Origin: Verrucomicrobiota bacterium
Lineage (GTDB): Bacteria > Verrucomicrobiota > Verrucomicrobiia > Chthoniobacterales > UBA6821
Reading direction: 5' to 3'
NCBI GenBank assembly: GCA_021413925.1
Contig: JAIOPL010000004.1
Span: 62,001-126,000, forward strand
Length of the DNA stretch: 64,000 nt
Part shown: piece by piece, positions 1 through 64,000 of the stretch
How the letters are laid out: each line of letters opens with the position of its first letter
How positions within the stretch are numbered: position 1 is the first letter of the stretch
Notes under the pieces: model-generated
The model's database searches: none
What the model was told of the DNA's origin: nothing
Seen by the model: the letters and a program-made list of their open reading frames with translations, nothing else
Made by a program: the position numbers and the translations under genes

Positions 1-888
1 AGTGTTCCGTGAGACGAGCGGAAAAATCTCAAGGAGATCCTCTTTGGAGAGCACATAGCCACCTGGAAGAGGAAGAGAAGATGGTGCCGGAGAGGGGGAG
101 GTATTGGTCCCAGTCTGAGCGCTAGGAGTAGTCGATTGGGGGCTCTGTGCCGGGATATCAAAACCGACAATGGAGGAATTCCCTGCCAGAAGAATGATCC
201 GCTCACTTTGGGCGTATGCCTTGTCTCCGAAAGCGACTCTTTTGTTTTCTGCGTTGGCAATCTTTTCGAGGATCTTGGTGTTCACAGCAGGCACGGTCTT
301 CATGGGTGCTTGAGGCGAGGAGAGCAGGGAGTATTCCTTCACGAAGATCCCATTATCGAGAAGAGTCAGGTTCTTGGCTTTGCGGTCAAGTTCCAAGGAT
401 GACTTCAGTGAGGGGATGACGAGTTGCTGGCCGATCTGGAGGTTGATACCGGACAGGCTGTTAGCCTTCTGGATTAATTCGGCATTCGACTTCTGCTTGG
501 AGGCGATTTTGGCGAGCGAATCTCCTTTGACAACCGTGTAGGTGATGACCTCGGTATTCCCGGATGGCTGGAACAGCAGGCTCAAATTTGCAGAGCCTAA
601 CTCCTGACGTGCTTCCTTCAGAAGTGGAGACTCGGGATGGGAGTCGATCCACGCTTTCAACCCGTCACGGGCTCCGACGCTATCACCGCTTGTCCGGAGC
701 GATTTCAGATGCTGAAGTTCATGGGCTCCCGGATCCGGAGTGGGCGTTGGTGTTGCTGCGATGGCTGCGGCCTTCTCTTTCTTCTCCAAGCGCCCCGGCT
801 TGATAAAGAGTTGGTAGCCAAAATAGCCGGCTGAGCCGAAAATCAGTAAGCCGAGAAGAAGAAGGGTTAGGGTTTTGAAGGTTCGCAT
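1..888 (-). CDS. LysM protein with degenerate L,D-transpeptidase (YkuD) domain, partial
   Basis: The gene begins with ATG at 888 and runs off the left edge, leaving 296 codons with no stop. Residues 1-28 form one hydrophobic segment with a basic start (MRTFKTLTLLLLGLL), so the protein is membrane-anchored or secreted. A linker is followed by a LysM domain at about 115-160 (YTVVKGDSLAKIASKQ, then GQQLVIP), which binds peptidoglycan. From about 165 the pattern LTLLDNGIFVKEY fits the start of a YkuD domain, and the visible end, GGYVLSKEDLLEIFPLV, aligns with the place where active enzymes have SxGCIRLxxxDxxxLFxLV. The catalytic His-Gly and Cys are therefore missing. I infer a peptidoglycan-binding, non-catalytic envelope protein. 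LysM call firm; degenerate YkuD call moderate. Confidence 0.85.
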   Translation of the reverse strand, partial: MRTFKTLTLLLLGLLIFGSAGYFGYQLFIKPGRLEKKEKAAAIAATPTPTPDPGAHELQHLKSLRTSGDSVGARDGLKAWIDSHPESPLLKEARQELGSANLSLLFQPSGNTEVITYTVVKGDSLAKIASKQKSNAELIQKANSLSGINLQIGQQLVIPSLKSSLELDRKAKNLTLLDNGIFVKEYSLLSSPQAPMKTVPAVNTKILEKIANAENKRVAFGDKAYAQSERIILLAGNSSIVGFDIPAQSPQSTTPSAQTGTNTSPSPAPSSLPLPGGYVLSKEDLLEIFPLVSRNT

Positions 889-904
889 GAGATTGGTGAT
901 TCCG

Positions 905-1429
905 TTAGAGCAGGCCGCGCCGTTTCCATTCCGCAAGGTTGCTGCCGGCGGAACGTTGGATGAGGTCCATGGTGAATTTCATCAGGCAGACCTCCCATCC
1001 CTCGTCGACACCCTCAATGAGGGTATCCATGGGGTCGTCATCGCTCCGGAGCTGCTGCGTCAGTCTGTCAATCAGGTCATCCTTAGATTCTCGGAGGATG
1101 CTCTCTGAGTAGTCCGTCTTGCGGAGGGAAAACCCGTAGCGAAGAAAATGGAGATCCTTCTGTTCCTCCATCCATCCGGCGAAGTCGCGCGCCCTTTCGC
1201 CGAATCCCTCCAGGAATAGCTTGCTGACATAGTGCGGCGCTAGAATTCTGGGCCGCTCTGCATGGATCATCCCCTGACGGAGACGAACCGTTCCGACTTC
1301 GTCCATCGGTTCGGTCACGAGTCGGAATCGAAAACTGGTCTGTCCATAGGTCTCGATCGCCGTGCTGGGAGCCACCACCACGCGGGTGTTCTCCATCGCG
1401 TAATTAAAATCATCTGTCTTGATCATCAA
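905..1429 (-). CDS. hypothetical protein, 174 aa
   Basis: I do not recognise this protein. It starts MMIKTDDFNYAMENTRVV and has no signal peptide or membrane segment. The sequence is mixed alpha/beta at the N-terminus (VVVAPSTAIETYGQTSFRFRLV, read as two strands) and acidic and helical in the C-terminal half (ESKDDLIDRLTQQL, DDDPMDTLIEGVDEGWEV). It lies just upstream of the LysM gene on the same strand, with a 16-base gap, so the two are probably co-transcribed. It diverges from the L,D-transpeptidase gene at 1567. Coding status is supported by length, composition and tight packing. Function is unknown. Confidence 0.75.
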   Translation of the reverse strand: MMIKTDDFNYAMENTRVVVAPSTAIETYGQTSFRFRLVTEPMDEVGTVRLRQGMIHAERPRILAPHYVSKLFLEGFGERARDFAGWMEEQKDLHFLRYGFSLRKTDYSESILRESKDDLIDRLTQQLRSDDDPMDTLIEGVDEGWEVCLMKFTMDLIQRSAGSNLAEWKRRGLL

Positions 1430-1566
1430 TCTGTTGGATTACCTTAGGCCTTCATTCGGAAAACGTCAAAAGAACGATGCCCTGCGATTCATTAGGGGGG
1501 AGCAATCACCCCATTCCAAGGAGTCCTCGATTTGACACACTTCCCTTTTCGGGTTTTCATAATGGG

Positions 1567-2208
1567 ATGAAGCAATTTCTTCCCATCCTACTACTCCCGA
1601 CCCTTTTCCTCGGAGGCTGCGCCCAACTAATTCAACGATCCACCTATGATCAACCCGCCTACAAGCCCAAGGATTCCTCCAAGGTCGTGGTGAAGGTCTC
1701 ACTCTCCAAGCAAATGGTCTATGTCATGGAGGGGAACAGGCCCCTTCTTGTGACGGCCTGCTGCGTCGGCATGCCATCCAAGCCCACCCCCAAAGGAAAC
1801 CTCTGCGTCACCCGAAAGGAGCGAAATAAGCGTTCAGGCAGCTATGGATTTGCCGTGATGAGGGATGCCATTGTTCCTTGTGAGGCAGGCAGCGCCAAGG
1901 GCCGGTATGTCGGTTATCCGATGCCTTATTGGGTTGAATTCGCTCCCGGCTATGGTTTCCACCAGGGATGGGTCTGGCCGACGCCCAAGACGCACGGTTG
2001 CATCCGCCTCCATGCCAATGATGCTGGAGATTTCTGGGAGCTGACCCGTGTTGGTACACCAGTGAAGATTGCCAACACCCAGCCTGAGGATGCAACTTTG
2101 GGCGCAAAGACTCCCCGCCCGCAGGATTATAATGACCCAGACCTCCCGAACGGGGAAATGACTTCGCCCAGTTATTTCCAAAAGATCAAGGCTGCGGTCT
2201 TGCAGTAG
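1567..2208 (+). CDS. L,D-transpeptidase lipoprotein (ErfK/YbiS/YkuD family)
   Basis: The 213-residue product starts at the ATG at 1567; codons further upstream lack signal-peptide character. It begins with a lipoprotein signal (MKQFLPILLLPTLFLGGCAQ, lipobox LGGC). The YkuD catalytic domain follows from about residue 35 (SKVVVKVSLSKQMVYVMEGN) and ends in KTHGCIRLHANDAGDFWEL, with active-site His143 and Cys145. These enzymes make 3-3 peptidoglycan cross-links or attach proteins to peptidoglycan in the periplasm. TPKGNLCVTRKE matches the family TPxG motif. No clear Shine-Dalgarno precedes the start. Unlike the LysM protein at 1-888, the active site here is complete. Confidence 0.92.
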   Translation: MKQFLPILLLPTLFLGGCAQLIQRSTYDQPAYKPKDSSKVVVKVSLSKQMVYVMEGNRPLLVTACCVGMPSKPTPKGNLCVTRKERNKRSGSYGFAVMRDAIVPCEAGSAKGRYVGYPMPYWVEFAPGYGFHQGWVWPTPKTHGCIRLHANDAGDFWELTRVGTPVKIANTQPEDATLGAKTPRPQDYNDPDLPNGEMTSPSYFQKIKAAVLQ

Positions 2209-2217
2209 GAATAACGT

Positions 2218-3429
2218 TTGAGCATTCCTCCTGCAGCCTCTGCGAAAGTGAACCTCCGGACCCCGGAGGTCATGGCGCGGGTGCAGGAGCAGGTGGAGCA
2301 TCATTACCACAGCAGTCTTGTCGAGAGAGTGCGCGCGGACGGTTCCGTCCTGATCGCTGGGAAGACAACACTTCGCTTGGCCAAGCAGTTCGGATTCTGC
2401 TATGGCGTCGAGAGAGCCATTGATCTCGCTTATGCTGCCCGGAAGGTCTTTCCAGATGCCCGTCTCTTCCTGATCGGCGAGATCATTCATAATCCCGAGG
2501 TGAATGCCCAGATCGCCGCTCTTGGGATCCGGAATCTTCTGGATGAATCGGGACGCCCTCATGTCGAGGACCTGGGACCGGAAGATGTCGTGATCGTGCC
2601 GGCCTTTGGAACAACGGTTCCTCTTGTTGAGGAGATCAAGAGTCATGGCTGCCGGATCGTCGACACTACCTGTGGCGATGTCATGAGTGTCTGGAAGAGG
2701 GTCAGGCAGAATGCTACTGAGGAGGTCACCTCCATCATCCATGGCAAGGCCTCGCATGAGGAGACCCGCGCCACAGCCTCGCGCGCCCTGGGCAACGGAA
2801 ACGGGCGTTACCTGATCGTCCTGAATCTTGAAGAGACCGATCGTGTTTGCGACTACATCTTAGGCAAAGTCAGTCGTGAGGAGTTTCTCTGTGAGTTCAA
2901 GGAAAGGTTCTCCGAGGGATTCGACCCCGATCTTCATCTCCAACGTATCGGCGTGGCAAACCAGACAACGATGCTTCGGGAGGAGACCGAAGCCGTGCAG
3001 AGAAAGCTCAAGGAGGCCATTACTCTGCGGGATGGAAGCGATAAGAACTTCCGACTCTTTGACACGATCTGCGGTGCCACCCAGGAGAGGCAGGACGCCC
3101 TCAAGGAACTGCTGCTCCAACCTCTCGACCTGCTTCTCGTCGTCGGTGGCTACAATAGCTCTAACACAACCCACCTGGCCGAGATGGGTGAGCAGAGCGT
3201 GCCGACCTATTTCATCCGGAATCAGGAGTGTCTGGAGAATGCCAACATGATCCGTCACTTCGATCTGCATCAGAAGAAAGAGATCTCCTCCGAAGTCTCC
3301 TGGCTTCCTCAGGTAGGAAGTAATGCACGGATCGGAATCACGGCTGGCGCCTCCTGTCCGAATAACCTGATCGAGGAGGTGATGCTACGAGTGCTGAGCC
3401 TTCGTGGTGAAACTCTTCCTAGCGCCTGA
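2218..3429 (+). CDS. ispH: 4-hydroxy-3-methylbut-2-enyl diphosphate reductase
   Basis: This is the last enzyme of the MEP isoprenoid pathway; it reduces HMBPP to IPP and DMAPP using a 4Fe-4S cluster. The three cluster cysteines are visible at about C61 (FGFCYGVERA), C152 (DTTCGDVMSVW) and C285 (FDTICGATQERQ). Other family motifs are GEIIHNPEVN, NQTTMLREET, GGYNSSNTTHL and TAGASCPNN. At 403 residues it is the long form seen in plants and cyanobacteria rather than the roughly 315-residue E. coli form. The start shown is TTG at 2218; ATG at 2272 is an alternative and would give 385 residues. It lies 9 bases after the transpeptidase gene and is probably co-transcribed with it. Confidence 0.95.
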   Translation: MSIPPAASAKVNLRTPEVMARVQEQVEHHYHSSLVERVRADGSVLIAGKTTLRLAKQFGFCYGVERAIDLAYAARKVFPDARLFLIGEIIHNPEVNAQIAALGIRNLLDESGRPHVEDLGPEDVVIVPAFGTTVPLVEEIKSHGCRIVDTTCGDVMSVWKRVRQNATEEVTSIIHGKASHEETRATASRALGNGNGRYLIVLNLEETDRVCDYILGKVSREEFLCEFKERFSEGFDPDLHLQRIGVANQTTMLREETEAVQRKLKEAITLRDGSDKNFRLFDTICGATQERQDALKELLLQPLDLLLVVGGYNSSNTTHLAEMGEQSVPTYFIRNQECLENANMIRHFDLHQKKEISSEVSWLPQVGSNARIGITAGASCPNNLIEEVMLRVLSLRGETLPSA

Positions 3430-3441
3430 ATTTAAGAAAGT

Positions 3442-3538
3442 CTCGCGCGGAGGCGCAGAGGCGCAGAGACTGAAAAAAGTTGCTGAGATGGTCGATATGA
3501 AAGATTTAGCTCCATTCCTCTCTGCGCCTCTGCGCGAG
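3442..3538. repeat. Paired CGCAGAGG-type inverted repeat, copy 1
   Basis: The left arm at 3442-3468 is made of repeated GGCGCAGA units. A reverse-complement arm at 3518-3538 ends in GCGCGAG. The two are separated by about 50 bases, so a transcript could fold into a long hairpin. The same paired layout recurs at 5047-5182, 33582-33720 and 42849-43044. It fills most of the ispH-nnrED gap and is not coding. Confidence 0.8.
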
Positions 3539-3555
3539 TGATCTTTTCCGTTCCC

Positions 3556-5028
3556 ATGATCCTCACAGCCCAACAGATGAAAGCAGCTGAGGAACTGGCT
3601 TTTCGCAATGGGGCTACTCCCGAGGGGCTTATGGAGATTGCAGGTGAGGGGATTGCGAGGTGTATCGGCCAGTTCTTTCCTTATCCCGGTACCGCCGTGC
3701 TTTATTGCGGGAAGGGGCATAATGGCGGTGATGGCCTTGTTAGCGCGAGGCATCTGCTCAATCAGGGGTGGAAGATACTGATCCGTCTTGCCGCTCCCGA
3801 GTCTGAAATGTCTGAACTTTCGAGGCTCCATCTCCTGGCGCTTCATGGGGCTGAACTCATCGATTCTATCCCGCAGATAAGAGGACCGTTACTGCTGCTG
3901 GACGGATTATTGGGCATCGGTGCTTCCGGTGCTCCTCGTAGCTCTTTCCAGGAGCTGATCCATGAGATGAACGCTCTGCGCAGAAAATCGGGAGGATATA
4001 CCGTAGCTGTTGATCTTCCATCCGGTCTGGATGCCACGACAGGAGAGATACCCGGAGGATGCGTGCAGGCTGATCTGACAGTGACAATCGGAGCTGTAAA
4101 GTCCGGCCTCGTCGCTGATGCTGCCACGGCTGTTGTGGGTCGCATCGCCTTGATTGAGTTGCCCGGAGTTCCGATAGAGGGGGGTGATCCTGCCAGTATT
4201 TCTACGGCATTAGCTCTCCGGTCTCTTCTCCCAATCAGGAACTATGACTCCTACAAGGGAACCTATGGGCATATCGGGATCTTGGCCGGATCGAGTGGCT
4301 TCCTGGGTGCTGCACAGCTTTGCTCAGCAGCGGCGCTCCATGCCGGTGGAGGACTGGTGACTCTTTATGCCTTGCCGGAGTGCCACGATCTTCTGGCCTC
4401 GACCTGCATTCCGGAAGTGATGGTCCAGCGAATTGCTTCCTATAACGAAATTCCAACGGAGAAACTGGATGTCCTAGCCCTTGGGCCCGGTCTCGGAGCG
4501 GAGCATCATGAGGAATTACGGGGACTTGTCCGCGACAGTCGGATCCCCTGCGTGGTCGATGCCGATGCACTCAATGCAGTTGCTTTCAATCCTTCGTTGC
4601 TCTCTCAGTGCGCTGGTCCCCGTCTTCTCACTCCACACCCGGGTGAGATGGAGCGGCTTGCTCCCCGAGACGGAAGGACCCGTCGAAATTGGGCAACGGA
4701 CTTTATCGAAAGTTATCCTGTGACTCTGCTTCTCAAGGGATCTCGCACGATTATTGCGGAGAAGGGAAACTCACCCGTTTTCAACAGCACTGGCAACCCG
4801 GGCATGGGGAGCGGAGGAATGGGAGATGTCCTGACGGGTGTTTGCGCCGCCTTGATAGGATCAGGGCAATCCTGCCGTGAGGCTGCCATGCTTGGAGCAT
4901 GGCTTTGCGGACGTGCCGCCGAGCTAGCCATCTTCAACGGCTCAGATGCTCAGGAATCACTCTCCGCCACTTCGGTGATCAGCTACCTCGGCGAGGCCTG
5001 TAAGTCGCTCCGAAACGGGGACTACTGA
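3556..5028 (+). CDS. nnrDE: Bifunctional NAD(P)HX epimerase/dehydratase
   Basis: This enzyme repairs hydrated NAD(P)H. The N-terminal YjeF_N domain (about 1-210) is the epimerase, with YCGKGHNGGDGLVSARHL and VAVDLPSGLDATTG. The C-terminal domain (about 220-490) is the ADP- or ATP-dependent dehydratase, with TPHPGEMERL, LLKGSRTII and GNPGMGSGGMGDVLTGV. The 490-residue length is normal for the fused form. I chose ATG 3556 (MILTAQQMKAAEELAF) because it fits the family N-terminus; the in-frame GTG at 3538 lies in the preceding repeat. It stands alone between two repeat elements. Confidence 0.94.
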   Translation: MILTAQQMKAAEELAFRNGATPEGLMEIAGEGIARCIGQFFPYPGTAVLYCGKGHNGGDGLVSARHLLNQGWKILIRLAAPESEMSELSRLHLLALHGAELIDSIPQIRGPLLLLDGLLGIGASGAPRSSFQELIHEMNALRRKSGGYTVAVDLPSGLDATTGEIPGGCVQADLTVTIGAVKSGLVADAATAVVGRIALIELPGVPIEGGDPASISTALALRSLLPIRNYDSYKGTYGHIGILAGSSGFLGAAQLCSAAALHAGGGLVTLYALPECHDLLASTCIPEVMVQRIASYNEIPTEKLDVLALGPGLGAEHHEELRGLVRDSRIPCVVDADALNAVAFNPSLLSQCAGPRLLTPHPGEMERLAPRDGRTRRNWATDFIESYPVTLLLKGSRTIIAEKGNSPVFNSTGNPGMGSGGMGDVLTGVCAALIGSGQSCREAAMLGAWLCGRAAELAIFNGSDAQESLSATSVISYLGEACKSLRNGDY

Positions 5029-5046
5029 AAAAGGGCAGATGAGATT

Positions 5047-5182
5047 CTCCCGCAGAGCGCAGAGACGCTGAGGAGGAATGAATTCACAGGGATTAAGGGG
5101 ATGAAAGGGATTATTCTACGCAGCGAGATGCCTCTATTGAGAAATGTTACCACCTCTCTGCGCCTCGCGCCTCTACGCGATA
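5047..5182. repeat. Paired CGCAGAGG-type inverted repeat, copy 2, with embedded GGGATTAAGG repeat
   Basis: A degenerate left arm (CCGCAGAGCGCAGAGACGC, from 5050) faces a right arm, CTCTGCGCCTCGCGCCTCTA, at about 5155-5175. Between them, 5084-5113 holds a 30-base stretch that is found again exactly at 5732-5761. The whole gap between nnrDE and the peroxiredoxin gene is therefore repeat sequence. Confidence 0.75.
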
Positions 5183-5188
5183 AAATCT

Positions 5189-5677
5189 TTAATCCCTTAG
5201 CTCTTTCAGTGCTTTCACCACAAGACCGGCGTGTTCGGCCGGTTTCACCTTGGGGAAGATGGCTGCGATCGTACCCTTGGGATCGATGATGAAGGTGCTG
5301 CGCTCCGTGCCCATGTACCTCTTGCCGTACATCGACTTCTCCACCCAGACTCCGTAGGCCTCGACAATCGACTTGTCGGTGTCGCTCAACAGGGGAAAGG
5401 GAAGGTCGAACTTGGCGATGAATTTTCCATGGGATTTCACTGGATCGATGCTGACGCCGAATAGGGCCGCTCCTGTCGACTGAATCTCTTTCCATGCATC
5501 CCGAATCTCGCAGGCCTGCGTGGTGCATCCCGGCGTGTCATCCTTCGGGTAGAAATAGAGAACGACGGCCTGTCCTTTCAGCTCGGTGAGCTTTAAGGGT
5601 GTTCCGCTGCCATAGATCCCGCCGACGGCGGTAGTGGTGAAGGAAGGGGCCTTGTCGCCGACTTGGAGTGTGCTCAT
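5189..5677 (-). CDS. bcp: Thioredoxin-dependent peroxiredoxin (Bcp/PrxQ type)
   Basis: The 162-residue protein reduces hydrogen peroxide and organic peroxides. The catalytic motif is DDTPGCTTQACEIRD, with peroxidatic Cys51 and resolving Cys56 five residues later, the alpha-helical arrangement typical of Bcp/PrxQ. Other family features are VVLYFYPK, the GVSIDPVKSHGKFIAKF helix region and TFIIDPKGTI. It is cytosolic, with no signal peptide. It is transcribed toward the repeat at 5047-5182, and its start at 5677 faces a second repeat-rich gap. Its redox partner may be the thioredoxin at 26332. Confidence 0.95.
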   Translation of the reverse strand: MSTLQVGDKAPSFTTTAVGGIYGSGTPLKLTELKGQAVVLYFYPKDDTPGCTTQACEIRDAWKEIQSTGAALFGVSIDPVKSHGKFIAKFDLPFPLLSDTDKSIVEAYGVWVEKSMYGKRYMGTERSTFIIDPKGTIAAIFPKVKPAEHAGLVVKALKELRD

Positions 5678-5730
5678 GGGATTGAATGGTTGGTGATGTT
5701 TAATGTGGAAATCAGGAAGACAGGAAAGAA

Positions 5731-5836
5731 ATCACAGGGATTAAGGGGATGAAAGGGATTAAGAAACAAGTGGATTGAAGAGAGACTGGATTGCTGATTG
5801 CTCAGGATCACCTTCATCTCCTTTATCCCTGTGAAT
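5731..5836. repeat. Inverted pair of GGGATTAAGG-type short repeats
   Basis: The arm at 5731-5764 contains CACAGGGATTAAGGGGATG; the reverse-complement arm at 5808-5836 reads TCATCTCCTTTATCCCTGTG. Bases 5732-5761 match 5084-5113 exactly over 30 bases. The block lies between the peroxiredoxin start and the histidine kinase stop and may form a hairpin. Confidence 0.7.
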
Positions 5837-7013
5837 CTTTTTCCTCCGTGATGGGGGGAAGGAACCGGACGCGGCGGTCGTCCCGTGGAAGGCGTATCGT
5901 GAAGAGCATCCCTTGACCCATTGCGCTCTGGATCATGATTTCGCCACCATGGGCACGGACGATGCGCTGGACGATATGGAGTCCCAAGCCCGAACCGTTC
6001 TCCTTGGTGGTGTAGTAGGGTTGGAAGATCACGCCCACTCTTGAGGGATCGATCCCCCCACCGGTGTCGCCAATACTGACCCAGACATGGGAGTCGTCGC
6101 AGGCCGTGCCGATGCGAAGATGTCCCTTACTTCCCATGGCCTGGAAGCTGTTCCTGATCACATTGTAGAGGGCCTGTCGGAATTGATCCGCATCAAGGGA
6201 GACACGGGGGAGATGTTTGCCGGGAAAGAGATCCACCGTGATGCCCCGATCCTCCACTTCATTGCGGAGGAACTCAACGGCTTCCAGTATCAGGGCATTG
6301 AAATCGGTCGGCTTGCACTCCAGGGGAGCCGGTCGGACGGCCTTGAGGAACTGGGTGATGATCTGGTCCAGACGCTTTACCTCGCTGCGGGCCACGGAGA
6401 CGGAGTCCGCCAGCTCCTGCTGATCATTCTTCGAGAGAGAGGGCTTGTTTAGGCGACGCTGCAGAAGCTGGAGTTGGATGTCGAGCGAGTTGAGGGGGTT
6501 TCCGATCTCGTGAGCCACCCCTGCTGCAAGAAGTGTAACTGCGGAGATGCGCTCGCTCTCGATGGTCTCCTGAGTCTCAAGACGCTCCTCGGTGATGTCT
6601 CGGAGAATGATGGCGCGTCCCACCAACTCCCGCTGGGCTAACTCTTTCTCGTCGCTCATCAGCGGACTCACGTAGAAGTTCAGAAAACGGTGTTTCGGAT
6701 AGAAGACTTCCAGGTCACGGCTCATGACATCGCCGGGACGCGCCACTGACTTAAGTTCTAGTCCGGGAATGGCCTCTGCCAGGCTCCTGCCTATATGTTC
6801 AGCTCCGTTCATTCCGAAGAAGGAACAGGCTGCCTTGTTCATGTAGATGATGTGATCCTGAGGGTCGGTGACGATGACCCCCTCCAGAATGGCGTTGAAG
6901 ATGGTCTCCAGGAATCCCTTCTCCTTGGAGAGAATTTGGAGGTAGTGGCCGATGTCGGCCGGTTCCACAAATCGGATCCGCTCGACAAGCCTGTCGATGA
7001 ATCCGGCATTCAT
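5823..7013 (-). CDS. PAS-domain sensor histidine kinase
   Basis: The 396-residue soluble kinase has no transmembrane segment. A PAS domain spans about 28-140 (FNAILEGVIVTDPQDHIIYMNKAA, read in two pieces). The dimerisation box AGVAHEIGNPLNSL carries the phospho-accepting His168. The ATP-binding domain shows NVIRNSFQAM (N box), GDTGGGIDPS (G1), FQPYYTTK (F box) and GSGLGLHIV (G2), so all catalytic boxes are present. HEIGNPL and the PAS arrangement resemble NtrB-type kinases. Its ATG overlaps the pepF stop by one base (TGATG), implying translational coupling. No response regulator lies next to it in the window, so the partner is unknown. Confidence 0.92.
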   Translation of the reverse strand: MNAGFIDRLVERIRFVEPADIGHYLQILSKEKGFLETIFNAILEGVIVTDPQDHIIYMNKAACSFFGMNGAEHIGRSLAEAIPGLELKSVARPGDVMSRDLEVFYPKHRFLNFYVSPLMSDEKELAQRELVGRAIILRDITEERLETQETIESERISAVTLLAAGVAHEIGNPLNSLDIQLQLLQRRLNKPSLSKNDQQELADSVSVARSEVKRLDQIITQFLKAVRPAPLECKPTDFNALILEAVEFLRNEVEDRGITVDLFPGKHLPRVSLDADQFRQALYNVIRNSFQAMGSKGHLRIGTACDDSHVWVSIGDTGGGIDPSRVGVIFQPYYTTKENGSGLGLHIVQRIVRAHGGEIMIQSAMGQGMLFTIRLPRDDRRVRFLPPITEEKDSQG

Positions 7014-8890
7014 CAGTTGGTTTTGCTGGGTACGGCAAGAAGCCCCTCGAGCTCCTCAACCCTACGTTCGAAAAGGGCCAGTGCCGCGTTGACCGGTTCG
7101 GGTGAGCGCATGTCCACTCCCGCCTCGGCCAGGGTCTCGATCGGGAACTTACTGCCTCCACTCTTCAGGAAACCGAAGTAGCGCTCTGTATTGCCCGTCT
7201 TGAGAACCTGATCCGCCAGAGTGATCGCAGCCGAGATGCCGGTGGCGTACTTGTAGACATAGAACGCACTGTAGAAATGCGGGATACGCAGACATTCCAG
7301 CTCTAGCTCCTCGTCGATCACGACCCCCTTTCCGAAGTAGGTGTCGAGGAGGGAGCGGTACATTTTGCGGAAGGTCTCCAGTGTTAGGGCGGCTCCCGAC
7401 TCCTCGGCGGCATGCGCGATTTTCTCAAATTCCGCGAACATCGTCTGCCGGAAAAGGGTGCCACGCAGGTCATCGATCTGACGGTTGATCAAGTAGGCTC
7501 TCATTGAGCGCTCCTTGGTCTCGGAGAGCAGGTGTTCGGTGAGTAGGATCTCGTTGAAGGTCGAGGCCACCTCCGCCAGGAAGATCGGGTAATGGTAGTT
7601 CTGGAAATTCTGGGTTCTCCTGGAGTACCAGGTGTGCATCGAGTGACCCGCCTCGTGGGCCAGCGTGTAGATATCGGAGAAGACATCCTGCTTATAGTTC
7701 ATCAGGATGTAGGGAGGACCCTGATAAGTCCCGTAGGAAAAGGCGCCGCTGCGCTTTCCCTTGTTTTCGTAGCGGTCGCACCAGCGCTCCTCGCGGAGAC
7801 CGCTCGAAAGCGTCTTTGTATATTCCGAACCAAGCGGGTGTAGTGACTTCACTACCATTTCGATCGCCTGATCGAACAGGACATCGCTTTGAACCGCCGA
7901 GACTAGCGGTGCATAGGTGTCGTAGACATGCAGATCGGGCAGATTGAAAAGCCGTTGACGCAGGCTGTAGTACTTGTGAAGGACGGGAAGTCGTGAACGG
8001 ACAGCCTCGATCAGGCTGTCGTAGACGGCTGTCGGGACATTATCGGCGAAGAGCGAGGCCTCGCGCGCTGATGAATAATGGCGGGCCTTGGCAAGGAAGA
8101 CATCCCCCTTGATCGAGCTGGCAAGCGAACTGGCCAGCGAGTAGCGGTGGGCCGTGAACTCCGTGTAGAATTTCTGGAAAGCCTCCTTGCGGACAATGCG
8201 GTCGGGGCGTTGGAGCAGGGAGGAGAAGCTGCTCTGGGTCAGCTCGATCTCCTGACCTCGGTCGTCGCGCACTGTACCGAAGGTCATGTCGACATTCGTG
8301 AGCTGGGAGAAGGTCTCGTGATGACCTCCGACGGCCGGCATCGAGAGTGAGATCAGGCGTTCCTCCTTGTTGCTCAGAATATGGGGCTTGAGACGGCGGA
8401 GGTTCTGCAGGGAGATCTGCCAGTCGGCAAGCAGGGGATTGGCTAGGAATTTCTCGAACATCTCGTCGGGAATCTCCTGGATCTCCGGGGCGATCCAGGA
8501 GCTGGTCTCGCTGATCTTAGCACAGAGCGATGAGAGGCGACCATCGCGGTCTAGGGCATCATCATTCGAACTGTCCTCGGAAAGACGTAGACCTGCATAT
8601 TGGTTCAGACGCTCGCTGGAGCGATCTAGGGAGGATTCAAACTCGAGGGCCTTGGCTAGATCCCCGGCGCTTTTGGCTAGTGTTCCCTTGAAGGCATTGA
8701 TCTCTTCGAAGCGTGAGGCGAGATCCGAGAACTCGGCTTCCCAGGCCGCGTCATCAGGAAAAATGAGTTTCAGATCCCAGGTATCAGCGGCAGGGACTTC
8801 GGCACGACTTTTGAGCGTGGAGACCTGCGAATCTCCCGTGAGATCCGCGATCCAAGTGACCCGATGACCCCTGCCGTAGATGAGAGACAT
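7013..8890 (-). CDS. pepF: Oligoendopeptidase F (M3 zinc metallopeptidase)
   Basis: The 625-residue M3B peptidase hydrolyses cytosolic oligopeptides. The zinc site TLAHEAGHSMHTWYS lies at about residue 410, with the third-ligand region NEILLTEHLL about 25 residues later; the C-terminal motif HFYSAFYVYKYATG is also typical of the family. No signal peptide is visible. The listed start (MSLIYGRGH) lies 6 bases from the gpmA stop. A GTG near residue 24 (VSTLKSRAEVPAADTWDL) is an alternative that fits the family N-terminus. gpmA, pepF and the kinase gene form a tight minus-strand run. Confidence 0.94.
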   Translation of the reverse strand: MSLIYGRGHRVTWIADLTGDSQVSTLKSRAEVPAADTWDLKLIFPDDAAWEAEFSDLASRFEEINAFKGTLAKSAGDLAKALEFESSLDRSSERLNQYAGLRLSEDSSNDDALDRDGRLSSLCAKISETSSWIAPEIQEIPDEMFEKFLANPLLADWQISLQNLRRLKPHILSNKEERLISLSMPAVGGHHETFSQLTNVDMTFGTVRDDRGQEIELTQSSFSSLLQRPDRIVRKEAFQKFYTEFTAHRYSLASSLASSIKGDVFLAKARHYSSAREASLFADNVPTAVYDSLIEAVRSRLPVLHKYYSLRQRLFNLPDLHVYDTYAPLVSAVQSDVLFDQAIEMVVKSLHPLGSEYTKTLSSGLREERWCDRYENKGKRSGAFSYGTYQGPPYILMNYKQDVFSDIYTLAHEAGHSMHTWYSRRTQNFQNYHYPIFLAEVASTFNEILLTEHLLSETKERSMRAYLINRQIDDLRGTLFRQTMFAEFEKIAHAAEESGAALTLETFRKMYRSLLDTYFGKGVVIDEELELECLRIPHFYSAFYVYKYATGISAAITLADQVLKTGNTERYFGFLKSGGSKFPIETLAEAGVDMRSPEPVNAALALFERRVEELEGLLAVPSKTN

Positions 8891-8896
8891 CAGCTG

Positions 8897-9646
8897 TTAC
8901 TTCTGAGCCTTCCCCTGCGACGCCACGGCTGCTGCTGCGGCAGCAATTGCCTCCTGGTCGCCGAGATAGTAATGGCGGATCGGCTTCAGGTTGTCGTCCA
9001 GCTCATAGACAAGCGGGATGCCAGTCGGGATGTTCAGGGCCAGCACCTCTTCCTCGCTGAGATTATCGAAGTACTTCACCAGGGCGCGGAGGGTGTTTCC
9101 ATGAGCGGTCACCAGCACCTTCTCGCCACGCTTCACCGCAGGGGCGATCTCGTTGTGCCAGTAGGGGAGAACACGGTCCACCGTATCCTTGAGGCACTCG
9201 GTCAGCGGCAATTCCGTCTGGGGCACATCCTTGTAGCGGGGATCATGGCCGGGAAAGCGCTCGTCGCTCTTTTCCAAGGCTGGTGGCGGTACATCATAAC
9301 TGCGACGCCAGATATGAACCTGGTCATCGCCGAACTTCGCGGCTGTTTCGGCTTTATTCAGACCCTGCAGCGATCCGTAGTGACGCTCATTCAGGCGCCA
9401 GGAAAGCTGAACGGGAATCCAGAGCTCATCCAGCTCATCCAGAATCAACCAGTTGGTGCGGAGGGCGCGCTTCAATACGGAGACAAACGAACGGTCGAAT
9501 TTGTATCCCTCCTTCTTGAGAAGCTGACCAGCCGCTTTGGCCTCATTCAGCCCCTTGGCATTGAGATCGACATCGGTCCAACCGGTAAAACGGTTTTCTT
9601 GGTTCCAAGTGCTTTCGCCGTGGCGGATGAGAACGAGTTTGTACAT
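8897..9646 (-). CDS. gpmA: 2,3-bisphosphoglycerate-dependent phosphoglycerate mutase
   Basis: This glycolytic enzyme interconverts 3- and 2-phosphoglycerate. [20 protein letters not shown] carries the phospho-accepting His9, and [14 protein letters not shown] and [15 protein letters not shown] give the remaining active-site motifs. The 249-residue length matches the family. A short Ala-rich tail ([14 protein letters not shown]) extends the C-terminus. It is the first gene of the gpmA-pepF-kinase run. Confidence 0.96.
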
Positions 9647-9678
9647 GGTTAGATTTTAACCAGAAAAATCCACCATTG

Positions 9679-9695
9679 GAAAGGCTGGGCCTTTC
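9679..9695 (-). terminator. Short perfect hairpin downstream of the DUF202 gene
   Basis: GAAAGGC and GCCTTTC form a 7-bp stem with a 3-base loop, 12 bases past the DUF202 stop. A T-rich run comes only about 12 bases later on the minus strand, so as a rho-independent terminator it is weak. Confidence 0.35.
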
Positions 9696-9706
9696 TCGCG
9701 TTTTCC

Positions 9707-10093
9707 TCACGCAAGGTTAAAAAACCTGCCGATGTAGAAGAGAACAAAAACGGCTAGGATGATAAAAAATCCACCTGTGATCAGGACGCTGAGGATGTTG
9801 TAAGTTTCCTTCTGCTCGCTTTCGAGTCTCCGGTTGGTGATGACAAAGCGACATGTGGAGATAAGCATGATCAGCAGTCCCAGTGCCGACAGGATTATAC
9901 CTGCTTCGCAGCCGAGAAGTCGGCTGGTAGGAATAAGAGAAATCTTCCCCTCGCTCATGCTTTTAGCGAAATAACGGACAAGCAGGTCGAAGCGTTCCAG
10001 CAAGAAGCCGAAAGCAATGAGGGCTAGGGCCGTCCGCATCCAAGCCAGATAGGTCCGCTCATTGGCGGCAAGATCGTTATAGCGTGGTATCAT
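9707..10093 (-). CDS. DUF202 (YidH-like) inner membrane protein
   Basis: The 128-residue protein matches the DUF202 pattern: NDLAANERTYLAWMRTALA at residues 6-24 and then three membrane helices (about 20-38, 62-82 and 97-122). Its function is unknown in general; members occur as single small membrane proteins. The start at 10093 is 2 bases past the ABC ATPase stop, so it is probably the last gene of the peptide-transporter operon, though a role in transport is not implied. Confidence 0.85.
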   Translation of the reverse strand: MIPRYNDLAANERTYLAWMRTALALIAFGFLLERFDLLVRYFAKSMSEGKISLIPTSRLLGCEAGIILSALGLLIMLISTCRFVITNRRLESEQKETYNILSVLITGGFFIILAVFVLFYIGRFFNLA

Positions 10094-10095
10094 TC

Positions 10096-10914
10096 CTAGG
10101 AATTTGAGTCGATAGTCGAAAGTCTGTGCCTGTGGTCACCTAGCCTCGGGATGCAGGCGATTAGGGCCTTGGTGTAGGGATGCTGCGGATGGCTAAGCAC
10201 CTGTTCGGTCTTTCCGTACTCCACGATCTCACCCCGGTACATCACGGCAACATTGCGGGCCAGGCCCCTGATGATGGCGAAGTTGTGGGTGATGAGCATC
10301 ACGGCCATATTGAGATCGTGCTGGAGTTCGCGGAGTTTGTCGAGAATCTGCTTCTGGATCGTGACATCGAGGGCGGTGGTAGGCTCATCGGCGATAAGCA
10401 GATCCGGTCTGGCCGAGAGGGCCATGGCGATCATGACGCGTTGCTGCATGCCTCCGCTAAGTTGATGTGGATAGTCGTGGAGTCGGGTCGCAGGATCAAC
10501 GATGCCGACGGCATCGAGCCAGCGGATGATCTCGGCATCGATATCCGTCACGTCGGGACGGTGAAGCTGGATCATCTCGGCCATCTGGCTGCGGATGGAA
10601 TAGACGGGATTCAGTGAGGTGGAGGGTTCCTGAAAGATGTAGGCGATCTTACCCCCTCGTACTTTGCGCAGTTCGGCATCCGAGGCAGTCAGCAGATCTC
10701 GGCCATCAAATGTTATGCTTCCTGACTGATAAACCGCGGGGGGTGTCGGCAGGAGGCGTGTGATGGCTAAGGCGGTGACGCTTTTGCCGCTTCCGCTCTC
10801 ACCTACGATCGCAAGGGTTTCTCCGCGGCCGATTTCCAGCGAGACGTTCTTGAGAGCAGGAACGATGCCAGCGGGAGTGGAGAAACCGATTTGGAGGTCT
10901 TGGATCTTTAGCAT
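10096..10914 (-). CDS. Peptide/nickel-type ABC transporter ATP-binding protein, short form
   Basis: This is the nucleotide-binding subunit of the importer encoded upstream. Walker A is GESGSGKS (38-45), the signature is LSGGMQQRV, Walker B is [13 protein letters not shown], and the switch His is in LITHNFAI. It belongs to the DppD/OppD group. At 272 residues it stops soon after [16 protein letters not shown], whereas the family usually continues some 50 residues into a Cys-rich oligo_HPY tail. No OppF-like second ATPase follows. It may work as a homodimer, or the partner is elsewhere. It is separated from the permease gene by a repeat with a gene remnant. Confidence 0.93.
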
Positions 10915-10924
10915 GTGGATAAGA

Positions 10925-11020
10925 AATTATGAGGGATGAACTATGAAGTATGAAAGGCCGAGGCCTTTGTTTTCTTGGAAATGGTTGTGAGGATGGCAAG
11001 TAACTTTCATCCTTCATAAT
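10925..11020 (-). pseudogene. Internally deleted copy of a four-helix-bundle (Avd/IVP) element
   Basis: On the minus strand this gap encodes AILTTISKKTKASAFHTS followed by a stop. That is nearly the same as the C-terminus of the four-helix-bundle protein at 39371-39754 (AILTTISKRTKASTLHHS). The flanks also match: ATGAA-type repeats on the C-terminal side and TTTCATCCTTCATAATT on the other side occur at both loci. The gene body is missing, so the two ends are joined directly. I read it as a decayed or MITE-like derivative of the same element, inserted between two ABC transporter genes. Confidence 0.75.
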
Positions 11021-11023
11021 TGC

Positions 11024-11899
11024 CTAGCTGCGGCTCTCCGCAGCCTCCCTCAGTGCGTCGCCCGCTAGGTAGAATGACAGCGAGGCGATCAGGATGGCGA
11101 GTCCCGGAAAGAGATTCAGCCACCAGGCGTCGAGGAGATAGGTCTTGCCGTCGGCGATGATGTTCCCCCAGGTCGCTTGTGGTGGCTGGACTCCGAATCC
11201 AAGAAAGCTGAGTCCTGCTTCCTGAAGAATTGCATCGGGGATACCAAGGACCGCGGTGACGAGAATCGGGGCGGCGGCATTCGGCAGGATATGCCGAGTG
11301 ATGATATGCCAGGCATTCTGCCCCAGGACGCGTGCCCCCTTTACATATTCTGTCTCCCGAAGCGTTAGGAATTCACTCCGTACAAGTCGGGCCGTTCCGG
11401 TCCAGCTTACCAATCCGATCACGATGACGATATTGAGAAGACTTGGCCCGAGCAGTGCCACCACGGTGAGGATGAGGAAGAACGTGGGAAAACAGAGTAG
11501 CGCATCGACCGCGCGCATCAGGATCTGGTCGATGATACCACCAAAGTATCCCGCGATCGCACCCACTACCATACCGATCCCGAGAGATACGGCCACGGCG
11601 ACCAGACCCACGGTGAGGGAGATTGAGGCCCCGCGCATCATTCGTGAGAGGACATCCCTGCCGAGATTATCAGTCCCCATTATGTGCTGCGGAGAAGGGG
11701 GTAGAAGCTTTAGCTCGAGGTTCGTTTCGTTGGGATTACAGAGCCAGTCGTGCCCCATGAGGGAGAGAAGGACTGTTCCTCCTGCAACGAGGGCAAAAAA
11801 GAGGATAACCGCAACCGAGGGGATCGCTACCGGATTTGCCCAAAATCGACGAAGGACCCTTCTCGTCGGAATCTCGGTGAGAGGTTGAATGCCTTGCAT
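11024..11899 (-). CDS. Peptide-type ABC transporter permease (OppC/DppC family)
   Basis: The 291-residue inner-membrane subunit has an N-terminal helix (PSVAVILFFALVAGGTVLL), the OppC-type loop HIMGTDNLGRDVLSRMMRGA, and five further helices. The EAA motif that contacts the ATPase is EYVKGARVLGQNAWHIITRH. The C-terminus FLGFGVQPPQATWGNII is characteristic of DppC/OppC. It starts 3 bases after the OppB-like stop, so the two permeases are translated together. Confidence 0.94.
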   Translation of the reverse strand: MQGIQPLTEIPTRRVLRRFWANPVAIPSVAVILFFALVAGGTVLLSLMGHDWLCNPNETNLELKLLPPSPQHIMGTDNLGRDVLSRMMRGASISLTVGLVAVAVSLGIGMVVGAIAGYFGGIIDQILMRAVDALLCFPTFFLILTVVALLGPSLLNIVIVIGLVSWTGTARLVRSEFLTLRETEYVKGARVLGQNAWHIITRHILPNAAAPILVTAVLGIPDAILQEAGLSFLGFGVQPPQATWGNIIADGKTYLLDAWWLNLFPGLAILIASLSFYLAGDALREAAESRS

Positions 11900-11902
11900 G
11901 GT

Positions 11903-12865
11903 TTATTCGAGGCGGACCCGGGGGTCGGCGGCTGCCGAGAGGAGATCGGAGATCAGGTTGCCCAGAAGCACCAGGGCCGCCACAACGAAGTTCAGGGCGA
12001 CAAGGGTGGGGTAGTCGCGCTCCAGTACAGCCTCGTAACCGAGTCGTCCCATACCTGGATAAGCAAAGATCGTTTCGATGACAACGGCCCCTCCAATAAG
12101 TGCCGGCAGGATCATCCCTATCCCGGCGATGATGGGGCGGATGGAGTTGCGTAGGGCATGCTTGTAGAGGACGACATCCTCGGAAAGTCCCTTAGAGCGT
12201 GCCGTCCGAATGTAGTCCTCGCGCAAGGATTCGATCATCGTGGCCCGGAGATAGCGAGACTGGGAGGCGATGCCGCCGAGTGCCAGGATCGTGGCCGGAA
12301 GAAGAAGATGCCAGAGGGTATCGAGTCCCGAGGCAAGGACGTTTGGAAATTCGATCCCGTAGCTGTGGGTCCCCAGGATCGGCACGCCGAACCCCTTCAC
12401 CAGGGCGATCACCACCATATAGGTGATCCAGAATCCGGGTAAGGCGATGAAGAGAAAGGCGATGAAGGAACCCAGGGCATCCTGCCAATGTCCGCTGTAG
12501 CGAGCCGCAGTGACTCCCAGAAGTGTGCCGAATGAAAGGGAAATCACGATGGAAGTCAGATTCAGAGCCACAGTCGCCGGCAGGCGCTCCATGATCCTCG
12601 ACATTACGGGGCGATCATCCTTGATGCTTCGCAAATTACCGGTAAAGAGATCCCGCATGATGAGTGCGTACTGTTCGTGAAGAGGACGGTCGAGATGGAA
12701 CTTTTTCCGGAAGTTGGCCTTCACCTCGGCAGAGATCTTCGGATTCAGCTCTCCCCACGGGTAGGGGCTTCCCGGAGTGAGGGTCACGATGAAAAACGAA
12801 ATGATGCTGATGATAAAAAGCAGCACCACGCTGAGGGCGAGACGGCGGATGATGAAAGAGATCAC
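11903..12865 (-). CDS. Peptide-type ABC transporter permease (OppB/DppB family)
   Basis: The 320-residue permease has the typical N-terminal segment MISFIIRRLALSVVLLFIIS, a periplasmic region around GSPYPWGE, and the conserved core DYIRTARSKGLSEDVVLYKH (EAA-type coupling motif). It ends in DPRVRLE, the standard DppB/OppB tail. It pairs with the permease at 11024 to form the membrane channel. Between it and the binding-protein gene lies an inverted ATGAATT-type repeat, which may separate or modulate expression. Confidence 0.94.
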   Translation of the reverse strand: MISFIIRRLALSVVLLFIISIISFFIVTLTPGSPYPWGELNPKISAEVKANFRKKFHLDRPLHEQYALIMRDLFTGNLRSIKDDRPVMSRIMERLPATVALNLTSIVISLSFGTLLGVTAARYSGHWQDALGSFIAFLFIALPGFWITYMVVIALVKGFGVPILGTHSYGIEFPNVLASGLDTLWHLLLPATILALGGIASQSRYLRATMIESLREDYIRTARSKGLSEDVVLYKHALRNSIRPIIAGIGMILPALIGGAVVIETIFAYPGMGRLGYEAVLERDYPTLVALNFVVAALVLLGNLISDLLSAAADPRVRLE

Positions 12866-12875
12866 TGGCAGAAAA

Positions 12876-12963
12876 GATGAATTATGAATGATGAATGATG
12901 AAGTTGATGCAGATAACGAGGTGATCGTTTGGGATTTTCATACTTCATACCTCAACCTTCATC
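12876..12963. repeat. ATGAATT-type repeat, inverted pair
   Basis: Units of GATGAATTATGAATGATGAA at 12876-12903 face TTCATACTTCATACCTC at 12937 onward. The repeat sits between the OppB-like start and the binding-protein stop. The sequence between the arms does not resemble the four-helix-bundle gene. Confidence 0.65.
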
Positions 12964-14851
12964 TTTTTCCGCTGGGCGGATACTCCGGCCGATAGAACCA
13001 CTCCATGTCGTAATCCCAACCGGCCTTGGTCATGGTGACAGGAGAGTCGATCCACTCGCCCGGTTTGGATCCCGGTCGACGGATGCGGTAGCTGTTCTTC
13101 CACATCACGGAGGTACCTTCCGGCACAAAGAGAAAGGTGTAGGGCTGATCCTCATAGATCGTTTGCTGGAGTTTGGCTGCAAGACTGATGATCTCCGGAC
13201 GGCTATATTCCTGGCGCAGATCGCTCAGGAGATGGTCGACCTCGGGATTGTTATAGCCGACGAAGTTGAGTTCCTCCGGATGGGTCTGGCTGGAATGCCA
13301 GATGGCATACTGGTCGAAGTCGTTTCCGAGACCCCATCCAAGGACGATGGCGTCGAACTCACCCTTGTTCACAAAGCGCTTGAGCAGCACCGACCACTCG
13401 TAGATCTCGACCTTCACCTCGACCCCGATCTTTTTGAGGTCATCCTGAACCAAGGTGGCGATGTCGCGGCGGACCTCGTTGCCATTGTTCGCCAGCAGGG
13501 TAAAGGAGAGTCGCTTTCCTTCCTTCACCCGGATGCCGTCGGATCCAGGCTTCCAGCCCGCCTGATCCAGAAGATCCCCGGCGGCCTTGGGATCGTAGGG
13601 CAGCGGTTGGACCTTCGGGTCATAGAACCACATCTTCGGAGTGAAGATGCCGTTCGACTGCACGCCGTGTCCGTAGATGATGTATTTGATCATCTGGGGG
13701 ATATTTATGGCCTCCGCGAGTGCCTTACGCACGCGTAGATCCTGGAACATCGGTCGTCGGAGATTCCAGCCGATGTAGTTGTACATGTTGCCAGCCGAAC
13801 TGAATAAATCGAAGCGCTTGTCTTTCTCGAAGATCTTCACGGCCCACGGATCAACGGCCCAGAAATCAACCTGCTTTGTCTGGAAGGCGAGTTGCAGGGT
13901 GAGCGGATCGGGCAGGACGCGGAAGACGACCGAGTCAAGCCAGGGGGAGCCACGGAAGTAATCGGGGTTTTTTATGAGACGGATGAACTCGTTGGTTTTC
14001 CAGTTTCCAAACTTGAAGGGTCCGGTGCCGATCGGGTGGCGGTTGTAGATCTCGGACCACTTGGCAGGTTCTACCTTCTCGAGAATGTGGGCTGGGAGGA
14101 TACTCTGCATCCAGCTCAGCAGCGCGGGGGAGAAGGGCTTCTTGTAGCGGACGACAACGGAATAGGGATCGGGTGTCTGCACCGAGGAGACCAGCTCGAA
14201 ATCGGAACTCCGGGGTGATGCGACCCGCTCGTCCATGATCGCATGGTAGGTGAAGGCTACATCTGCCGAGGTGAAAGGGGTCCCGTCATGCCAACGGACA
14301 TCCTTGCGCAGAATGAAGCGGATGATCGGTTCGGCCTTGAAGGGACGTTCCTTTCCGCCCTTTTCGAGCGGGGGAAAGGGTAGGGGATGGAAGCCGGCTT
14401 CGGTGAGTGTGCGTGCAACGATTTGAGAGTCCGTGAGACCCGGTTGGCTTAGTGTGAGGGTCAGATTATTTCCGTCACGTGCGATGGTTGTGATGCTCGC
14501 GGGGTTTCTTGGCTGATTCCGATTCAGAAATGACGATGCCTTGGCCGCTTCCTCTTCCGAGCCTAACTGAAAGGTCGTTTCCTGAGAGAGATCCCATGAC
14601 GTGGCGAGATCGCCGACCACTTCGAGATCCTGATTGTACTTCAGAAGGCCATTGAACATCAGTCCGGCTACCTGAGCGGAGGCGGAGTCTGCCTGCTGGA
14701 TGGGATTCAGTGTCGAAGGCTCTCCGATGGTGCCGATCGACATCTCATTCTTCTTGGCAACGGAAAGAAAAGAGGCGTTCACGAAGGCCGCCACCAGCAG
14801 TAGGATCAGCGTAATCGGAATTCCGTAGAGAAAGAGACGGATGGAACGCAT
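12959..14851 (-). CDS. ABC transporter substrate-binding protein, family 5 (peptide type)
   Basis: The 630-residue protein starts with an uncleaved or signal segment (YGIPITLILLLVAAFVNASF) and no lipobox. The SBP_bac_5 core shows STLNPIQQADSASAQVAGLM near the N-terminus, then VRWHDGTPFTSADVAFTYHA, PIGTGPFKFGNW and VRKALAEAINIPQMI. It delivers oligopeptides or a related ligand to the permeases below it. It is first in the minus-strand operon. The segment PLEKGGKERP near residue 155 looks like an insertion relative to the family. Confidence 0.92.
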   Translation of the reverse strand: MRSIRLFLYGIPITLILLLVAAFVNASFLSVAKKNEMSIGTIGEPSTLNPIQQADSASAQVAGLMFNGLLKYNQDLEVVGDLATSWDLSQETTFQLGSEEEAAKASSFLNRNQPRNPASITTIARDGNNLTLTLSQPGLTDSQIVARTLTEAGFHPLPFPPLEKGGKERPFKAEPIIRFILRKDVRWHDGTPFTSADVAFTYHAIMDERVASPRSSDFELVSSVQTPDPYSVVVRYKKPFSPALLSWMQSILPAHILEKVEPAKWSEIYNRHPIGTGPFKFGNWKTNEFIRLIKNPDYFRGSPWLDSVVFRVLPDPLTLQLAFQTKQVDFWAVDPWAVKIFEKDKRFDLFSSAGNMYNYIGWNLRRPMFQDLRVRKALAEAINIPQMIKYIIYGHGVQSNGIFTPKMWFYDPKVQPLPYDPKAAGDLLDQAGWKPGSDGIRVKEGKRLSFTLLANNGNEVRRDIATLVQDDLKKIGVEVKVEIYEWSVLLKRFVNKGEFDAIVLGWGLGNDFDQYAIWHSSQTHPEELNFVGYNNPEVDHLLSDLRQEYSRPEIISLAAKLQQTIYEDQPYTFLFVPEGTSVMWKNSYRIRRPGSKPGEWIDSPVTMTKAGWDYDMEWFYRPEYPPSGKR

Positions 14852-14860
14852 TTGGCAAAA

Positions 14861-14920
14861 AGGATGAACTATGAATTATGAATTATGAATGATGAAAGCG
14901 GGGCTGAAAGGATGAATAAT
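14861..14920. repeat. ATGAATT-type tandem repeat
   Basis: Tandem GATGAACTATGAATTATG units are followed by a weaker GGCTGAAAGGATGAATAAT. All copies run in one orientation. The repeat lies in the divergent gap between the binding-protein gene and tig and may overlap their promoters. Confidence 0.6.
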
Positions 14921-15004
14921 TTTCCAGAGAACCGATAATCTCCCAAAAAATCACCTTTGGAGATTGTCCGACGAGGGACTCCCTGCTTTGCTTCTCGGTT
15001 CATT

Positions 15005-16402
15005 ATGAAAGTCACCACCGAACAGAAAGAGACCTGCATCGTCGACCTGCACATTGAACTTCCGCCCGAGCGCTTCCAGTCGGAATGGAAGGAAGTCGGC
15101 AACGAGTACCGTCGACTGGTCAACCTTCCGGGCTTCCGCAAAGGAAAGGCACCACTTGCCATCGTAGAGAAAAAGTATTCACAGGATATCGAGCAGGAAG
15201 TGACCCGCAAGTTGCTCGATGCCGCGGTGCGTGAGGCGCTCAATGAGCAGAAGCTCTCTCCTGTCCAGAGCCCGAATGTCCGTGACGTCAAACTGGAGGG
15301 GGATCGCTCCCTGAGCTTCACCGCCACGGTGGTGGTGCGTCCTCCCGTCAATCTCCCCGAGTACAAGGGGCTTGTCATCACAGTCGAGAAACCAGCCGTG
15401 GATGAGGAGCAGGTCGCACAGTTCCTGGATGGATTGCGCGGGGATATGGCTGAGTTCAAGACCGTTGAGGGACGCGATCTGGCCATGGGTGATTTTGCGG
15501 TTCTCGATTATGAAGGCTCCATCGAGGGAAAGACGCTGGCCGACACCTATCCCGATCTCCAGCCGACCTATGTCGGTCGCAAGAACTTCTGGATCAAGCT
15601 CGAGGAGGATCGTCCCATACCGGGACTCGCGGCCGCGATGGTTGGCATGAAGACCGGCGAGACACGGGACTGCACGGTCAGTTTCCCGACCGAGTTCGGC
15701 GAGGAGAAGCTGCGTGGCTACAAGGTGACCTACAAGGTGACTCTCCATGAGATCAAGGAGCGAGAGCTTCCCCCGATCGACGATGCCTTTGCCTCGAAAC
15801 TCAGTCCCGGCAGCACGCTAGAGCAGATTCGTGATCAGGTACGCGAGCGTCTGACCGTGAATGCCGACCAGAACTTTGCCAGCTCGATCCGCGGCGAAGC
15901 CGTGAAGCAGCTACTCTCCATGGTCTCTTTCGAGGCTCCCTCCTCGATGGTCCAGCAGGAGAGCACCACAATTCTCAAACAAATCATTCAGGAGAACCAA
16001 TCCCGCGGCGTGAGCGAGGAGGAGCTGCGTTCCCATCAGGAAGAGCTTCTTGGCGCTGCCCGCCAGAGTGCCGGCGACAAGGTGAAGCTGAACTTCATCC
16101 TGGGCGAGATAGTCGTTAAGGAAAATATCAGGGTTTCCCGCGAGGAGCTCGCTTGGCGCATAACCAATATGGCCGAGCGTTATCAGATGACTCCTCAGAA
16201 GCTTCTCAAGGAACTGCAGAAGCACCGTGCTCTCGCGGGTATCGAGGAAGAGATTTCTCTGGGTAAGGCCCTTGATGTAGTCGTCTCCCATGCTAGAGTG
16301 AATGGAGAAGATCCGAAACCGATCACCGCCAATCCCGAACTCACCCATTCCCATGATGAAGAACCCCATGTCCATGGCCCCGGTTGCGGGCATGACCACT
16401 AG
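15005..16402 (+). CDS. tig: Trigger factor (ribosome-associated chaperone)
   Basis: The 465-residue protein starts at ATG 15005 ([20 protein letters not shown]). The ribosome-binding N-domain carries [20 protein letters not shown], the version of the GFRxGKxP signature that docks on ribosomal protein uL23. A FKBP-type domain occupies about 150-245 ([32 protein letters not shown]), followed by the helical C-domain. The last residues are His-rich ([18 protein letters not shown]), an unusual tail that could bind metal. It heads a tig-clpP-clpX cluster, the usual bacterial arrangement. Confidence 0.96.
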
Positions 16403-16403
16403 T

Positions 16404-17057
16404 ATGATGTCCAATTCCCGTCCTCAGTCCTCAATGCTTGTCCCGATGGTGGTCGAGCAGACCGGACGTGGCGAGCGGAGCTACGATATCTATTCCCGTC
16501 TTCTCAAGGACCGGATCATCTTCATCGGATCGGGCATTGATGACTATGTCTCTAATCTGGTAATTGCCCAACTGCTCTTCCTTCAGATGGAGGATGGCAA
16601 GAAGGATATCCATATCTACATCAACTCTCCAGGCGGTTCGGTCACAGCGGGCCTGGCAATCTATGACACGATGCAGTTCGTCACCTGTGACGTGAACACC
16701 TACTGCATGGGAATGGCCGCAAGTATGGGAGCCTTCCTGCTGTGTTCCGGAACCAAGGGAAAGAGGTTCGCCTTGCCTAATTCGGACATCATGATCCATC
16801 AGGTCTCCGGCGGAGCCCAGGGTACGGCCAGTGACGTGGAGCGCAGCGTCGAGTTCATGTACAAGTTGAACCGCCGCTTGGCTCGTATCATCGCGGAGAA
16901 TACTGGTAAGAGCGAGGAGCAGGTCCGGAAGGATGCTGATCGGGATTACTACATGACCGCGGATGAGGCGAAGGAATATGGGATCGTGGATGAAGTGGTG
17001 AAGTCCCGCAAGGAGCTCAAGAATCCACCCGAGAAGGCCAAGGATTCCGTCGAGTAA
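16404..17057 (+). CDS. clpP: ATP-dependent Clp protease proteolytic subunit
   Basis: This serine protease forms the tetradecameric chamber that works with ClpX. Counting from ATG 16404, the catalytic residues are Ser107 (GMAASMGAF) and His132 (NSDIMIHQ), with the Asp further on near [31 protein letters not shown] is the standard N-terminus. Candidate starts are 16392 (overlapping tig by 11 bases), 16404, 16407 and 16434; the last gives [11 protein letters not shown]. It is closely linked to tig and 33 bases from clpX. Confidence 0.95.
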
Positions 17058-17090
17058 TCCTAAACTGTTTTATCGAGGTCGATCCTTTCC

Positions 17091-18371
17091 ATGGCCAGAA
17101 CCAGTAATCTCACGATGTGCTCTTTCTGCGGAAAGAGCCATGCCGAGGTCCGCAAGCTCATTGCCGGGCCCGGTGTCTATATCTGCGACAGCTGCATCAC
17201 TATATGCAAGGGAATCCTGGATAAGGAAACAGTCGAGGGTGGTGGCGATCATGGGGCTCACGAACTGAGGGTTCCGAAACCCTCTGAGATCCGCCGGGAA
17301 CTTGACGCCCATGTCATTGGCCAGGACCTTGCCAAGCGCACTCTCTCGGTTGCTGTTCACAACCACTACAAGCGGATCGCGATGGAACGCGATGGATTCT
17401 CACCGGGACTCCTCTCCGAAGGACTGGCCGATGTGGAGGTTGAGAAGAGCAATGTGCTTCTGATCGGCCCGACCGGTTCAGGAAAGACCCTGCTTGCCCG
17501 CACGCTTGCCCGCATTCTGGATGTTCCTTTCTGTATCGCCGATGCCACGACACTTACTGAGGCTGGGTATGTTGGTGAGGATGTCGAGAATATCGTCCTG
17601 CGCCTGCTTCAAAATGCCGATTATGACGTGAAGAAGGCCGAGATCGGCATCGTCTATATTGATGAGATCGACAAGATCGGCCGGAAAACCGACAACGTCT
17701 CCATCACGCGTGATGTCTCCGGCGAGGGAGTCCAGCAGGCGCTCCTGAAGATCCTCGAGGCCACCACCTGCAACGTTCCTCCCCAGGGCGGACGCAAGCA
17801 TCCTCATCAGGAATATATCCAGCTCAACACACAGAATATCCTATTCATCTGCGGTGGCGCTTTCGTGGGACTCGACAAAATCATCCAGAGACGCACCGGA
17901 GGGAAGACCCTCGGCTTCCATGCTAAGGAAAATGATCTCGAAGGGCCGATGGATGAGCTCAAAATTCTTGAGTCCGTCGAACCCGAGGATCTTCTCGCCT
18001 TCGGCATGATCCCAGAGTTCATCGGTCGTCTTCCGGTACTGACAACCCTCCAACAGCTCAACGAAGAGGAACTGGTGCGCATTCTCACGGAGCCTAGAAA
18101 TGCCCTGGTCAAGCAGTTCACCAAGCTGCTGGCTATGGATGACATTTCCCTCACGGTCACCAAGGATGCACTTATTGCCCTTGCCGAGTCGGCGCTTAAA
18201 AAGGGGACAGGTGCCCGTGCCCTCCGCTCGCTTCTCGAGAAGATCATGCTGGATGTCATGTACGAGGCTCCTGATCGCGAGGATTTTGCCGGAGTGACAC
18301 TGAACCGCGCCGTGGTCGAAGGGCGAAAATCCGCCCTGATCCGACGCCGTCAGGAGAAGGACGCTGCTTGA
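17091..18371 (+). CDS. clpX: ATP-dependent Clp protease ATP-binding subunit ClpX
   Basis: The 426-residue AAA+ unfoldase has an N-terminal zinc-binding domain ([14 protein letters not shown] and ICDSCI, four Cys), Walker [14 protein letters not shown], Walker [14 protein letters not shown], and the pore-loop and arginine-finger region [14 protein letters not shown]. The C-terminal sensor 2 region contains [17 protein letters not shown]. It feeds substrates to ClpP, encoded immediately upstream. trmB begins 4 bases after its stop. Confidence 0.97.
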
Positions 18372-18375
18372 TTCC

Positions 18376-19002
18376 GTGGTCCGGAAAGCTGATCTCGAGG
18401 TGATTCCGACTCCTGGGCGGATGGCGCCCAATCAGGATCTCCAGGCAGCCAGGGAGGAGCTGATTCTCAAATCACGATCCTTTCAGCATGTGGAATGCGA
18501 TTTTGGAGCTTCCAAGGGTAAATTTTTATCCGAGAGCGCCCTGCTAAATCCGTCGGTTTTTTTCGCAGGAATTGAAGGGATTTCGGATCGGGTGAAACGC
18601 GGCAACAGAAAGATCAAACGGCTAGGGATTCCCAATGCGGCACTCTGGAGGGGGTGGGGTAAAGAATCACTCGATGACCTGATCCCCGCTGGATTTCTGG
18701 ACACTCTGCATGTCTCCTTTCCAGATCCCTGGCCGAAGCGACGTCACTGGGTCCGAAGGTTGGTAAATGTCTACTTCCTGGAAGTAGCCGTTACAAAATT
18801 AAAAGCGGATGGAGTTCTTCGACTTCAGACAGATCATCTCGGATATTTTGCTTCCATGAAGGATCAGCTCAGCTTGCACGGAGGATGGATCGAGACCCCA
18901 TGGGAGGATGATTTGCAGAGGCCTGTTACCGAGTTTGAGACGATTTTCAGGGCGAAAGGCGATCCCATTGGGAGGATTGCCGTGAAGAGGTTGAAGGGTT
19001 GA
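18376..19002 (+). CDS. trmB: tRNA (guanine-N7-)-methyltransferase
   Basis: This SAM-dependent enzyme makes m7G46 in tRNA. The diagnostic motif is FPDPWPKRRHWVRRL, and TEFETIFRAKGDPIGRI matches the conserved C-terminal TxFExxFxxxG. The SAM-binding loop reads CDFGASKGKFL, a variant of the usual EIGxGxGxF with one Gly replaced by Ser. It starts with GTG at 18376, right behind clpX. The 208-residue length is normal. Confidence 0.88.
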   Translation: MVRKADLEVIPTPGRMAPNQDLQAAREELILKSRSFQHVECDFGASKGKFLSESALLNPSVFFAGIEGISDRVKRGNRKIKRLGIPNAALWRGWGKESLDDLIPAGFLDTLHVSFPDPWPKRRHWVRRLVNVYFLEVAVTKLKADGVLRLQTDHLGYFASMKDQLSLHGGWIETPWEDDLQRPVTEFETIFRAKGDPIGRIAVKRLKG

Positions 19003-19040
19003 AGGGTTGAAGGGAGGCACGACCCATCAAGGGTTGAAGA
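18990..19040. repeat. GGGTTGAA tandem repeat
   Basis: GGTTGAAGGGTTGAAGGG units overlap the trmB stop codon and recur at 19030 (CAAGGGTTGAAG). The same unit occurs at 39386 beside the four-helix-bundle gene. It forms the gap before the sigma factor gene. Confidence 0.6.
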
Positions 19041-19069
19041 ATTACAGCATTGAAGTCAGGATTTTCGAA

Positions 19070-19660
19070 GTGACGGAGATTCCCCCAGAGTCCTGTGAAT
19101 TTCAGAAATCCGACGAGATCTTGATGCTCCTCGTGGCGTCTGGTGACTATGGAGCCTTCCGCAGGCTTGTGGAGAGGCATCAGGGTCTTGTGATCGCCAC
19201 CGTGGCACGGATGATCGGAATTTCCGATGCGGAAGATATTGCCCAGCAGGTCTTCCTGAATGTCTGGAAGTCCGCCCCCCGATGGCGACCTGAGGCCCGA
19301 TTCACCACCTGGCTACTGATCATCGCGAAGCGTCTGGTCTTTAACGAATCTCGCAGGCGGACCCGAACTCGGTTAATTCCCCAGTCACGGGATCCGGATG
19401 AGGAGAGGGCGGATCATCCCGATGGGACTCCGGGGCCTGATCAGCAGATCCTCGAGAGGGAACTGCACAGGGCGATTGAGCAGGCCCTTGCATCCCTGCC
19501 TGAGAAGGAGCGCCTTGCTTTGATTCTGCGGCGCTACGAGAACATGCCGTACGAGGAAATCGCCACTGTCCTTTCGCTGAGCCTGCCTGCCGTAAAAAGT
19601 CTTCTTTTCCGCGCCCGCAACACGCTCAAGGAGAAGTTAGGGCCCTATTTGGAAGGGTGA
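19070..19660 (+). CDS. RNA polymerase sigma factor, ECF type
   Basis: A sigma-70-family regulator of 196 residues from GTG 19070. Region 2 includes VERHQGLVIATVARMIG, ISDAEDIAQQVFLNVWKSA and FTTWLLIIAKRLVFNESRR. Region 4 includes LASLPEKERLALILRRYEN and PYEEIATVLSLSLPAVKSL. A TTG at 19007 would extend it by 21 residues but lies in a tandem repeat, so I prefer 19070; the true start is uncertain. No anti-sigma gene is adjacent: a NUDIX gene follows. Confidence 0.88.
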   Translation: MTEIPPESCEFQKSDEILMLLVASGDYGAFRRLVERHQGLVIATVARMIGISDAEDIAQQVFLNVWKSAPRWRPEARFTTWLLIIAKRLVFNESRRRTRTRLIPQSRDPDEERADHPDGTPGPDQQILERELHRAIEQALASLPEKERLALILRRYENMPYEEIATVLSLSLPAVKSLLFRARNTLKEKLGPYLEG

Positions 19661-19678
19661 GTTTTTGGCGCTTGCCTA

Positions 19679-19706
19679 TCGGCTTTCAGCCTTCAGTCTA
19701 TCATCC
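19679..19706. repeat. TTTCAGC heptad repeat
   Basis: GGCTTTCAGCCTTCAGTC units lie in the short gap between the sigma factor and NUDIX genes. They belong to the same seven-base-phased family found at 44559, 56841, 57994, 58117 and 58367. Confidence 0.5.
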
Positions 19707-19711
19707 TGATT

Positions 19712-20332
19712 ATGTCTTCCACCGAACAAGTCCTTGTCATCCGTCGCTCTCTTTTTGATGAGTTGGGTTCCTTTCACGGACTCAATCCCGAGGTCAGCCG
19801 ATACCTTCCTATCTTTCTCCAACCAGGCAATCATTTCTTTGTTCCCCGTGCTGAGGCTGAGGAGGATCCGTCGCTTAAGCAGCTGATTCCCTATGTGGTG
19901 GTGACCTCCGGTGAGAAGATCCTACACTACCGTCGCGGAAGCGGTTCTGGGGAGACTCGTCTGCTGAAAAAGGGATCCGTCGGCATCGGCGGTCATATCA
20001 ATGATGGGGACGGATTGGGCGAAGCCTTTGATTCGGCAGCCTATCAGCGGGCTCTCATGCGTGAACTGCAGGAAGAGCTATCCCTGGGAAGCGCCTTCAT
20101 CGAGCGTCCGCTGGCCCTCCTCAATGACGATACGAATCCCGTGGGAGCCGTTCACTTGGGGATCGTCCATCAATGCCATCTAGCCGAACCTGAAGTGACA
20201 GCCAATGAAGAGGCGATTGCCGAACTTGGGTTTCTCAGCCGCGAGGAACTTGCAGAGCGAAACGATCAGCTGGAAAGCTGGTCCCAACTCGTGCTGGAAG
20301 GGTGGAACGATCTGAAGACGGTGGGAAAGTAA
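19712..20332 (+). CDS. NUDIX-family hydrolase-like protein
   Basis: A 206-residue cytosolic protein. The NUDIX box is GGHINDGDGLGEAFDSAAY continuing into RALMRELQEEL, giving the G...REL.EEL pattern needed for metal-dependent pyrophosphate cleavage. The N-terminal third (FDELGSFHGLNPEVSRYLPI) precedes the hydrolase fold and resembles a group of bacterial NUDIX proteins annotated as phosphoesterases. The substrate is not predictable from sequence. It follows the sigma gene by about 50 bases on the same strand. Confidence 0.82.
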   Translation: MSSTEQVLVIRRSLFDELGSFHGLNPEVSRYLPIFLQPGNHFFVPRAEAEEDPSLKQLIPYVVVTSGEKILHYRRGSGSGETRLLKKGSVGIGGHINDGDGLGEAFDSAAYQRALMRELQEELSLGSAFIERPLALLNDDTNPVGAVHLGIVHQCHLAEPEVTANEEAIAELGFLSREELAERNDQLESWSQLVLEGWNDLKTVGK

Positions 20333-20430
20333 AAAGTCGGAAGGTAGGAAGGTTGCAGGAAGCCTTTGCATCGGCACCTTGTTACTTTCACACCTTTGAC
20401 CTTCATACTCCATCCCGCTGCACGGGATGA

Positions 20431-20871
20431 TTACCAATTCTTGATCCAAGTATTTGTGGCGGTGGATCCTCCTGCCGTGGACCAGAGGTCGAAAAAATTG
20501 GTGCCGCTTTGGTTGGATAAGCCGGGGTAGCGATAGGAGTAAGCAATCCCGAAGGGATCCAACCAACCTGAGGAATCGACCGATTTTGATTTGAACTCAA
20601 AGTAGACCTTTCCGCTACTTGGCATGAGGTTGGTGATTAGTACCAATGAGCTTGAGCCGGCAGGATAGTCCCCATTGTCGGCCTTGTAGCTTTCAAGAGC
20701 CGCCCCGACTGCGGCAATCTCGGCCTCGGTCCGTGAACGAGCCCCCTTTTTCTGGACGCCACCAGCCGCTGCCAGCACCAATGAAGCCAAGATGGCTATG
20801 ATGGTGATGACGATCAGCAATTCGATAAGTGTGAAACCTCCGGAGGAAGTTTTTTTGTGAGGAGCGATCAT
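20431..20871 (-). CDS. Type II secretion/pilus pseudopilin (GspG-like)
   Basis: The 146-residue prepilin-like protein has the leader MIAPHKKTSSGG, then FTLIELLIVITIIAILASLV, which is the prepilin peptidase site (G12/F13) with Glu5 of the mature form and the hydrophobic stalk. The C-terminal half has GWLDPFGIAYSYRYPG, matching the GspG-type calcium-binding globular domain. It is downstream of the GspF-like gene and co-transcribed (5-base gap). It builds a pseudopilus in a type II secretion-like or type IV pilus-like machine. Confidence 0.9.
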   Translation of the reverse strand: MIAPHKKTSSGGFTLIELLIVITIIAILASLVLAAAGGVQKKGARSRTEAEIAAVGAALESYKADNGDYPAGSSSLVLITNLMPSSGKVYFEFKSKSVDSSGWLDPFGIAYSYRYPGLSNQSGTNFFDLWSTAGGSTATNTWIKNW

Positions 20872-20876
20872 GTTTT

Positions 20877-22160
20877 TTATTGCTGCATGCCGCTGATGAT
20901 ACTGATGAGCGGAAGGAAGAGCGCGATGACGATGGCTCCGACTACTACGGCGAGAAAGACGATCATGATAGGTTCCATCATGGAGGTGAGTCCTGCCACA
21001 GCGCTGTCGACCTCGTCGTCGTAGAGATCGGCGACCTTCAGGAGCATCTCGGGAAGTTGGCCTGTTTCCTCGCCGACGTCCACCATGCTGATGACCATCG
21101 CAGGGAAGACGCCGCTCGCCTCCATCGGACGGACGATGGATTCACCTTCCTTGACCGCGTCATGGATCTTGGAGATCGCAGTGGAGATGACGGCGTTGCC
21201 TGCCGTTTCCTTCGTGATGTTGAGAGCCTGGAGGATGGGGACACCGCTGGTCACGAGGGTTCCGAGCGTGCGGGTGAATCTGGAGATTCCATTCTTGCGG
21301 GTCAGGTCACCGAAAAGAGGTGCCTTGAGCATGAACTGATCGAACATCACTGCTCCCTTCGGTGTGGAAGTCAAATACTTCATCCCGAAGAAGACCGCGC
21401 CTATACCAAGACCGAGTTCGATAAAGTGATGTTGAACACCACGGCTTGCACCTATGACAAGCTGAGTCAGAAGGGGGAGGGGTTTGCCTCCGAGCATATC
21501 GGCAAAGATCTGCTCAAATTTCGGAACAATGAACACAAGAAGGAATGCCATGATGATGATGGCGATCACCATGACGATGGCCGGGTACATCATGGCTGAT
21601 TTCACCTTACCCTTCACCTTCTGGGCCTTCTCTTGAAACTCTGCAAGTCGGTTAAGAACAACCTCGAGTACGCCGCCAAGTTCGCCCGCCTTGACCATGT
21701 TGACATAGAGCTTGTTGAAGATCTTGGGATGAGAATTAAGGCCGTCACTGAAGGTTCCGCCTCCTTGTACCGCTTCAGCAAGCTGGGTGATGGTCTTTTT
21801 GAGCACAGGGTCGGGTTCCTGCTTTCCAAGAACTGTAAGCCCCCGAAGAAGTGGTAAGCCTGCATCGATGAGCGTGGCTAACTGCCTGGTAAACACCATG
21901 AGGGTGGCACTCTTGATCGTCTTTTTTTCGAGGAAGGGAATGGTAATGCTCTTACCTTTGCCTGTGGCGGAGGCGCTTTTGGCGGTTTTTGCGCCCTTCC
22001 CCGCTTTGGCCTTTGTGGTTCGGGCCTGCTCCTTGACGCTTGTAGGAAAGAGTCCCTGGCTTCTCAAGGAGTTGACCGCCTCGGATTGGCTGGCGGCATC
22101 GATATAGTCACTGACCTGTTGTCCCTGGGCATCAAGGGCTACGTACGCAAAGGAGGGCAT
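20877..22160 (-). CDS. Type II secretion system F family inner-membrane protein (GspF/PilC)
   Basis: The 427-residue platform protein has an N-terminal cytosolic domain (FAYVALDAQGQQVSDYIDA), a Lys/Ala-rich linker (residues 45-75), then two GspF repeats: FTRQLATLIDAGLPLLRGL and FTRTLGTLVTSGVPILQAL. The three membrane helices fall near 200-220, 250-270 and 400-425. VDVGEETGQLPEMLLKVAD is the second-repeat signature. It partners the pseudopilin encoded next to it; no ATPase or secretin gene is in the window. Confidence 0.93.
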   Translation of the reverse strand: MPSFAYVALDAQGQQVSDYIDAASQSEAVNSLRSQGLFPTSVKEQARTTKAKAGKGAKTAKSASATGKGKSITIPFLEKKTIKSATLMVFTRQLATLIDAGLPLLRGLTVLGKQEPDPVLKKTITQLAEAVQGGGTFSDGLNSHPKIFNKLYVNMVKAGELGGVLEVVLNRLAEFQEKAQKVKGKVKSAMMYPAIVMVIAIIIMAFLLVFIVPKFEQIFADMLGGKPLPLLTQLVIGASRGVQHHFIELGLGIGAVFFGMKYLTSTPKGAVMFDQFMLKAPLFGDLTRKNGISRFTRTLGTLVTSGVPILQALNITKETAGNAVISTAISKIHDAVKEGESIVRPMEASGVFPAMVISMVDVGEETGQLPEMLLKVADLYDDEVDSAVAGLTSMMEPIMIVFLAVVVGAIVIALFLPLISIISGMQQ

Positions 22161-22245
22161 TCCACTTGACTACTTCAATAGGAATCAATCTGTCGAGCGG
22201 AGATCATCTGAGAAAGGAAATCCCACCTAGGCTCAACCCGCCGTA

Positions 22246-22878
22246 TCAAGCCCTAGCTAGATATGGATTATTCGCTTTTTCCTCGGCGATCGTCGTGGAA
22301 GGACCATGCCCGGGAAGTACGATGGTCTGGCCGGGCAGGGGAAGCAGTTTTGTGGAGATGCCGGAGAGGAGGAGATCGCGGTCACCTCCAGGAAGATCCC
22401 AACGTCCCACCCCGCCGGCGAAGAGCACGTCTCCGCCAAACAACAGATTCGATGACGCATCGTGGATGCAGAGGCTGCCCGGGCAATGGCCCGGGACCTC
22501 GAAGAGGTTGAAGGATCTTCCTAGGAGGCGCTGCCCTGAACCCTCGAGGAGTTTCAGATCTGCATTCACCGGCTCCACCTCAAGATCGATACCGAACCTT
22601 CTCAGGAGATTCCTATCTGCCAGCATCGTCTCAGTGACGGGGTGCATCGCTACCGTGCAACCATGATGGCGCGCCACGGCTGCAGCATCCCAGACATGGT
22701 CATAGTGGCCGTGGGTGAGTAGAAGCATGGCGATCGGAATATCCCTGAATGCCTCGGCGGAACCTTCGGGGGCATCGATCAGGATGTTTCCTTCAGGGCA
22801 GGCGACCAAATAAGAGTTGGTTTGAAGCGCTCCTCCGGTGAACATTTTCAGGCCTTCGAGTGTCTGACCTGTATCCAT
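22246..22878 (-). CDS. MBL-fold metallo-hydrolase (glyoxalase II-like)
   Basis: The 210-residue cytosolic protein carries THGHYDH (residues 55-61), the HxHxDH metal motif of the beta-lactamase fold, and later GHCPGSLCIHDASSN, GGDVLFAGGVGRWDLPGG and LPGHGPST, which complete the glyoxalase II-like site. The substrate is unknown; many relatives hydrolyse thioesters or persulfides. It diverges from the tail-specific protease gene with only 47 bases between start codons. Confidence 0.9.
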   Translation of the reverse strand: MDTGQTLEGLKMFTGGALQTNSYLVACPEGNILIDAPEGSAEAFRDIPIAMLLLTHGHYDHVWDAAAVARHHGCTVAMHPVTETMLADRNLLRRFGIDLEVEPVNADLKLLEGSGQRLLGRSFNLFEVPGHCPGSLCIHDASSNLLFGGDVLFAGGVGRWDLPGGDRDLLLSGISTKLLPLPGQTIVLPGHGPSTTIAEEKANNPYLARA

Positions 22879-22925
22879 TTCATGATGTTTGCTTTTCCTT
22901 CATCTCTCTGCAACGGTTCTGTTTC

Positions 22926-25145
22926 ATGAGTTTCCTGACAAAGAAGTTGTTTCCACTGCTGCTCTTGTTGCTGGTTCCTAGGATTGGTGCCTCTACGACC
23001 AATGCCACCAACAAAACTGCCTCCACGGACATGTCTCCTGTTGCTGCTACCGTAGCACGGATGCTGGAACAGGGGCATTACCTTCACCCACTCTCCCTTT
23101 CTGAAAAGAATCCCCCGCGTCTTGAGTCCGAGAGGCCGGAGACGATGTCGGAGCGGGTTCTTAAGAACTATTTTAATATCCTCGATTACACACATCTCTA
23201 TTTCACCAAGGGGGATATTGACGAGTTTAACCAGCGCTTTTCCCCAACACTCGCCCCGGATATCCTCCGTGGCGACCTGGCGGCTCCACGCGAGATCTTT
23301 ACGAGATTTCGCCAGAGAGTTGAGGACCGTGTAGCCAAGGATAAGAGCCTGGCTGCGGCCCCCCACGACTTTACCAGTTCCAAGAGTGTCGAGATTGACC
23401 GCAAGAAAGCGCCTTGGCCCTCCGATCTCCAAGAAGCTGATCGCCTCTGGTCGGATCGGATCGAAGCCGAACTTCTTCAGGAAAGTCTCAATGAGCATCC
23501 CGTGAATCCCCCCGCCAAAGTGGTCAGCAAACGATATGATCAGTTCCTCAAGAGCGTCAATGAGCAGAGTGACGAGGATGTGATCAAGACCTTCCTTGTG
23601 GCGCTTTCCCAGAGCTATGATCCGCATTCCGAGTACATGAGTCCCTCAGACATGGAGAATTTCAACATCCAGATGAGGCTCTCTCTGGTGGGAATCGGTG
23701 CCGTCCTCCGAACCGACGACGGCTATGCGAAAATCGTGGAGGTTGTTCCGGGGGGGCCTGCTGACAAGGATGGAAGACTGAAGGCCAATGATCGGATCGC
23801 TGCCGTTGGCCAGGGTAAGGAACCCTTCGAGGATGTGGTCGACATGAAGCTGGACAAGGTCGTGGAGAAGATCCGTGGGGCCAAGGGAAGCCAAGTGCGC
23901 ATTCAGGTAATCCCTGCCAACGCCACCGATCCCTCGAAGCGTCATGTCATCGAGATCACACGCGAAGAAGTGAAACTCAAGGAGTCCGAGGCCAAGGGTG
24001 AAGTGATCGATTCCACCAATACCGAAGGCAAGAACGTCAAGATCGGATGGCTCACCGTTCCTTCGTTCTATGCCGAGATGGACAAGCATGGTGCAGGGGA
24101 TGCGAAGAGCACCACCAAGGATGTCCGCCGGATTGTCGAACGCATGAAGAAGGAGGGGATCGAGGGACTGATCATCGATCTGAGGCGCGATGGCGGCGGC
24201 TCCCTCGAGGAGGCGATCAACCTGACGGGGCTTTTTGTCGGTAGCGGCCCCGTCGTGCAGGCCAAGGATGCCAATGGGAAAGTCACCGTCGCAAAGGATG
24301 ATGAGGGAGAGCCCTTTTACACAGGTCCCGTTGTCGTTTTGGCGAACCGTCTCAGTGCCTCTGCCAGTGAGATTTTTGCCGCAGCCCTCCAGGATTACGG
24401 GCGGGCGGTGATCGTCGGCGACCAGCGGAGTTTCGGCAAGGGAACCGTCCAGACGCTTCTGGATGTCGGCAAGTTCATGCCGCTTTTTCATGACGAGGGT
24501 TCCAAGGCCGGATCGCTTAAGCTCACGATCCAGAAGTTCTACCGTGTCTCGGGGGGGTCCACCCAGCACCGGGGCGTGCTTTCCGACATCGTGCTCCCGT
24601 CGCCCACGGATACTCCGGAGATAGGAGAGAGTTCCCTTCCCAACCCACTTGCCTACGACGAGGTTGACCCGCAGCCCGTCAATAAGTTCGCCTTCACATC
24701 ACCATTCCTCGAGAGCCTCAAACAACGTTCCGCCGAGCGAGTCTCCAAAGATTCCGAGTTTCGGTACATCAATGAGGACATGAAGCGTTTTCGTGAGAAG
24801 CTCGACCTGAATCAGCTTTCGCTCAATGAAAAGGTCCGCAAGGAAGAGCTCGCCCAAGAAAAGGCCCGCAAACAGGATCGTAAGAAGGAGCGCAAGCTTC
24901 ATCCCGCGCTGGAACCCACGGCCTATGAGGTTACGCTCGACACCCTCGACAAACCCGCTCTCCCCAAAGTCACTCTCAAGAAGAAGCCTGCTAGGGAAAA
25001 GGCCAAGGATCCTGATGCCGAGGATGATGACGCCGATGTTGCCCAGACTCCCGATCCCATCCGTCACGAGGCCATCAACATTATCCAGGATTTGACTTCC
25101 GATATGCAAAACCTTCGCACGGCAAAAACGGCCCAAGGCGGTTAG
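22926..25145 (+). CDS. prc: Carboxy-terminal processing (tail-specific) protease, S41 family
   Basis: The 739-residue periplasmic protease starts at ATG 22926 with a signal peptide (MSFLTKKLFPLLLLLLVPRI). Domains are an N-terminal Prc region (about 50-235), a PDZ domain (about 245-330; VGIGAVLRTDDGYAKIVEVV) and the S41 catalytic domain with RLSASASEIFAAALQDYG (Ser) and RSFGKGTVQT (Lys). The C-terminal DUF3340-like part is highly charged (KARKQDRKKERK). It degrades or trims proteins by their C-termini, often murein hydrolases. Confidence 0.94.
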   Translation: MSFLTKKLFPLLLLLLVPRIGASTTNATNKTASTDMSPVAATVARMLEQGHYLHPLSLSEKNPPRLESERPETMSERVLKNYFNILDYTHLYFTKGDIDEFNQRFSPTLAPDILRGDLAAPREIFTRFRQRVEDRVAKDKSLAAAPHDFTSSKSVEIDRKKAPWPSDLQEADRLWSDRIEAELLQESLNEHPVNPPAKVVSKRYDQFLKSVNEQSDEDVIKTFLVALSQSYDPHSEYMSPSDMENFNIQMRLSLVGIGAVLRTDDGYAKIVEVVPGGPADKDGRLKANDRIAAVGQGKEPFEDVVDMKLDKVVEKIRGAKGSQVRIQVIPANATDPSKRHVIEITREEVKLKESEAKGEVIDSTNTEGKNVKIGWLTVPSFYAEMDKHGAGDAKSTTKDVRRIVERMKKEGIEGLIIDLRRDGGGSLEEAINLTGLFVGSGPVVQAKDANGKVTVAKDDEGEPFYTGPVVVLANRLSASASEIFAAALQDYGRAVIVGDQRSFGKGTVQTLLDVGKFMPLFHDEGSKAGSLKLTIQKFYRVSGGSTQHRGVLSDIVLPSPTDTPEIGESSLPNPLAYDEVDPQPVNKFAFTSPFLESLKQRSAERVSKDSEFRYINEDMKRFREKLDLNQLSLNEKVRKEELAQEKARKQDRKKERKLHPALEPTAYEVTLDTLDKPALPKVTLKKKPAREKAKDPDAEDDDADVAQTPDPIRHEAINIIQDLTSDMQNLRTAKTAQGG

Positions 25146-25245
25146 GGTGTAGGGGAATAGCAAAACACGTTTCTTTCCCGTATGTTTCGGCGCTTTTACA
25201 GAGCGCCATTGGAAGAATGTTCTTAGTTTGGTTTAGGGAGCATGA

Positions 25246-25274
25246 TTGACAGGAGTGTATTCGGAACATATTTT
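25246..25274 (+). promoter_or_regulatory. Sigma-70-like promoter for the Pro/Ala-rich protein gene
   Basis: TTGACA (25246-25251) and TATTTT (25269-25274) are separated by exactly 17 bases, about 23 bases before the GTG start at 25298. This is the best consensus match I noticed outside the integrated element. Confidence 0.55.
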
Positions 25275-25297
25275 TATCTTTTAATCTTCGAATTACT

Positions 25298-26302
25298 GTG
25301 AGCGACTCCCCTTCCCAGAATACCCCTCCGGTGCCCGATTTGACCACGGGTTCACCCTCTCCGGTCAAGCTTCCTCCCCTGAAGCTCCCTCCTAAGCCTG
25401 TTCCCGCCGCGGGAGTGCCTGTTCCTGCCGCAGGAGTTTCGCTCGGACCTGCAACTCCATCTCCTAGTCCTGGACATCTTAAGCCTCCTACGCCTCTAAC
25501 TCCTTCGGCGTCACCAGCACCCCTGGCTCCCCTAGCACCTTTGAGGCCTCCTGGTTCAGCGCCGGGATCCATCCCATCAGCGCCCCCTGTCTCTCCCTCG
25601 GCTGGAGTTCCCAAGCCACCCTTAGCCATTCCTTCTCCTTCCAAGGGTGTCCCTGCTGCTGCTCCTTCGATGGCGCTGGAACCACACCCTGTGGTTCCTC
25701 GTGCCGACGAAATCAAGGCCATCCCTCAGCCGACGATTAAGCTGCAGCCCGCCCCTGCCGCAGCTGCCCGCAAGATCGGAGAGTCAGCTCCTTCGGCGTC
25801 ACCAGCACCCCTTGCTCCCCTAGTACCTTTGAGGCCTCCTGGTTCAGCGCCGGGATCCGTCCCATCAGCACCTCCTGTCTCTTCCTCGACTGGAGTTCCA
25901 AAGCCACCCGTAGCCGTTCCTTCTTCCACGGCTGTCCCTGCGCCTGCTGCTCCTTCAATGGCGCTGAAACCAGAGCCTGTGGTTCCTCGTGCTTCCGAAA
26001 TCAAGGCCATGCCTCAGGCGACGATCAAGCTCCAGCCGGCACCTGCCGCGGCTGCCCGTAAGATAGGAGAGTCAACTCCTTCGGTTACATCTTCGATCGC
26101 CACGACATCTACAACACCTGCCAAAATTTCGGGCAAAGCCGTAGGTGACGTTCCTAAAAATCTGAACCTCAATAAATCTCCTGATGAGATTGAAAAAGAG
26201 ACTGCCTCTTCTTCTGAGTTGCCGCTTCCTTTGTTGATTTCAGTTGCTGCCCTTGCTCTGGTGGCTTTTGGCATTCAGCTCTGGACCTTCCTTCTGTCTT
26301 AG
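25298..26302 (+). CDS. Pro/Ala-rich membrane-anchored protein with a tandem 96-residue duplication
   Basis: I recognise no family. The 334-residue product starts at GTG (SDSPSQNTPPVPD) and is mostly Pro, Ala, Ser and Val, as in extended, disordered linkers. Two tandem 288-base units encode near-identical 96-residue segments (25502-25789 and 25790-26077), each containing LRPPGSAPGS and IKLQPAPAAAARKIGES. A short acidic stretch precedes a single C-terminal helix (LPLLISVAALALVAFGIQLW), so it is tail-anchored with the repeats probably in the cytosol. A clear promoter precedes it and thioredoxin follows. Confidence 0.75.
   Translation: MSDSPSQNTPPVPDLTTGSPSPVKLPPLKLPPKPVPAAGVPVPAAGVSLGPATPSPSPGHLKPPTPLTPSASPAPLAPLAPLRPPGSAPGSIPSAPPVSPSAGVPKPPLAIPSPSKGVPAAAPSMALEPHPVVPRADEIKAIPQPTIKLQPAPAAAARKIGESAPSASPAPLAPLVPLRPPGSAPGSVPSAPPVSSSTGVPKPPVAVPSSTAVPAPAAPSMALKPEPVVPRASEIKAMPQATIKLQPAPAAAARKIGESTPSVTSSIATTSTTPAKISGKAVGDVPKNLNLNKSPDEIEKETASSSELPLPLLISVAALALVAFGIQLWTFLLS
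25502..26077 (+). repeat. Tandem duplication, two units of 288 bp
   Basis: The first unit runs 25502-25789 and the second 25790-26077; each begins CCTTCGGCGTCACCAGCACC. The period is exactly 96 codons, so the reading frame is kept. A third unit begins at 26078 for only a few bases. Scattered differences show the duplication is not brand new. Confidence 0.85.
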
Positions 26303-26331
26303 TCTTTTTTACTCACCAACACCTACTTATT

Positions 26332-26655
26332 ATGGCTTCCGAACACGTCCTTGAACTCAGTGATGCAACTTTCGATCAGACCGTTGCCTCGTCGCCCGTC
26401 CTACTTGTTGATTTTTGGGCACCTTGGTGCGGACCTTGCCGTATGATCGCCCCGGTTATCGAAGAACTCGGTAAGGAGCTTGCTGGTAAGGTGACCGTTT
26501 CCAAGGTGAATGTGGACGAGGCGCCCGGTGTGTCTCAGACCCATCAAATCACCGCCATCCCAACGCTGCTGATTTTCCGCAATGGAGTCCTCGCAGAGCG
26601 TATGACGGGTCTTTCCTCCAAGGCTGCTCTCCTGGAGAAGCTCCAGGTTGCCTAA
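26332..26655 (+). CDS. trxA: Thioredoxin
   Basis: The 107-residue protein has VDFWAPWCGPCRMIAPV with redox Cys33 and Cys36, the cis-Pro in ITAIPTLLIFRNG, and KVNVDEAPGV. It reduces disulfides in proteins such as the Bcp peroxiredoxin at 5189. It lies between the Pro/Ala-rich gene and agmatine deiminase on the same strand. Confidence 0.97.
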   Translation: MASEHVLELSDATFDQTVASSPVLLVDFWAPWCGPCRMIAPVIEELGKELAGKVTVSKVNVDEAPGVSQTHQITAIPTLLIFRNGVLAERMTGLSSKAALLEKLQVA

Positions 26656-26722
26656 GCGCCCAATTGCCTAAGCCTAATTGGCAGAGGCTTCAGCTTTCCC
26701 TTTCATCTCCCTATCGGTTCGA

Positions 26723-27769
26723 GTGACGGACTCCGCCGCAAAGCCTCGTTCCTTGGGTTACTCGATGCCCGCGGAGTGGGAGAGACATGAGGCAACGTGG
26801 ATTTCCTGGCCGCATGCGGATGGTCAGAGCTTCCCTGAGAGCTATGACCGGGTTGTGCCGACGCTCGTCAAGATGGCCTCGGTTCTTGCAGAGTCTGAAA
26901 TCCTGAGAATAAATATCTCCAACTCCGAACAGGAGAGTGAGGTGAGGGGACTTCTCTCGGCAGTCGCTCCCATGGAGCGCATCGAGTTTTACAACAATCC
27001 GACCAATGAACCTTGGTGCCGGGACCATGGTCCGATCTTTGTGAAGCGTGCTTTGGCGCCCCAGCTTGCAATAAACGACTTTGGATATAATGCCTGGGGT
27101 AACAAGTATCCTCCCTTCGATGCCGATGATGTCGTCCCTACCCGGATCGCGCACCATTTCAGCCTCCCGCTGTTCACCCCTCCGTTTATCTTGGAAGGTG
27201 GATCCGTGGATCCCAATGGAGCAGGTGCCTTGCTCACTACGGAGTCTTGCTTGCTGAACCCCAACCGCAATCCCTCGATGTCCCGGGATCAGATCGAGCA
27301 GGGATTGAGGGATTATCTCGGAGTGGAGCAAATCCTCTGGCTCGGAGACGGCATTGAGGGAGATGACACCGACGGCCATGTCGACGACATTACCCGCTTT
27401 GTCTCCCGTGACACTGTCATCACAGTCGTTGAGCCGAATCAGGCGGATCCTAACCACCTCCCCTTGAAGGAAAACCTCGAGCGTCTTCGCGGCATGAAGC
27501 TATCCGACGGAACTTCGCTGAAAGTTATCGAGATGCCGATGCCCCCCCGAATCGACCGCGAGGGGATCCGCTTGCCGGCTAGTCATGCCAACTTCTACAT
27601 CGCTAACGAATCGGTGCTGATGCCCTCGTTCGGTGGTGATTCCGATGTGGAGTCCGTGGAGATCCTCGCGGAGCTTTTTCCTACTCGGATGATCCGGCCA
27701 ATCGATTGCTGTGAGTTGATTTGGGGGCTGGGGGCGTTCCACTGTCTCACTCAACAGCAGCCCGCGTAG
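26723..27769 (+). CDS. aguA: Agmatine deiminase / peptidyl-arginine deiminase family
   Basis: This enzyme converts agmatine to N-carbamoylputrescine on the way to putrescine. Motifs are MPAEWERHEATWISWPH, EPWCRDHGPIFV, LEGGSVDPNGAGALLTTESC, GDDTDGHVDDITRFV, and the catalytic Cys near the C-terminus in GAFHCLTQQQ. I chose GTG 26723 because the conserved LGYSMPAEW needs residues before ATG 26768; TTG 26678 is another option. The cytosolic 348-residue product is normal in length. No N-carbamoylputrescine amidase is adjacent. Confidence 0.92.
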   Translation: MTDSAAKPRSLGYSMPAEWERHEATWISWPHADGQSFPESYDRVVPTLVKMASVLAESEILRINISNSEQESEVRGLLSAVAPMERIEFYNNPTNEPWCRDHGPIFVKRALAPQLAINDFGYNAWGNKYPPFDADDVVPTRIAHHFSLPLFTPPFILEGGSVDPNGAGALLTTESCLLNPNRNPSMSRDQIEQGLRDYLGVEQILWLGDGIEGDDTDGHVDDITRFVSRDTVITVVEPNQADPNHLPLKENLERLRGMKLSDGTSLKVIEMPMPPRIDREGIRLPASHANFYIANESVLMPSFGGDSDVESVEILAELFPTRMIRPIDCCELIWGLGAFHCLTQQQPA

Positions 27770-27854
27770 CCCTTAGAAATCCCTTTTTGGCGAAAATGTA
27801 TCGGATGGATGCTTGCAAAAGCCCGTTCGGATGTTTGTCCTATCAGTCTTATTT

Positions 27855-29828
27855 ATGAATAACGCAATCCTCCAACTAGCCGCCCGCGATGCCCGCGGAC
27901 TCGCAATCGATGCCGTCACTGCCTGCAAGTCGGGACATCTCGGTCTTCCCCTCGGCTCGGCTGACATCGGCGCCGTTCTCTTCGGTGAGGCTCTCCAGAT
28001 CGACCCTGCTGCTCCTCGCTGGATTAATCGTGACCGTTTCATCCTCTCCGCAGGTCACGGCAGCATGTTCCTCTATGCATGGCTGCACCTTTCCGGGTTC
28101 GATCTTCCTCTCGATCAGGTGAAGAAATTCCGCCAGCTTCACAGCATCACACCGGGTCACCCTGAGTTCCATGAGACTCCCGGAGTCGAGGCGACCACCG
28201 GCCCTCTCGGACAGGGTGTGGCCAATGGCGTGGGCTTCGCGATGTCACAGAAGATGGCTGCCTCCCGCTTCAATACGCCCCAACATACCATCTTCAACAA
28301 CCATGTCGTTGTTCTCTGCGGCGATGGCTGTCTTCAGGAAGGTGTCTCGGCCGAAGCCTCCTCGCTGGCCGGTCACCTGGGACTCGACAACCTGATCGTT
28401 TTCTTCGACTCCAACAACGTCACGCTGGACGCCATGCTGAATGTCAGCCAGAGCGAGGATGTCGGCGCCCGCTATGCCGCCTACGGCTGGCATGTCCAGA
28501 TGATCGACGGCCATAATCTGGACGAGATTCTGGCAGCCTTCAATAAGGCCAAGTCCACCAAGGGCAAGCCCCACATGATCATCTGCAAGACGATCATCGG
28601 AAAGGGAATCCCCGAAGTCGAAGGCACAAACAAGGCCCACGGCGAGGCAGGTGTGAAGTTCTCCGACGAGGCCCGCAAGGGACTCGGTCTTCCTGATGAG
28701 AAGTTCTTCATCGCTCCCGAGGTCACCGCTTACTTCGCAGATCTCAAGTCAAAGCGTGCCGAGGCGCATGCCACCTGGCAGACGGAGTTTGCCGCCTGGC
28801 GCACCGCCAATGCCGAACAGGCCGCCCTTCTGGATGCCGGCATCGAGCAGAAGATCCCCGACATTCTCTCTCTCATTCCTGCCTTCAAGCCCGACGAGAC
28901 GATCGCCACTCGCAAGGCCGGAAGCATCGTTCTCCAGCCGATCGCCAAGGCCATGCCCCTGCTGGTCAGCGGTAGCGCCGATCTCTTCGGTTCCACGCTC
29001 AACTACATCGAGGGAGGGGGTGACTTCACCGATCAGAACCGCGAGGGTCGCAATATCCATTTCGGTATCCGCGAGCACGCCATGTGCGCGATCATGAACG
29101 GCTATGCATACGATGGCATTTTCCGTATAGCAGGAGCTACCTTCCTGGTCTTCAGCGACTACGGTCGTCCATCCATTCGTGTGGCCGCGCTTTCCAAGCT
29201 GCCCACAACCTACATCTTTACCCACGACTCCGTCGCCGTCGGCGAGGATGGTCCGACTCACGAGCCCGTCGAGACCGTCGCCGCACTCCGCGCGATACCA
29301 GGTCTTGATGTCATCCGTCCCGCCGATCCGGAGGAGACCGCCGGTGCCTTCGCCGCAGCCATGGAGCACACGGATGGTCCGACGCTTCTGGCGCTCTGCC
29401 GTCAGAATTTGCCAAACCTTAGTGAGATTCCTGTCGATGTCCGTCGCCAGGGTGTCTTCAAGGGGGGGTATATTGCCCGCAAGGAGACCTCGCCCTTGGA
29501 GGTCATCATTCTTGCCTCAGGCAGTGAACTGAACGTCGCCATGGATGCCGCTAAGACCCTCGGTGCCGGTGCCCGTGTTGTCTCCATGCCCTGCATGGAG
29601 CGCTTCGAGCGTCAGGATGCGGCTTACCGCGAGGAGGTCCTCCCTAGCTCGTGCCGCAAGCGTGTCTCTATCGAGGCAGGCATCTCCGATCCTTGGTTCC
29701 GCTATGTCGGTCTGGATGGCAAGACTGTGGCGATCGACCGTTTCGGTCTCAGCGCCCCCGGTGGCACCGTCCTCAAGGAACTTGGAATGACCGCAGAGAA
29801 CGTAGTCAAGACTGCCCAGTCTCTCTAA
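27855..29828 (+). CDS. tkt: Transketolase
   Basis: The 657-residue thiamine-diphosphate enzyme of the pentose phosphate pathway starts at ATG 27855 (MNNAILQLAARDARGLAIDA). The cofactor motif is CGDGCLQEGVSAEASSLAGH with FFDSNNVTLD; RFILSAGHGSMFLY and the catalytic-Glu region GIREHAMCAIMNG are present, as is TYIFTHDSVAVGEDGPTHEP, which is diagnostic of transketolase. A strong terminator follows, so it ends its transcription unit. Confidence 0.97.
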   Translation: MNNAILQLAARDARGLAIDAVTACKSGHLGLPLGSADIGAVLFGEALQIDPAAPRWINRDRFILSAGHGSMFLYAWLHLSGFDLPLDQVKKFRQLHSITPGHPEFHETPGVEATTGPLGQGVANGVGFAMSQKMAASRFNTPQHTIFNNHVVVLCGDGCLQEGVSAEASSLAGHLGLDNLIVFFDSNNVTLDAMLNVSQSEDVGARYAAYGWHVQMIDGHNLDEILAAFNKAKSTKGKPHMIICKTIIGKGIPEVEGTNKAHGEAGVKFSDEARKGLGLPDEKFFIAPEVTAYFADLKSKRAEAHATWQTEFAAWRTANAEQAALLDAGIEQKIPDILSLIPAFKPDETIATRKAGSIVLQPIAKAMPLLVSGSADLFGSTLNYIEGGGDFTDQNREGRNIHFGIREHAMCAIMNGYAYDGIFRIAGATFLVFSDYGRPSIRVAALSKLPTTYIFTHDSVAVGEDGPTHEPVETVAALRAIPGLDVIRPADPEETAGAFAAAMEHTDGPTLLALCRQNLPNLSEIPVDVRRQGVFKGGYIARKETSPLEVIILASGSELNVAMDAAKTLGAGARVVSMPCMERFERQDAAYREEVLPSSCRKRVSIEAGISDPWFRYVGLDGKTVAIDRFGLSAPGGTVLKELGMTAENVVKTAQSL

Positions 29829-29850
29829 GGAACTTCTTTCTTCTTTTCAG

Positions 29851-29882
29851 AAAGCCCCACCGGAGTGATCCGTTGGGGCTTT
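29851..29882 (+). terminator. Rho-independent terminator after tkt
   Basis: AAAGCCCCA pairs with TGGGGCTTT (9 bp) with an inner CGG/CCG stem and a short loop, followed by TTTTGCTTTT. It sits 22 bases after the transketolase stop. Confidence 0.85.
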
Positions 29883-29931
29883 TTGCTTTTCAACAGTGTG
29901 ACTTTCTTCGCTTCGTCGGTATAGTTCTTCC

Positions 29932-30864
29932 GTGACCCTTTCCACGATTTGGTTCCATTTTAGTTTTTCGGATTTTCAGTATGCCTTCCTCAGCATCCTG
30001 CTTGAGGGGCTTCCCTTCCTCTTGGGAGGGGCAATTCTCTCGGGTCTCTTGGAGGAGTTTCTGCCCCAGTCGCTCATGACTCGGCTTCTTCCGAAGAACC
30101 CTCGCACAGCCATCATTGTCAGCGGACTGCTCGGGGTGATTTTTCCGGTTTGCGAATGCGGCATCGTTCCCGTCGTGAGGCGCCTGTTGAAGAAGGGCTT
30201 GCCTGTTTCCTGCGGCATCACCTACATGCTGGCCGCCCCGATCGTGAACCCCCTGGTCATTCTGAGTACTCTTGCCGCCTTTCGCGGGCAGGGGGCTTGG
30301 GAGATGGCCATCCTCCGTTTTACTCTGGGTCTTACGGTGGCGATCCTTGCTGGATGGATCGTGAGTTACTTTGCCCCCTTCTCGATCCTGCGACCTGGTC
30401 TGCTTGCTCCTGATAATGACCATGAGCACAATCACAGCGGATCAGGCAGGACGCTCGACCGCCTCCAGAACGCCGCTTCCGTGGCCACACGCGATTTTCT
30501 CGATGTCGCCGTCTACTTCGTGATCGGTGCCGCCGCCGCATCGCTCTTCAGTACCGCAGTGAATCAGGAGATCATCCTTCCCCTCGCGGCGAATCCCCCG
30601 CTGGCCATCGTCTCCCTCATGGGACTTGCTGCCGTCCTCTCTGTCTGCAGCACGACAGATGCCTTCATAGCGGCGACGCTCACCACCTTTCCGATGGCCG
30701 CGAAGCTCGCCTTTCTGGTCTTCGGCCCGATGCTCGATTTCAAGCTGCTCTTCCTTTACGGAGCGGCCTTCTCCAAGCGCTTCATTCTCTCGCTGGCACT
30801 CGGTCTTTTCGTGGTGATCGGACTTCTCTGCTGGAGGCTCTCTGCTCTGAATCTCGCATGGTGA
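29932..30864 (+). CDS. Permease (YraQ/DUF318 family)
   Basis: The 310-residue integral membrane protein has about eight helices. Family motifs are FPVCECGIVPVVRRLLKKGL and YMLAAPIVNPLVILST, and VCSTTDAFIAATL marks the second half. It starts at GTG 29932. It is 7 bases upstream of a DUF1980 gene, the standard partner; the related B. subtilis pair YcgR/YcgQ is reported under Zur control. Metal transport is therefore an inference from family context, not shown by sequence alone. Confidence 0.88.
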   Translation: MTLSTIWFHFSFSDFQYAFLSILLEGLPFLLGGAILSGLLEEFLPQSLMTRLLPKNPRTAIIVSGLLGVIFPVCECGIVPVVRRLLKKGLPVSCGITYMLAAPIVNPLVILSTLAAFRGQGAWEMAILRFTLGLTVAILAGWIVSYFAPFSILRPGLLAPDNDHEHNHSGSGRTLDRLQNAASVATRDFLDVAVYFVIGAAAASLFSTAVNQEIILPLAANPPLAIVSLMGLAAVLSVCSTTDAFIAATLTTFPMAAKLAFLVFGPMLDFKLLFLYGAAFSKRFILSLALGLFVVIGLLCWRLSALNLAW

Positions 30865-30871
30865 CCGAATC

Positions 30872-31843
30872 ATGAAGAACTCCTCTTTCCTTCAAGGTCT
30901 GCGTGACTCCCTGATGCTCCTCCTCTGGGGAGGGTTTGTTCTCTGGCTATCCTTTGCAGGGCAACTTGCCACCTACCTGCATCCTTCCCTCCAGAACTAC
31001 ACCACGGCAGCGGGCGTGGTCTTCCTAGTGCTCGCTTTCTTCGGATTCCGTTCCCTCTTCACGCGTCCGTTGCTGCACGAGCATCATGAACACCACGGGC
31101 ACCACGGGCACCACGAATGCTGTGCTAATCATCAGGGTCATGATCATGCTGAGCAAGCCAAGGGGCATCAGCACCATGGAACGGTTGATGGGATGGGAGC
31201 CATGCTCTTCAAGACCATCCTGCTTCTTCTCCCGCTAGCGATTATTGTTTCCGGCAAGGCGACTGCCTACTCGATCACCACGATTCAGAATAGGGGAGTC
31301 GTTGATAATATCAACAAGCTACCCTCGGCAAAAGCTGGAGCAGCAGCAGCGGCATCGGCTGCCTCTTCCGCGAAATCCACGGCACCTCTCACCCCCTCCG
31401 CCATAACTGTTGCGACAAATGATGCTACGATCTCTGCATCTCAATCCTCCCCTTCATCGGATTCTTCTGCACCGGCTGCTTCCGGTGGCCCGATGCCGCT
31501 TCAGGTCATCGACATGCTCTATGCTGTCCAGATGCCCTCCTACCGTGGGGAGTTCGAGGGCAAGGAGGTGGAACTGATCGGTCAATATATACCATTGACG
31601 ACAGGCAATCCGAAGGGAGACCGCTTCCAGGCTATCCGGATGTTTATAACCTGCTGCGCCGCCGATGCCAAGCCGGTCGGAGTCACCGTTCAGTACCCGA
31701 AGCCCCTCAAGGTCTCAGAGATGGGTTGGGTGAAAATCACAGGCAAGCCTACCTTCCCTATGGAGGGTGGTCACCGCATGGCTGTGCTTGAGGCAACTAA
31801 GGTCGAGGAATGTCCCGCTCCGTCAGAACCCTTTGTCTACTAG
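30872..31843 (+). CDS. TIGR03943/DUF1980 family protein with His-rich loop
   Basis: The 323-residue partner of the permease has two N-terminal helices (LLLWGGFVLWLSFAGQLATY; AAGVVFLVLAFFGF), then a His-rich stretch at about 70-105 (HEHHEHHGHHGHHECC, HQGHDHAEQAKGHQHH) and a third helix at about 113-130. After a low-complexity linker, the C-terminal domain (about 205-320) carries KEVELIGQYIPL and FITCCAADAKPVGVTV, typical of the family. The His cluster suggests binding of Zn, Ni or a similar metal. Its end overlaps the next gene by 34 bases. Confidence 0.88.
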   Translation: MKNSSFLQGLRDSLMLLLWGGFVLWLSFAGQLATYLHPSLQNYTTAAGVVFLVLAFFGFRSLFTRPLLHEHHEHHGHHGHHECCANHQGHDHAEQAKGHQHHGTVDGMGAMLFKTILLLLPLAIIVSGKATAYSITTIQNRGVVDNINKLPSAKAGAAAAASAASSAKSTAPLTPSAITVATNDATISASQSSPSSDSSAPAASGGPMPLQVIDMLYAVQMPSYRGEFEGKEVELIGQYIPLTTGNPKGDRFQAIRMFITCCAADAKPVGVTVQYPKPLKVSEMGWVKITGKPTFPMEGGHRMAVLEATKVEECPAPSEPFVY

Positions 31844-32949
31844 CACTCATCGCCTCTTTCCCGCTTCGTGCTCAGGAAGGGACGCGGGTTGATGCGTGGA
31901 AAAGTGCCCAACCCGGGTGGAACTACGAGTTCCCTAGGGATCATGGTCCGCATCGGGAATTCAAGACTGAGTGGTGGTATGCCACGGGGAATCTCTCCGA
32001 TGAGCAGGGAGATGAGTATGGCTTTCAGTTGACCTTCTTTCGCCAGGGAATCCATCCGGGCAAGAAACCAGCCGGTTCATCTCGCTTCAGGGTGATGGAT
32101 CTTCCTTTTGCTCATTTTGCTTTCACCGATGTCTCGGGCAAGACCTTCCGTTACTACCAGCGATCCTCCCGAGGTGCCTTCGGAGAGGCTGGCTTTGGAA
32201 CACCTGACAGAGCCGGGGGACGCATGGCCTGGATGGAGAATTGGGTGTTTGAGCAGCTTTCTGATGGATCATTCCACCTCAAGTCCGAGGGGATGACTGA
32301 AGCTGGTGTGGAGCGCTCAGTTGACTTGATTCTCACCCAGGATCGTCCTCCCCTCATCCATGGGAAAAATGGGATCAGTCCCAAGTCATCAGTGCCTGGC
32401 CATGCCTCCCACTACTATTCGCTCACCAGACTCCGGGCCTCGGGTTCCGTGATGGTTGATAGGAAGGTTCACAAGGTGAGGGGACTTGTTTGGTTCGATC
32501 ACGAGTGGGCGACAAACTCTCTGGAATCCGGAGAAGCCGGCTGGGATTGGTCAGGACTGCACCTGAGCAACGGTGAGGATCTTATGCTCTTCCGGATCAG
32601 GGACAATACGGGCAAAACAGTCTTTCTGTCCGGCACGCTACGTGATGCCCAAGGAATGGTCACTGATCTTCAAGATCTTTCGATGACCCCTCATCCTCAA
32701 GGCACCTGGAAGAGTCCCCATACAGGTGGGCTCTACCCCTCAGGGATGGAGGTCAGTATCCCCTCAAGGAATCTCACACTTTCCCTTACTCCCAAGCTCC
32801 GAGATCAGGAACTTATCCTGTCGCCGTTCGCCTACTGGGAGGGAGCCGTCCGAGGTGAGGGGAAGTGTGGAACGGATTCTGTGACCGCCGAGGGGTATCT
32901 GGAGCTGACTGGCTACGGCGGCAAAGTGATCGGCGTGAACGGAAAATAA
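31810..32949 (+). CDS. CrtC/AttH-like lipocalin-fold secreted protein
   Basis: The 379-residue product has a signal peptide (MSRSVRTLCLLALIASFPLR). The core FKTEWWYATGNLSDEQGDEY is the hallmark of the AttH/CrtC (carotenoid 1,2-hydratase-like) family; HYYSLTRLRASGSV and VWFDHEWATNS are further conserved blocks. No carotenoid genes are in the window, so the exact reaction is unknown; I would not call it a carotenoid enzyme. It overlaps the DUF1980 gene end and is probably in the same transcript as the permease pair. Confidence 0.87.
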   Translation: MSRSVRTLCLLALIASFPLRAQEGTRVDAWKSAQPGWNYEFPRDHGPHREFKTEWWYATGNLSDEQGDEYGFQLTFFRQGIHPGKKPAGSSRFRVMDLPFAHFAFTDVSGKTFRYYQRSSRGAFGEAGFGTPDRAGGRMAWMENWVFEQLSDGSFHLKSEGMTEAGVERSVDLILTQDRPPLIHGKNGISPKSSVPGHASHYYSLTRLRASGSVMVDRKVHKVRGLVWFDHEWATNSLESGEAGWDWSGLHLSNGEDLMLFRIRDNTGKTVFLSGTLRDAQGMVTDLQDLSMTPHPQGTWKSPHTGGLYPSGMEVSIPSRNLTLSLTPKLRDQELILSPFAYWEGAVRGEGKCGTDSVTAEGYLELTGYGGKVIGVNGK

Positions 32950-32977
32950 TAGACAGGAAGCTGGCTTATCCGGTTGT

Positions 32978-33526
32978 TCAGGAAACCACTCCGATATAAG
33001 GAAGATTCCGGTAGAGGCCGGCGTAGTCGAGTCCGTAGCCGACGACAAATTGGTCTGGGATATCAAATCCCATGTAATCTGCGGCAAGTTGGACGGAGGA
33101 TTTTTTGCGAAGGAGGACGCAGCTACGGACGCTCCTCGCTCCATTCTCCATCAGGCGTTCCTTCAAGACTTCCAGGGTTTTTCCTGTGTCCAGGATATCG
33201 TCGACAAGCAGTAGATCCTTTCCGCCGATACCCTCGGGGATCCCCCAAGGGAGAGAGACAGTGCCGGAACTGGTGGTCTTATCACTGTAACTGGAGGCCT
33301 TGATCGGCTTGATAATGAGCGGAAGATGAATTTCCCTCACGAGATCGGCCGCGAAGATCATCCCCCCATCCATGACTGGCATGACGCTGAGGTCGCTCGA
33401 GGCGAGTTCCTCGGAGATCTGAACACCGAGTTCTGCAACTCGGCGATAAATGGCCGCGCGATCAAGCAGGATCGCAGGCGGGACTTCCCGTGGGATTTCT
33501 AAGGGGATTTCTGAAACTGTAGGCAT
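32978..33526 (-). CDS. hpt: Hypoxanthine (guanine) phosphoribosyltransferase
   Basis: The 182-residue purine salvage enzyme transfers phosphoribose from PRPP. The PRPP loop is LLLVDDILDTGKTLEVL. VMPVMDGGMIFAADLVREI is the N-terminal PPi-binding region, KASSYSDKTTSSG the flexible loop, and FVVGYGLDYAGLYRNLPYIG the base-binding end. It is a single minus-strand gene; an 18-bp palindrome lies about 20 bases upstream of its start. Confidence 0.93.
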   Translation of the reverse strand: MPTVSEIPLEIPREVPPAILLDRAAIYRRVAELGVQISEELASSDLSVMPVMDGGMIFAADLVREIHLPLIIKPIKASSYSDKTTSSGTVSLPWGIPEGIGGKDLLLVDDILDTGKTLEVLKERLMENGARSVRSCVLLRKKSSVQLAADYMGFDIPDQFVVGYGLDYAGLYRNLPYIGVVS

Positions 33527-33545
33527 TTAAAGCATGTTTGAATTA

Positions 33546-33563
33546 TTCTGAAACATTTCAGAA
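33546..33563. promoter_or_regulatory. Perfect palindrome upstream of hpt
   Basis: TTCTGAAA and TTTCAGAA are perfect 8-base arms around a CA spacer. The site lies 20 bases upstream of the hpt start codon, where a promoter would be expected. It could be an operator for a dimeric regulator, or a repeat remnant. Confidence 0.4.
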
Positions 33564-33581
33564 AGAAAGAATCGGAATATA

Positions 33582-33720
33582 TCGCGCAGAGACGCGGAGA
33601 ACGCAGAGGATAAAGATAGAGGTATAACGATCTTTATTCATGAAAGTATGGTTTGTAAGAAGGTTATCCTTAAAAATCTCCCTTGGGAAAAACTCTGCGT
33701 TCTCCGCGCCTCCGCGCGAG
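33582..33720. repeat. Paired CGCAGAGG-type inverted repeat, copy 3
   Basis: The left arm at 33582-33609 includes CGCGCAGAGACGCGGAGA and CGCAGAGG. The right arm at 33693-33720 is its near reverse complement, ending in CGCGCGAG. Nothing else is visible in the hpt-to-PiT gap (33527-33823). Confidence 0.75.
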
Positions 33721-33823
33721 TTCATGTATTTTTTGTCGCCTATAAAGCTACCTAGAAAACCAATGCGTCCGCTTCAAAAGCCGCGATCAAGCAGCTTTTG
33801 AAAAACGAATGATGTGATTGCTC

Positions 33824-35326
33824 TTACTGGAATCCGAGCCTGGCGATCAGATTGAGACCGAGTGCGAAGAGGCCCGCTCCGAGGAATACACAGACAGGAA
33901 GGGTCAGGACCCAGGCCATGAGAATATTCCGCACGGTCGCCATCTGGAGACCGGAGCCATTGGCGGCCATGGTTCCAGCAACTCCCGATGAGAGGACATG
34001 GGTTGTGCTGACAGGCAGTCCAAGCACATCAGCCAAGCTGATGGTGATCATGGCGACGAGTTCCGCGGCCGCCCCCTGTCCATAGGTCATGTGGGTTTTG
34101 CCGATCTTCTCACCGACAGTCACCACGATACGTTTCCAGCCAATCATTGTTCCGCAGCCCAGAGCGAGAGCCACGGCAACCTTTACCCAGATGGGGATGA
34201 AGTTCGTGACACCGTTGATGCTGGCCGTGAGTTGCTTAGCCTCTTTCTCCGCCGCCGGGGAATCCAGCTGATGATTCTTTGCCAGCTTCGAAGAGACGGA
34301 GGAGAGCAGATAAAGGTCGGATCGGAGTCCTCCGCGTTTGTCTTGTGGAATCTGATTCAGCGACTCGAAGCCGCCAAGCGCGGTCTCGGATTTTTCAGCA
34401 ATGACACCGATCGCGGCAAAGAGCTCGGGTGTCGTGGAGTGGGAGCCCCTGAGGAAAGAGGTGATGACCTGCCCTGGATCGGCATTCACCGTGGAGGTGT
34501 TCGCCCCGGTGGCGTGGGCTGATGCGTAGGAGATCGAGGCGGTGAGCTCCGAACGGAGGGACGTGATCTCGGCAAAGGTGCTCTCGCTCTTCAGTGCGTA
34601 AGTTGTGGGAAGGATGCCGACCAGGATCAGCATGATCAGTCCCATGCCTTTCTGGCCGTCGTTGGAGCCGTGGGCAAAGCTCACCCCTGTGCAAGTGAAC
34701 ATGAGCAGGGCGCGGATCCATCCCGGTGGCGGGTGATTGGCGTCGGGAGTCGAGTAGAGCTTGGGATTCTTGATGATGATCTTCATGACGATCAGCAGAA
34801 GGGCCGCCATGCAGAATCCGATGACAGGGGAGATCAGGAGCGCCATGCCGACATCCTTGGCCTTGGCCCAGTTCACCCCGTCGCCCCAAAAGTGGGAGTC
34901 GCTCATCAGGGCATTGGCAATACCGACGCCGATGATGGAGCCGATGAGAGTGTGGGAGCTGGAAGCGGGAAGTCCGAAGTACCAGGTGCCGACATTCCAG
35001 ACGATCGCCGAGACCAGAAGCGAGAAGACCATGGCGAATCCGGCAGCCGATCCCACATGGATTACCAGTTCGACTGGGAGCAGATTCACAATGCTGAAGG
35101 CCACAGCTCCCGTGGAGGTGAGCACTCCGAGGAAGTTGAAGAATCCGGACCAGATTACGGCTGGAACTGCGGGAAGCGTATGGGTGTAGATAACGGTGGC
35201 TACGGCGTTCGCCGTGTCATGGAAACCATTGGCAAACTCGAAGGCCAGCGCCAGCAGAAGCGCCAATCCCAGCAGAGCCCATGTTCCAAGACTGACAGAC
35301 GCAAAATCAGCAATGAATGGATGCAT
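33824..35326 (-). CDS. Inorganic phosphate transporter (PiT family)
   Basis: The 500-residue membrane protein has the two PiT signature repeats: FEFANGFHDTANAVATVIYT near the N-terminus and MTYGQGAAAELVAMITISLA with GLPVSTTHVLSSGVAGTM near the C-terminus. SFAHGSNDGQKGMGLIMLI is the central conserved helix. A hydrophilic insert of about 150 residues (roughly 240-390) separates the halves. It imports phosphate by proton or sodium symport. It is a single gene with no PhoU-like neighbour. Confidence 0.94.
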   Translation of the reverse strand: MHPFIADFASVSLGTWALLGLALLLALAFEFANGFHDTANAVATVIYTHTLPAVPAVIWSGFFNFLGVLTSTGAVAFSIVNLLPVELVIHVGSAAGFAMVFSLLVSAIVWNVGTWYFGLPASSSHTLIGSIIGVGIANALMSDSHFWGDGVNWAKAKDVGMALLISPVIGFCMAALLLIVMKIIIKNPKLYSTPDANHPPPGWIRALLMFTCTGVSFAHGSNDGQKGMGLIMLILVGILPTTYALKSESTFAEITSLRSELTASISYASAHATGANTSTVNADPGQVITSFLRGSHSTTPELFAAIGVIAEKSETALGGFESLNQIPQDKRGGLRSDLYLLSSVSSKLAKNHQLDSPAAEKEAKQLTASINGVTNFIPIWVKVAVALALGCGTMIGWKRIVVTVGEKIGKTHMTYGQGAAAELVAMITISLADVLGLPVSTTHVLSSGVAGTMAANGSGLQMATVRNILMAWVLTLPVCVFLGAGLFALGLNLIARLGFQ

Positions 35327-35394
35327 TAGGAAAATCTAGAGGAGGAGCAAGAGCTTCGTTAAGCCCCTTCTTTCATCTTTAGGTTACATTTTCG

Positions 35395-37992
35395 TCACGG
35401 AGCGTTTGTGCTGAGTGACGGCCCTGATCCCAAGGGCGTAGATTCTAAAGGGTCTGACTTCAGTGACTCCAACTTTGGAGGTTCGATTTTAGGAAGTAGC
35501 GCTTTCATCCGGATGTCGCCTTCGGAGAACCCCACTTCGACGGAGACCTGTCCCTCAGGCATGACCCACTGGTTCTTTACCGGATGCCAGTACATGAGTG
35601 AGCTGTCGGGGAGGGAGATCGTAATTCTTTTCGAGTCCCCGGAATTCAACTCGACTCGTTGGAATCCCTTCAGCTCACGGAGGGGTCGCAGAGTCGATTC
35701 TCCTGTCAGGCTTATGTAGAGCTGAATGACGGCAGCTCCGGAGCGGGTACCAGTATTCGCCACATTAACAGTCATGGTGTGTCCATCTGCAGTGGGACTT
35801 GCGGTGAGTCCCGAGAGATCAAAATTCGTGTAACTCAGTCCAAATCCGAATGGGAACAGCGGTTCGTGGCCCGATCGATCATAGCCTCGGTATCCATAAA
35901 AGATGCCCTCATGGTAGTCCACCACGGGCCACTCCTTCCCTTTCGGGAAAGTTCCCGGGTAATGGCGGAAGGCGGGGTTCTCATCGATCGTTCGGTCGAA
36001 GGTGCAGGGAAGGTGACCCGAGGGATTGGCATCACCGAAGAGCACCGAGGCGAGGGCTGTCCCCGCTTCCTGTCCGAGATACCATGACTGAAGCACCGCG
36101 GGCACCTTGCCGATCCACGGGCGCATATCGACGCCCGCCCCGCCGCTCAAGACGACGATGGTACGGGGATTCGCTTCGCAGACCTGCTTGATGAGAAGCT
36201 GCTGGCTGATCGGCAGGGCAAACCCCCGGTCGAAACCCTCTCCCTCAACCTCCGGTGTCAGGCCTACGCAGACCACGGCGGCATCGGCACTCTTGGCCGG
36301 GAACAATCCGGTCGCCTCCTCGGCCACGGGAATGATCTTCACGGAGACCCTGCCGCTCCCGCGCCCCACTTCGCTAGCGGTGATTTTCAGGGGAATGCGG
36401 CTCCCTTGTTCAAGGGTCATGACATAGCTGTCGGGATTACCGAGTTCGCGGTCTCCGAGGCGGATCTCCGGATGTCCCTCGGCGACGAGTTCGTAGATCC
36501 CTCCCTGTGGAACCTCTATTTCGGCATCCCAGGTGATGCGTGCCTCGCGCCCCTTGGGGACATCCTCCGGGGGGGAGTTCTTTCCCCATGAGATCCCGAT
36601 CGTCCGTTCCCTCGAGGTGGTGACCCTGGTGAAGTTGGGTTGGTCGATGCTCGTCATCTTCCTGATGCCGGTGATCCTCGGCGGGATGGGAACCGGCTTT
36701 CCGTATTCGAGGAAGTCGAAGACCGAGAAAGGTTTTTTGATCCGGGTCGGCGCGTAGAAGACCTCCGTTCCCTCAGGCAGGGCCTTGCGAATTCCCTCCA
36801 GAAAGCTGACCTTCCTGAACGGAGTGACTCCGCCGCTTCCTCCACCCACGGCCGGGGTGTCCTGGGCATTCGGACCATAGACGACCACGCGATGCATCTT
36901 TCCCTTGTCGAGCGGAAGGAGCGCGGGATCATTCTTGAGCAGAACGATCGACTTGGTCGCCACTTCGAGGGCAAGGGCAGAGTTTGCCGGGGAATCGAGA
37001 GGCAGGTCCTTCCTGCGCTGCTCCCTGTCGAGGAATCCCATCGAGACGGCCATGCGCAGCAGCCTGCGAACTGCATCGTCGATCCGCTCGCTCGAGAGCC
37101 GTCCCTCCCGGAGTGCCTTGGAGACGCTTTCCTTGGTCACGCGGTAGGCCATCGGCATTTCCAGGTCGAGTCCCCTGGCAATCGAGTCGACGGAGTCGGT
37201 CGCCCACCAATCCGACATCACAAGCCCGGGGAATCCCCATTCCTTCTTGAGGATCTCCTCCTGCAACTGCTTGTTGGAGGTGCTGGGAAAACCGTTGAGC
37301 TTGTTGTAGGCCGACATCACCGACCAGACTCCACCGTTCTCCACTGCCTTGAGGAAGGGATGAAGATAGATCTCACGAAGTGTCTGCTCGTTCATGATCG
37401 ACTCGATCTCCATGCGTCTCCATTCGGTGTCGTTGCCGACATAGTGCTTCACTGTTGCCGCGACTCCCTGGCTCTGGAGCCCCCGGATCCATTCCGAGGA
37501 GAGCTTTCCGGTCAGGAAGGGATCCTCGCCGAAATACTCGAAGTTGCGACCGTTGAGCGGTGTGCGTGCGATGTTCACCCCCGGGCCGAGCTGGATATGG
37601 ATGCCACGGGCACGGGCTTCACGGCCCAACGCCTCGCCGTAACGGAAGGCGAGCTTCGGATCCCATGTGGCTGCAAGGGCGATCCCGCTCGGGAAAGAGC
37701 AGGCAGGACCGTGGGCACGCACCCCTTGGGGGCCGTCGGCCATGACGAGCTTCGGGATGCCGAGTCGGGGAATGGCGATCGTCGACATGCCGTCGTTGCC
37801 GTCACCGGCAAGGAGGCTGATCTTCTCCTCCTCCGTGAGTTTACCAAGCAAATGCTCCACCCGTCGTTCGATCGCGGCGGCACGATCGCCGGTCGGATAG
37901 TGATGTGTTGCAGGTGTCTCGGATCCCTTAACGGAGGCGTGCAGCGAGACTGTGGAAAGCAGTGCTGCAAGGATTCCGGCAAGGAGCCTCAT
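35395..37992 (-). CDS. Secreted GH3 beta-glucosidase-like enzyme
   Basis: The 865-residue protein has a signal peptide (MRLLAGILAALLSTVSLHA). The GH3 N-domain includes MADGPQGVRAHGP, VKHYVGNDTEWRRMEI and the nucleophile Asp in GLVMSDWWATDSVDS. The C-domain (AVVCVGLTPEVEGEGFDRGF) is split by a PA14-like insert (about 430-560). A fibronectin-III-like domain closes the protein (MTVNVANTGTRSGAAVIQLY). The substrate is probably a beta-glucoside from plant or algal material. Its start overlaps the CbiX-like stop by 4 bases. Confidence 0.94.
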   Translation of the reverse strand: MRLLAGILAALLSTVSLHASVKGSETPATHHYPTGDRAAAIERRVEHLLGKLTEEEKISLLAGDGNDGMSTIAIPRLGIPKLVMADGPQGVRAHGPACSFPSGIALAATWDPKLAFRYGEALGREARARGIHIQLGPGVNIARTPLNGRNFEYFGEDPFLTGKLSSEWIRGLQSQGVAATVKHYVGNDTEWRRMEIESIMNEQTLREIYLHPFLKAVENGGVWSVMSAYNKLNGFPSTSNKQLQEEILKKEWGFPGLVMSDWWATDSVDSIARGLDLEMPMAYRVTKESVSKALREGRLSSERIDDAVRRLLRMAVSMGFLDREQRRKDLPLDSPANSALALEVATKSIVLLKNDPALLPLDKGKMHRVVVYGPNAQDTPAVGGGSGGVTPFRKVSFLEGIRKALPEGTEVFYAPTRIKKPFSVFDFLEYGKPVPIPPRITGIRKMTSIDQPNFTRVTTSRERTIGISWGKNSPPEDVPKGREARITWDAEIEVPQGGIYELVAEGHPEIRLGDRELGNPDSYVMTLEQGSRIPLKITASEVGRGSGRVSVKIIPVAEEATGLFPAKSADAAVVCVGLTPEVEGEGFDRGFALPISQQLLIKQVCEANPRTIVVLSGGAGVDMRPWIGKVPAVLQSWYLGQEAGTALASVLFGDANPSGHLPCTFDRTIDENPAFRHYPGTFPKGKEWPVVDYHEGIFYGYRGYDRSGHEPLFPFGFGLSYTNFDLSGLTASPTADGHTMTVNVANTGTRSGAAVIQLYISLTGESTLRPLRELKGFQRVELNSGDSKRITISLPDSSLMYWHPVKNQWVMPEGQVSVEVGFSEGDIRMKALLPKIEPPKLESLKSDPLESTPLGSGPSLSTNAP

Positions 37993-38804
37993 GATTCGGT
38001 CACGGGGGCGGATGCATCGAAGGCCGCAACCTGATCGAGTATCACATCGGCCATCATCGGATCGGTGCCGATCGCGCTGCCATAGTAGAGCTCCTTGCCC
38101 TGCAGATTATGAGGATTGGACTGAAAGACATCCGACTGGCTTGCGGCCGGACCGACCTCCTCACGGATGCCAAGCAGCACGGGAATATCCTGATAGCTAT
38201 GGAGTCCGTCGCTGATAAAGAAGGGGATCACGACGACATTCTGTTGGCTTGTCATGGCGGCCCAGTCGTTGATCAAGGGGGCCTCCTCCATGTATGTAGG
38301 GAGTACCTCCGCATAGAGACCGAGCTCGGAAAGGAGTCTGACTTGGGTCTTTGCCGCTTTGGCGGAGTTGTCGTTCAGATTAGTCCCGTGGCCGACGATC
38401 AGCAGACTGGTTTCCTTGGTTGGGACTCCTGGAGCCGTTTCGCGCGCGCGCTTGAGCAGCACTTCGGTCATAGATGGATGGTTGCCGACCGGCTCGCAGT
38501 AGCGAATGGTCATTCCGTTGCGTTGGGTGAGGGGGCCTTCGAGTTCCAGTTCTCTTGGGATCACGGTCTGGGTGAAGTATCCCTCGCTGATAAAATTCGG
38601 CACAATGTAGACATCCGGGGAAGAGACCGAGTGCAGGATCTCCCTCATGGAGGGCTCCTCTTTCCAGAAACAGCAGAGGACCTGGTCGAAGATGCCCCGC
38701 TCACGGATGGCATCGGCGAGACGGTGATTGGGCTCGCTGGAATCCGGATTGGTCGTCGATCCGTGACCGACGATCACGAGTGTTGTGCTGGGGCGCTTCT
38801 CCAT
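37989..38804 (-). CDS. CbiX-like sirohydrochlorin chelatase family protein, two-domain
   Basis: The 271-residue product starts at ATG 38804 (MEKRPSTTLVIVGHGST). Two repeats of the CbiX fold are visible, each starting with a VIVGHGx motif: IVGHGSTTNP near residue 12 and LIVGHGTNLND near residue 160. Each ends in a metal-site-like stretch: IVPNFISEGYFTQTVIPREL and VIPFFISDGLHSYQDIPVLL. The family inserts Co, Fe or Ni into sirohydrochlorin, but no corrin or siroheme genes are nearby, so the substrate is open. It overlaps the GH3 start (ATGA) and is 69 bases from the YkgJ gene. Confidence 0.85.
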   Translation of the reverse strand: MEKRPSTTLVIVGHGSTTNPDSSEPNHRLADAIRERGIFDQVLCCFWKEEPSMREILHSVSSPDVYIVPNFISEGYFTQTVIPRELELEGPLTQRNGMTIRYCEPVGNHPSMTEVLLKRARETAPGVPTKETSLLIVGHGTNLNDNSAKAAKTQVRLLSELGLYAEVLPTYMEEAPLINDWAAMTSQQNVVVIPFFISDGLHSYQDIPVLLGIREEVGPAASQSDVFQSNPHNLQGKELYYGSAIGTDPMMADVILDQVAAFDASAPVTES

Positions 38805-38873
38805 TTCTGGAAGAATAATTGTCAGAAAAAAAGGAGCAAGGGAATCAAGCCTGAACTCTCCTGCTTCCAACTT

Positions 38874-39344
38874 CTATTTCAAGTCTTCCAGCGCATCCCG
38901 GATGGCCACGGTGATGTCACGACCCCCATCCCCCCCGATTCGAGCGTCGATCTCCTCGAGGCGGTGGATCCACTCGGTGACTTCCTTTCTGGTATAGGGA
39001 CCTCCTGCGGCTTCGCAGAAATGGGTGCGGCATCCGAAGGGTCGTCCCTCGTAGATCATGCAGCGTGACGTGTAGGGGTGAAGCAGCGGACAGGCTCCAT
39101 CCTCGCGCTTCGGTAATTCCTTTCTACCCGCGGCGCGAACAGCCTTAGCTGCCGTGAGTGCCTCTCCCTTGGTCAGGACGGGAGTCGCCCCCGTGAGTTG
39201 AAAACGGCAGCACTCGGTCAGCAGGGTACAGTTACGCTCGGGAGGGTTAGCCTTGAGTTCCGCATAGATCTGACGGACACCGGCAATAGCCTCCTCGGTA
39301 TCGCGACGAGGATCGGAAGTCTTGTGGGGATTGCGGCGGCGCAT
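38874..39344 (-). CDS. YkgJ-family cysteine-cluster protein
   Basis: The 156-residue protein carries a metal-binding Cys cluster: RNCTLLTECCRFQLTG in the N-terminal half, CPLLHPYTSRCMIYEGRPFG in the middle, then CRTHFCE. This is the UPF0153/YkgJ pattern, thought to bind zinc or iron-sulfur. The function is unknown. The charged N-terminus (MRRRNPHKTSDPRRDTE) has no signal peptide. It precedes the CbiX-like gene on the same strand and may share a metal-related role. Confidence 0.88.
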   Translation of the reverse strand: MRRRNPHKTSDPRRDTEEAIAGVRQIYAELKANPPERNCTLLTECCRFQLTGATPVLTKGEALTAAKAVRAAGRKELPKREDGACPLLHPYTSRCMIYEGRPFGCRTHFCEAAGGPYTRKEVTEWIHRLEEIDARIGGDGGRDITVAIRDALEDLK

Positions 39345-39354
39345 CGGGAAGGAA

Positions 39355-39392
39355 AATTATGAAGGATGAATTATGAATGATGAAGGGTTGAA
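39355..39392. repeat. ATGAATT-type repeat flanking the four-helix-bundle gene, left copy
   Basis: ATTATGAAGGATGAATTATG and GAATGATGAAGGGTTGAAG overlap the last codons and stop of the four-helix-bundle gene. The repeat therefore encodes part of its C-terminus (LHHS). A matching copy with the same neighbouring codons occurs at 10925. Confidence 0.75.
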
Positions 39393-39754
39393 GCCTTGGT
39401 TCTCTTTGAAATCGTCGTCAGGATGGCGATGAGCTCATCACATTCCCTGCTGAGTTCCTTGGTTTTCAGAAGCGGAAGAATGTCTGATTCAACCAGCAAA
39501 TCCAACCAGTATGCGGTTTCATCGAGTTCTTTCAGGCAATCCCCGATCTTGGCAATGAACTCGTTTCTCGATCGTGATCGATTGGCTTCACGATAATTCG
39601 CTCCCACGGAAGTACCGGATCTCAGAACCTGTTTTCCCAGAGTTTGTGCCAGGGTGTTTTTCGGAAGGGCGCTATAGAGCCTGATCACCCTCAGGGCGAA
39701 TGTCTTCGTCCTAGCGGATAGGTCGGCGGCTGGTTTCTTTTCATCATTCATCAT
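39371..39754 (-). CDS. Four-helix-bundle protein (23S rRNA IVP / Avd-like family)
   Basis: The 127-residue protein starts MMNDEKKPAADLSARTKTFA. It has four amphipathic helices and the family motifs FALRVIRLYSALPKNTLAQT, LGKQVLRSGTSVGANYREA and RSRSRNEFIAKIGDCLKELD. Members were first found in 23S rRNA intervening sequences and are related to the Avd accessory protein of diversity-generating retroelements. Here it is alone, with no reverse transcriptase or rRNA. Both start and stop are formed by ATGAATT-type repeat DNA, and a deleted copy exists at 10925. A mobile role is inferred; its biochemical function is unknown. Confidence 0.9.
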   Translation of the reverse strand: MMNDEKKPAADLSARTKTFALRVIRLYSALPKNTLAQTLGKQVLRSGTSVGANYREANRSRSRNEFIAKIGDCLKELDETAYWLDLLVESDILPLLKTKELSRECDELIAILTTISKRTKASTLHHS

Positions 39755-39874
39755 TGACGGCACTTTGCCCCCGCAAAGCTGTGCCGCCCTAATGGGCTGC
39801 TCCTGAGTCGCAGTCTTACGCGCCGCTCCCGAGCGGCTTGTTTCATCCTTCATAATTCTTAATTCATCCTTTCT
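39755..39874. repeat. Right flank of the four-helix-bundle gene: hairpins and ATGAATT-type repeat
   Basis: CTTTGC/GCAAAG and GCCGCT/AGCGGC hairpins lie just upstream of the gene's start. The TTTCATCCTTCATAATTC repeat at 39841-39858 continues as TTAATTCATCC and is shared with the deleted copy at 11007-11021. The whole unit, about 39355-39872, is inserted between the YkgJ and HI0933 genes. Confidence 0.65.
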
Positions 39875-41059
39875 TCAGATTGCTGTACCGCAGGCACTGG
39901 CACTGGCCCAGGCCCATTGGAAGTTATAGCCGCCTAGCCAGCCCGTGACATCCACAACTTCACCGATGAAATAAAGGCCCGGAACCTTTCTTGATTCCAT
40001 TGTCTTGGAAGAGAGTTCGCCGGTGTCGATACCGCCGCAGGTGACCTCCGCCTTCGGATATCCCTCCGTCCCGGAGAAGGACTGCTTCCATCCATGAAGC
40101 GATGCATCGAGTCTCTCAATCTCCTCCTTGCTGCAACTTGCAAGTGGCTTCTCGGGTGCATTCCTAGAACACCATGACTCGGCAAAGCGCCGCGGCCAGA
40201 TTTTGGAAAGACTCTGCAATGCCGTTGTGCCGCTGCGGATTGTTGACGCGAAAGCCTCCGAATCTGTTTTCTCAGGGAGAAGGTTGATTGCGAGAGGGGA
40301 AGTTCCATCCCAATAAGAGGAGATCTGGAGGGCTGCCGGGCCGCTGAGTCCTCGATGGGTGAAGAGCATGGCCTCCTCGAATCGACGGCCTCCGGCAGTG
40401 ATTCGCACTAGGAGAGCCACCCCTGCAAGTGGTTCGTAAAAGTTTTTTTCCGAGGATTGGAAGGTGAGGGGAACGAGCCCTGGGCGGAGTTCCGTCACTC
40501 CGATTCCGAACTTCCGGGCGATCCGATAGCCGAGATCACTCGCGCCGAGCTTTGGAAAGGAGAGCCCTCCAGTGGCCATGACCAAGGCATCGGATTGAAA
40601 GGTTCCCCGGGATGTGTGAATAACGAACTTGTCTCTCTTTTCCACCTCACGGACATCGCAGTGGGAGAGGACCCTGACTCCGGCTTCGCGGCATTCGCTC
40701 TCTAACATTCCGATGATCTGACGCGAACTGCCGTCGCAGAACTGCTGTCCCAGCTTTTTTTCATGGTAGGCGATGCCATGCTTTTCTACGAGCCCGATGA
40801 AGTCCCAGGGGGTGTAGCGGGCCAGTGCCGATTTGCAGAAGTCTGGGTTCTCGGAGAGGTAGTTCTCTGCGGAGGCGTTAATATTGGTGAAGTTACAGCG
40901 TCCGCCGCCGGAGATCTCGATCTTCTTTCCAAGCCGTTCGTTGTGTTCCAGAAGAAGGACCCTCTTTCCACGATTCGCCGCTGTGAAGGCGCAGAACATA
41001 CCACCACCACCACCGCCAATCACAATGACATCATACTGTTCGGGTATCTCCGTGCTCAC
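39875..41059 (-). CDS. HI0933/BaiN-family NAD(P)/FAD-dependent oxidoreductase
   Basis: The 394-residue flavoprotein starts at GTG 41059 (STEIPEQYDVIVIGGGGGG). The FAD dinucleotide motif is VIVIGGGGGGMFCAFTAANR. SGGGRCNFTN, VMATGGLSFPKLGASDLGY and the C-terminal GEVVDVTGWLGGYNFQWAWA are the HI0933 family signatures. Longer starts lie in the upstream repeat. The substrate is unknown; relatives include bile-acid reductase BaiN. It is divergent from the DEAD-box gene. Confidence 0.9.
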   Translation of the reverse strand: MSTEIPEQYDVIVIGGGGGGMFCAFTAANRGKRVLLLEHNERLGKKIEISGGGRCNFTNINASAENYLSENPDFCKSALARYTPWDFIGLVEKHGIAYHEKKLGQQFCDGSSRQIIGMLESECREAGVRVLSHCDVREVEKRDKFVIHTSRGTFQSDALVMATGGLSFPKLGASDLGYRIARKFGIGVTELRPGLVPLTFQSSEKNFYEPLAGVALLVRITAGGRRFEEAMLFTHRGLSGPAALQISSYWDGTSPLAINLLPEKTDSEAFASTIRSGTTALQSLSKIWPRRFAESWCSRNAPEKPLASCSKEEIERLDASLHGWKQSFSGTEGYPKAEVTCGGIDTGELSSKTMESRKVPGLYFIGEVVDVTGWLGGYNFQWAWASASACGTAI

Positions 41060-41101
41060 CAGATAGTCATGACAGAGGGGGGCTGCGTGTGGAACAAGGG
41101 A

Positions 41102-41195
41102 AAGTATGAATGCTGAAGTATGAGGGATGAGTTGGTGAGTGAAAAAGGCGCGATTGCCAGGACTTTTATACTTCATCACTCATAATTCATCCTTC
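41102..41195. repeat. ATGAATT-type repeat, inverted pair
   Basis: AAGTATGAATGCTGAAGTATG at 41102-41122 continues as AGGGATGAG. It faces ATACTTCATCACTCATAATT and TCATCCTTC at 41168-41195. It lies between the divergent HI0933 and DEAD-box genes. The inner 35 bases do not match the four-helix-bundle gene. Confidence 0.65.
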
Positions 41196-41251
41196 TCTCC
41201 CGTCCGTTCCTTGGTGACTTGGGCGTCTTTAGTGCGTAGATTCCTTGCCTT

Positions 41252-42838
41252 ATGGAAAAACACCGCTTCGACAGCCTTGGGCTCTCACCTGAAATCCTCA
41301 AGGCAGTCGCCCAGCTTGGCTTTGAGGAGGCCACGCCGATTCAGTCAGCCGCTATTCCGGTCCTGATGGAAGGCGGAGATCTGGTGGGACAGTCTCAGAC
41401 AGGCTCCGGGAAGACGGCAGCATTTGCAATTCCTGCGATCGAAAAAGTTGACCCCGCGAGCAAGGCCGTTCAGGTCCTGATTCTTTGTCCCACCCGCGAA
41501 CTCGCCGAGCAGGTCGCCGACGAGGTGCACCGCTTGACTGCCTTCAAGCGCTCTATCCACTCGGTGCCCATCTATGGTGGCGCCTCCTATGACCGTCAGC
41601 TTTTTGAGCTCAAGAAAGGTGTTCAGATCGTCATCGGCACCCCCGGACGCATCATCGACCATCTTGAGCGCGGCACCCTCAAGCTGGATCAGCTCAAGGT
41701 CGCGATCTTGGACGAGGCCGACCGCATGCTCGATATGGGTTTCCGCGACGATATCCAGAAGATCCTGGATGCGACGCCCGATGAGCGTCAGACGGTCTTC
41801 TTCTCCGCCACTCTCTCAGGTCCGATCAAGCAGCTCATCAGCCGCTACTCCCGCGATGCCAAGACTGTCGCGATCGAGCGAAAGGATGTTGCCGCTCCTG
41901 ACATCGAGCAGTTCTTCTACGAGATCCCGCCCCGCGGCAAGACCCAGGCCCTGATTCGTCTGGTGGACTTTCACGCCTTTCGACTCGGCATTATTTTCTG
42001 CAACACCCAGCGCATGGTGGACGAGCTTGCCGATGCCTTGCTGGCGCAGGGATTCTCGGCAGACCGCCTCCATGGTGGCATTACCCAGGCCCAGCGCACG
42101 CGTGTCATGAACAAGTTCAAGAACTCCGAGTTTGAGTTCCTGGTAGCCACCGATGTCGCCGCCCGAGGCATCGATGTTGATGCCCTGGAGGTAGTGATCA
42201 ACTACGACCTTCCGCATGATCCCGAGGATTACGTCCATCGTATCGGCCGCACCGGTCGTGCCGGCCGCAAGGGAATGGCTGCGACCTTCGTCACAGGCCG
42301 CGATATCTACAAGATCCAGTATCTCGAGAAGTTCACCCACTCACGTATTCGCAGAGCGAATATCCCAACCTCTTCCGAGGTGGAGGGAAAGCGTTCCGAG
42401 CAGATGTTCGGGAAGGTTCAGGCCCTTTTGGCCTCGCGGAATTTCACCGACCAGACCCAGTTCACCGACCGGTTAATGGAAGAAGGTTTCCAGGCTACGG
42501 AGGTCTGCTCCGCTCTCTTCTCACTTCTGCTTGGTCAGAGCGGCGGAGAAGAGTCCTTCTCAGCGCCGAAAGTTTCTGGCAAGAGCGAGTTCCCCATTGA
42601 GTTGCCAGACCATGAGGGATTCGCCCAGCCAAAGGGTTTCAAGAAAGGGAACTTCCAGCCGCGTGAGACAGGTATTGTCTCGCCCTACGCAGCTCAGGGT
42701 TCTTCGGGAGGGGGTGCGAAGCCGGGCTTTAAACCTGCGGTGAAGCCTTCATTTAAGCCTTCTTTCAAGGCTCCCTTTGAGAAAGGAAAGCCCAGCAAGT
42801 TCGCCAAGGGATTCAAGAAGGATCGGGGTTCAAGATAG
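41252..42838 (+). CDS. DEAD-box RNA helicase (RhlE-like)
   Basis: The 528-residue ATP-dependent RNA helicase shows the Q motif region GFEEATPIQSAAIPVL, motif I SQTGSGKT, PTRELAEQ, GTPGRIID, DEAD in VAILDEADRMLDMGF, SAT in FFSATLSG, and HRIGRTGRAGRKG. The C-terminal tail (GFKPAVKPSFKPSFKAPFEK) is basic and repetitive and probably binds RNA. It likely acts in ribosome assembly or RNA decay. It is a single plus-strand gene flanked by repeat families. Confidence 0.95.
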   Translation: MEKHRFDSLGLSPEILKAVAQLGFEEATPIQSAAIPVLMEGGDLVGQSQTGSGKTAAFAIPAIEKVDPASKAVQVLILCPTRELAEQVADEVHRLTAFKRSIHSVPIYGGASYDRQLFELKKGVQIVIGTPGRIIDHLERGTLKLDQLKVAILDEADRMLDMGFRDDIQKILDATPDERQTVFFSATLSGPIKQLISRYSRDAKTVAIERKDVAAPDIEQFFYEIPPRGKTQALIRLVDFHAFRLGIIFCNTQRMVDELADALLAQGFSADRLHGGITQAQRTRVMNKFKNSEFEFLVATDVAARGIDVDALEVVINYDLPHDPEDYVHRIGRTGRAGRKGMAATFVTGRDIYKIQYLEKFTHSRIRRANIPTSSEVEGKRSEQMFGKVQALLASRNFTDQTQFTDRLMEEGFQATEVCSALFSLLLGQSGGEESFSAPKVSGKSEFPIELPDHEGFAQPKGFKKGNFQPRETGIVSPYAAQGSSGGGAKPGFKPAVKPSFKPSFKAPFEKGKPSKFAKGFKKDRGSR

Positions 42839-42848
42839 TGAACCGATG

Positions 42849-43044
42849 ACTCGCGCAGAGGCGCAGAGGCGCGGAGTTTTTTAATCTGGATGCATCGGAT
42901 GCGTAGCAACGGCCAAGCAAGCAAATCAGAAGAACCAGGCGCGAAGAAACGGCCAGAGATGCCAACTCAAGAGCTTTGGGGAAAACATGAAAGGGATCTG
43001 TCTTAAATCCCTCTGCGCCTCTGCGCCTCTGCGCGAGTTTTTTG
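42849..43044. repeat. Paired CGCAGAGG-type inverted repeat, copy 4
   Basis: This is the best copy. CTCGCGCAGAGGCGCAGAGG at 42850 is followed by CGCGGAG and TTTTTT. The right arm (43011-43044) is the reverse complement with one mismatch over about 28 bases, also followed by TTTTTT. The right arm overlaps the start of the sialate-esterase-like gene and encodes SLCASAPLREFF. Confidence 0.85.
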
Positions 43045-44528
43045 TATTTCTCTGGCTCTCTGGAATGGGTCTTCACGCGGATGTCTCGATGCCGCCGATT
43101 TTTGGCGATCACATGGTGCTTCAGCAGGGAGTGACTCTTCCTGTGTGGGGTTCAGCCTCGCCTGGCGAACATGTCTCCCTCTCAGTCGGTAATCTCTCCG
43201 AGGAGACTGTGGCCGATGCATCTGGAAAATGGAGGATCACCTTGCGTCCATTGCTATCATCATCCGCCCCCTTGGTCATGGTGATCAATGGAAACAACCG
43301 CTTGGAACTCCATGATGTCATCGTGGGCGATGTCTGGCTCTGTGCCGGCGAGGCGAATATGGCCTTCTCCCTTTCCGATGCGACTGTCGGCAAGGAATCG
43401 GATGAGAAAATCGCTGATGAGAAGCTACGTTTTTTTCAGTACGAAAACACCGTTGAGCTGAAGAATGCTCATGGGACTCAAGTCGGAACACAAGCCGTTC
43501 CGAGAAAAGGGCGATGGGTTGTCTGCTCCCCCGAGAGCGCCCCCGCTTTCTCCGCCGTGGGATATTTCTTTGCGAGAGACCTGAGAACTTCCCATCACCT
43601 TCCGATAGGGATGATCCAGTGCACAAGCGAGGACTCGCCCATCGGCTCCTGGATCAGTCAGCGCGGGCTTACCAAGCCACCCTCCATCTCCCCATCTCCG
43701 GATCGAGAGACACGAAATTCCCAACGCGGCTTGTGTTTCGAGCAACTAATCCATCCGCTCATCCCCTACGGCATTGCTGGGATTATTTGGTATCAGGGCG
43801 AGTCTGATGAGGGGAGCGCTGCCCTGCAGTACCGTCGTATTCTTCCCCGTATGATCCGTGACTGGAGAGAGAGATGGGGGGAGGGACCCATCCCCTTTTA
43901 TTTTGTGTCACAAGCCGGATTTGGGAATGAGGAGGGTTCAGCCGTCGAGAGCTATCATGCTCAGACTGGTAACCCGGCACTGGGTCGCGCGCTGCCCTGG
44001 CTCAGGGAGGGAACTGCCTGTTCACTCTCTCTGCCATTCACCGGGATGGCCCAGGCCAGTGATCTCGGTATCGCGGACGAGAGGATTCCTCCTGACAAGC
44101 TGGATGTGGGGAGACGTCTGGCCCTGCTGGCCCGGCACCGTGTTTATGGAGAGGAGATCGTGGATTCGGGCCCTCTCTATCGCGGGATGAACGTAGAGAA
44201 GGGTAAGGATGGGGGTAACGATAAAGTCCGGGTTGATTTTGACTCTGTGGGGGGAGGTCTTGTGTTGGGTGTCTCTCCTTGGAAATCGGAGGGCTTTTCC
44301 CCATCACTTGTCACTTCTCTCAAGGGATTCGCGCTTGCGGGCAGCGACCGCAAGTGGTTCCCGGCCCAAGGACGTATCGAGGGCGACACGGTTTTGCTTT
44401 GGAGTGATGCCGTTCCCCATCCCAAGTCCGTCCGGTATGGATGGAGAGGTTTCCCAAAAGGGACACTCTACAATAAGGAAGGGCTTCCCGCAGCTCCCTT
44501 CCGCTCCGACACAGATCAACCGGAGTAA
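42987..44528 (+). CDS. Sialate O-acetylesterase-like secreted protein lacking catalytic residues
   Basis: The 513-residue protein aligns with the SGNH sialate O-acetylesterase family: IFGDHMVLQQGVTLPVWGSA at the N-terminus, GDVWLCAGEANMAFSL where active members have GxxWLCSGQSNM, IIWYQGESD, and ERIPPDKLDVGRRLALLA where active members have DIHPxxKxxVGxRLA. Ser is replaced by Ala and His by Ile, so ordinary esterase chemistry is unlikely. The N-terminus (MKGICLKSLCASAPLREFF) comes from a repeat element but reads as a workable signal peptide ending near GLHA. It may be a carbohydrate-binding pseudoenzyme. Confidence 0.85.
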   Translation: MKGICLKSLCASAPLREFFVFLWLSGMGLHADVSMPPIFGDHMVLQQGVTLPVWGSASPGEHVSLSVGNLSEETVADASGKWRITLRPLLSSSAPLVMVINGNNRLELHDVIVGDVWLCAGEANMAFSLSDATVGKESDEKIADEKLRFFQYENTVELKNAHGTQVGTQAVPRKGRWVVCSPESAPAFSAVGYFFARDLRTSHHLPIGMIQCTSEDSPIGSWISQRGLTKPPSISPSPDRETRNSQRGLCFEQLIHPLIPYGIAGIIWYQGESDEGSAALQYRRILPRMIRDWRERWGEGPIPFYFVSQAGFGNEEGSAVESYHAQTGNPALGRALPWLREGTACSLSLPFTGMAQASDLGIADERIPPDKLDVGRRLALLARHRVYGEEIVDSGPLYRGMNVEKGKDGGNDKVRVDFDSVGGGLVLGVSPWKSEGFSPSLVTSLKGFALAGSDRKWFPAQGRIEGDTVLLWSDAVPHPKSVRYGWRGFPKGTLYNKEGLPAAPFRSDTDQPE

Positions 44529-44558
44529 AAAACCCAATCGTGGATTTTACAGAACACC

Positions 44559-44589
44559 CTTCAGGTTTCAACTTTCAGCTTTCAGGTTT
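44559..44589. repeat. TTTCAGG/TTTCAAC heptad repeat
   Basis: Four successive seven-base units (TTTCAGG, TTTCAAC, TTTCAGC, TTTCAGG) lie between two plus-strand genes. The reverse-complement form (GCTGAAA) is used at 56841 and 57994. Confidence 0.55.
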
Positions 44590-44622
44590 TCCATCTCACC
44601 GTTCTTCTGACACAAAGATGCT

Positions 44623-45576
44623 ATGAGGAGTCTTCTGCGCGTATCAGTCATGCTGCTCCTGCTCCTCTCTTTCCAGAGTCTGAGGGCCGCAGGCGGTGGG
44701 AAGCCATCGACTCTCCGGCTACCATCGCCGACTCCCTCGACAGATACGATCAATCAGCCTCTCTCTGCTTCATCGCTCAGGATTTCCCAAAAGGCTCTCT
44801 TCATGCGTGTGATCCAGGCACGACTCTTTCATGACGGCATCTGGACGCTCGGGGATGCGTCGCAAACTCCAGTGACTGTGGCCCGGACGATTGCCTCACT
44901 TCATCCCAGTTTTGTGACCGGTCTTCTTCGGATCGTCGATCATGGGGCACTGAGTCACAGCGAGGAAGAGGCATTCTCCACAGTCCGCTCTGCTGTTCAG
45001 GCCTCCTCGAAAGGATGCCGCTTCGATGTCGTGCTGAACGCGGCTGAGGAGCGTTCGGGTGACCTGATCATCAGGCACATGAAGGAGATCACGACTCGCA
45101 TTCATCCTGATGCATGGACGTTTTATGTCTCTCCTAATGACACTACGGTGAATCCCGAAGTCTTTGAGCAGGGGATAGCTGCCGCTCATGCCGCAGGTCA
45201 GATGGTCGGATACGATGGGCCTCTCTCCCTAGTTCCGGAAGGAATCGATTATCTTGTTGTTCGCGCTTGGGATCTCAAGGTCTCCAGGCACCAGATCGAT
45301 CTTCTCAAGGCCGCCAATCGTGTTCCGCTGATTGTGGAACTTCCGACGACCTTCGGTGCCCAGCCCTCTCCCGAGGTCTCCTCCTATGTAAATGAACTGA
45401 GCCCTCAAGATCGTGCCGCTTCCCTAACCTCACTGGCCGAGAACCAGAGCGCCTGGGGTTATCGTTTCGCTTATCCAGTTTTCTACCCGCTTTGCCCGAC
45501 AAAGCATGCCTTTGACGCAACCAAGGATCCCATCCTGATGGTGACGATCCGCTCGCTCCTGACCCGCTTGAATTAA
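44623..45576 (+). CDS. Secreted protein of unknown function, 317 aa
   Basis: I do not recognise the family. It has a signal peptide (MRSLLRVSVMLLLLLSFQSL, cleaved near LRAAGG) and then a soluble domain with alternating strands and helices: VTVARTIASLHPSFVTGLLR, FDVVLNAAEERSGDLIIRH, GQMVGYDGPLSLVPEGIDY and VPLIVELPTTFGAQPS. The repeated strand-helix pattern suggests a TIM-barrel-like fold, which is an inference. It is the last host gene before the tRNA attachment site of the integrated element. Confidence 0.75.
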   Translation: MRSLLRVSVMLLLLLSFQSLRAAGGGKPSTLRLPSPTPSTDTINQPLSASSLRISQKALFMRVIQARLFHDGIWTLGDASQTPVTVARTIASLHPSFVTGLLRIVDHGALSHSEEEAFSTVRSAVQASSKGCRFDVVLNAAEERSGDLIIRHMKEITTRIHPDAWTFYVSPNDTTVNPEVFEQGIAAAHAAGQMVGYDGPLSLVPEGIDYLVVRAWDLKVSRHQIDLLKAANRVPLIVELPTTFGAQPSPEVSSYVNELSPQDRAASLTSLAENQSAWGYRFAYPVFYPLCPTKHAFDATKDPILMVTIRSLLTRLN

Positions 45577-45667
45577 GGAAGCGCTATTCCTTAAGAAGTG
45601 ATCCGGCTTGCCCGGCAATCCCGGAGCTGTCATTTTCTGATTCTTAGCCATCCTGTTCGGATGCCAA

Positions 45668-45701
45668 GACCCCGTAGTTCAACGGATAGAATAGGAGTTT
45701 C
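45668..45701 (+). other. Left attachment site: 5' half of tRNA-Arg(CCU)
   Basis: These 34 bases repeat 53575-53608 with one difference (T at 45687, A at 53594). They contain the acceptor 5' strand, D arm and anticodon 5' strand of the tRNA but stop inside the anticodon loop, after which the sequence is unrelated. This is the host's original 5' half, separated from its 3' half by the element. Confidence 0.88.
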
Positions 45702-45754
45702 TATTTAGGGTAGTGTAAATGTCCATTCTACAGAGTAAATGAACCAAATGGAAC

Positions 45755-45783
45755 TTGACCGAATCAGTCTGATCCCTTATGTT
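45755..45783 (+). promoter_or_regulatory. Promoter-like site and 19-bp terminal repeat at the integrase start
   Basis: TTGACC (45755-45760), a 17-base spacer and TATGTT (45778-45783). The -10 overlaps a 19-base sequence, CCCTTATGTTTTCCCTTAT (45774-45792), that is repeated exactly at 53506-53524 near the other end. It may be the integrase promoter, an integrase arm site, or both. Confidence 0.45.
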
Positions 45784-45790
45784 TTCCCTT

Positions 45791-47020
45791 ATGCCCTCCG
45801 TATGGATCAACCCCGCCAATAGCCGTTTCTATGCTTGCGAATATATAGACGCTCACGGAAAGAGGGCAATCCGCTCAACTAAACAGCTCAATAAAAAAGA
45901 CGCCTTAAGGGTTGCGAATGAGTGGGAGGAGTTCGCCGCCGCCGCTAGGTCAGGGGAGGCGACCCGTCATCAAGCCGAGGCCGTGGTCAACCGATCTCTT
46001 GAGATTGCCGGAATGGGGAAGCTGAAGAGATTTACTATCGAGGAGGCTTTCAAGAATTGGATCTTGGAAAACTCGAAACATTGGTCATCTGCAACCCTTG
46101 TGAAATACAAGAAGGCATCTTCTAGTTTTTTGGAGTTTTTCCCGCCGGAGCGAATCAAGGAGCAGTTGCGAACGATCACGAAAAAGGATGTGGAGGCATG
46201 GCACGACAACGAGCTTGCCGAGGGAAAAGGCAAATCTACGGCCGGGACATACTTGAACATCCTTCGCTCCGCCTTCGCTTGGATGGTGAACGAGGATTAC
46301 ATTGCCGAGAATCAACCGAAAAAAGTCACGCTCCGGGGGGCAAGCATATCGGAATCAAGGGAAGCTTTTTCCGACGATGAGGCCCGAGCGATCCTTTCGG
46401 TTTGCACGAGGGATTGGCGGGGAGCCGCACTCTTTTCCTCATGGCACTCCATCCGCCTTGGGGATGTGGCAAGGCTCAAATGGGGCAACCTCGATCTCGA
46501 AAGGGGCTTTATTAAATACCTCCCTTCCAAGACCCGAAACCTCGATCAAGACCCGCGCCTTTTGGTCATGGCTCAAGACATCCTCCGATGGCTCAAGGAT
46601 CAAGAGCAGGGAAAGCCGACTGACCCCTTGTTCCCTACGCTTTGCAGTCGCGTCTCGGGAGGACATCAAGGGCTCTCCAACGAGTTTGGCCGGATCATGG
46701 CAAAGGCGGGGATTGTGATTCCGCTCGGGCGCGAGAAAAAGGGGAAGGGCCGCCAGTTCCGCAAGAAAAGCTTTCACTCCTTCAAGCATCTATCTCACAC
46801 GAGAATGCTAGAGGCAGACATTGGCGCGGAGCAAAGGCGACTAATGGGGGGGCACTCGTTAACCTCGACGGCGCATCTTTCCTATCTGCATATGCGGCCA
46901 GAATCTCAAACGGCCGCCCTTGCCAAGATCCCGAGCCTTATGGATTCAATGCCGGAGCCCGCGCCGGAGCCCGTCTCCGAGAAGAAACGCCCCGCCCGCC
47001 GCAAGGTTCAAGCTGGTTAA
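45791..47020 (+). CDS. int: Tyrosine recombinase / phage-type integrase
   Basis: The 409-residue integrase starts at ATG 45791 (MPSVWINPANSRFYACEYID); ATG 45779 is an alternative but overlaps the putative -10. It has an N-terminal arm-binding region, a core-binding SAM-like domain (about 80-180; FTIEEAFKNWILENSKHWSS) and the catalytic domain: Arg222 (HSIRLGDVARLKW), Lys247 (PSKTRN), His329 (FHSFKHLSHT), His355 (MGGHS) and nucleophile Tyr365 (LSYLHM). The second Arg of the HxxR box is Lys332 here. Its stop overlaps the convergent repressor stop by 4 bases. It recombines the tRNA att sites. Confidence 0.93.
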   Translation: MPSVWINPANSRFYACEYIDAHGKRAIRSTKQLNKKDALRVANEWEEFAAAARSGEATRHQAEAVVNRSLEIAGMGKLKRFTIEEAFKNWILENSKHWSSATLVKYKKASSSFLEFFPPERIKEQLRTITKKDVEAWHDNELAEGKGKSTAGTYLNILRSAFAWMVNEDYIAENQPKKVTLRGASISESREAFSDDEARAILSVCTRDWRGAALFSSWHSIRLGDVARLKWGNLDLERGFIKYLPSKTRNLDQDPRLLVMAQDILRWLKDQEQGKPTDPLFPTLCSRVSGGHQGLSNEFGRIMAKAGIVIPLGREKKGKGRQFRKKSFHSFKHLSHTRMLEADIGAEQRRLMGGHSLTSTAHLSYLHMRPESQTAALAKIPSLMDSMPEPAPEPVSEKKRPARRKVQAG

Positions 47021-47853
47021 TCCAAGCCCACGTCGAGCCTTACGGATTTGGCCCCGCCTTTGATTTCCTTCAAAACTCGATCCGCCTCGTTACTATTGCC
47101 GAGTCCTTTAAAGTAAAACTTCTCCATAGTGATCTCGTGCCAGATTCCATCTTTCGCCTGAATCCGCCAGATTGAGCGAATAGATTCTGTCGAGTCAGTA
47201 GTGTGACCAAACTTGATTGCCACCCTTTCGGCAAGGGCTCCCCAGTTCCTAAAGCTCTCAACCATTGTTTTAATTGGCCCCTTGGCGGGAAGTTGATTCC
47301 GCAAATGTTGATAGTCGGGCGAATCTCCGATGAGTTCGTCGAGCTGGCTCCGTGTTACTATCCCATCATTTATTTCAGCACCCTTCCGCGCCTGTGAATC
47401 AATATCGGAGAAAGTCACTTTCGCTTCCTCTCTCACCTCCTCAATCGCGCCGCATAGACGATGGAACATCCGGCGCAAATCTCCGTTGCCGCGCGCGGCC
47501 GCCGCATCAAGGAGGAGTTGGCAACGCAAGGCAACTTCCTCTTTTTGAGAGATCCTATCCTCTTCGGAAACTGATTGTTTGATCCAAGCCTCAAATCCCG
47601 CGGGATCAAGTTTCTTGCCGTTCATCATAATCAAGGGCTTGTCGCCCCGCATCAATGATTCAGAAGAAACGCCCGTTGCCGCCTGTATGCGGCGCGAGAG
47701 TTGAAGGTCAAAGCCGCCCTTGCTTCGGCCGTGTTCAATGTTGGCGACTTGGTGGCGTGGAATACCGATTAAATCGGCAAAGGCGGTTTCGGTCATTTGC
47801 CCGAGAGCAAATCTCAAGCGGTAGAGGGGATGATCAGATTGCGTGGTTTTCAT
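47017..47853 (-). CDS. Phage-type repressor with N-terminal helix-turn-helix (XRE family)
   Basis: The 278-residue protein starts at ATG 47853 (MKTTQSDHPLYRLRFALGQM). The Cro/C1-type HTH is TETAFADLIGIPRHQVANIE at about residues 20-40. The rest is charged and mainly helical (EDRISQKEEVALRCQLLL and further), with no LexA-type peptidase motif, so cleavage by RecA is not supported. It faces the excisionase-like genes across a region with two palindromes, the standard position for the master repressor of the element. Confidence 0.85.
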   Translation of the reverse strand: MKTTQSDHPLYRLRFALGQMTETAFADLIGIPRHQVANIEHGRSKGGFDLQLSRRIQAATGVSSESLMRGDKPLIMMNGKKLDPAGFEAWIKQSVSEEDRISQKEEVALRCQLLLDAAAARGNGDLRRMFHRLCGAIEEVREEAKVTFSDIDSQARKGAEINDGIVTRSQLDELIGDSPDYQHLRNQLPAKGPIKTMVESFRNWGALAERVAIKFGHTTDSTESIRSIWRIQAKDGIWHEITMEKFYFKGLGNSNEADRVLKEIKGGAKSVRLDVGLD

Positions 47854-47857
47854 GTGC

Positions 47858-47913
47858 TGTATGTAAATACACAAAGCAACAAAAGCAACAACAAATGGTT
47901 GTGTATAATACAC
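47858..47913. promoter_or_regulatory. Operator region between repressor and excisionase-like gene
   Basis: Palindrome 1 is TGTAT-GTAA-ATACA (47858-47871). Palindrome 2 is GTGTAT-A-ATACAC (47901-47913). Both share the GTAT/ATAC core, so one protein could bind both. Palindrome 2 contains TATAAT (47904-47909), a perfect -10 for rightward transcription, so binding would block it; palindrome 1 lies just upstream of the repressor start, suggesting autoregulation. Confidence 0.6.
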
Positions 47914-47956
47914 GCTAAAGGGTACAAATTGGAAATCAGACGAACCAAATTGACCC

Positions 47957-48214
47957 ATGCCACACAATCCTAACCCAAAATACACCACCGCCGCCGTCAA
48001 GGCCGCCAGCATCACCGATCCCGAGTTTATCGAGATCCCATCCATGAAGCCGATGTTCGCAATCGGCCGAACCGCGACTTTTGAGTTGATCAAGAGCAAG
48101 CGTATCCGCTCCGTCAATCTTCGACGTGAGGGGAAGAGCAAGGGCCGCCGACTGATCGAAGTCGCAAGCGTGAGGCAATACCTCGCCCGCCTCATGAACG
48201 AGGGGGGCATCTAA
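47957..48214 (+). CDS. Excisionase-like small DNA-binding protein, 85 aa
   Basis: The protein has a winged-helix/MerR-like pattern: KPMFAIGRTATFELIKSKRI, then RSVNLRREGKSKGRRLIEVA with SVRQYLARL, as in AlpA/Xis proteins that bend DNA for excision. Its length and position (first gene right of the operator region, divergent from the repressor) fit a directionality factor. It ends in NEGGI, followed by a C-rich, non-coding 70 bases. Confidence 0.75.
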   Translation: MPHNPNPKYTTAAVKAASITDPEFIEIPSMKPMFAIGRTATFELIKSKRIRSVNLRREGKSKGRRLIEVASVRQYLARLMNEGGI

Positions 48215-48286
48215 TAACCCCCCCCCTCCTCCGTAACAAATTTCCTCCGGCACTTCCGCTGGGGAATAACCAAAAACACCGACGCC

Positions 48287-48802
48287 ATGACAACGAAAAC
48301 CAAGACACCAAAAAAGCTAGAGTTCCAGCCCTTCACTTGCTGTATCTGCGAGCGGGATATCAAAGGACAAATGGGGAACAATCCCGATCCACTCAACACA
48401 ATGCCCGAAGCTACTTGTTGCGAGCAATGCAACGATTTTGTGGAGGAAGCCCGCGACCATCAAGGCGCACTCATTGCGGCCGCCAAAGCTGTCGTCGAAA
48501 TCTTGAAACCGAAATCCAAGAGGACGTATGAGCCGACCAAGAGGGATATCGCCCGTGGATCTATGATCGTTAATGAAGGCTTGGCTTTTAGGGCATGGGT
48601 TCAGGAGGCAGTCAAGAATCACGAACTTAAGAAATCCAAGACTGCGATTCACAACGGAAAAAAATCAATCCCTGCATTCTTAATCGGGCAATCTGATCGC
48701 CAAGCGCGCCCTTGCTCCCGGTCATTATTGGCCGAGGGCGAGGGCTTCAGTTTGACAAAGGCAACAACTCTATGCAGATCCAACCCGATACAACGTCCCT
48801 AG
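48287..48802 (+). CDS. Small Cys-rich phage-type protein, 171 aa
   Basis: I recognise only a pattern. The N-terminal part has FTCCICERDIKGQMGNNPDP and TCCEQCNDFVEEAR, two CxxC pairs around a GNNPxPL stretch, as seen in small zinc-ribbon proteins of phages. The middle (KAVVEILKPKSKRTYEPT) is basic, and the C-terminus is low in conservation. Its 3' end overlaps the next gene by 31 bases in another frame, so the last residues may not matter. Metal binding is inferred; the role is unknown. Confidence 0.6.
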   Translation: MTTKTKTPKKLEFQPFTCCICERDIKGQMGNNPDPLNTMPEATCCEQCNDFVEEARDHQGALIAAAKAVVEILKPKSKRTYEPTKRDIARGSMIVNEGLAFRAWVQEAVKNHELKKSKTAIHNGKKSIPAFLIGQSDRQARPCSRSLLAEGEGFSLTKATTLCRSNPIQRP

Positions 48803-48948
48803 TGTTTAAGCCTTCCGAGGCCGCCCATCTCATACGGGTTCACCGATGCACCATTTACGGAATGATCAAGCGGGGCTCCCTCCCGGCAATCCGTGTCGGA
48901 AAAACACTCAGAATCCGTAAAGAGGATTTACAAGCCTTTCTTTCCTAA
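48772..48948 (+). CDS. Excisionase-family helix-turn-helix protein, 58 aa
   Basis: From ATG 48772 the product reads MQIQPDTTSLVFKPSEAAHL, then IRVHRCTIYGMIKRGSLPAI, RVGKTLRIRKEDLQAFLS. This is the HTH_17/excisionase fold (PSEAAxLxxVxxxTIYxxIKxGxLPAxRVGxxxRI). A stronger match than the 85-residue gene, it could be the true directionality factor or a regulator of the replication gene. It ends just before the hairpin at 48972. Confidence 0.85.
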   Translation: MQIQPDTTSLVFKPSEAAHLIRVHRCTIYGMIKRGSLPAIRVGKTLRIRKEDLQAFLS

Positions 48949-48971
48949 CTCGGAGAGATCCACAAACGCGA

Positions 48972-49004
48972 AAAGGCGGCCACCCAGCAAGAGAGGCCGC
49001 CTTT
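48972..49004 (+). terminator. 10-bp perfect hairpin between the excisionase-like and replication genes
   Basis: AAAGGCGGCC (48972-48981) pairs with GGCCGCCTTT (48995-49004) around a 13-base loop. It is two bases before the possible GTG start of the replication gene. It could end upstream transcription or hide the start region. Confidence 0.5.
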
Positions 49005-49005
49005 C

Positions 49006-50604
49006 GTGAAAACCAGACATATGCCACAGCAAGTCAAACCCCACAGCATCAGCTTCACCCGTCCGGGCCTCACGATGATGCCATTGCAAGCCCCGGCCAA
49101 GGAACGATCTTTACCCGCCGCCCTAGACTCAGAAAAGGGCCTTCTCTCTAGCGTTCTACTCTCTCCCGCTTGTCTGGACTCCCTCGAGGGGATCACTCCA
49201 AACGATTTCCACCATCCTGCACACGGGACGATCTTCTCGACCATGCTCAGGATGAAGAGGGACGGGAAGCCTATCGAGCTAACTCCCTTAACTCAGGAAA
49301 TCACGGATCAGGGGCAACTCGAGAATGTCGGCGGGGCATTCTATATTACAGGACTTCAGACCTTCATTCCCACAGCGACGAACGTTTCTTATTTTGCCGA
49401 GAAGGTAAGGGAAAAGTCGCGACTCAGGGAGGTGATAGCGGTTGCCGAGCGCAGCATCTCCGCCGCATATGCTGGCGACTATCCACAAGGACAGATTGCC
49501 GAACTGGCAAAGATTACAGCGGATAAGGAACTCCGTAATTCGGGACTTACCTTCCGAAGTGTTTCCGAGATCCTAAAAATGACCTTCAACGATGCCGACT
49601 TGTATCTAGGCAACGGCTATCTCCAAAAAGGGGGATCTCTTGCGATCATGGGATCAGGCGGAATCGGAAAAAGCCGCCTTGTCATGCAGTTGGCGATTTG
49701 CTCCGCCTCGGGGCTTCCTTTCCTTGGATGGCCGACACAAGGCAATCCGAAATGGCTTTTCCTTCAGACTGAGAATGGAAACCGCCGCCTTCACCATGAC
49801 CTCGCCAAGATGACAAAGACCCTCGGGCCGGATGAAATCGCATTCCTTGACGGAAAGATCGTCTTTCACACCCTGGAGAACTCCCACGATGTTCTGATGC
49901 GTCCGTCGAGTGATAAGGCACACAACCGAATTGCCGACGCAATCGAGCAGCATAACCCGGATGTCGTTGTGTTTGATGTTCTCCGTGATTTTGCAATAGG
50001 GGACTTGAACAGCGACGATGGGATGAGCCAAACCCTCGACGCTATCGGCCAACTTGCCCGTCATGGCCGTTCTGATCGTTCCGTCGTCGTCGTCCACCAT
50101 GCCAGAACTGGTAAGGTTGCCGCCGCTGGGGCTTTCGGTTTGGATCGCGCCAACTTTGGAAGAAACAGCAAGGTTCTCCTTGGATGGGCTCGGGCCGTTC
50201 TCAATATCGCTCCGCTGAGTGAAGATGACCCGGAACTGATCGGGCTCGCCTCGGGCAAGAATAACGATTTCCGAGAGATTGAGCCGATGGCACTCCGACT
50301 AAAGGCGGATCATATGCTTTACGTTCCCGACAAGAGCGTTGATGTCGCCGCCAAGATTGCCGGACTGAGCGAAACGGGAAAGAAGGTTTCCAGCGTCACT
50401 ACCTCCGCCGTTGTCGAGATTGTTGAAGCACTTCACCCGAACGGAATCTCCAAGACGGAATTGGCCGGAAAGGTAATGGAAAAAGGGTGTGGAAGATCAA
50501 AAGCCTATGACCTGATTGCCGCCGCTGAAGCTCAGAAACAGATCAGATTCTCAGGAAAACACAGAGGTTTTGTGTCCGCACAGAAAACGGCACTTATTCA
50601 ATAG
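49006..50604 (+). CDS. Replication protein: DnaB-N domain plus RepA-like AAA ATPase
   Basis: The 532-residue protein starts at GTG 49006; ATG 49021 is an alternative. The N-terminal part (about 40-150) is DnaB-N-like: ALDSEKGLLSSVLLSPACLD, GGAFYITGLQTFIPTATNVS. The second domain (about 200-400) is a RecA-fold AAA_25/RepA ATPase with Walker A GSGGIGKSRLVMQL, Walker B VVVFDVLRDFAIGDLNSDDG and RSVVVVHHARTG. The C-terminal part has a winged-helix-like segment (NGISKTELAGKVMEKGCGRS). It probably opens the element's origin or acts as its helicase. Iteron-like repeats lie immediately downstream. Confidence 0.87.
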   Translation: MKTRHMPQQVKPHSISFTRPGLTMMPLQAPAKERSLPAALDSEKGLLSSVLLSPACLDSLEGITPNDFHHPAHGTIFSTMLRMKRDGKPIELTPLTQEITDQGQLENVGGAFYITGLQTFIPTATNVSYFAEKVREKSRLREVIAVAERSISAAYAGDYPQGQIAELAKITADKELRNSGLTFRSVSEILKMTFNDADLYLGNGYLQKGGSLAIMGSGGIGKSRLVMQLAICSASGLPFLGWPTQGNPKWLFLQTENGNRRLHHDLAKMTKTLGPDEIAFLDGKIVFHTLENSHDVLMRPSSDKAHNRIADAIEQHNPDVVVFDVLRDFAIGDLNSDDGMSQTLDAIGQLARHGRSDRSVVVVHHARTGKVAAAGAFGLDRANFGRNSKVLLGWARAVLNIAPLSEDDPELIGLASGKNNDFREIEPMALRLKADHMLYVPDKSVDVAAKIAGLSETGKKVSSVTTSAVVEIVEALHPNGISKTELAGKVMEKGCGRSKAYDLIAAAEAQKQIRFSGKHRGFVSAQKTALIQ

Positions 50605-50642
50605 ATGAAAGACTTCAGAAATCATCCTTTTTACTCTGTTCC

Positions 50643-50733
50643 GTCCGTGGATTGTCCGCGGATTGTCCGTGGAAAAAGGGGTCATTTGTCCGCGTCCGCG
50701 CTTCCCTATAGGGGGAGCGGACGGACGGACAAC
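50643..50733. repeat. Iteron-like GTCCGTGGATT repeats with GC-rich inverted repeat
   Basis: Three tandem 11-base units (GTCCGTGGATT, GTCCGCGGATT, GTCCGTGGAAA) lie at 50643-50675. A related TTGTCCGCGTCCGCG at 50687 faces GCGGACGGACGGACAA at 50716-50731, forming an imperfect hairpin around TATA. The position, 38 bases after the replication gene, fits an iteron-type origin. Confidence 0.65.
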
Positions 50734-50802
50734 CCCCAGCGGATACTAGGTAAGGAGTTCTCGACGATCATTAGGGTTTGAAAGCCAGCAAGACCACCCC
50801 TC

Positions 50803-51003
50803 GTGGTTCCAGTTATCTTAAACGCATCAGCACTCCGAGGTTGGGCGTACTGGCCTTCATTCTTTATGGGTTTCCTTAATGATAATAGTTTCCTAACAAG
50901 TAGGAGGGAGATCGCAGAAGCTAAAAAACAATTGGATCAAAATGAGCTAGTTGTTTCACCAGCGAGCACCGCTGAGATCGTCGCCAACTATTTGACCCAG
51001 TAA
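50803..51003 (+). CDS. Possible small protein, 66 aa
   Basis: An open frame from GTG 50803; ATG 50866 gives 45 residues (MGFLNDNSFLTSRREIAEAK). The second half looks protein-like (EAKKQLDQNELVVSPASTAE), and it ends 29 bases before the next gene. No motif and no ribosome binding site are seen. It may be real but is uncertain. Confidence 0.3.
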   Translation: MVPVILNASALRGWAYWPSFFMGFLNDNSFLTSRREIAEAKKQLDQNELVVSPASTAEIVANYLTQ

Positions 51004-51032
51004 CTACCCACACCCCCCTATCTACTTTTTCC

Positions 51033-51428
51033 ATGCCCAGAAAATCCAACCCCAAAAAGCTAGCCTTGCAAAAATACAGCGGGCTTAGTCGCCAAGCTGT
51101 CCACAAGCGTTTCAAGTTAGGAATCGGCACGACTGCTTTTCACGATCATCTGTGCCGAAAGATGCGGGCCTGTGCCGACATTGCCGAGCATAAGGCCGCT
51201 TCGCTAAAGATCGAAGTCGCAAGACTGAAAGACTCGATCACCACCCGTGAGGAAGTCGCCCGTGATGCTCAGGCTGTGGCGACGATATGGATTGAGGAGA
51301 TTAACCGCATGAGGGAGGAAGCCGTTGCGCAGCTGGTCAACTTGGATGAGGTGGGAGTGAGAGCCTCACTCGATAGCCTTACGGATCAGATGATGGATCG
51401 GATCATGGATCGCATGGAGAGGCTTTAA
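51033..51428 (+). CDS. Small-terminase-like DNA-binding protein, 131 aa
   Basis: The N-terminus is a helix-turn-helix (LALQKYSGLSRQAVHKRFKL) after a basic start (MPRKSNPKK). A long helix follows (KAASLKIEVARLKDSITTRE). The end, EEVARDAQAVATIWIEEINR with QLVNLDEVGVRASLDSLTDQ, resembles the Nu1/small terminase C-terminal pattern. Terminase assignment is tentative; it could be a general phage regulator. If right, it would suit a satellite that redirects helper packaging. Confidence 0.6.
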   Translation: MPRKSNPKKLALQKYSGLSRQAVHKRFKLGIGTTAFHDHLCRKMRACADIAEHKAASLKIEVARLKDSITTREEVARDAQAVATIWIEEINRMREEAVAQLVNLDEVGVRASLDSLTDQMMDRIMDRMERL

Positions 51429-51511
51429 GCAGGCCGGGGAACTCACGCACTCCTTCAGGGCAAGCTCTACAATCTCCAGAAGAAGAAGGTGGGTGGAAGA
51501 GATGATAGGAA

Positions 51512-51542
51512 TTTTGGGGTGGCAACTTCTACCACCCCAAAA
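51512..51542. repeat. 11-bp perfect inverted repeat in the element
   Basis: TTTTGGGGTGG (51512-51522) and CCACCCCAAAA (51532-51542) flank a 9-base loop. The gap around it (51429-51702) has no convincing gene. The flanking A/T runs would make the hairpin usable as a terminator in either direction, or it may be a protein-binding site. Confidence 0.6.
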
Positions 51543-51702
51543 ACATCCGCGCAGATCGCAGCTCAGACCGCCATTTCAGGCTTCCCAGAAAGGCCCTCAG
51601 AATACTGGTTGCCACGGCGGGGCATGATGACCCTCGAACGAAATAAAACCGACCTATGCGCAATCCTCAGCCCCGCGCAGATTGACACACGGCGCGTGAA
51701 GC

Positions 51703-52332
51703 ATGGAATCCTTTCACGCATACGAAAACGATACGAGCATTGCAGCCTTCAACTTCGATTATGACGAGATCGACCGACATCTGCTTGAGGAGTTCGACCC
51801 AGCAACCCCTGAGACTGAGGGACTAAAGCGGGACTGGAAGCGCGAGGGGAGATCATCCGCATCATCGGATCTTCTCAAGCAAACGCTTGAAAGCTTGTTG
51901 CCCGTGGCCTTAAGCGGTTCAACAGCTCAGTCCCTTGGCTTGAGATGCGTCTGCTTACTATGGATGTTGCAATCAGAAAGGCATGATCTGGGGAGCCGCC
52001 CGCTTTCCGAGATTGCAAAGCAGCTAAAAGTTAGCCGGGCGATCCTTAGCTTTCATGTCAGATCCTTGGAGGAGCTGCTTGGTTTTTTTCATGCTAGGGG
52101 ACAGAAGGCAGTTCAAGCCCGTGAGAGCTATAAAGAAAGTGTGAAGGCCGGTTGGGAGACGCGCCGCGCCGTTCATGGAGGCACAGGCAGGAAACCAGCT
52201 TTGCATCCTGATAAAAACTTGAGGCGAAAGGCCGTCAGACAGGCCGAAAATTTGACTCATCCGCCAAGGAATGCGCCTCACGACTCCCACCATGACAATC
52301 AGCAATATCCCGAAAATCTCGCTGGAAATTAA
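51703..52332 (+). CDS. Putative DNA-binding protein with winged or sigma-4-like HTH, 209 aa
   Basis: I do not recognise the family. The N-terminal third is acidic (FNFDYDEIDRHLLEEFDPAT). The centre carries LSEIAKQLKVSRAILSFHVR, which fits a helix-turn-helix, preceded by GLRCVCLLWMLQSERHDLGS. The C-terminal third is basic and His-rich (NLRRKAVRQAENLTHPPRNA). It starts at ATG 51703, after a gap that holds a perfect hairpin. It may regulate late genes of the element or bind its DNA. Confidence 0.65.
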   Translation: MESFHAYENDTSIAAFNFDYDEIDRHLLEEFDPATPETEGLKRDWKREGRSSASSDLLKQTLESLLPVALSGSTAQSLGLRCVCLLWMLQSERHDLGSRPLSEIAKQLKVSRAILSFHVRSLEELLGFFHARGQKAVQARESYKESVKAGWETRRAVHGGTGRKPALHPDKNLRRKAVRQAENLTHPPRNAPHDSHHDNQQYPENLAGN

Positions 52333-52417
52333 AGGCCCTCCGGGGACTCAGAATCTCCCAACCGATAAGCCAACCCCCGCACCAGCTCCAACCCCAGCCC
52401 CGAAATCTAATGAGTAA
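52292..52417 (+). CDS. Possible 41-aa Pro/Ala-rich protein overlapping both neighbours
   Basis: ATG 52292 opens a 41-codon frame (MTISNIPKISLEIKGPPGTQ, ending PAPAPTPAPKSNE). It overlaps the previous gene by 41 bases and the next start by 8 (ATGAGTAA), the sort of tight overlap used for translational coupling. No homology is recognised. Confidence 0.4.
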   Translation: MTISNIPKISLEIKGPPGTQNLPTDKPTPAPAPTPAPKSNE

Positions 52418-52742
52418 GCTCACCACACCATCAACAGAACAGACTAAGCTCACCGCGCAAGTCGCCGCTAGCAAAGTTAAACTTCAAGCTCTCCGCCGCG
52501 AGGAGCAGCAGTTGAAGGCAGAGTATGTTCGCAAGGATCTTCGGATCAAAACCCTGCATTCTGAAATCAATGCGATTTTGAAGAGTAGTGGAATGCTCGC
52601 CTCAGACATTGCCCCCAGCGGAAAACGCTTCAATGCTGCCGCCGCATATGTCGAGGCAGTCGAGACCGGCAACAAGAAGCTCGCCGCGGAACTTTTCAAG
52701 AATCACAAGAGCGAAATCTTCGCCCTAGCCCGTAAGGAGTAA
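52410..52742 (+). CDS. Coiled-coil small protein, 110 aa
   Basis: The product is hydrophilic and helical. Residues 12-60 (VAASKVKLQALRREEQQLKA and on) have a heptad-like pattern, predicted coiled coil. The C-terminal part (RFNAAAAYVEAVETGNKKLA) looks like a short helical hairpin. It has no known motif. It starts in the stop region of the small Pro/Ala-rich frame, and the next gene follows 21 bases after its stop. Confidence 0.65.
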   Translation: MSKLTTPSTEQTKLTAQVAASKVKLQALRREEQQLKAEYVRKDLRIKTLHSEINAILKSSGMLASDIAPSGKRFNAAAAYVEAVETGNKKLAAELFKNHKSEIFALARKE

Positions 52743-52763
52743 TCACAAAACCAAACCAAAACT

Positions 52764-53246
52764 ATGACCACCAAAGCCCCAGCCCTCCCGAAGAACATTG
52801 CCGCCCTAGTAAAGCGGGAATCAGAACTCCAAGCCCAAGTTGATAAATGGAGCCAAGCAGCGTTTAGAGAGGAGAGAGACAGGCTCACCGCCGTAGTCCA
52901 CTCCGGCAGCGCGACCGATGAAGAGATCGCCCTTCATGCAGACTTCCGAGATGGCGGAAAAATTAACGGGGACTTCTCCGCAATGGAGGCCAGCTGTTCC
53001 GCCGCACTCGACGCATTCCGTAGAGCCAACTGGGAGGAGTTTCGCCAGCACCTCATTAATCGCCTAGCCCTCAGGGTTCAGCGTGAGGCCGACTATGTTT
53101 TAGAGTTGGCACAGGTAGCCACCAAGTACGGAATTGAGATCCAGCACTCGGACGATCAGTCAAGCACGACACGCCAGCTTGAGGATCTTTGCAGCCGCGA
53201 GGATGGAGGCTTCATCAGTTTTCTATCAGCAACGGAAACTTTTTAG
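52764..53246 (+). CDS. Hypothetical element protein, 160 aa
   Basis: The acidic-to-neutral, mostly helical protein begins MTTKAPALPKNIAALVKRES. Helices include ESELQAQVDKWSQAAFREER and WEEFRQHLINRLALRVQREA. There is no motif I can name. It is the last gene of the element and is followed by a terminator 67 bases on. The name of the 110-residue neighbour cannot be transferred; the two do not look alike. Confidence 0.65.
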   Translation: MTTKAPALPKNIAALVKRESELQAQVDKWSQAAFREERDRLTAVVHSGSATDEEIALHADFRDGGKINGDFSAMEASCSAALDAFRRANWEEFRQHLINRLALRVQREADYVLELAQVATKYGIEIQHSDDQSSTTRQLEDLCSREDGGFISFLSATETF

Positions 53247-53313
53247 TGGGTTAGTTGATTGGCTTTCTCTTCGGCCCGCCGTGTGGCGGTGTCCGAACTC
53301 ATAGGCTGCAAGC

Positions 53314-53339
53314 CCTCGCCGTAACTGGCGGGGGTTTTC
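53314..53339 (+). terminator. Rho-independent terminator at the element's right end
   Basis: CCCTCGCC pairs with GGCGGGGG (8 bp, one T-G wobble) around a 6-base loop, then TTTTC. It ends the rightward gene run of the element. Confidence 0.75.
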
Positions 53340-53487
53340 AGTTTTCAAAAAAATCAATCTCGACTCTGTAGGGAATCAACTTTGATTCTCCATGAAACAC
53401 AAGGAGGCCCGAGCAATCCGCCCCTCACTATTCCTCGATGCTTTCCTTTTTTGATTCTCCGTCTATCATCAACCCCGATGGATTATC

Positions 53488-53524
53488 TTGAACGGAATAG
53501 AACGCCCCTTATGTTTTCCCTTAT
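53488..53524 (+). promoter_or_regulatory. Promoter-like site for the rebuilt tRNA plus 19-bp terminal repeat
   Basis: TTGAAC (53488-53493), 16-base spacer, TATGTT (53510-53515), about 60 bases before the tRNA. The -10 lies in CCCTTATGTTTTCCCTTAT (53506-53524), the exact repeat of 45774-45792. The element may carry a promoter that drives the tRNA it disrupts. Confidence 0.45.
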
Positions 53525-53574
53525 AAATGGGAAAAACTAGGATTCCTCTTTCTGTAAGTAGTTCATAATCAACT

Positions 53575-53646
53575 GACCCCGTAGTTCAACGGAAAGAATA
53601 GGAGTTTCCTAAACTCTAGATGGTGGTTCGATTCCACCCGGGGTCA
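53575..53646 (+). tRNA. tRNA-Arg(CCU), rebuilt by the integrated element
   Basis: The 72 bases fold fully: acceptor GACCCCG/CGGGGTC with discriminator A, D stem GTTC/GAAT, anticodon stem GGAGT/ACTCT with loop TTCCTAA (anticodon CCT, decodes AGG), and T arm GGTGG-TTCGATT-CCACC. CCA is not encoded. Bases 53575-53608 duplicate the left att site, with one D-loop change (GGAAAG here, GGATAG in the left copy), so this 5' half came from the element and the 3' half is host. Confidence 0.93.
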
Positions 53647-53658
53647 GTTTTCTTCATG

Positions 53659-53683
53659 TTTCGTCATTTGGTTCATGACGAAA
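53659..53683 (+). terminator. 9-bp hairpin after the tRNA
   Basis: TTTCGTCAT pairs with ATGACGAAA around a 7-base loop, 13 bases past the tRNA. No U-tract follows, so a terminator role is only possible. Confidence 0.35.
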
Positions 53684-53735
53684 GCGTTTCTCAGGCTAGA
53701 GTCTCCGACCCAAGCAACGTTTTTTCCACCCCTTC

Positions 53736-54461
53736 ATGCTTCTTTGTATCGATTTCCAACCAGCCTATATCGAGGCATTCGGGGATCTTGTTGTGCCGTT
53801 GAGGCGGAGGCTCAGTGAGGCTACCCAGAGTAGCGAAGAGGTTCACTTCATCTACAATGATGTGTGCTCGCTGGAGGGCGAGGAACTTGGCGATTCACTC
53901 GCTGGTGTTCTGGAGTGGGGAGCGAAACTGGATTTGGGGCTGGATTTGGGTCTAGCGCTGGGAAAAACCCGTCTCATCCAAAAGAACTTCGGTTGGGTTT
54001 CCCATCTCTTCCGTTCCGGGCGGAAACGATCTGTTGCCGTCGCAATTCTCCGTTATCTCATGAAGAACGGTCTCTCAAGCAGCGCGGAGATTCCCGCATC
54101 GCATCTGGAGCGGATCGTTGCCGATGCACACGATGACTTCGCGGGATTCTGGGATTGCTCTCCGGAGGCTTGGGAAGAGATAAAGTCCGGGGCAATTGCC
54201 ATGCCCTTTCTCTTCGAGGGGGGTATGATTCCCTGGCTTGAGTCAATCAAGGGAGCGGTGGTGGAGGTGACGGGCGGATTCCGTCATAGGTGCCTGGATG
54301 AGTTCTGTATCACGATGGAAGCGGCCGGAATCTCCTACTTCCTCAATGATGCCTTGATCTATTCGCTTCCGGAAGAAGCCTCAGAGGCCGTGGAACGATA
54401 CCTCGAATGCGAGGTGAGGGCTCCGTTGCTTTTCCCCACCGCGTCTCTGGTCCCTGCTTGA
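53736..54461 (+). CDS. Hypothetical protein, 241 aa
   Basis: I do not recognise it. It starts MLLCIDFQPAYIEAFGDLVV, a strand followed by a helix that superficially recalls the first strand of isochorismatase-like hydrolases, but further motifs of that family are missing. Later text includes FIYNDVCSLEGEELGDSLAG, GKTRLIQKNFGWVSHLFRSG and VVEVTGGFRHRCLDEFCITM. It is cytosolic. It is the first host gene right of the tRNA and converges on nagZ. Confidence 0.7.
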   Translation: MLLCIDFQPAYIEAFGDLVVPLRRRLSEATQSSEEVHFIYNDVCSLEGEELGDSLAGVLEWGAKLDLGLDLGLALGKTRLIQKNFGWVSHLFRSGRKRSVAVAILRYLMKNGLSSSAEIPASHLERIVADAHDDFAGFWDCSPEAWEEIKSGAIAMPFLFEGGMIPWLESIKGAVVEVTGGFRHRCLDEFCITMEAAGISYFLNDALIYSLPEEASEAVERYLECEVRAPLLFPTASLVPA

Positions 54462-54472
54462 TTAGGTAATTC

Positions 54473-55582
54473 TTAGTAAGTTTCGACGGGGGAGCGCTTC
54501 CCGTCTTCGGGGCTGCGTTTGGCGGCGCCTTCTGCGCCAAGGACATTAACCCGTAGATCCCAGACGCCCTGGTCAAGGGCCTGGAAGTTCTCGAGAGTGA
54601 AGGTCGTGGGTGGAGCCATTTTCGCCTTGAAGGCAGCGAGATTCGCATAAGCGCGCTCGAGTTGATCGGAGGGGCTCTTTTCGAGGATTTTGAAGGCCTG
54701 TTCGGCAAGTTCTGTACGATGGCAGATCATCAGGAGATCATTTCCAGCGGCCAGTCCGAGACGGATCATCTCGTCGAAACCGTGGTGATTGATAATCGCG
54801 CCCATGTCGAGGTCATCGGTCATGACAAGTCCCTGAAAGCCCATCTCCTCCCGGAGTAGCTTCGTGGTGATAACGGGTGAGAGCGAGGCGGGTAAGCCTG
54901 AGGCGTCGAGTTCTGCAAAGGCGATATGACCTGTCATCATGCTGTCGACCGAGTTTTCCCCTGTGGCAAAGTGACGGAAGACCTTGAGCTCGTGAGCTTC
55001 GAGTTCGGTACGTGGACGAGGCAGGGCGGAGAGTTCGTGATGGGGATCACTGGAAGCCGAGGAATAGCCAGGGAAGTGCTTTCCACAGGAAAGGACTCCG
55101 GTTGACTGGAGGGCCTTGTTGAAGACGCCCGCCATCGTGATGACCTGATCGGCCGTCGTGCCGTAGCATCGGCCGCGAAGGGAGTTATCAGCCTCGTCGT
55201 CAAAGGCGATGTCCAGAACAGGACAGAGATCGAGATTGAAGCCGAAGATCCGCAGGAGCTGTCCAGTTAGTTCCCCATGGCAGGCAATGAGTTCAAGATC
55301 TCCCTTGTCCCGGAGTTGGCGGGCATTGGGAGGCTCGTTCCCCAGAAGCTTGAGCCGGGAGACGCGTCCTCCTTCCTGGTCGATGGTGATGATTGGCTCG
55401 ATGTCGCTGAGTTCCCGGAGTCGATCCGTGAGTCGTCGGAGCTGGTCGGGGGTCTCGATATTGCGTCCGAACAGTATAAATCCTCCGGGCTGAACCCTGC
55501 GGATGAAGTCGGCGTAGGAATCATCGACTTCCATTCCAGGAACACCAAGGAGCAGCAGTTGACCGGGTGAAGAGCATCTCAT
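54473..55582 (-). CDS. nagZ: Beta-N-acetylhexosaminidase (GH3, NagZ family)
   Basis: The 369-residue enzyme starts at ATG 55582 (MRCSSPGQLLLLGVPGMEVD). It removes GlcNAc from muropeptide disaccharides in cell-wall recycling. Motifs: PGGFILFGRNIETPDQL, IITIDQEGGRVSRLK, CGKHFPGYSSASSDPHHELS (the catalytic His loop) and nucleophile Asp in VMTDDLDMGAI. No signal peptide is seen, so it is probably cytosolic. It diverges from namZ with 46 bases between starts. Confidence 0.92.
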   Translation of the reverse strand: MRCSSPGQLLLLGVPGMEVDDSYADFIRRVQPGGFILFGRNIETPDQLRRLTDRLRELSDIEPIITIDQEGGRVSRLKLLGNEPPNARQLRDKGDLELIACHGELTGQLLRIFGFNLDLCPVLDIAFDDEADNSLRGRCYGTTADQVITMAGVFNKALQSTGVLSCGKHFPGYSSASSDPHHELSALPRPRTELEAHELKVFRHFATGENSVDSMMTGHIAFAELDASGLPASLSPVITTKLLREEMGFQGLVMTDDLDMGAIINHHGFDEMIRLGLAAGNDLLMICHRTELAEQAFKILEKSPSDQLERAYANLAAFKAKMAPPTTFTLENFQALDQGVWDLRVNVLGAEGAAKRSPEDGKRSPVETY

Positions 55583-55628
55583 AACTTGTAGGAAACCAGA
55601 TAACTTTCTTACTGACGAAACGATTCTT

Positions 55629-56834
55629 ATGAAACTCCGAACCCTAACGCTTTTTCTCTCCCTTCTGCTAGCGCTCTCCGCATTGATATCATTCTCGATC
55701 TCCAACGCAAACGCCGTGGAACTGGGAATCGATGTGCTTCAGAAGAACAACTTCGACCTGCTCCGCGGAAAACGGGTTGGACTTGTCACCAATCAGACCG
55801 GGGTCAACTCAACCGGGGTGAAAACCCGGATTCTCCTGAAGAAGCATGTCAACCTCGTGGCACTCTACACTCCCGAGCATGGTCTTGATGGGACGGAGAA
55901 GGCTGGAATCGAGGTTCGCTCGCGACGTGATTCCCTGACAGGCCTACCTGCTTACTCACTCTACGGAGACACCAGAAAGCCGACTCCCCAGATGCTCGCC
56001 GGTATCGATGTCCTGGTCTACGACATGCAGGATATCGGCTGCCGTAGCTACACCTACATCAGCACGATGGGGAAGTGCCTGCAGGCCTGTGCGGAGCAAG
56101 GTAAGGAATTTGTCGTTCTGGATCGTCCGAATCCTCTCGGCGGCAACCGTGTGGAGGGACAGGGGATCGAACCGAAGTGGATCTCCTTTGTTGGGCAGTT
56201 TCCCATTCCCTATGTCCATGGCCTGACGGTGGGCGAGCTTGCTCTCATGGCTAACTCCAAAGGCTGGATGGGGCCTAAGGCCAATCTGCAGGTGGTGAAG
56301 ATGCACGGTTGGAACCGCTCAATGACTTGGCCGATGACCGGCCTGCACTGGGTTCCTCCCTCACCCAATATTCCCAATGAGATGTCCCCGAGTTATTACG
56401 TGATTACGGGTGTCGTTGGAGAGCTTGCGGGCGGGCTGGACCAGGGTCTCTTTTCTCCGAAAGCGTTTCAGGTGCTCGGAGCCCCTTGGGTGAAGCCTCA
56501 GATGGTCTCCTCCCTCAGGGCGAAGTGTGAGGATATCAAGGTGGAACCGACCGTGACCGCCTCGGGACCAGGTGTGATCTATCATGCGAATCCCAGCGGG
56601 GGAGGGGATCTCGGAGCGGCCGCCCTCTACACACTCGCCGAGTGCAACAGAGAATCACACGGAATGATTTTCACCAAGGCGAGCAAGTCCAAGCTCGATC
56701 TCTTCCAGAAGGTCTATGGAAGTGATACGATCCGTCGCGAACTGGCCACCAAGCGCCCCGAGCAGATCGTGGCCTCCTGGCAGCCGTTCTTGAGCCGCTT
56801 TCGCTCAGAGAGACAGCCTTATCTACTTTATTAG
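55629..56834 (+). CDS. namZ: Exo-beta-N-acetylmuramidase-like protein (DUF1343, NamZ/GH171)
   Basis: The 401-residue product has a signal peptide (MKLRTLTLFLSLLLALSALI, cleaved near ANA-VE). DUF1343 hallmarks are RVGLVTNQTGVN, ALYTPEHGLDG, VYDMQDIGCRSYTYISTMG and VLDRPNPLGGNRVEG. Enzymes of this family release terminal MurNAc from peptidoglycan. NagZ, encoded divergently, releases the GlcNAc, so the pair forms a recycling module as in B. subtilis ybbC/ybbD. The reaction is inferred from family. Confidence 0.9.
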   Translation: MKLRTLTLFLSLLLALSALISFSISNANAVELGIDVLQKNNFDLLRGKRVGLVTNQTGVNSTGVKTRILLKKHVNLVALYTPEHGLDGTEKAGIEVRSRRDSLTGLPAYSLYGDTRKPTPQMLAGIDVLVYDMQDIGCRSYTYISTMGKCLQACAEQGKEFVVLDRPNPLGGNRVEGQGIEPKWISFVGQFPIPYVHGLTVGELALMANSKGWMGPKANLQVVKMHGWNRSMTWPMTGLHWVPPSPNIPNEMSPSYYVITGVVGELAGGLDQGLFSPKAFQVLGAPWVKPQMVSSLRAKCEDIKVEPTVTASGPGVIYHANPSGGGDLGAAALYTLAECNRESHGMIFTKASKSKLDLFQKVYGSDTIRRELATKRPEQIVASWQPFLSRFRSERQPYLLY

Positions 56835-56840
56835 TTGATA

Positions 56841-56865
56841 GGCTGAAGCCTGAAGGCTGAAAACT
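56841..56865. repeat. GGCTGAA heptad repeat
   Basis: Three seven-base units (GGCTGAA, GCCTGAA, GGCTGAA) follow the namZ stop. Confidence 0.55.
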
Positions 56866-56917
56866 CTTAGGAAAGATCAGAAGATACCATACACAAACAG
56901 GAATCACTCCAACCCCC

Positions 56918-57532
56918 ATGGCTACCAACAGAATTCCGGGCCATGTCGAACGGGTTGGCCTGTTCGGTGGAAGCTTCGACCCAGTTCATCTTGGTCATTT
57001 GATTCTTGCGGAAGCCGCTCTGGAGGAACTGCAACTGGAACGAATCATTTTCATTCCTGCAGCACTCTCACCCTTCAAGACGGAACGTCCTCCCGCCGCA
57101 TCTGATGAATCGCGACTGGCTATGCTCCGGGAGGCGATTGCATCCGAAGCACGTTTCTCCGTGGATGATCGCGAGCTTAGTCGCGAGGGACCCTCTTATA
57201 CCATCGATACGGTCCGGGAATTGCTTGGGGATTACCCTGGAGTGCGTTTTCTTTACCTGATCGGAGCCGATAATCTGAAGGATCTTCCGCGCTGGCATGA
57301 GATCGAGGAGCTTCGGAACTTGGTTGATTTCGCGGTGCTCGATCGCGGAAATGCTCCCGAGTTGGAATCATGCGAGCTCCCGGTGGTACGCCGCCGTATT
57401 GATCTTTCCTCCACGGAAATCAGGGAACGATTGGCCAAGGGGCTTTCCATTCGCTTTATGCTGCCCGAGCGGGTATACGATTTCATCATGACGCATCACC
57501 CGTACCGCGATTTTCTCCATGGCAACTACTAA
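56918..57532 (+). CDS. nadD: Nicotinate-nucleotide adenylyltransferase
   Basis: This NAD-biosynthesis enzyme adenylates nicotinate mononucleotide. The 204-residue product has GLFGGSFDPVHLGHLILAEA (nucleotidyl transferase HxGH motif), YTIDTVRELL, FLYLIGADNLKDLPRWHEI and LSSTEIRERLAKGL (the ISSTxIR motif). Its end overlaps the rsfS start by 14 bases, the usual nadD-rsfS pairing. Confidence 0.95.
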   Translation: MATNRIPGHVERVGLFGGSFDPVHLGHLILAEAALEELQLERIIFIPAALSPFKTERPPAASDESRLAMLREAIASEARFSVDDRELSREGPSYTIDTVRELLGDYPGVRFLYLIGADNLKDLPRWHEIEELRNLVDFAVLDRGNAPELESCELPVVRRRIDLSSTEIRERLAKGLSIRFMLPERVYDFIMTHHPYRDFLHGNY

Positions 57533-57992
57533 GAAGCTGACAACTGTTAAGAAGCCCAAGGCTCCCGCTTCCAATAAAAAAGTTGAGAAGATTGTGAAGG
57601 AGAAAAAAGTTACGGTTAAGAAAATCAAAAAAATCGTGAAGCTCGATCCCGAGGAGGCACTCGTGCGACTCTGCGCAGAGGGGGCACTCGACAAGAAGGC
57701 TGAGGATATAGTCCTCCTCGATATGAGGAAGATCTCTTCCTTCACCGATTTTTTCCTGATCGTCTCTGGCACTTCGGAACCTCAACTCAAGGCCATTGCC
57801 GGTTCGATCCGTGAGAAGGTTCGCTCAGTCACCGGACTGCGCCCGATTGCCGAGGATGGATTCCCAATCAGCCAGTGGGTCATCATCGATTACGGCAGTG
57901 TGATCATTCACATCTTCCATAAGGACAAGCGCGATCTCTACGGACTGGAATCCCTCTGGGGAGATGCAGGACGCCTGGAGATCGAGGAGTAG
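57519..57992 (+). CDS. rsfS: Ribosome silencing factor (RsfS/Iojap)
   Basis: The 157-residue protein has a Lys-rich, probably disordered, N-terminal extension of about 45 residues (KKPKAPASNKKVEKIVKEKK), then the RsfS domain: DIVLLDMRKISSFTDFFLIV and SGTSEPQLKAIAGSIREKVR, HIFHKDKRDLYGLESLWGDA. It binds ribosomal protein uL14 and blocks subunit joining in starvation. The extension is unusual. It is co-transcribed with nadD. Confidence 0.93.
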   Translation: MATTKKLTTVKKPKAPASNKKVEKIVKEKKVTVKKIKKIVKLDPEEALVRLCAEGALDKKAEDIVLLDMRKISSFTDFFLIVSGTSEPQLKAIAGSIREKVRSVTGLRPIAEDGFPISQWVIIDYGSVIIHIFHKDKRDLYGLESLWGDAGRLEIEE

Positions 57993-57993
57993 G

Positions 57994-58144
57994 CTTGAGA
58001 AACCTGAGGTCTGAAACTTGAAACCTGAGTTTTTGCAAGAGGGCCCTTGTGGTAAGTATCATAATTTTACCTCCCTAGAGGTTTCTCATTTCCTTTTGGT
58101 TCAGCCCTGATTTTGCACTCAGACTTCAGGTCTCAGCTTTCATC
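57994..58144. repeat. Heptad CTGAAAC-type repeats, inverted pair
   Basis: AACCTGAGGTCTGAAACTTG units at 57994-58029 face ACTCAGACTTCAGGTCTCAG at 58117-58144. Both have a seven-base period and are near reverse complements, so a hairpin with an 87-base loop is possible. A third copy (TCAGCTTTCAGCTTTAAGG) is at 58367-58391. Confidence 0.6.
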
Positions 58145-58157
58145 CCTTTTTTCATCC

Positions 58158-58346
58158 ATGTCTTGGCTTGAGGAAATCCTGATCCAGTGTCCCCAGTGCG
58201 GGGAAGAATTCGCCATTCAAATTGAGACAGCCGAAGATGGCTCTGTGGAGCTCATCGAGGACTGCGCAGTCTGCTGCCGCCCAGCTACCGTACGAATCAC
58301 GACCGAGGCAGGGGAAGTCACGGCGGTGGATGTGGTCGCGGCATGA
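58158..58346 (+). CDS. CPXCG-motif cysteine-rich protein
   Basis: The 62-residue protein starts at ATG 58158 (MSWLEEILIQCPQCGEEFAI). It contains CPQCG and, 24 residues on, DCAVCCRPATVRI, so two CxxC-type pairs that could bind one zinc. It is the CPXCG family of unknown function. It is a small single gene between repeat blocks. Confidence 0.85.
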   Translation: MSWLEEILIQCPQCGEEFAIQIETAEDGSVELIEDCAVCCRPATVRITTEAGEVTAVDVVAA

Positions 58347-58401
58347 TCCGCTCTGTTTTTTAATGCTTCAGCTTTCAGCTTTAAGGTTCCATCCTACTTT
58401 C

Positions 58402-59220
58402 ATGTCCACGCAGTGTGATGCTCTGGCTCGTCTCTTTCGTGACGATGATCCTCATACGGTCGGTCTGGTGAAAGAGCAGTTGGTCCTCAAGGGAGAGAGT
58501 GCCGTTCCCGATCTCCGGAACCTTGTGAATGCGGATTCGGCGATTGTCGCAGCCCATGCGCAGGAAGTTCTCCATGCCATTGCGGGCAAGCGAGCCGCGT
58601 CTGAGCTGGAAGCTCTTTTGAAAGGGGAGGAGATCCCTTTGGAGCGGGCCTCTTGGCTGATTGCAGGCGCTTTGATGCCTTGGATCGATCTGGAGGAATG
58701 CCTTGCCATGGTGGATGCCTGGGGTAGCGAGTTTGGCAGGCGAATCGCCGTCGGTGAATCTGATCCGGTAAGCGTTCTGACTCGTTATTTGCACGGGGAA
58801 CTCGGGTTCGATGGCAATGCAAACGACTACTACAATCACGAGAATTCCATCCTGCCATGCGTGATGGAGAGTCGACGGGGTTTGCCTCTCACCCTCACCC
58901 TTCTCTACATATTCGTCGCGGCACGTGCCGGCATAACACTTCACGGGGTGAATCTCCCCGGTCATTTCATAGCCCGCTGCGGCGAGACCTATTTTGATCC
59001 CTTTCATTCCGGACGTATCCTTTCCCTTGCGGACTGTGCCGACATTCTGGCACGTCAGAATATCGAGCTGAGCGACGAACATCTGGAAAACCCAGGATCC
59101 AGGGAGGTTCTCGCCAGGATGCTTGCCAATCTGGGTCACGCCTATGCCATTGAAGAGACCGTATGGCAGAAGGGGATGGTAGATCGCTGGCTCGGCATCG
59201 TGACGGGGGCTGAGCAATGA
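58402..59220 (+). CDS. SirB1/transglutaminase-like family protein
   Basis: The 272-residue cytosolic protein starts at ATG 58402 (MSTQCDALARLFRDDDPHTV). The first half is HEAT-like helical. The second half carries NHENSILPCVMESRRGLPLT and LTLLYIFVAARAGITLHGVN, then LPGHFIARCGETYFDPFHSG, the SirB1-type motif in which transglutaminase fold residues (Cys/His/Asp) have drifted. Its end overlaps the cinA start by 4 bases (ATGA). Function is unknown. Confidence 0.85.
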   Translation: MSTQCDALARLFRDDDPHTVGLVKEQLVLKGESAVPDLRNLVNADSAIVAAHAQEVLHAIAGKRAASELEALLKGEEIPLERASWLIAGALMPWIDLEECLAMVDAWGSEFGRRIAVGESDPVSVLTRYLHGELGFDGNANDYYNHENSILPCVMESRRGLPLTLTLLYIFVAARAGITLHGVNLPGHFIARCGETYFDPFHSGRILSLADCADILARQNIELSDEHLENPGSREVLARMLANLGHAYAIEETVWQKGMVDRWLGIVTGAEQ

Positions 59221-60479
59221 TCCCACTTCCTTTACGTGTGGAGTTGCTGAACACAGGCAGCGAACTCTTGCTTGGGAGCGTCCGTGACGCGCATCTTTCC
59301 TGGTTTGGCCGGGAACTTTTTCCCCTTGGACTCAGAATCGCCCGTCAGAGCACGGTGCCCGATGGTGCGCCGATCCGGGATGCACTTCTGGAGGCTTTTG
59401 CCCGCACGGATGTCATTATTGTGACCGGTGGACTCGGACCGACGACCGATGACATTACCCGCGAACTGGCAGCTGAACTTCTGGGGAGAAAGATGCTTCC
59501 CCACCCCGAGACACTGGAACGAATTCAGGAGCGTTGCAGACGCCGGGGATTTGCGTTTCAGCCCCGTATGGAGCGACAGGCGATGGCTCCTGAGGGGGCA
59601 ACTGTTCTCCCGAATGACAATGGCACTGCACCCGGTCTCTATCTTCCAGCAGTGGAAGGGATCTCCTGGTCCTCTCCCCATATCTTTCTGTTGCCTGGGC
59701 CTCCCCGTGAGTTGCAGCCGATGGCCGTTGCCCATGTGCTTCCTGTCTTGAGGGAATTAGCTAAACGCCATTCCGGCGGGGTCACCCAGGAATGTCGCAT
59801 TTACAAGGTTGTCGGAATGGGTGAGTCGATGGTTGAGGCAAAAATCGGCCTGGAACTCTCTAAGCGTGGAGATCTTGAGGTTGGCTACTGTGCGCGGCCC
59901 AACGAGGTCGATTTCCGATTGATCGGACCTCGTGAGATTCTCGACCAAGTGGAGCCCTCTGTTCTGGCCGTGGTTGGCGATTATTTGGTTTCGGGAGATG
60001 AGAAATCCATGGAGGAGATCGTTGTTCATCTGCTTGCGGAACGCGGAATCACGCTAGTCACGGCAGAGTCCTGCACCGGCGGGCATCTTGCCAATCGCCT
60101 CACGAATGTTCCGGGTGCCTCGAAGGTTTTTCTGGAGGGATTTATCACCTATAGCAACCGATCGAAGTCAGAACTGCTGGGTGTTGATTCTGGGTTGATC
60201 GAGGCTCACGGCGCGGTCAGCGAGCAAGTCGTGCGTTCCATGGCGGAGGGGGCACTACAAAAAAGCGGGTCCCGTTATGCTATCGCTACCACAGGCATTG
60301 CCGGTCCAGATGGTGGGACGTTGGAAAAACCGGTTGGCACCGTCTGGATAGCACTGGCTGAAGAGGGAGAAGTGACTGAAGCATGGAAGGAAACCATTCC
60401 CGCAGATCGTATAACCTTCAAGCAAGTGGTCTCACAGTCGGCTCTTGACCGACTCCGCAGAGTTCTTGTCTCAATGTGA
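59217..60479 (+). CDS. cinA: CinA family competence/damage-inducible protein
   Basis: The 420-residue protein has an N-terminal MoaB-like domain (LLNTGSELLLGSVRDAHLSW; VTGGLGPTTDDITRELAAEL) and a C-terminal nicotinamide-nucleotide amidase domain (ESCTGGHLANRLTNVPGASK; FITYSNRSKSELLGV; ATTGIAGPDGGTLEKPVG). The amidase recycles NMN to nicotinate mononucleotide, linking it to nadD nearby. Both domains look complete. It is translationally coupled to the SirB1-like gene. Confidence 0.95.
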   Translation: MIPLPLRVELLNTGSELLLGSVRDAHLSWFGRELFPLGLRIARQSTVPDGAPIRDALLEAFARTDVIIVTGGLGPTTDDITRELAAELLGRKMLPHPETLERIQERCRRRGFAFQPRMERQAMAPEGATVLPNDNGTAPGLYLPAVEGISWSSPHIFLLPGPPRELQPMAVAHVLPVLRELAKRHSGGVTQECRIYKVVGMGESMVEAKIGLELSKRGDLEVGYCARPNEVDFRLIGPREILDQVEPSVLAVVGDYLVSGDEKSMEEIVVHLLAERGITLVTAESCTGGHLANRLTNVPGASKVFLEGFITYSNRSKSELLGVDSGLIEAHGAVSEQVVRSMAEGALQKSGSRYAIATTGIAGPDGGTLEKPVGTVWIALAEEGEVTEAWKETIPADRITFKQVVSQSALDRLRRVLVSM

Positions 60480-60523
60480 CCGAATAAATCCTCAATGCAG
60501 ATACCCTCTACTTATCCAAAAAG

Positions 60524-62257
60524 GTGAGAATTCCCAATTTCAGGCATTTCGTATCGAAGCTCGCGGGAATGCGTCGGTTCCCCCTGCCGATCCTGGCGGC
60601 ACTGATCGCCACCGCCGCATATATTGTTTCCATCCATTCCTCGTGGACCCCGACCGACGAACAATGCATCAGGATTTCCCTCACGATGCTCTTTGGCCTC
60701 CCTCTTCTCGTCGGCGCGGTCTATGGATCGGAACTCCATCCTCGATTTCAACCGATCCTGCATCCGGCCGCGCTGATCGCCATGACGGGTCTCTTTTTCC
60801 TTGTTCCCGTGGGCATTATTCACACTGGAACGGTGTGGTTTTGCTTCTGGATGCTGGTGCTGATGGCGTTTGCCCTGGCCAGCGTGGTGCCCGGCCTTGT
60901 ACGCGATGGAAGTCTCAATTGGTGGAGGGTGAATGTCGGTTGGCTGAACGCCCTCGTACTTGCCGCGATTATGACGGCGATTGTGGAAATCGGCCTTCAA
61001 CTGGCCTTCTTGAGCGTGAAGATACTCTTTGGATTGGAAGCCCATTTCTTTTTTGTGCGGTGTCTGCACTTCGATCTCCTTGCCCTTGCAGGATGCCTAA
61101 TCTACCCCGTCACTGCCCTGGCTCTGTTTCCGTCCGCCAAGGATGACCTCTATCCCGACCAGCCTGGGTTCAAGGTCTGGTCCAATCTCTGCAAGTGGGC
61201 GCTGATCCCGATCGGTTTCCTCTTCATGGGAATCCTTGCCGCTTATGCCGTGAAGATCATCATCCAGTGGAAGCTTCCAAACGGCATGGTGGCGACTCCG
61301 GTGCTCTCCCTTGGGGCGTATGGAACGCTGGCCATGCTCCTGATCCTCCCGTGGAAGGGGGAGCGTTCCTGGGCCCGATGGTTCTCGTTGATCTATCCAC
61401 CGGCCTTCCTGCTCAGCAGCGCCCTCCTCTTCATCTCCCTCGCGCTCCGCATCAAGGAGTACGGCGTGACCTTCGACCGATATTCCGCATTGGCCGCAGG
61501 CATCTGGCTGACTGTATCGGCATTCTGTTTTCTGATTCGCCGTAACCAAGCACCTCTCTTGGTTCCCTTCCTGCTTGCCCTCACCACGTTGGTTGCCGTC
61601 CTGGGGCCGCTGAGCGCGGGCACCTTGTCGCGGCGCAGTCAGTCCGAACGACTCAAGCACCTTCTCGAATCCTCAAACCGCAAGGATGAGCAGATCCGTT
61701 CCATTGTCACAATGATCGTTCAGGATTTCGGGTTGACGGACCTTGAGAAGGTGACCGGACCGCTCGGTATCGATCCCAAGCTTGCTTACTGGGAACTGTC
61801 CAGGGCGGTGCTTCAGAAGCTCCATCTATCCAAGGATCCTACCCAATGCAGCTATGGACTTAGCGAAGGATCCATCGTTCCGATTGCCGGATGCACCGCC
61901 TATCTGCAGGCCCGCAACGGTGGATGGAAAGGAACTCTTGGTACGAATGCCGCCGGGGAGGAGTTGATGCTGAAGAACACATTCACGGGCAGCGGTGACC
62001 TTGACCTGAGGCTGGTGCTCCAAGCTGGGGGAAGGGAGGTGGCATCGAAACGAATCGCTGACCTTGATTTTGATGCAGCGATTAAAAACAAGACGCCCAT
62101 TCTCTTCACTCTCGGAGGAGAGGGGAGGTGCTTCCAGATCGTGATCACGTATGCCCAATGGGATTCCTCGGCCACCCCTAGAAAGGTGGTTAGCATCGAA
62201 TATCAGGTTTTTGAAAAACAGTGCGATCCGGAAAATAATCCATCCCCCGCACCTTAG
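60524..62257 (+). CDS. DUF4153-domain membrane protein
   Basis: The 577-residue protein has about ten transmembrane helices in residues 20-365 (for example LFGLPLLVGAVYGSEL, ALVLAAIMTAIVEIGLQLAF). ISLALRIKEYGVTFDRYSAL with GIWLTVSAFCFLIRRNQ is the DUF4153 signature. The C-terminal 200 residues are soluble. GTG 60524 is listed; ATG 60569 (MRRFPLPILAALIA) fits a membrane start equally well. Function is unknown. Confidence 0.84.
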   Translation: MRIPNFRHFVSKLAGMRRFPLPILAALIATAAYIVSIHSSWTPTDEQCIRISLTMLFGLPLLVGAVYGSELHPRFQPILHPAALIAMTGLFFLVPVGIIHTGTVWFCFWMLVLMAFALASVVPGLVRDGSLNWWRVNVGWLNALVLAAIMTAIVEIGLQLAFLSVKILFGLEAHFFFVRCLHFDLLALAGCLIYPVTALALFPSAKDDLYPDQPGFKVWSNLCKWALIPIGFLFMGILAAYAVKIIIQWKLPNGMVATPVLSLGAYGTLAMLLILPWKGERSWARWFSLIYPPAFLLSSALLFISLALRIKEYGVTFDRYSALAAGIWLTVSAFCFLIRRNQAPLLVPFLLALTTLVAVLGPLSAGTLSRRSQSERLKHLLESSNRKDEQIRSIVTMIVQDFGLTDLEKVTGPLGIDPKLAYWELSRAVLQKLHLSKDPTQCSYGLSEGSIVPIAGCTAYLQARNGGWKGTLGTNAAGEELMLKNTFTGSGDLDLRLVLQAGGREVASKRIADLDFDAAIKNKTPILFTLGGEGRCFQIVITYAQWDSSATPRKVVSIEYQVFEKQCDPENNPSPAP

Positions 62258-62263
62258 AAATCT

Positions 62264-64000
62264 ATGATGCCATCACCCCTTGAACCCACCGCCGAGGAGA
62301 TTCGACTTGGAGAGGACTCTCGCCGCGAGCGCTTCTGGAAGCTCTGGGGAACCTACCTCTCGGAGCGCCAGTGGGGTACCGTGCGCGAGGATTACTCTGC
62401 TGACGGCGATGTCTGGAATTCTTTTTCCTTCGATCAGGCCCGCAGTCGCGTCTATCGCTGGGGCGAGGATGGATTGCTTGGGCTGAGTGATCGCTTCGGG
62501 CGTCTCTGCTTCGGGATTGCGCTCTGGAATGGAAAGGATCCGATCCTCAAGGAACGTCTCTTCGGTCTCACCGGTCCGCAAGGAAATCATGGGGAGGACG
62601 TCAAGGAACTCTACTACTACCTGGACGCCACGCCGACCCACTCCTACTGCAAGGGACTCTACAAATATCCCCAGGCAGAGTTTCCCTACGCCGACCTGGT
62701 AGCCGAGAATGGACGTCGCACTCACCTGCAACCCGAGTACGAGCTTGTCGACACGGGGGTATTTGATCAGAACCGCTATTTCGATGTGCAGGTGGAGTAC
62801 GCGAAGGGATCGATCAAGGACATTCTGATCAAGGTCACGATCAGCAACCGGGGTCCGGATCAAGCGGATCTCGTTTTTCTCCCGACCCTCTGGTATCGGA
62901 ATACCTGGGCCTGGGGGCAGATCAGTGAGGAGTGCCTCGAAGAACCTAAAATCTCCATTGCGAGACCCGGAACAGTTTCTGCCGTCCATGCGGTGATGGG
63001 TGAGTACGAGATGACTTTTGACAAGGGGCCGGACGGGAAACTGCCTGAGTTTCTTTTCACAAATAACGAGACCAACACCCAACGTCTCTACGGGGAGCCG
63101 TTGGCTCGTCCCTATGTGAAGGATGCCTTTCATGATGCGGTGATCGAAGGAAAAGCCGACGCGGTCAACCCGGAGCAATTCGGCACGAAGACCGCCGGCC
63201 GTTACAACCTCACGATTCCGGCGGGAGATTCCGTCGTGCTTAGAATGCGGTTGACGGAGAAGGGAGCGGCGCAAGGTGAGCCGCTGGACGACAGTTTTGA
63301 GGATATTTTTGCAGCAAGAGTTGAGGATGCGGAAGAGTTCTACAGCAGCAAGCTCGCCCCCGCACTGAGCGCCGAGCAGAAAAATGTTACCCGTCAGGCC
63401 TATGCGGGGCTTCTCTGGTCGAAGCAATTTTACAATCTGGTTCAGAGCGAGTGGGCTAAGGGGGATTCCACGGAGCCTCCTCCACCCCCCGGACATTCGG
63501 TGCGCAATGAGGATTGGGAGAACATCTTCAACCGGGATGTCATTTCGATGCCCGACACGTGGGAATATCCCTACTACTGCTCCTGGGATCTCGCCTTCCA
63601 CACAGCAGCGCTTGGAAGAGTCGATCCCGTTTACTGCAAGGATCAGCTGATCCTACTTCTCCGAGAGTGGTACACACATCCGAACGGCCAGATGCCCGCT
63701 TACGAGTGGAACTTCTCTGATGTGAATCCGCCGGTCCATGCTTGGGCAGCTCTCCGTCTTTATTATCAGGGAGTTCTGGCTGGGGTGACTGACAATGACT
63801 TTCTCGAGAAGGTTTTCCAGAAACTCCTGATCAATTTCACCTGGTGGGTGAACCGGAAAGACAGCAATGGGAACAATCTTTTCGAGGGTGGATTTCTGGG
63901 CTTCGATAATATCTCGGTGTTCGACCGCTCCAGGCCGCTGCCCACCGGTGGAGTGCTAAAGCAGGCGGACGGCTCCTCGTGGATGGCCTTCTACTGCCTA
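62264..64000 (+). CDS. GH63-like glucosidase family protein, partial
   Basis: The gene starts at ATG 62264 (MMPSPLEPTAEEIRLGEDSR) and continues past the right edge; 579 codons are visible. After an N-terminal beta-rich part (VWNSFSFDQARSRVYRWGED) comes an (alpha/alpha)6-barrel region with ENIFNRDVISMPDTWEYPYY and CSWDLAFHTAALGRVDPVYC, where the Asp in WDLAFH is a likely catalytic residue of MGH1/GH63-like enzymes, and PAYEWNFSDVNPPVHAWAAL. No signal peptide. Its substrate may be a trehalose-like or mannosyl/glucosyl-glycerate glycoside, inferred only from family. Confidence 0.82.
   Translation, partial: MMPSPLEPTAEEIRLGEDSRRERFWKLWGTYLSERQWGTVREDYSADGDVWNSFSFDQARSRVYRWGEDGLLGLSDRFGRLCFGIALWNGKDPILKERLFGLTGPQGNHGEDVKELYYYLDATPTHSYCKGLYKYPQAEFPYADLVAENGRRTHLQPEYELVDTGVFDQNRYFDVQVEYAKGSIKDILIKVTISNRGPDQADLVFLPTLWYRNTWAWGQISEECLEEPKISIARPGTVSAVHAVMGEYEMTFDKGPDGKLPEFLFTNNETNTQRLYGEPLARPYVKDAFHDAVIEGKADAVNPEQFGTKTAGRYNLTIPAGDSVVLRMRLTEKGAAQGEPLDDSFEDIFAARVEDAEEFYSSKLAPALSAEQKNVTRQAYAGLLWSKQFYNLVQSEWAKGDSTEPPPPPGHSVRNEDWENIFNRDVISMPDTWEYPYYCSWDLAFHTAALGRVDPVYCKDQLILLLREWYTHPNGQMPAYEWNFSDVNPPVHAWAALRLYYQGVLAGVTDNDFLEKVFQKLLINFTWWVNRKDSNGNNLFEGGFLGFDNISVFDRSRPLPTGGVLKQADGSSWMAFYCL

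Follow-up and report, generated by a model that had tools for sequence, protein, structure and literature searches.

Results

In a freshwater verrucomicrobial bacterium (Chthoniobacterales), a 7.9-kb mobile element splits tRNA-Arg(CCU), the sole tRNA (53574–53647) in the 64-kb stretch of DNA analysed here (the window; features are on the plus strand unless indicated otherwise). The element is bordered by 34-nt repeats (45668–45701 and 53575–53608; 33/34 identical), of which the right copy belongs to the intact tRNA. The left repeat (attL) exactly matches the tRNA 5′ half of the congeners G010, G013 and G016 and the right repeat differs from it by one mismatch, so that the repeats are not due to chance, the right copy was brought in by the element, and attL represents the displaced original 5′ half. 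When the flanks were joined in silico with the element removed, they gave continuous alignments spanning the site with G016 and with G013 (73% over 2.5 kb in each case). For G010, alignment of the right flank reaches the tRNA (90%). Judging from these alignments, G016 and G013 hold the empty site, and the comparison places the integration point in the anticodon loop, with the 5′ half of the tRNA at attR (53574–53647) supplied by the element. Thus, the 7.9-kb unit between tRNA-Arg(CCU) repeats that had been proposed in an earlier note is borne out by the repeat comparison and the empty sites, which also contradict the possibility that the same genes occupy this site in all relatives without att repeats. 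In G413, the same tRNA site holds a sister element, and in G015 an int element of undetermined type. Inside the borders, a perfect 19-nt direct repeat (45774–45792 and 53506–53524) marks the two ends; we infer its two copies to be candidate integrase arm sites, and the C19 and G413 elements described below likewise have internal end repeats.

The left half of the element encodes integration, regulation and replication functions, largely as the earlier note had suggested. A tyrosine integrase of 413 aa (45779–47020; PF00589, 4e-8; phrog_1, 6e-38) is followed by a divergent HTH regulator of 278 aa (47017–47853, minus strand), a probable repressor given its matches to the transcriptional repressor families phrog_8 and phrog_2328. 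Between the repressor and o3, an operator-like region (47854–47956, no strand assigned) contains two related palindromes, GTGTATaATACAC and TGTATgtaaATACA, in agreement with the operators proposed previously, the role being inferred. Of the two excisionase-like genes claimed, the one encoding a 58-aa excisionase/AlpA-like HTH protein (48772–48948; TIGR01764, 5e-14; PF12728, 1e-12) is clear, whereas o3 (47957–48214, 85 aa) has only a weak HTH_17 match (0.084); o3 homologs occupy the equivalent place in elements of G014 and G143. The intervening o4 (48287–48802, 171 aa) has no useful family match, and its function is unknown. The replicative helicase (49024–50604, 526 aa) combines a DnaB N domain (PF00772, 7e-21), 47% identical to that of the host DnaB, with a RepA-type AAA_25 ATPase (PF13481, 2e-24). 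Downstream, the iterons also reported in the note, GTCCG and CGGAC, cluster around CCCTATAGGG (about 50640–50735, no strand assigned), forming a candidate origin; C19 and G413 have iteron clusters made of different words at the equivalent position. As single-protein queries against IMG/VR and the genome contigs, the ATPase and o209 (see below) found nothing; alignment A1 was too diverged for use in the scan.

The right half leads to phages. Between the helicase and the small terminase gene lies a putative cos-like site (50773–50882), common to C19 and recognised by a model built solely from 13 phage contigs, with no satellites included. In this model, four satellites rank first, the window among them with an E value of 6.7e-5, and the next match is at 0.02; the window match (50828–50882) is partial, covering only model positions 53–107. 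The conserved pattern is GGGAAGGAATCTTTT-N17-GCGGTTGGGCGCAC. In all 13 phage contigs the site stands just upstream of terS, with terL also present in 11, the slices of the other two ending in terS. A shared 23-mer, considered as an RNA element, folds no better than its shuffles and has no Rfam match; its matches in G135, G397 and G425 were judged to be chance.

The ORF at 51033–51428 encodes a 131-aa protein that aligns over its full length and without gaps to a phage small terminase, TerS (L163:4904–5299; 37% over 131 aa, 3e-29), and is 33% identical to that of phage contig L168. Before these phage proteins were found, its assignment was less secure: tblastn with this protein and the G413 TerS against annotated phages gave no match, and hhalign against five TerS-like proteins returned a probability of 8%. 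AlphaFold modelled this protein and o209 only with low confidence, and no significant structural match came from Foldseek, so that identification as TerS rests on sequence and position; on these grounds, the later-found phage TerS settles that the ORF is a phage small terminase. The next gene, o209 (51703–52332), encodes an HTH protein common to the sister elements, with an 88% identical copy on C19 and relatives in phages (L148, 29%), where it is an early-region gene. Its dN/dS is 0.16, and it is under purifying selection.

Beyond o209, an ORF of 48 aa (52271–52417) matches the linker of a phage scaffold protein (36.7 bits, with a maximum of 21.4 across 500 shuffles) and overlaps, as ATGAGTAA, the next ORF, which lies in another frame and encodes a 110-aa scaffold C-terminal segment (52410–52742; 42–43% identical to the C-termini of L163:2–1207 and L166:1959–3128, about 1e-13). 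In lambda-type phages, the parent scaffold gene is preceded by the portal gene and followed by the capsid gene. The last gene, o160 (52764–53246, 160 aa), is common to C19 (56% identity), has a weak relative in G369 and is followed by a terminator-like hairpin (53310–53337) supported by a consensus match only. Thus, of the several small genes previously listed as unknown, o4 and o160 remain unassigned, whereas TerS and the scaffold segment could be identified via lambda-type phages. As far as homology can tell, the cos-like site, TerS and the scaffold segment are all related to phages of this type (gpA terminase, lambda-family portal); these relatives are contigs from uncultivated phages to which no host is assigned. 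PADLOC gave two weak matches only (0.005–0.006), which we take as chance.

Searches with family profiles and for relatives recognised no TerL, portal, capsid or tail genes in the element, and no relaxase or transfer gene was recognised among its family matches. The earlier statement that structural, lysis and transfer genes are lacking holds to this extent but has to be amended, given the TerS and the scaffold-derived ORF. A gpA-type TerL is also absent from the host genome, so that no resident helper is seen; phrog_2, used as a helper detector in this genome, gave only weak, generic ATPase-like matches. C19 was considered as a resident helper prophage and rejected, being itself a second satellite.

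C19 is an element of the same build (7.6 kb) in tRNA-Leu of the same genome. Sister elements with the same gene order exist: C19, G413, G010 and G369 share the plan with exchanged modules, other Chthoniobacterales included. Structural genes, which would have pointed to a defective prophage, were not found in the close sisters. G011:C36, a looser relative, does have a tape-measure-like gene, with no TerL, portal or capsid gene recognised there.

Discussion

The sister elements and the lambda-type phage kinship of the right half uphold the original impression that the unit is a small integrative element laid out like a satellite, whose gene set could not be named. Given the clean att sites and empty site, the recurring plan, the site model, the TerS and scaffold homology, and the lack of TerL, portal and capsid genes, we consider it likely that the element is a self-replicating phage satellite of a PICI-like family packaged by a gpA-type cos phage, with excision, induction and packaging being inferred. 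Several points count against this reading: there are no data on induction, circle formation or packaging, the host genome shows no gpA-type TerL and hence no resident helper, the window matches the site model only in part, the related phages are uncultivated and have no assigned host, and the out-of-frame linker before the scaffold segment could mean decay.

Decay is central to the alternative that the element is a lambda-type prophage, now defective, from which TerL, most head genes and the tail have disappeared, with int, the replication genes, cos, TerS and the scaffold end retained. Indeed, cos, TerS and scaffold stand in phage order, only the 3′ end of the scaffold gene is present with the linker in another frame, and G011:C36 keeps a phage tape-measure-like gene. 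However, several genomes show the same reduced plan, built from unrelated versions of int, regulator, helicase and TerS, the early-region gene o209 sits between TerS and the scaffold segment, TerS remains full length and gap-free at 37% identity, and o209 is under purifying selection, all of which makes a decayed prophage rather improbable. We give still less credence to an integrative, plasmid-like element that has no phage stage, replicates once excised and moves by uptake, vesicles or conjugative help, its phage-like parts being incidental. The RepA-type helicase with iterons would fit such an element, as would the nearest helicase relatives, which reside in islands linked to tRNAs, some of them bearing restriction cargo and lacking phage head genes; yet the cos-like site, TerS and scaffold segment occur together in one 8-kb unit in which no relaxase or transfer gene is recognised.

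In lambda, cos is situated just upstream of the terS-terL region. The conserved site occupies this very position in gpA-type phages, is retained in a G010 satellite with an HNH gene and without terS, and is separate from the origin-like repeats. Thus, although its cleavage has not been shown and a terminator-like hairpin overlaps the window copy, we find it unlikely, if not to be dismissed, that the site acts in the terS region as a promoter or in replication or regulation rather than as cos.

Under the satellite scenario, a helper phage would relieve repression of the element, Xis and Int would excise it as a circle, and the DnaB-N/RepA helicase would replicate the circle from the iterons, perhaps recruiting the host primase. 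The satellite TerS together with the helper TerL would then cut at cos and package the element DNA into capsids of the helper. The scaffold segment might compete with the helper scaffold, favouring a smaller capsid in the manner of CpmB of SaPI1, or otherwise disturb helper assembly; we lean, with reservations, towards one of these roles. CpmB, too, is a short protein encoded by a satellite and has its C-terminus in common with the helper scaffold (PMC6893505). The present element, by contrast, has no recognised CpmA partner, no effect has been demonstrated, and the scaffold homologs belong to lambda-type phages whose hosts are uncultivated bacteria.

PICIs are defined by int/master regulator/replication organisation, lack of structural or lytic genes, prophage-free att sites, a size of about 12–15 kb, gene orthology, and helper induction and packaging (PMC6092414). 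The element resembles PICIs, including SaPIs, in its int, divergent regulation, own replication module, att sites and apparent hijacking of packaging through terS and/or cos, and in lacking structural and lysis genes, except that it does carry the scaffold segment and TerS (PMC6092414). At 7.9 kb, it fails the size criterion, as does C19 at 7.6 kb, and it differs in its DnaB-N/RepA helicase, host phylum and use of a tRNA 5′ half (PMC6092414). Its family matches include no general sequence kinship to PICIs (PICI genes were not searched directly). Given its size and the lack of support for orthology to PICI genes, we do not file it as a PICI. Nor do the PICMIs of Vibrionaceae accommodate it: these share the small size, int, AlpA-like gene and replication gene but rely on a DUF3987/DUF5906 primase and a fis site and lack a capsid-remodelling gene, whereas the element, failing the PICMI criteria, inserts in a tRNA and has an AAA_25 RepA helicase together with TerS and the scaffold segment (PMC10803314). 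Unlike cfPICI, it has no capsid genes of its own, and its family matches include neither the P4 alpha primase nor signature P4 capsid or late genes (without a dedicated P4 search).

We found no description of a phage satellite in Verrucomicrobiota in the open literature searched, and satellites of this kind seem undescribed so far in this phylum. On balance, we favour, without regarding it as settled, a separate satellite lineage in Verrucomicrobiota (Chthoniobacterales) that would have acquired the cos site, TerS and the coat-binding scaffold end from lambda-type helpers so that its DNA is packaged in small capsids of its own; its int, regulator, replicase and TerS modules would be exchangeable, and it would often use tRNA 5′ halves. 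Carrying on 7–8 kb a cos site of the helper type together with TerS and a scaffold end, these elements offer a compact test case for how phage parts are built into satellites and how a scaffold fragment may control capsid size. In metagenomes, the phage-derived site model provides a direct means of detecting further satellites and matching them to helpers. Finally, as in the tDNA islands catalogued by Islander, the tRNA is split at the anticodon loop and one half is restored by the element; 5′ fragments are rare among those islands (159/3919; PMC4383910), whereas three elements (those of the window, C19 and G010) rely on the 5′ half.

Integration in tRNA-Arg(CCU)

The element (7.9 kb, 45668-53646) lies on contig C4; the host genome has a size of 2.4 Mb and is 96% complete, and one of the flanking genes has named relatives mostly in Spartobacteria/Chthoniobacterales MAGs. 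The 34-nt tRNA repeats that had been claimed are present at 45668 and 53575, the intact tRNA-Arg(CCU) occupying 53574-53647. The repeat at 45668 is identical to the tRNA in three congeners (G010, G013 and G016), and that at 53575 has one mismatch, which marks the left copy as the original 5′ half and the right copy as one supplied by the element. With the element removed and the host flanks joined, the alignment with G016 and G013, which lack the element, is continuous over the site, bearing out the claimed insertion in this tRNA; in G010, the right host flank aligns as far as the tRNA. In congener G015, the closest relative, other DNA interrupts the same tRNA (contig G015:C120, L027); it encodes an integrase-like ORF of 424 aa, the beginning of which resembles integrases of related islands. 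The sister element in the genome G413 makes use of the 3′ half. Given these other insertions, the tRNA is a hotspot.

Displaced tRNA 5′ fragments are rare, being found in 159 of 3919 islands (PMC4383910). At 45668-45857, the displaced 5′ half retains the host promoter side, aimed at int 78 bp downstream. In integrated ICEKp1, the tRNA promoter drives int (PMC13023037) and, by analogy, we infer that host tRNA transcription could drive int of the integrated element.

Regulation and replication

The integrase, repressor and DnaB-N/RepA-type ATPase with iterons of the earlier note are borne out in the left half, the integrase having 413 aa. The probable repressor, an HTH regulator of 278 aa, is encoded divergently and faces two palindromes that are no more than operator-like, and of two claimed excisionase-like genes, support extends to one excisionase/AlpA-like protein (TIGR01764, 5e-14). 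In the helicase, a DnaB N domain, 47% identical to that of the host's own DnaB, is fused to a RepA-type ATPase; recruitment of the host primase by this domain is an inference. A GTCCG iteron cluster around CCCTATAGGG lies directly 3′ of the helicase gene. In the 3 units examined, this gene is followed by repeats in unit-specific words (GTCCG, CCTCA and CGAAC), the pattern to be expected from a separate origin for each helicase.

Sister elements with swapped modules

A search with the 209-aa ORF (51703..52332, +) led to contig C19 of the same genome, where a copy with 88% identity lies within a 7.6-kb unit flanked by 38-nt repeats of tRNA-Leu(UAA), again of the 5′ half. This unit carries int, a divergent regulator, a DnaB-N/RepA helicase, a small terminase gene (TerS), the 209-aa gene, a 145-aa gene and a homolog (56%) of the 160-aa ORF of the window (52764..53246, +). 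The two units, as far as sequence can tell, follow a common plan with swapped modules: between them, no meaningful pairwise BLAST alignment was obtained for int, regulator, helicase or TerS. Other elements comprise that of G413 (int, helicase, TerS and a 209-aa-gene homolog, with att repeats at tRNA-Arg(CCU)), that of G010 (int, divergent HTH, AlpA-like gene, primase, HNH and the conserved site, with a 43-nt 5′-half repeat of tRNA-Arg(UCU)) and that of G369 (int, helicase, 160-aa-like gene and TerS, in tRNA-Phe).

A cos-like site shared with phages

Between helicase and TerS, the window and C19 units have in common a 23-mer and GGTTGGGCGyAC, and C19 and G413 share GGGAAGGAATCTTTT-N17-GCGGTTG. 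Scanning IMG/VR for the latter pattern led to the phage contig L148, where the site closely precedes terS-terL, and a relaxed version yielded 13 contigs including L148, all uncultivated and without host label. The site lies just upstream of terS in all 13, and terL comes next in 11, the available slice ending inside terS in the other 2. Lambda-type phages keep cos just upstream of terS-terL. Since the terminases of the site-bearing phages are gpA-type and their portal is of the lambda family, the site position corresponds to that of cos.

When a model made exclusively of the 13 phage sequences was applied to the retrieved loci and to the window, 4 elements came out on top: C19 (7e-13), G010 (7e-12), G413 (5e-5) and the window (50828-50882, 7e-5, a partial match), the next hit reaching 0.02. 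C19 and G413 had supplied the seed pattern, and their scores are therefore not independent of it; the window was not used.

Small terminase and probable scaffold segment

The ORF at 51033-51428 gave nothing useful in the family search (Terminase_3 at 0.036), and a search of 213 genomes of the order brought up no relative. Its counterparts in the site-bearing phages are TerS of L163 (37% over 131 aa, gapless, 3e-29) and L168 (33%), each encoded immediately 3′ of the site; L163 TerS also precedes TerL and matches phrog_57, terminase small subunit (0.003).

The ORF at 52410-52742 resembles the C-terminal stretch, roughly 100 residues, of a phage protein 390-402 aa long (42-43%, about 1e-13). This phage protein has no family match itself and sits between portal and a protein with a weak match to a major head protein (phrog_283, 7e-4); in the G056 prophage, the protein in the same place as the latter gave 3e-22. 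In lambda-type head operons, a protease/scaffold gene sits between portal and major head protein, and the phage protein is, by position, a scaffold. A short ORF (52271-52417) matches the scaffold linker in another frame and overlaps the next ORF as ATGAGTAA, which may reflect either translational coupling or an old frameshift. In SaPI1, CpmB has the C-terminus of the helper scaffold in common, binds the same capsid-protein place and alters capsid size (PMC6893505). Like ORF 52410-52742, CpmB is a short satellite protein with the C-terminus of a phage scaffold, and a similar effect of the segment on capsid size may be inferred by analogy.

Classification and helper

The claim that structural genes are missing holds for TerL, portal, capsid and tail, no relatives of which were found in the element, but not for TerS and the scaffold segment. 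Could the element be a defective prophage? The same outcome would then have been needed several times, with different modules, and both the gapless full-length TerS (37% identity) and the dN/dS of 0.16 for the 209-aa gene (compared over 175 codons with its copy in C19) are consistent with selection. The published PICI criteria (PMC6092414) are only partly met: gene organisation and absence of structural genes fit, size fails, and, with regard to the att-site criterion, the same tRNA-Arg(CCU) is also occupied in G413 and G015; as for gene orthology, none of the family matches points towards PICIs. Hence, the element is best read as a PICI-like satellite of a new family that works like a PICI, with the steps after integration (excision, induction, packaging) inferred, rather than a PICI proper; nor does it belong to PICMI or cfPICI, and the family hits include no P4 alpha primase or P4 signature capsid/late gene. 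The satellite-like layout with a gene set lacking a name, as originally perceived, is thereby upheld. In the open-access papers that we searched, we found no phage satellite described in Verrucomicrobiota. Genes for gpA-type TerL, absent from the host genome, occur in the congeners G013 and G009 as well as in several further members of the order, which makes it likely that the helper either arrives by infection or resides as a prophage in other strains.

Further related units

The integrative unit of G011:C36 (L110, 5671-13808) carries int, divergent HTH, primase, HNH, the 209-aa gene and a tape-measure-like gene (544 aa, 4e-85 to a prophage protein of G013), with no capsid, portal or TerL recognised; it may be a satellite that possesses a tail gene, or else a prophage that has suffered deletions. 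Very small tRNA-adjacent units in L087 (1500-6426) and L089 (952-5042), for which no att repeat was found, carry int and a DnaB-N/RepA helicase related to that of the window. Related helicases also occur in integrase-bearing islands (L091, 1389-16000; L086, 1-12876), where the neighbours look like restriction or other cargo. A congener element (G014:C60, L079, 3125-7889) joins its DnaB N domain to another helicase/primase-like module; after it, where the contig ends, lies a match to terminase small subunit (phrog_51, 6e-13).
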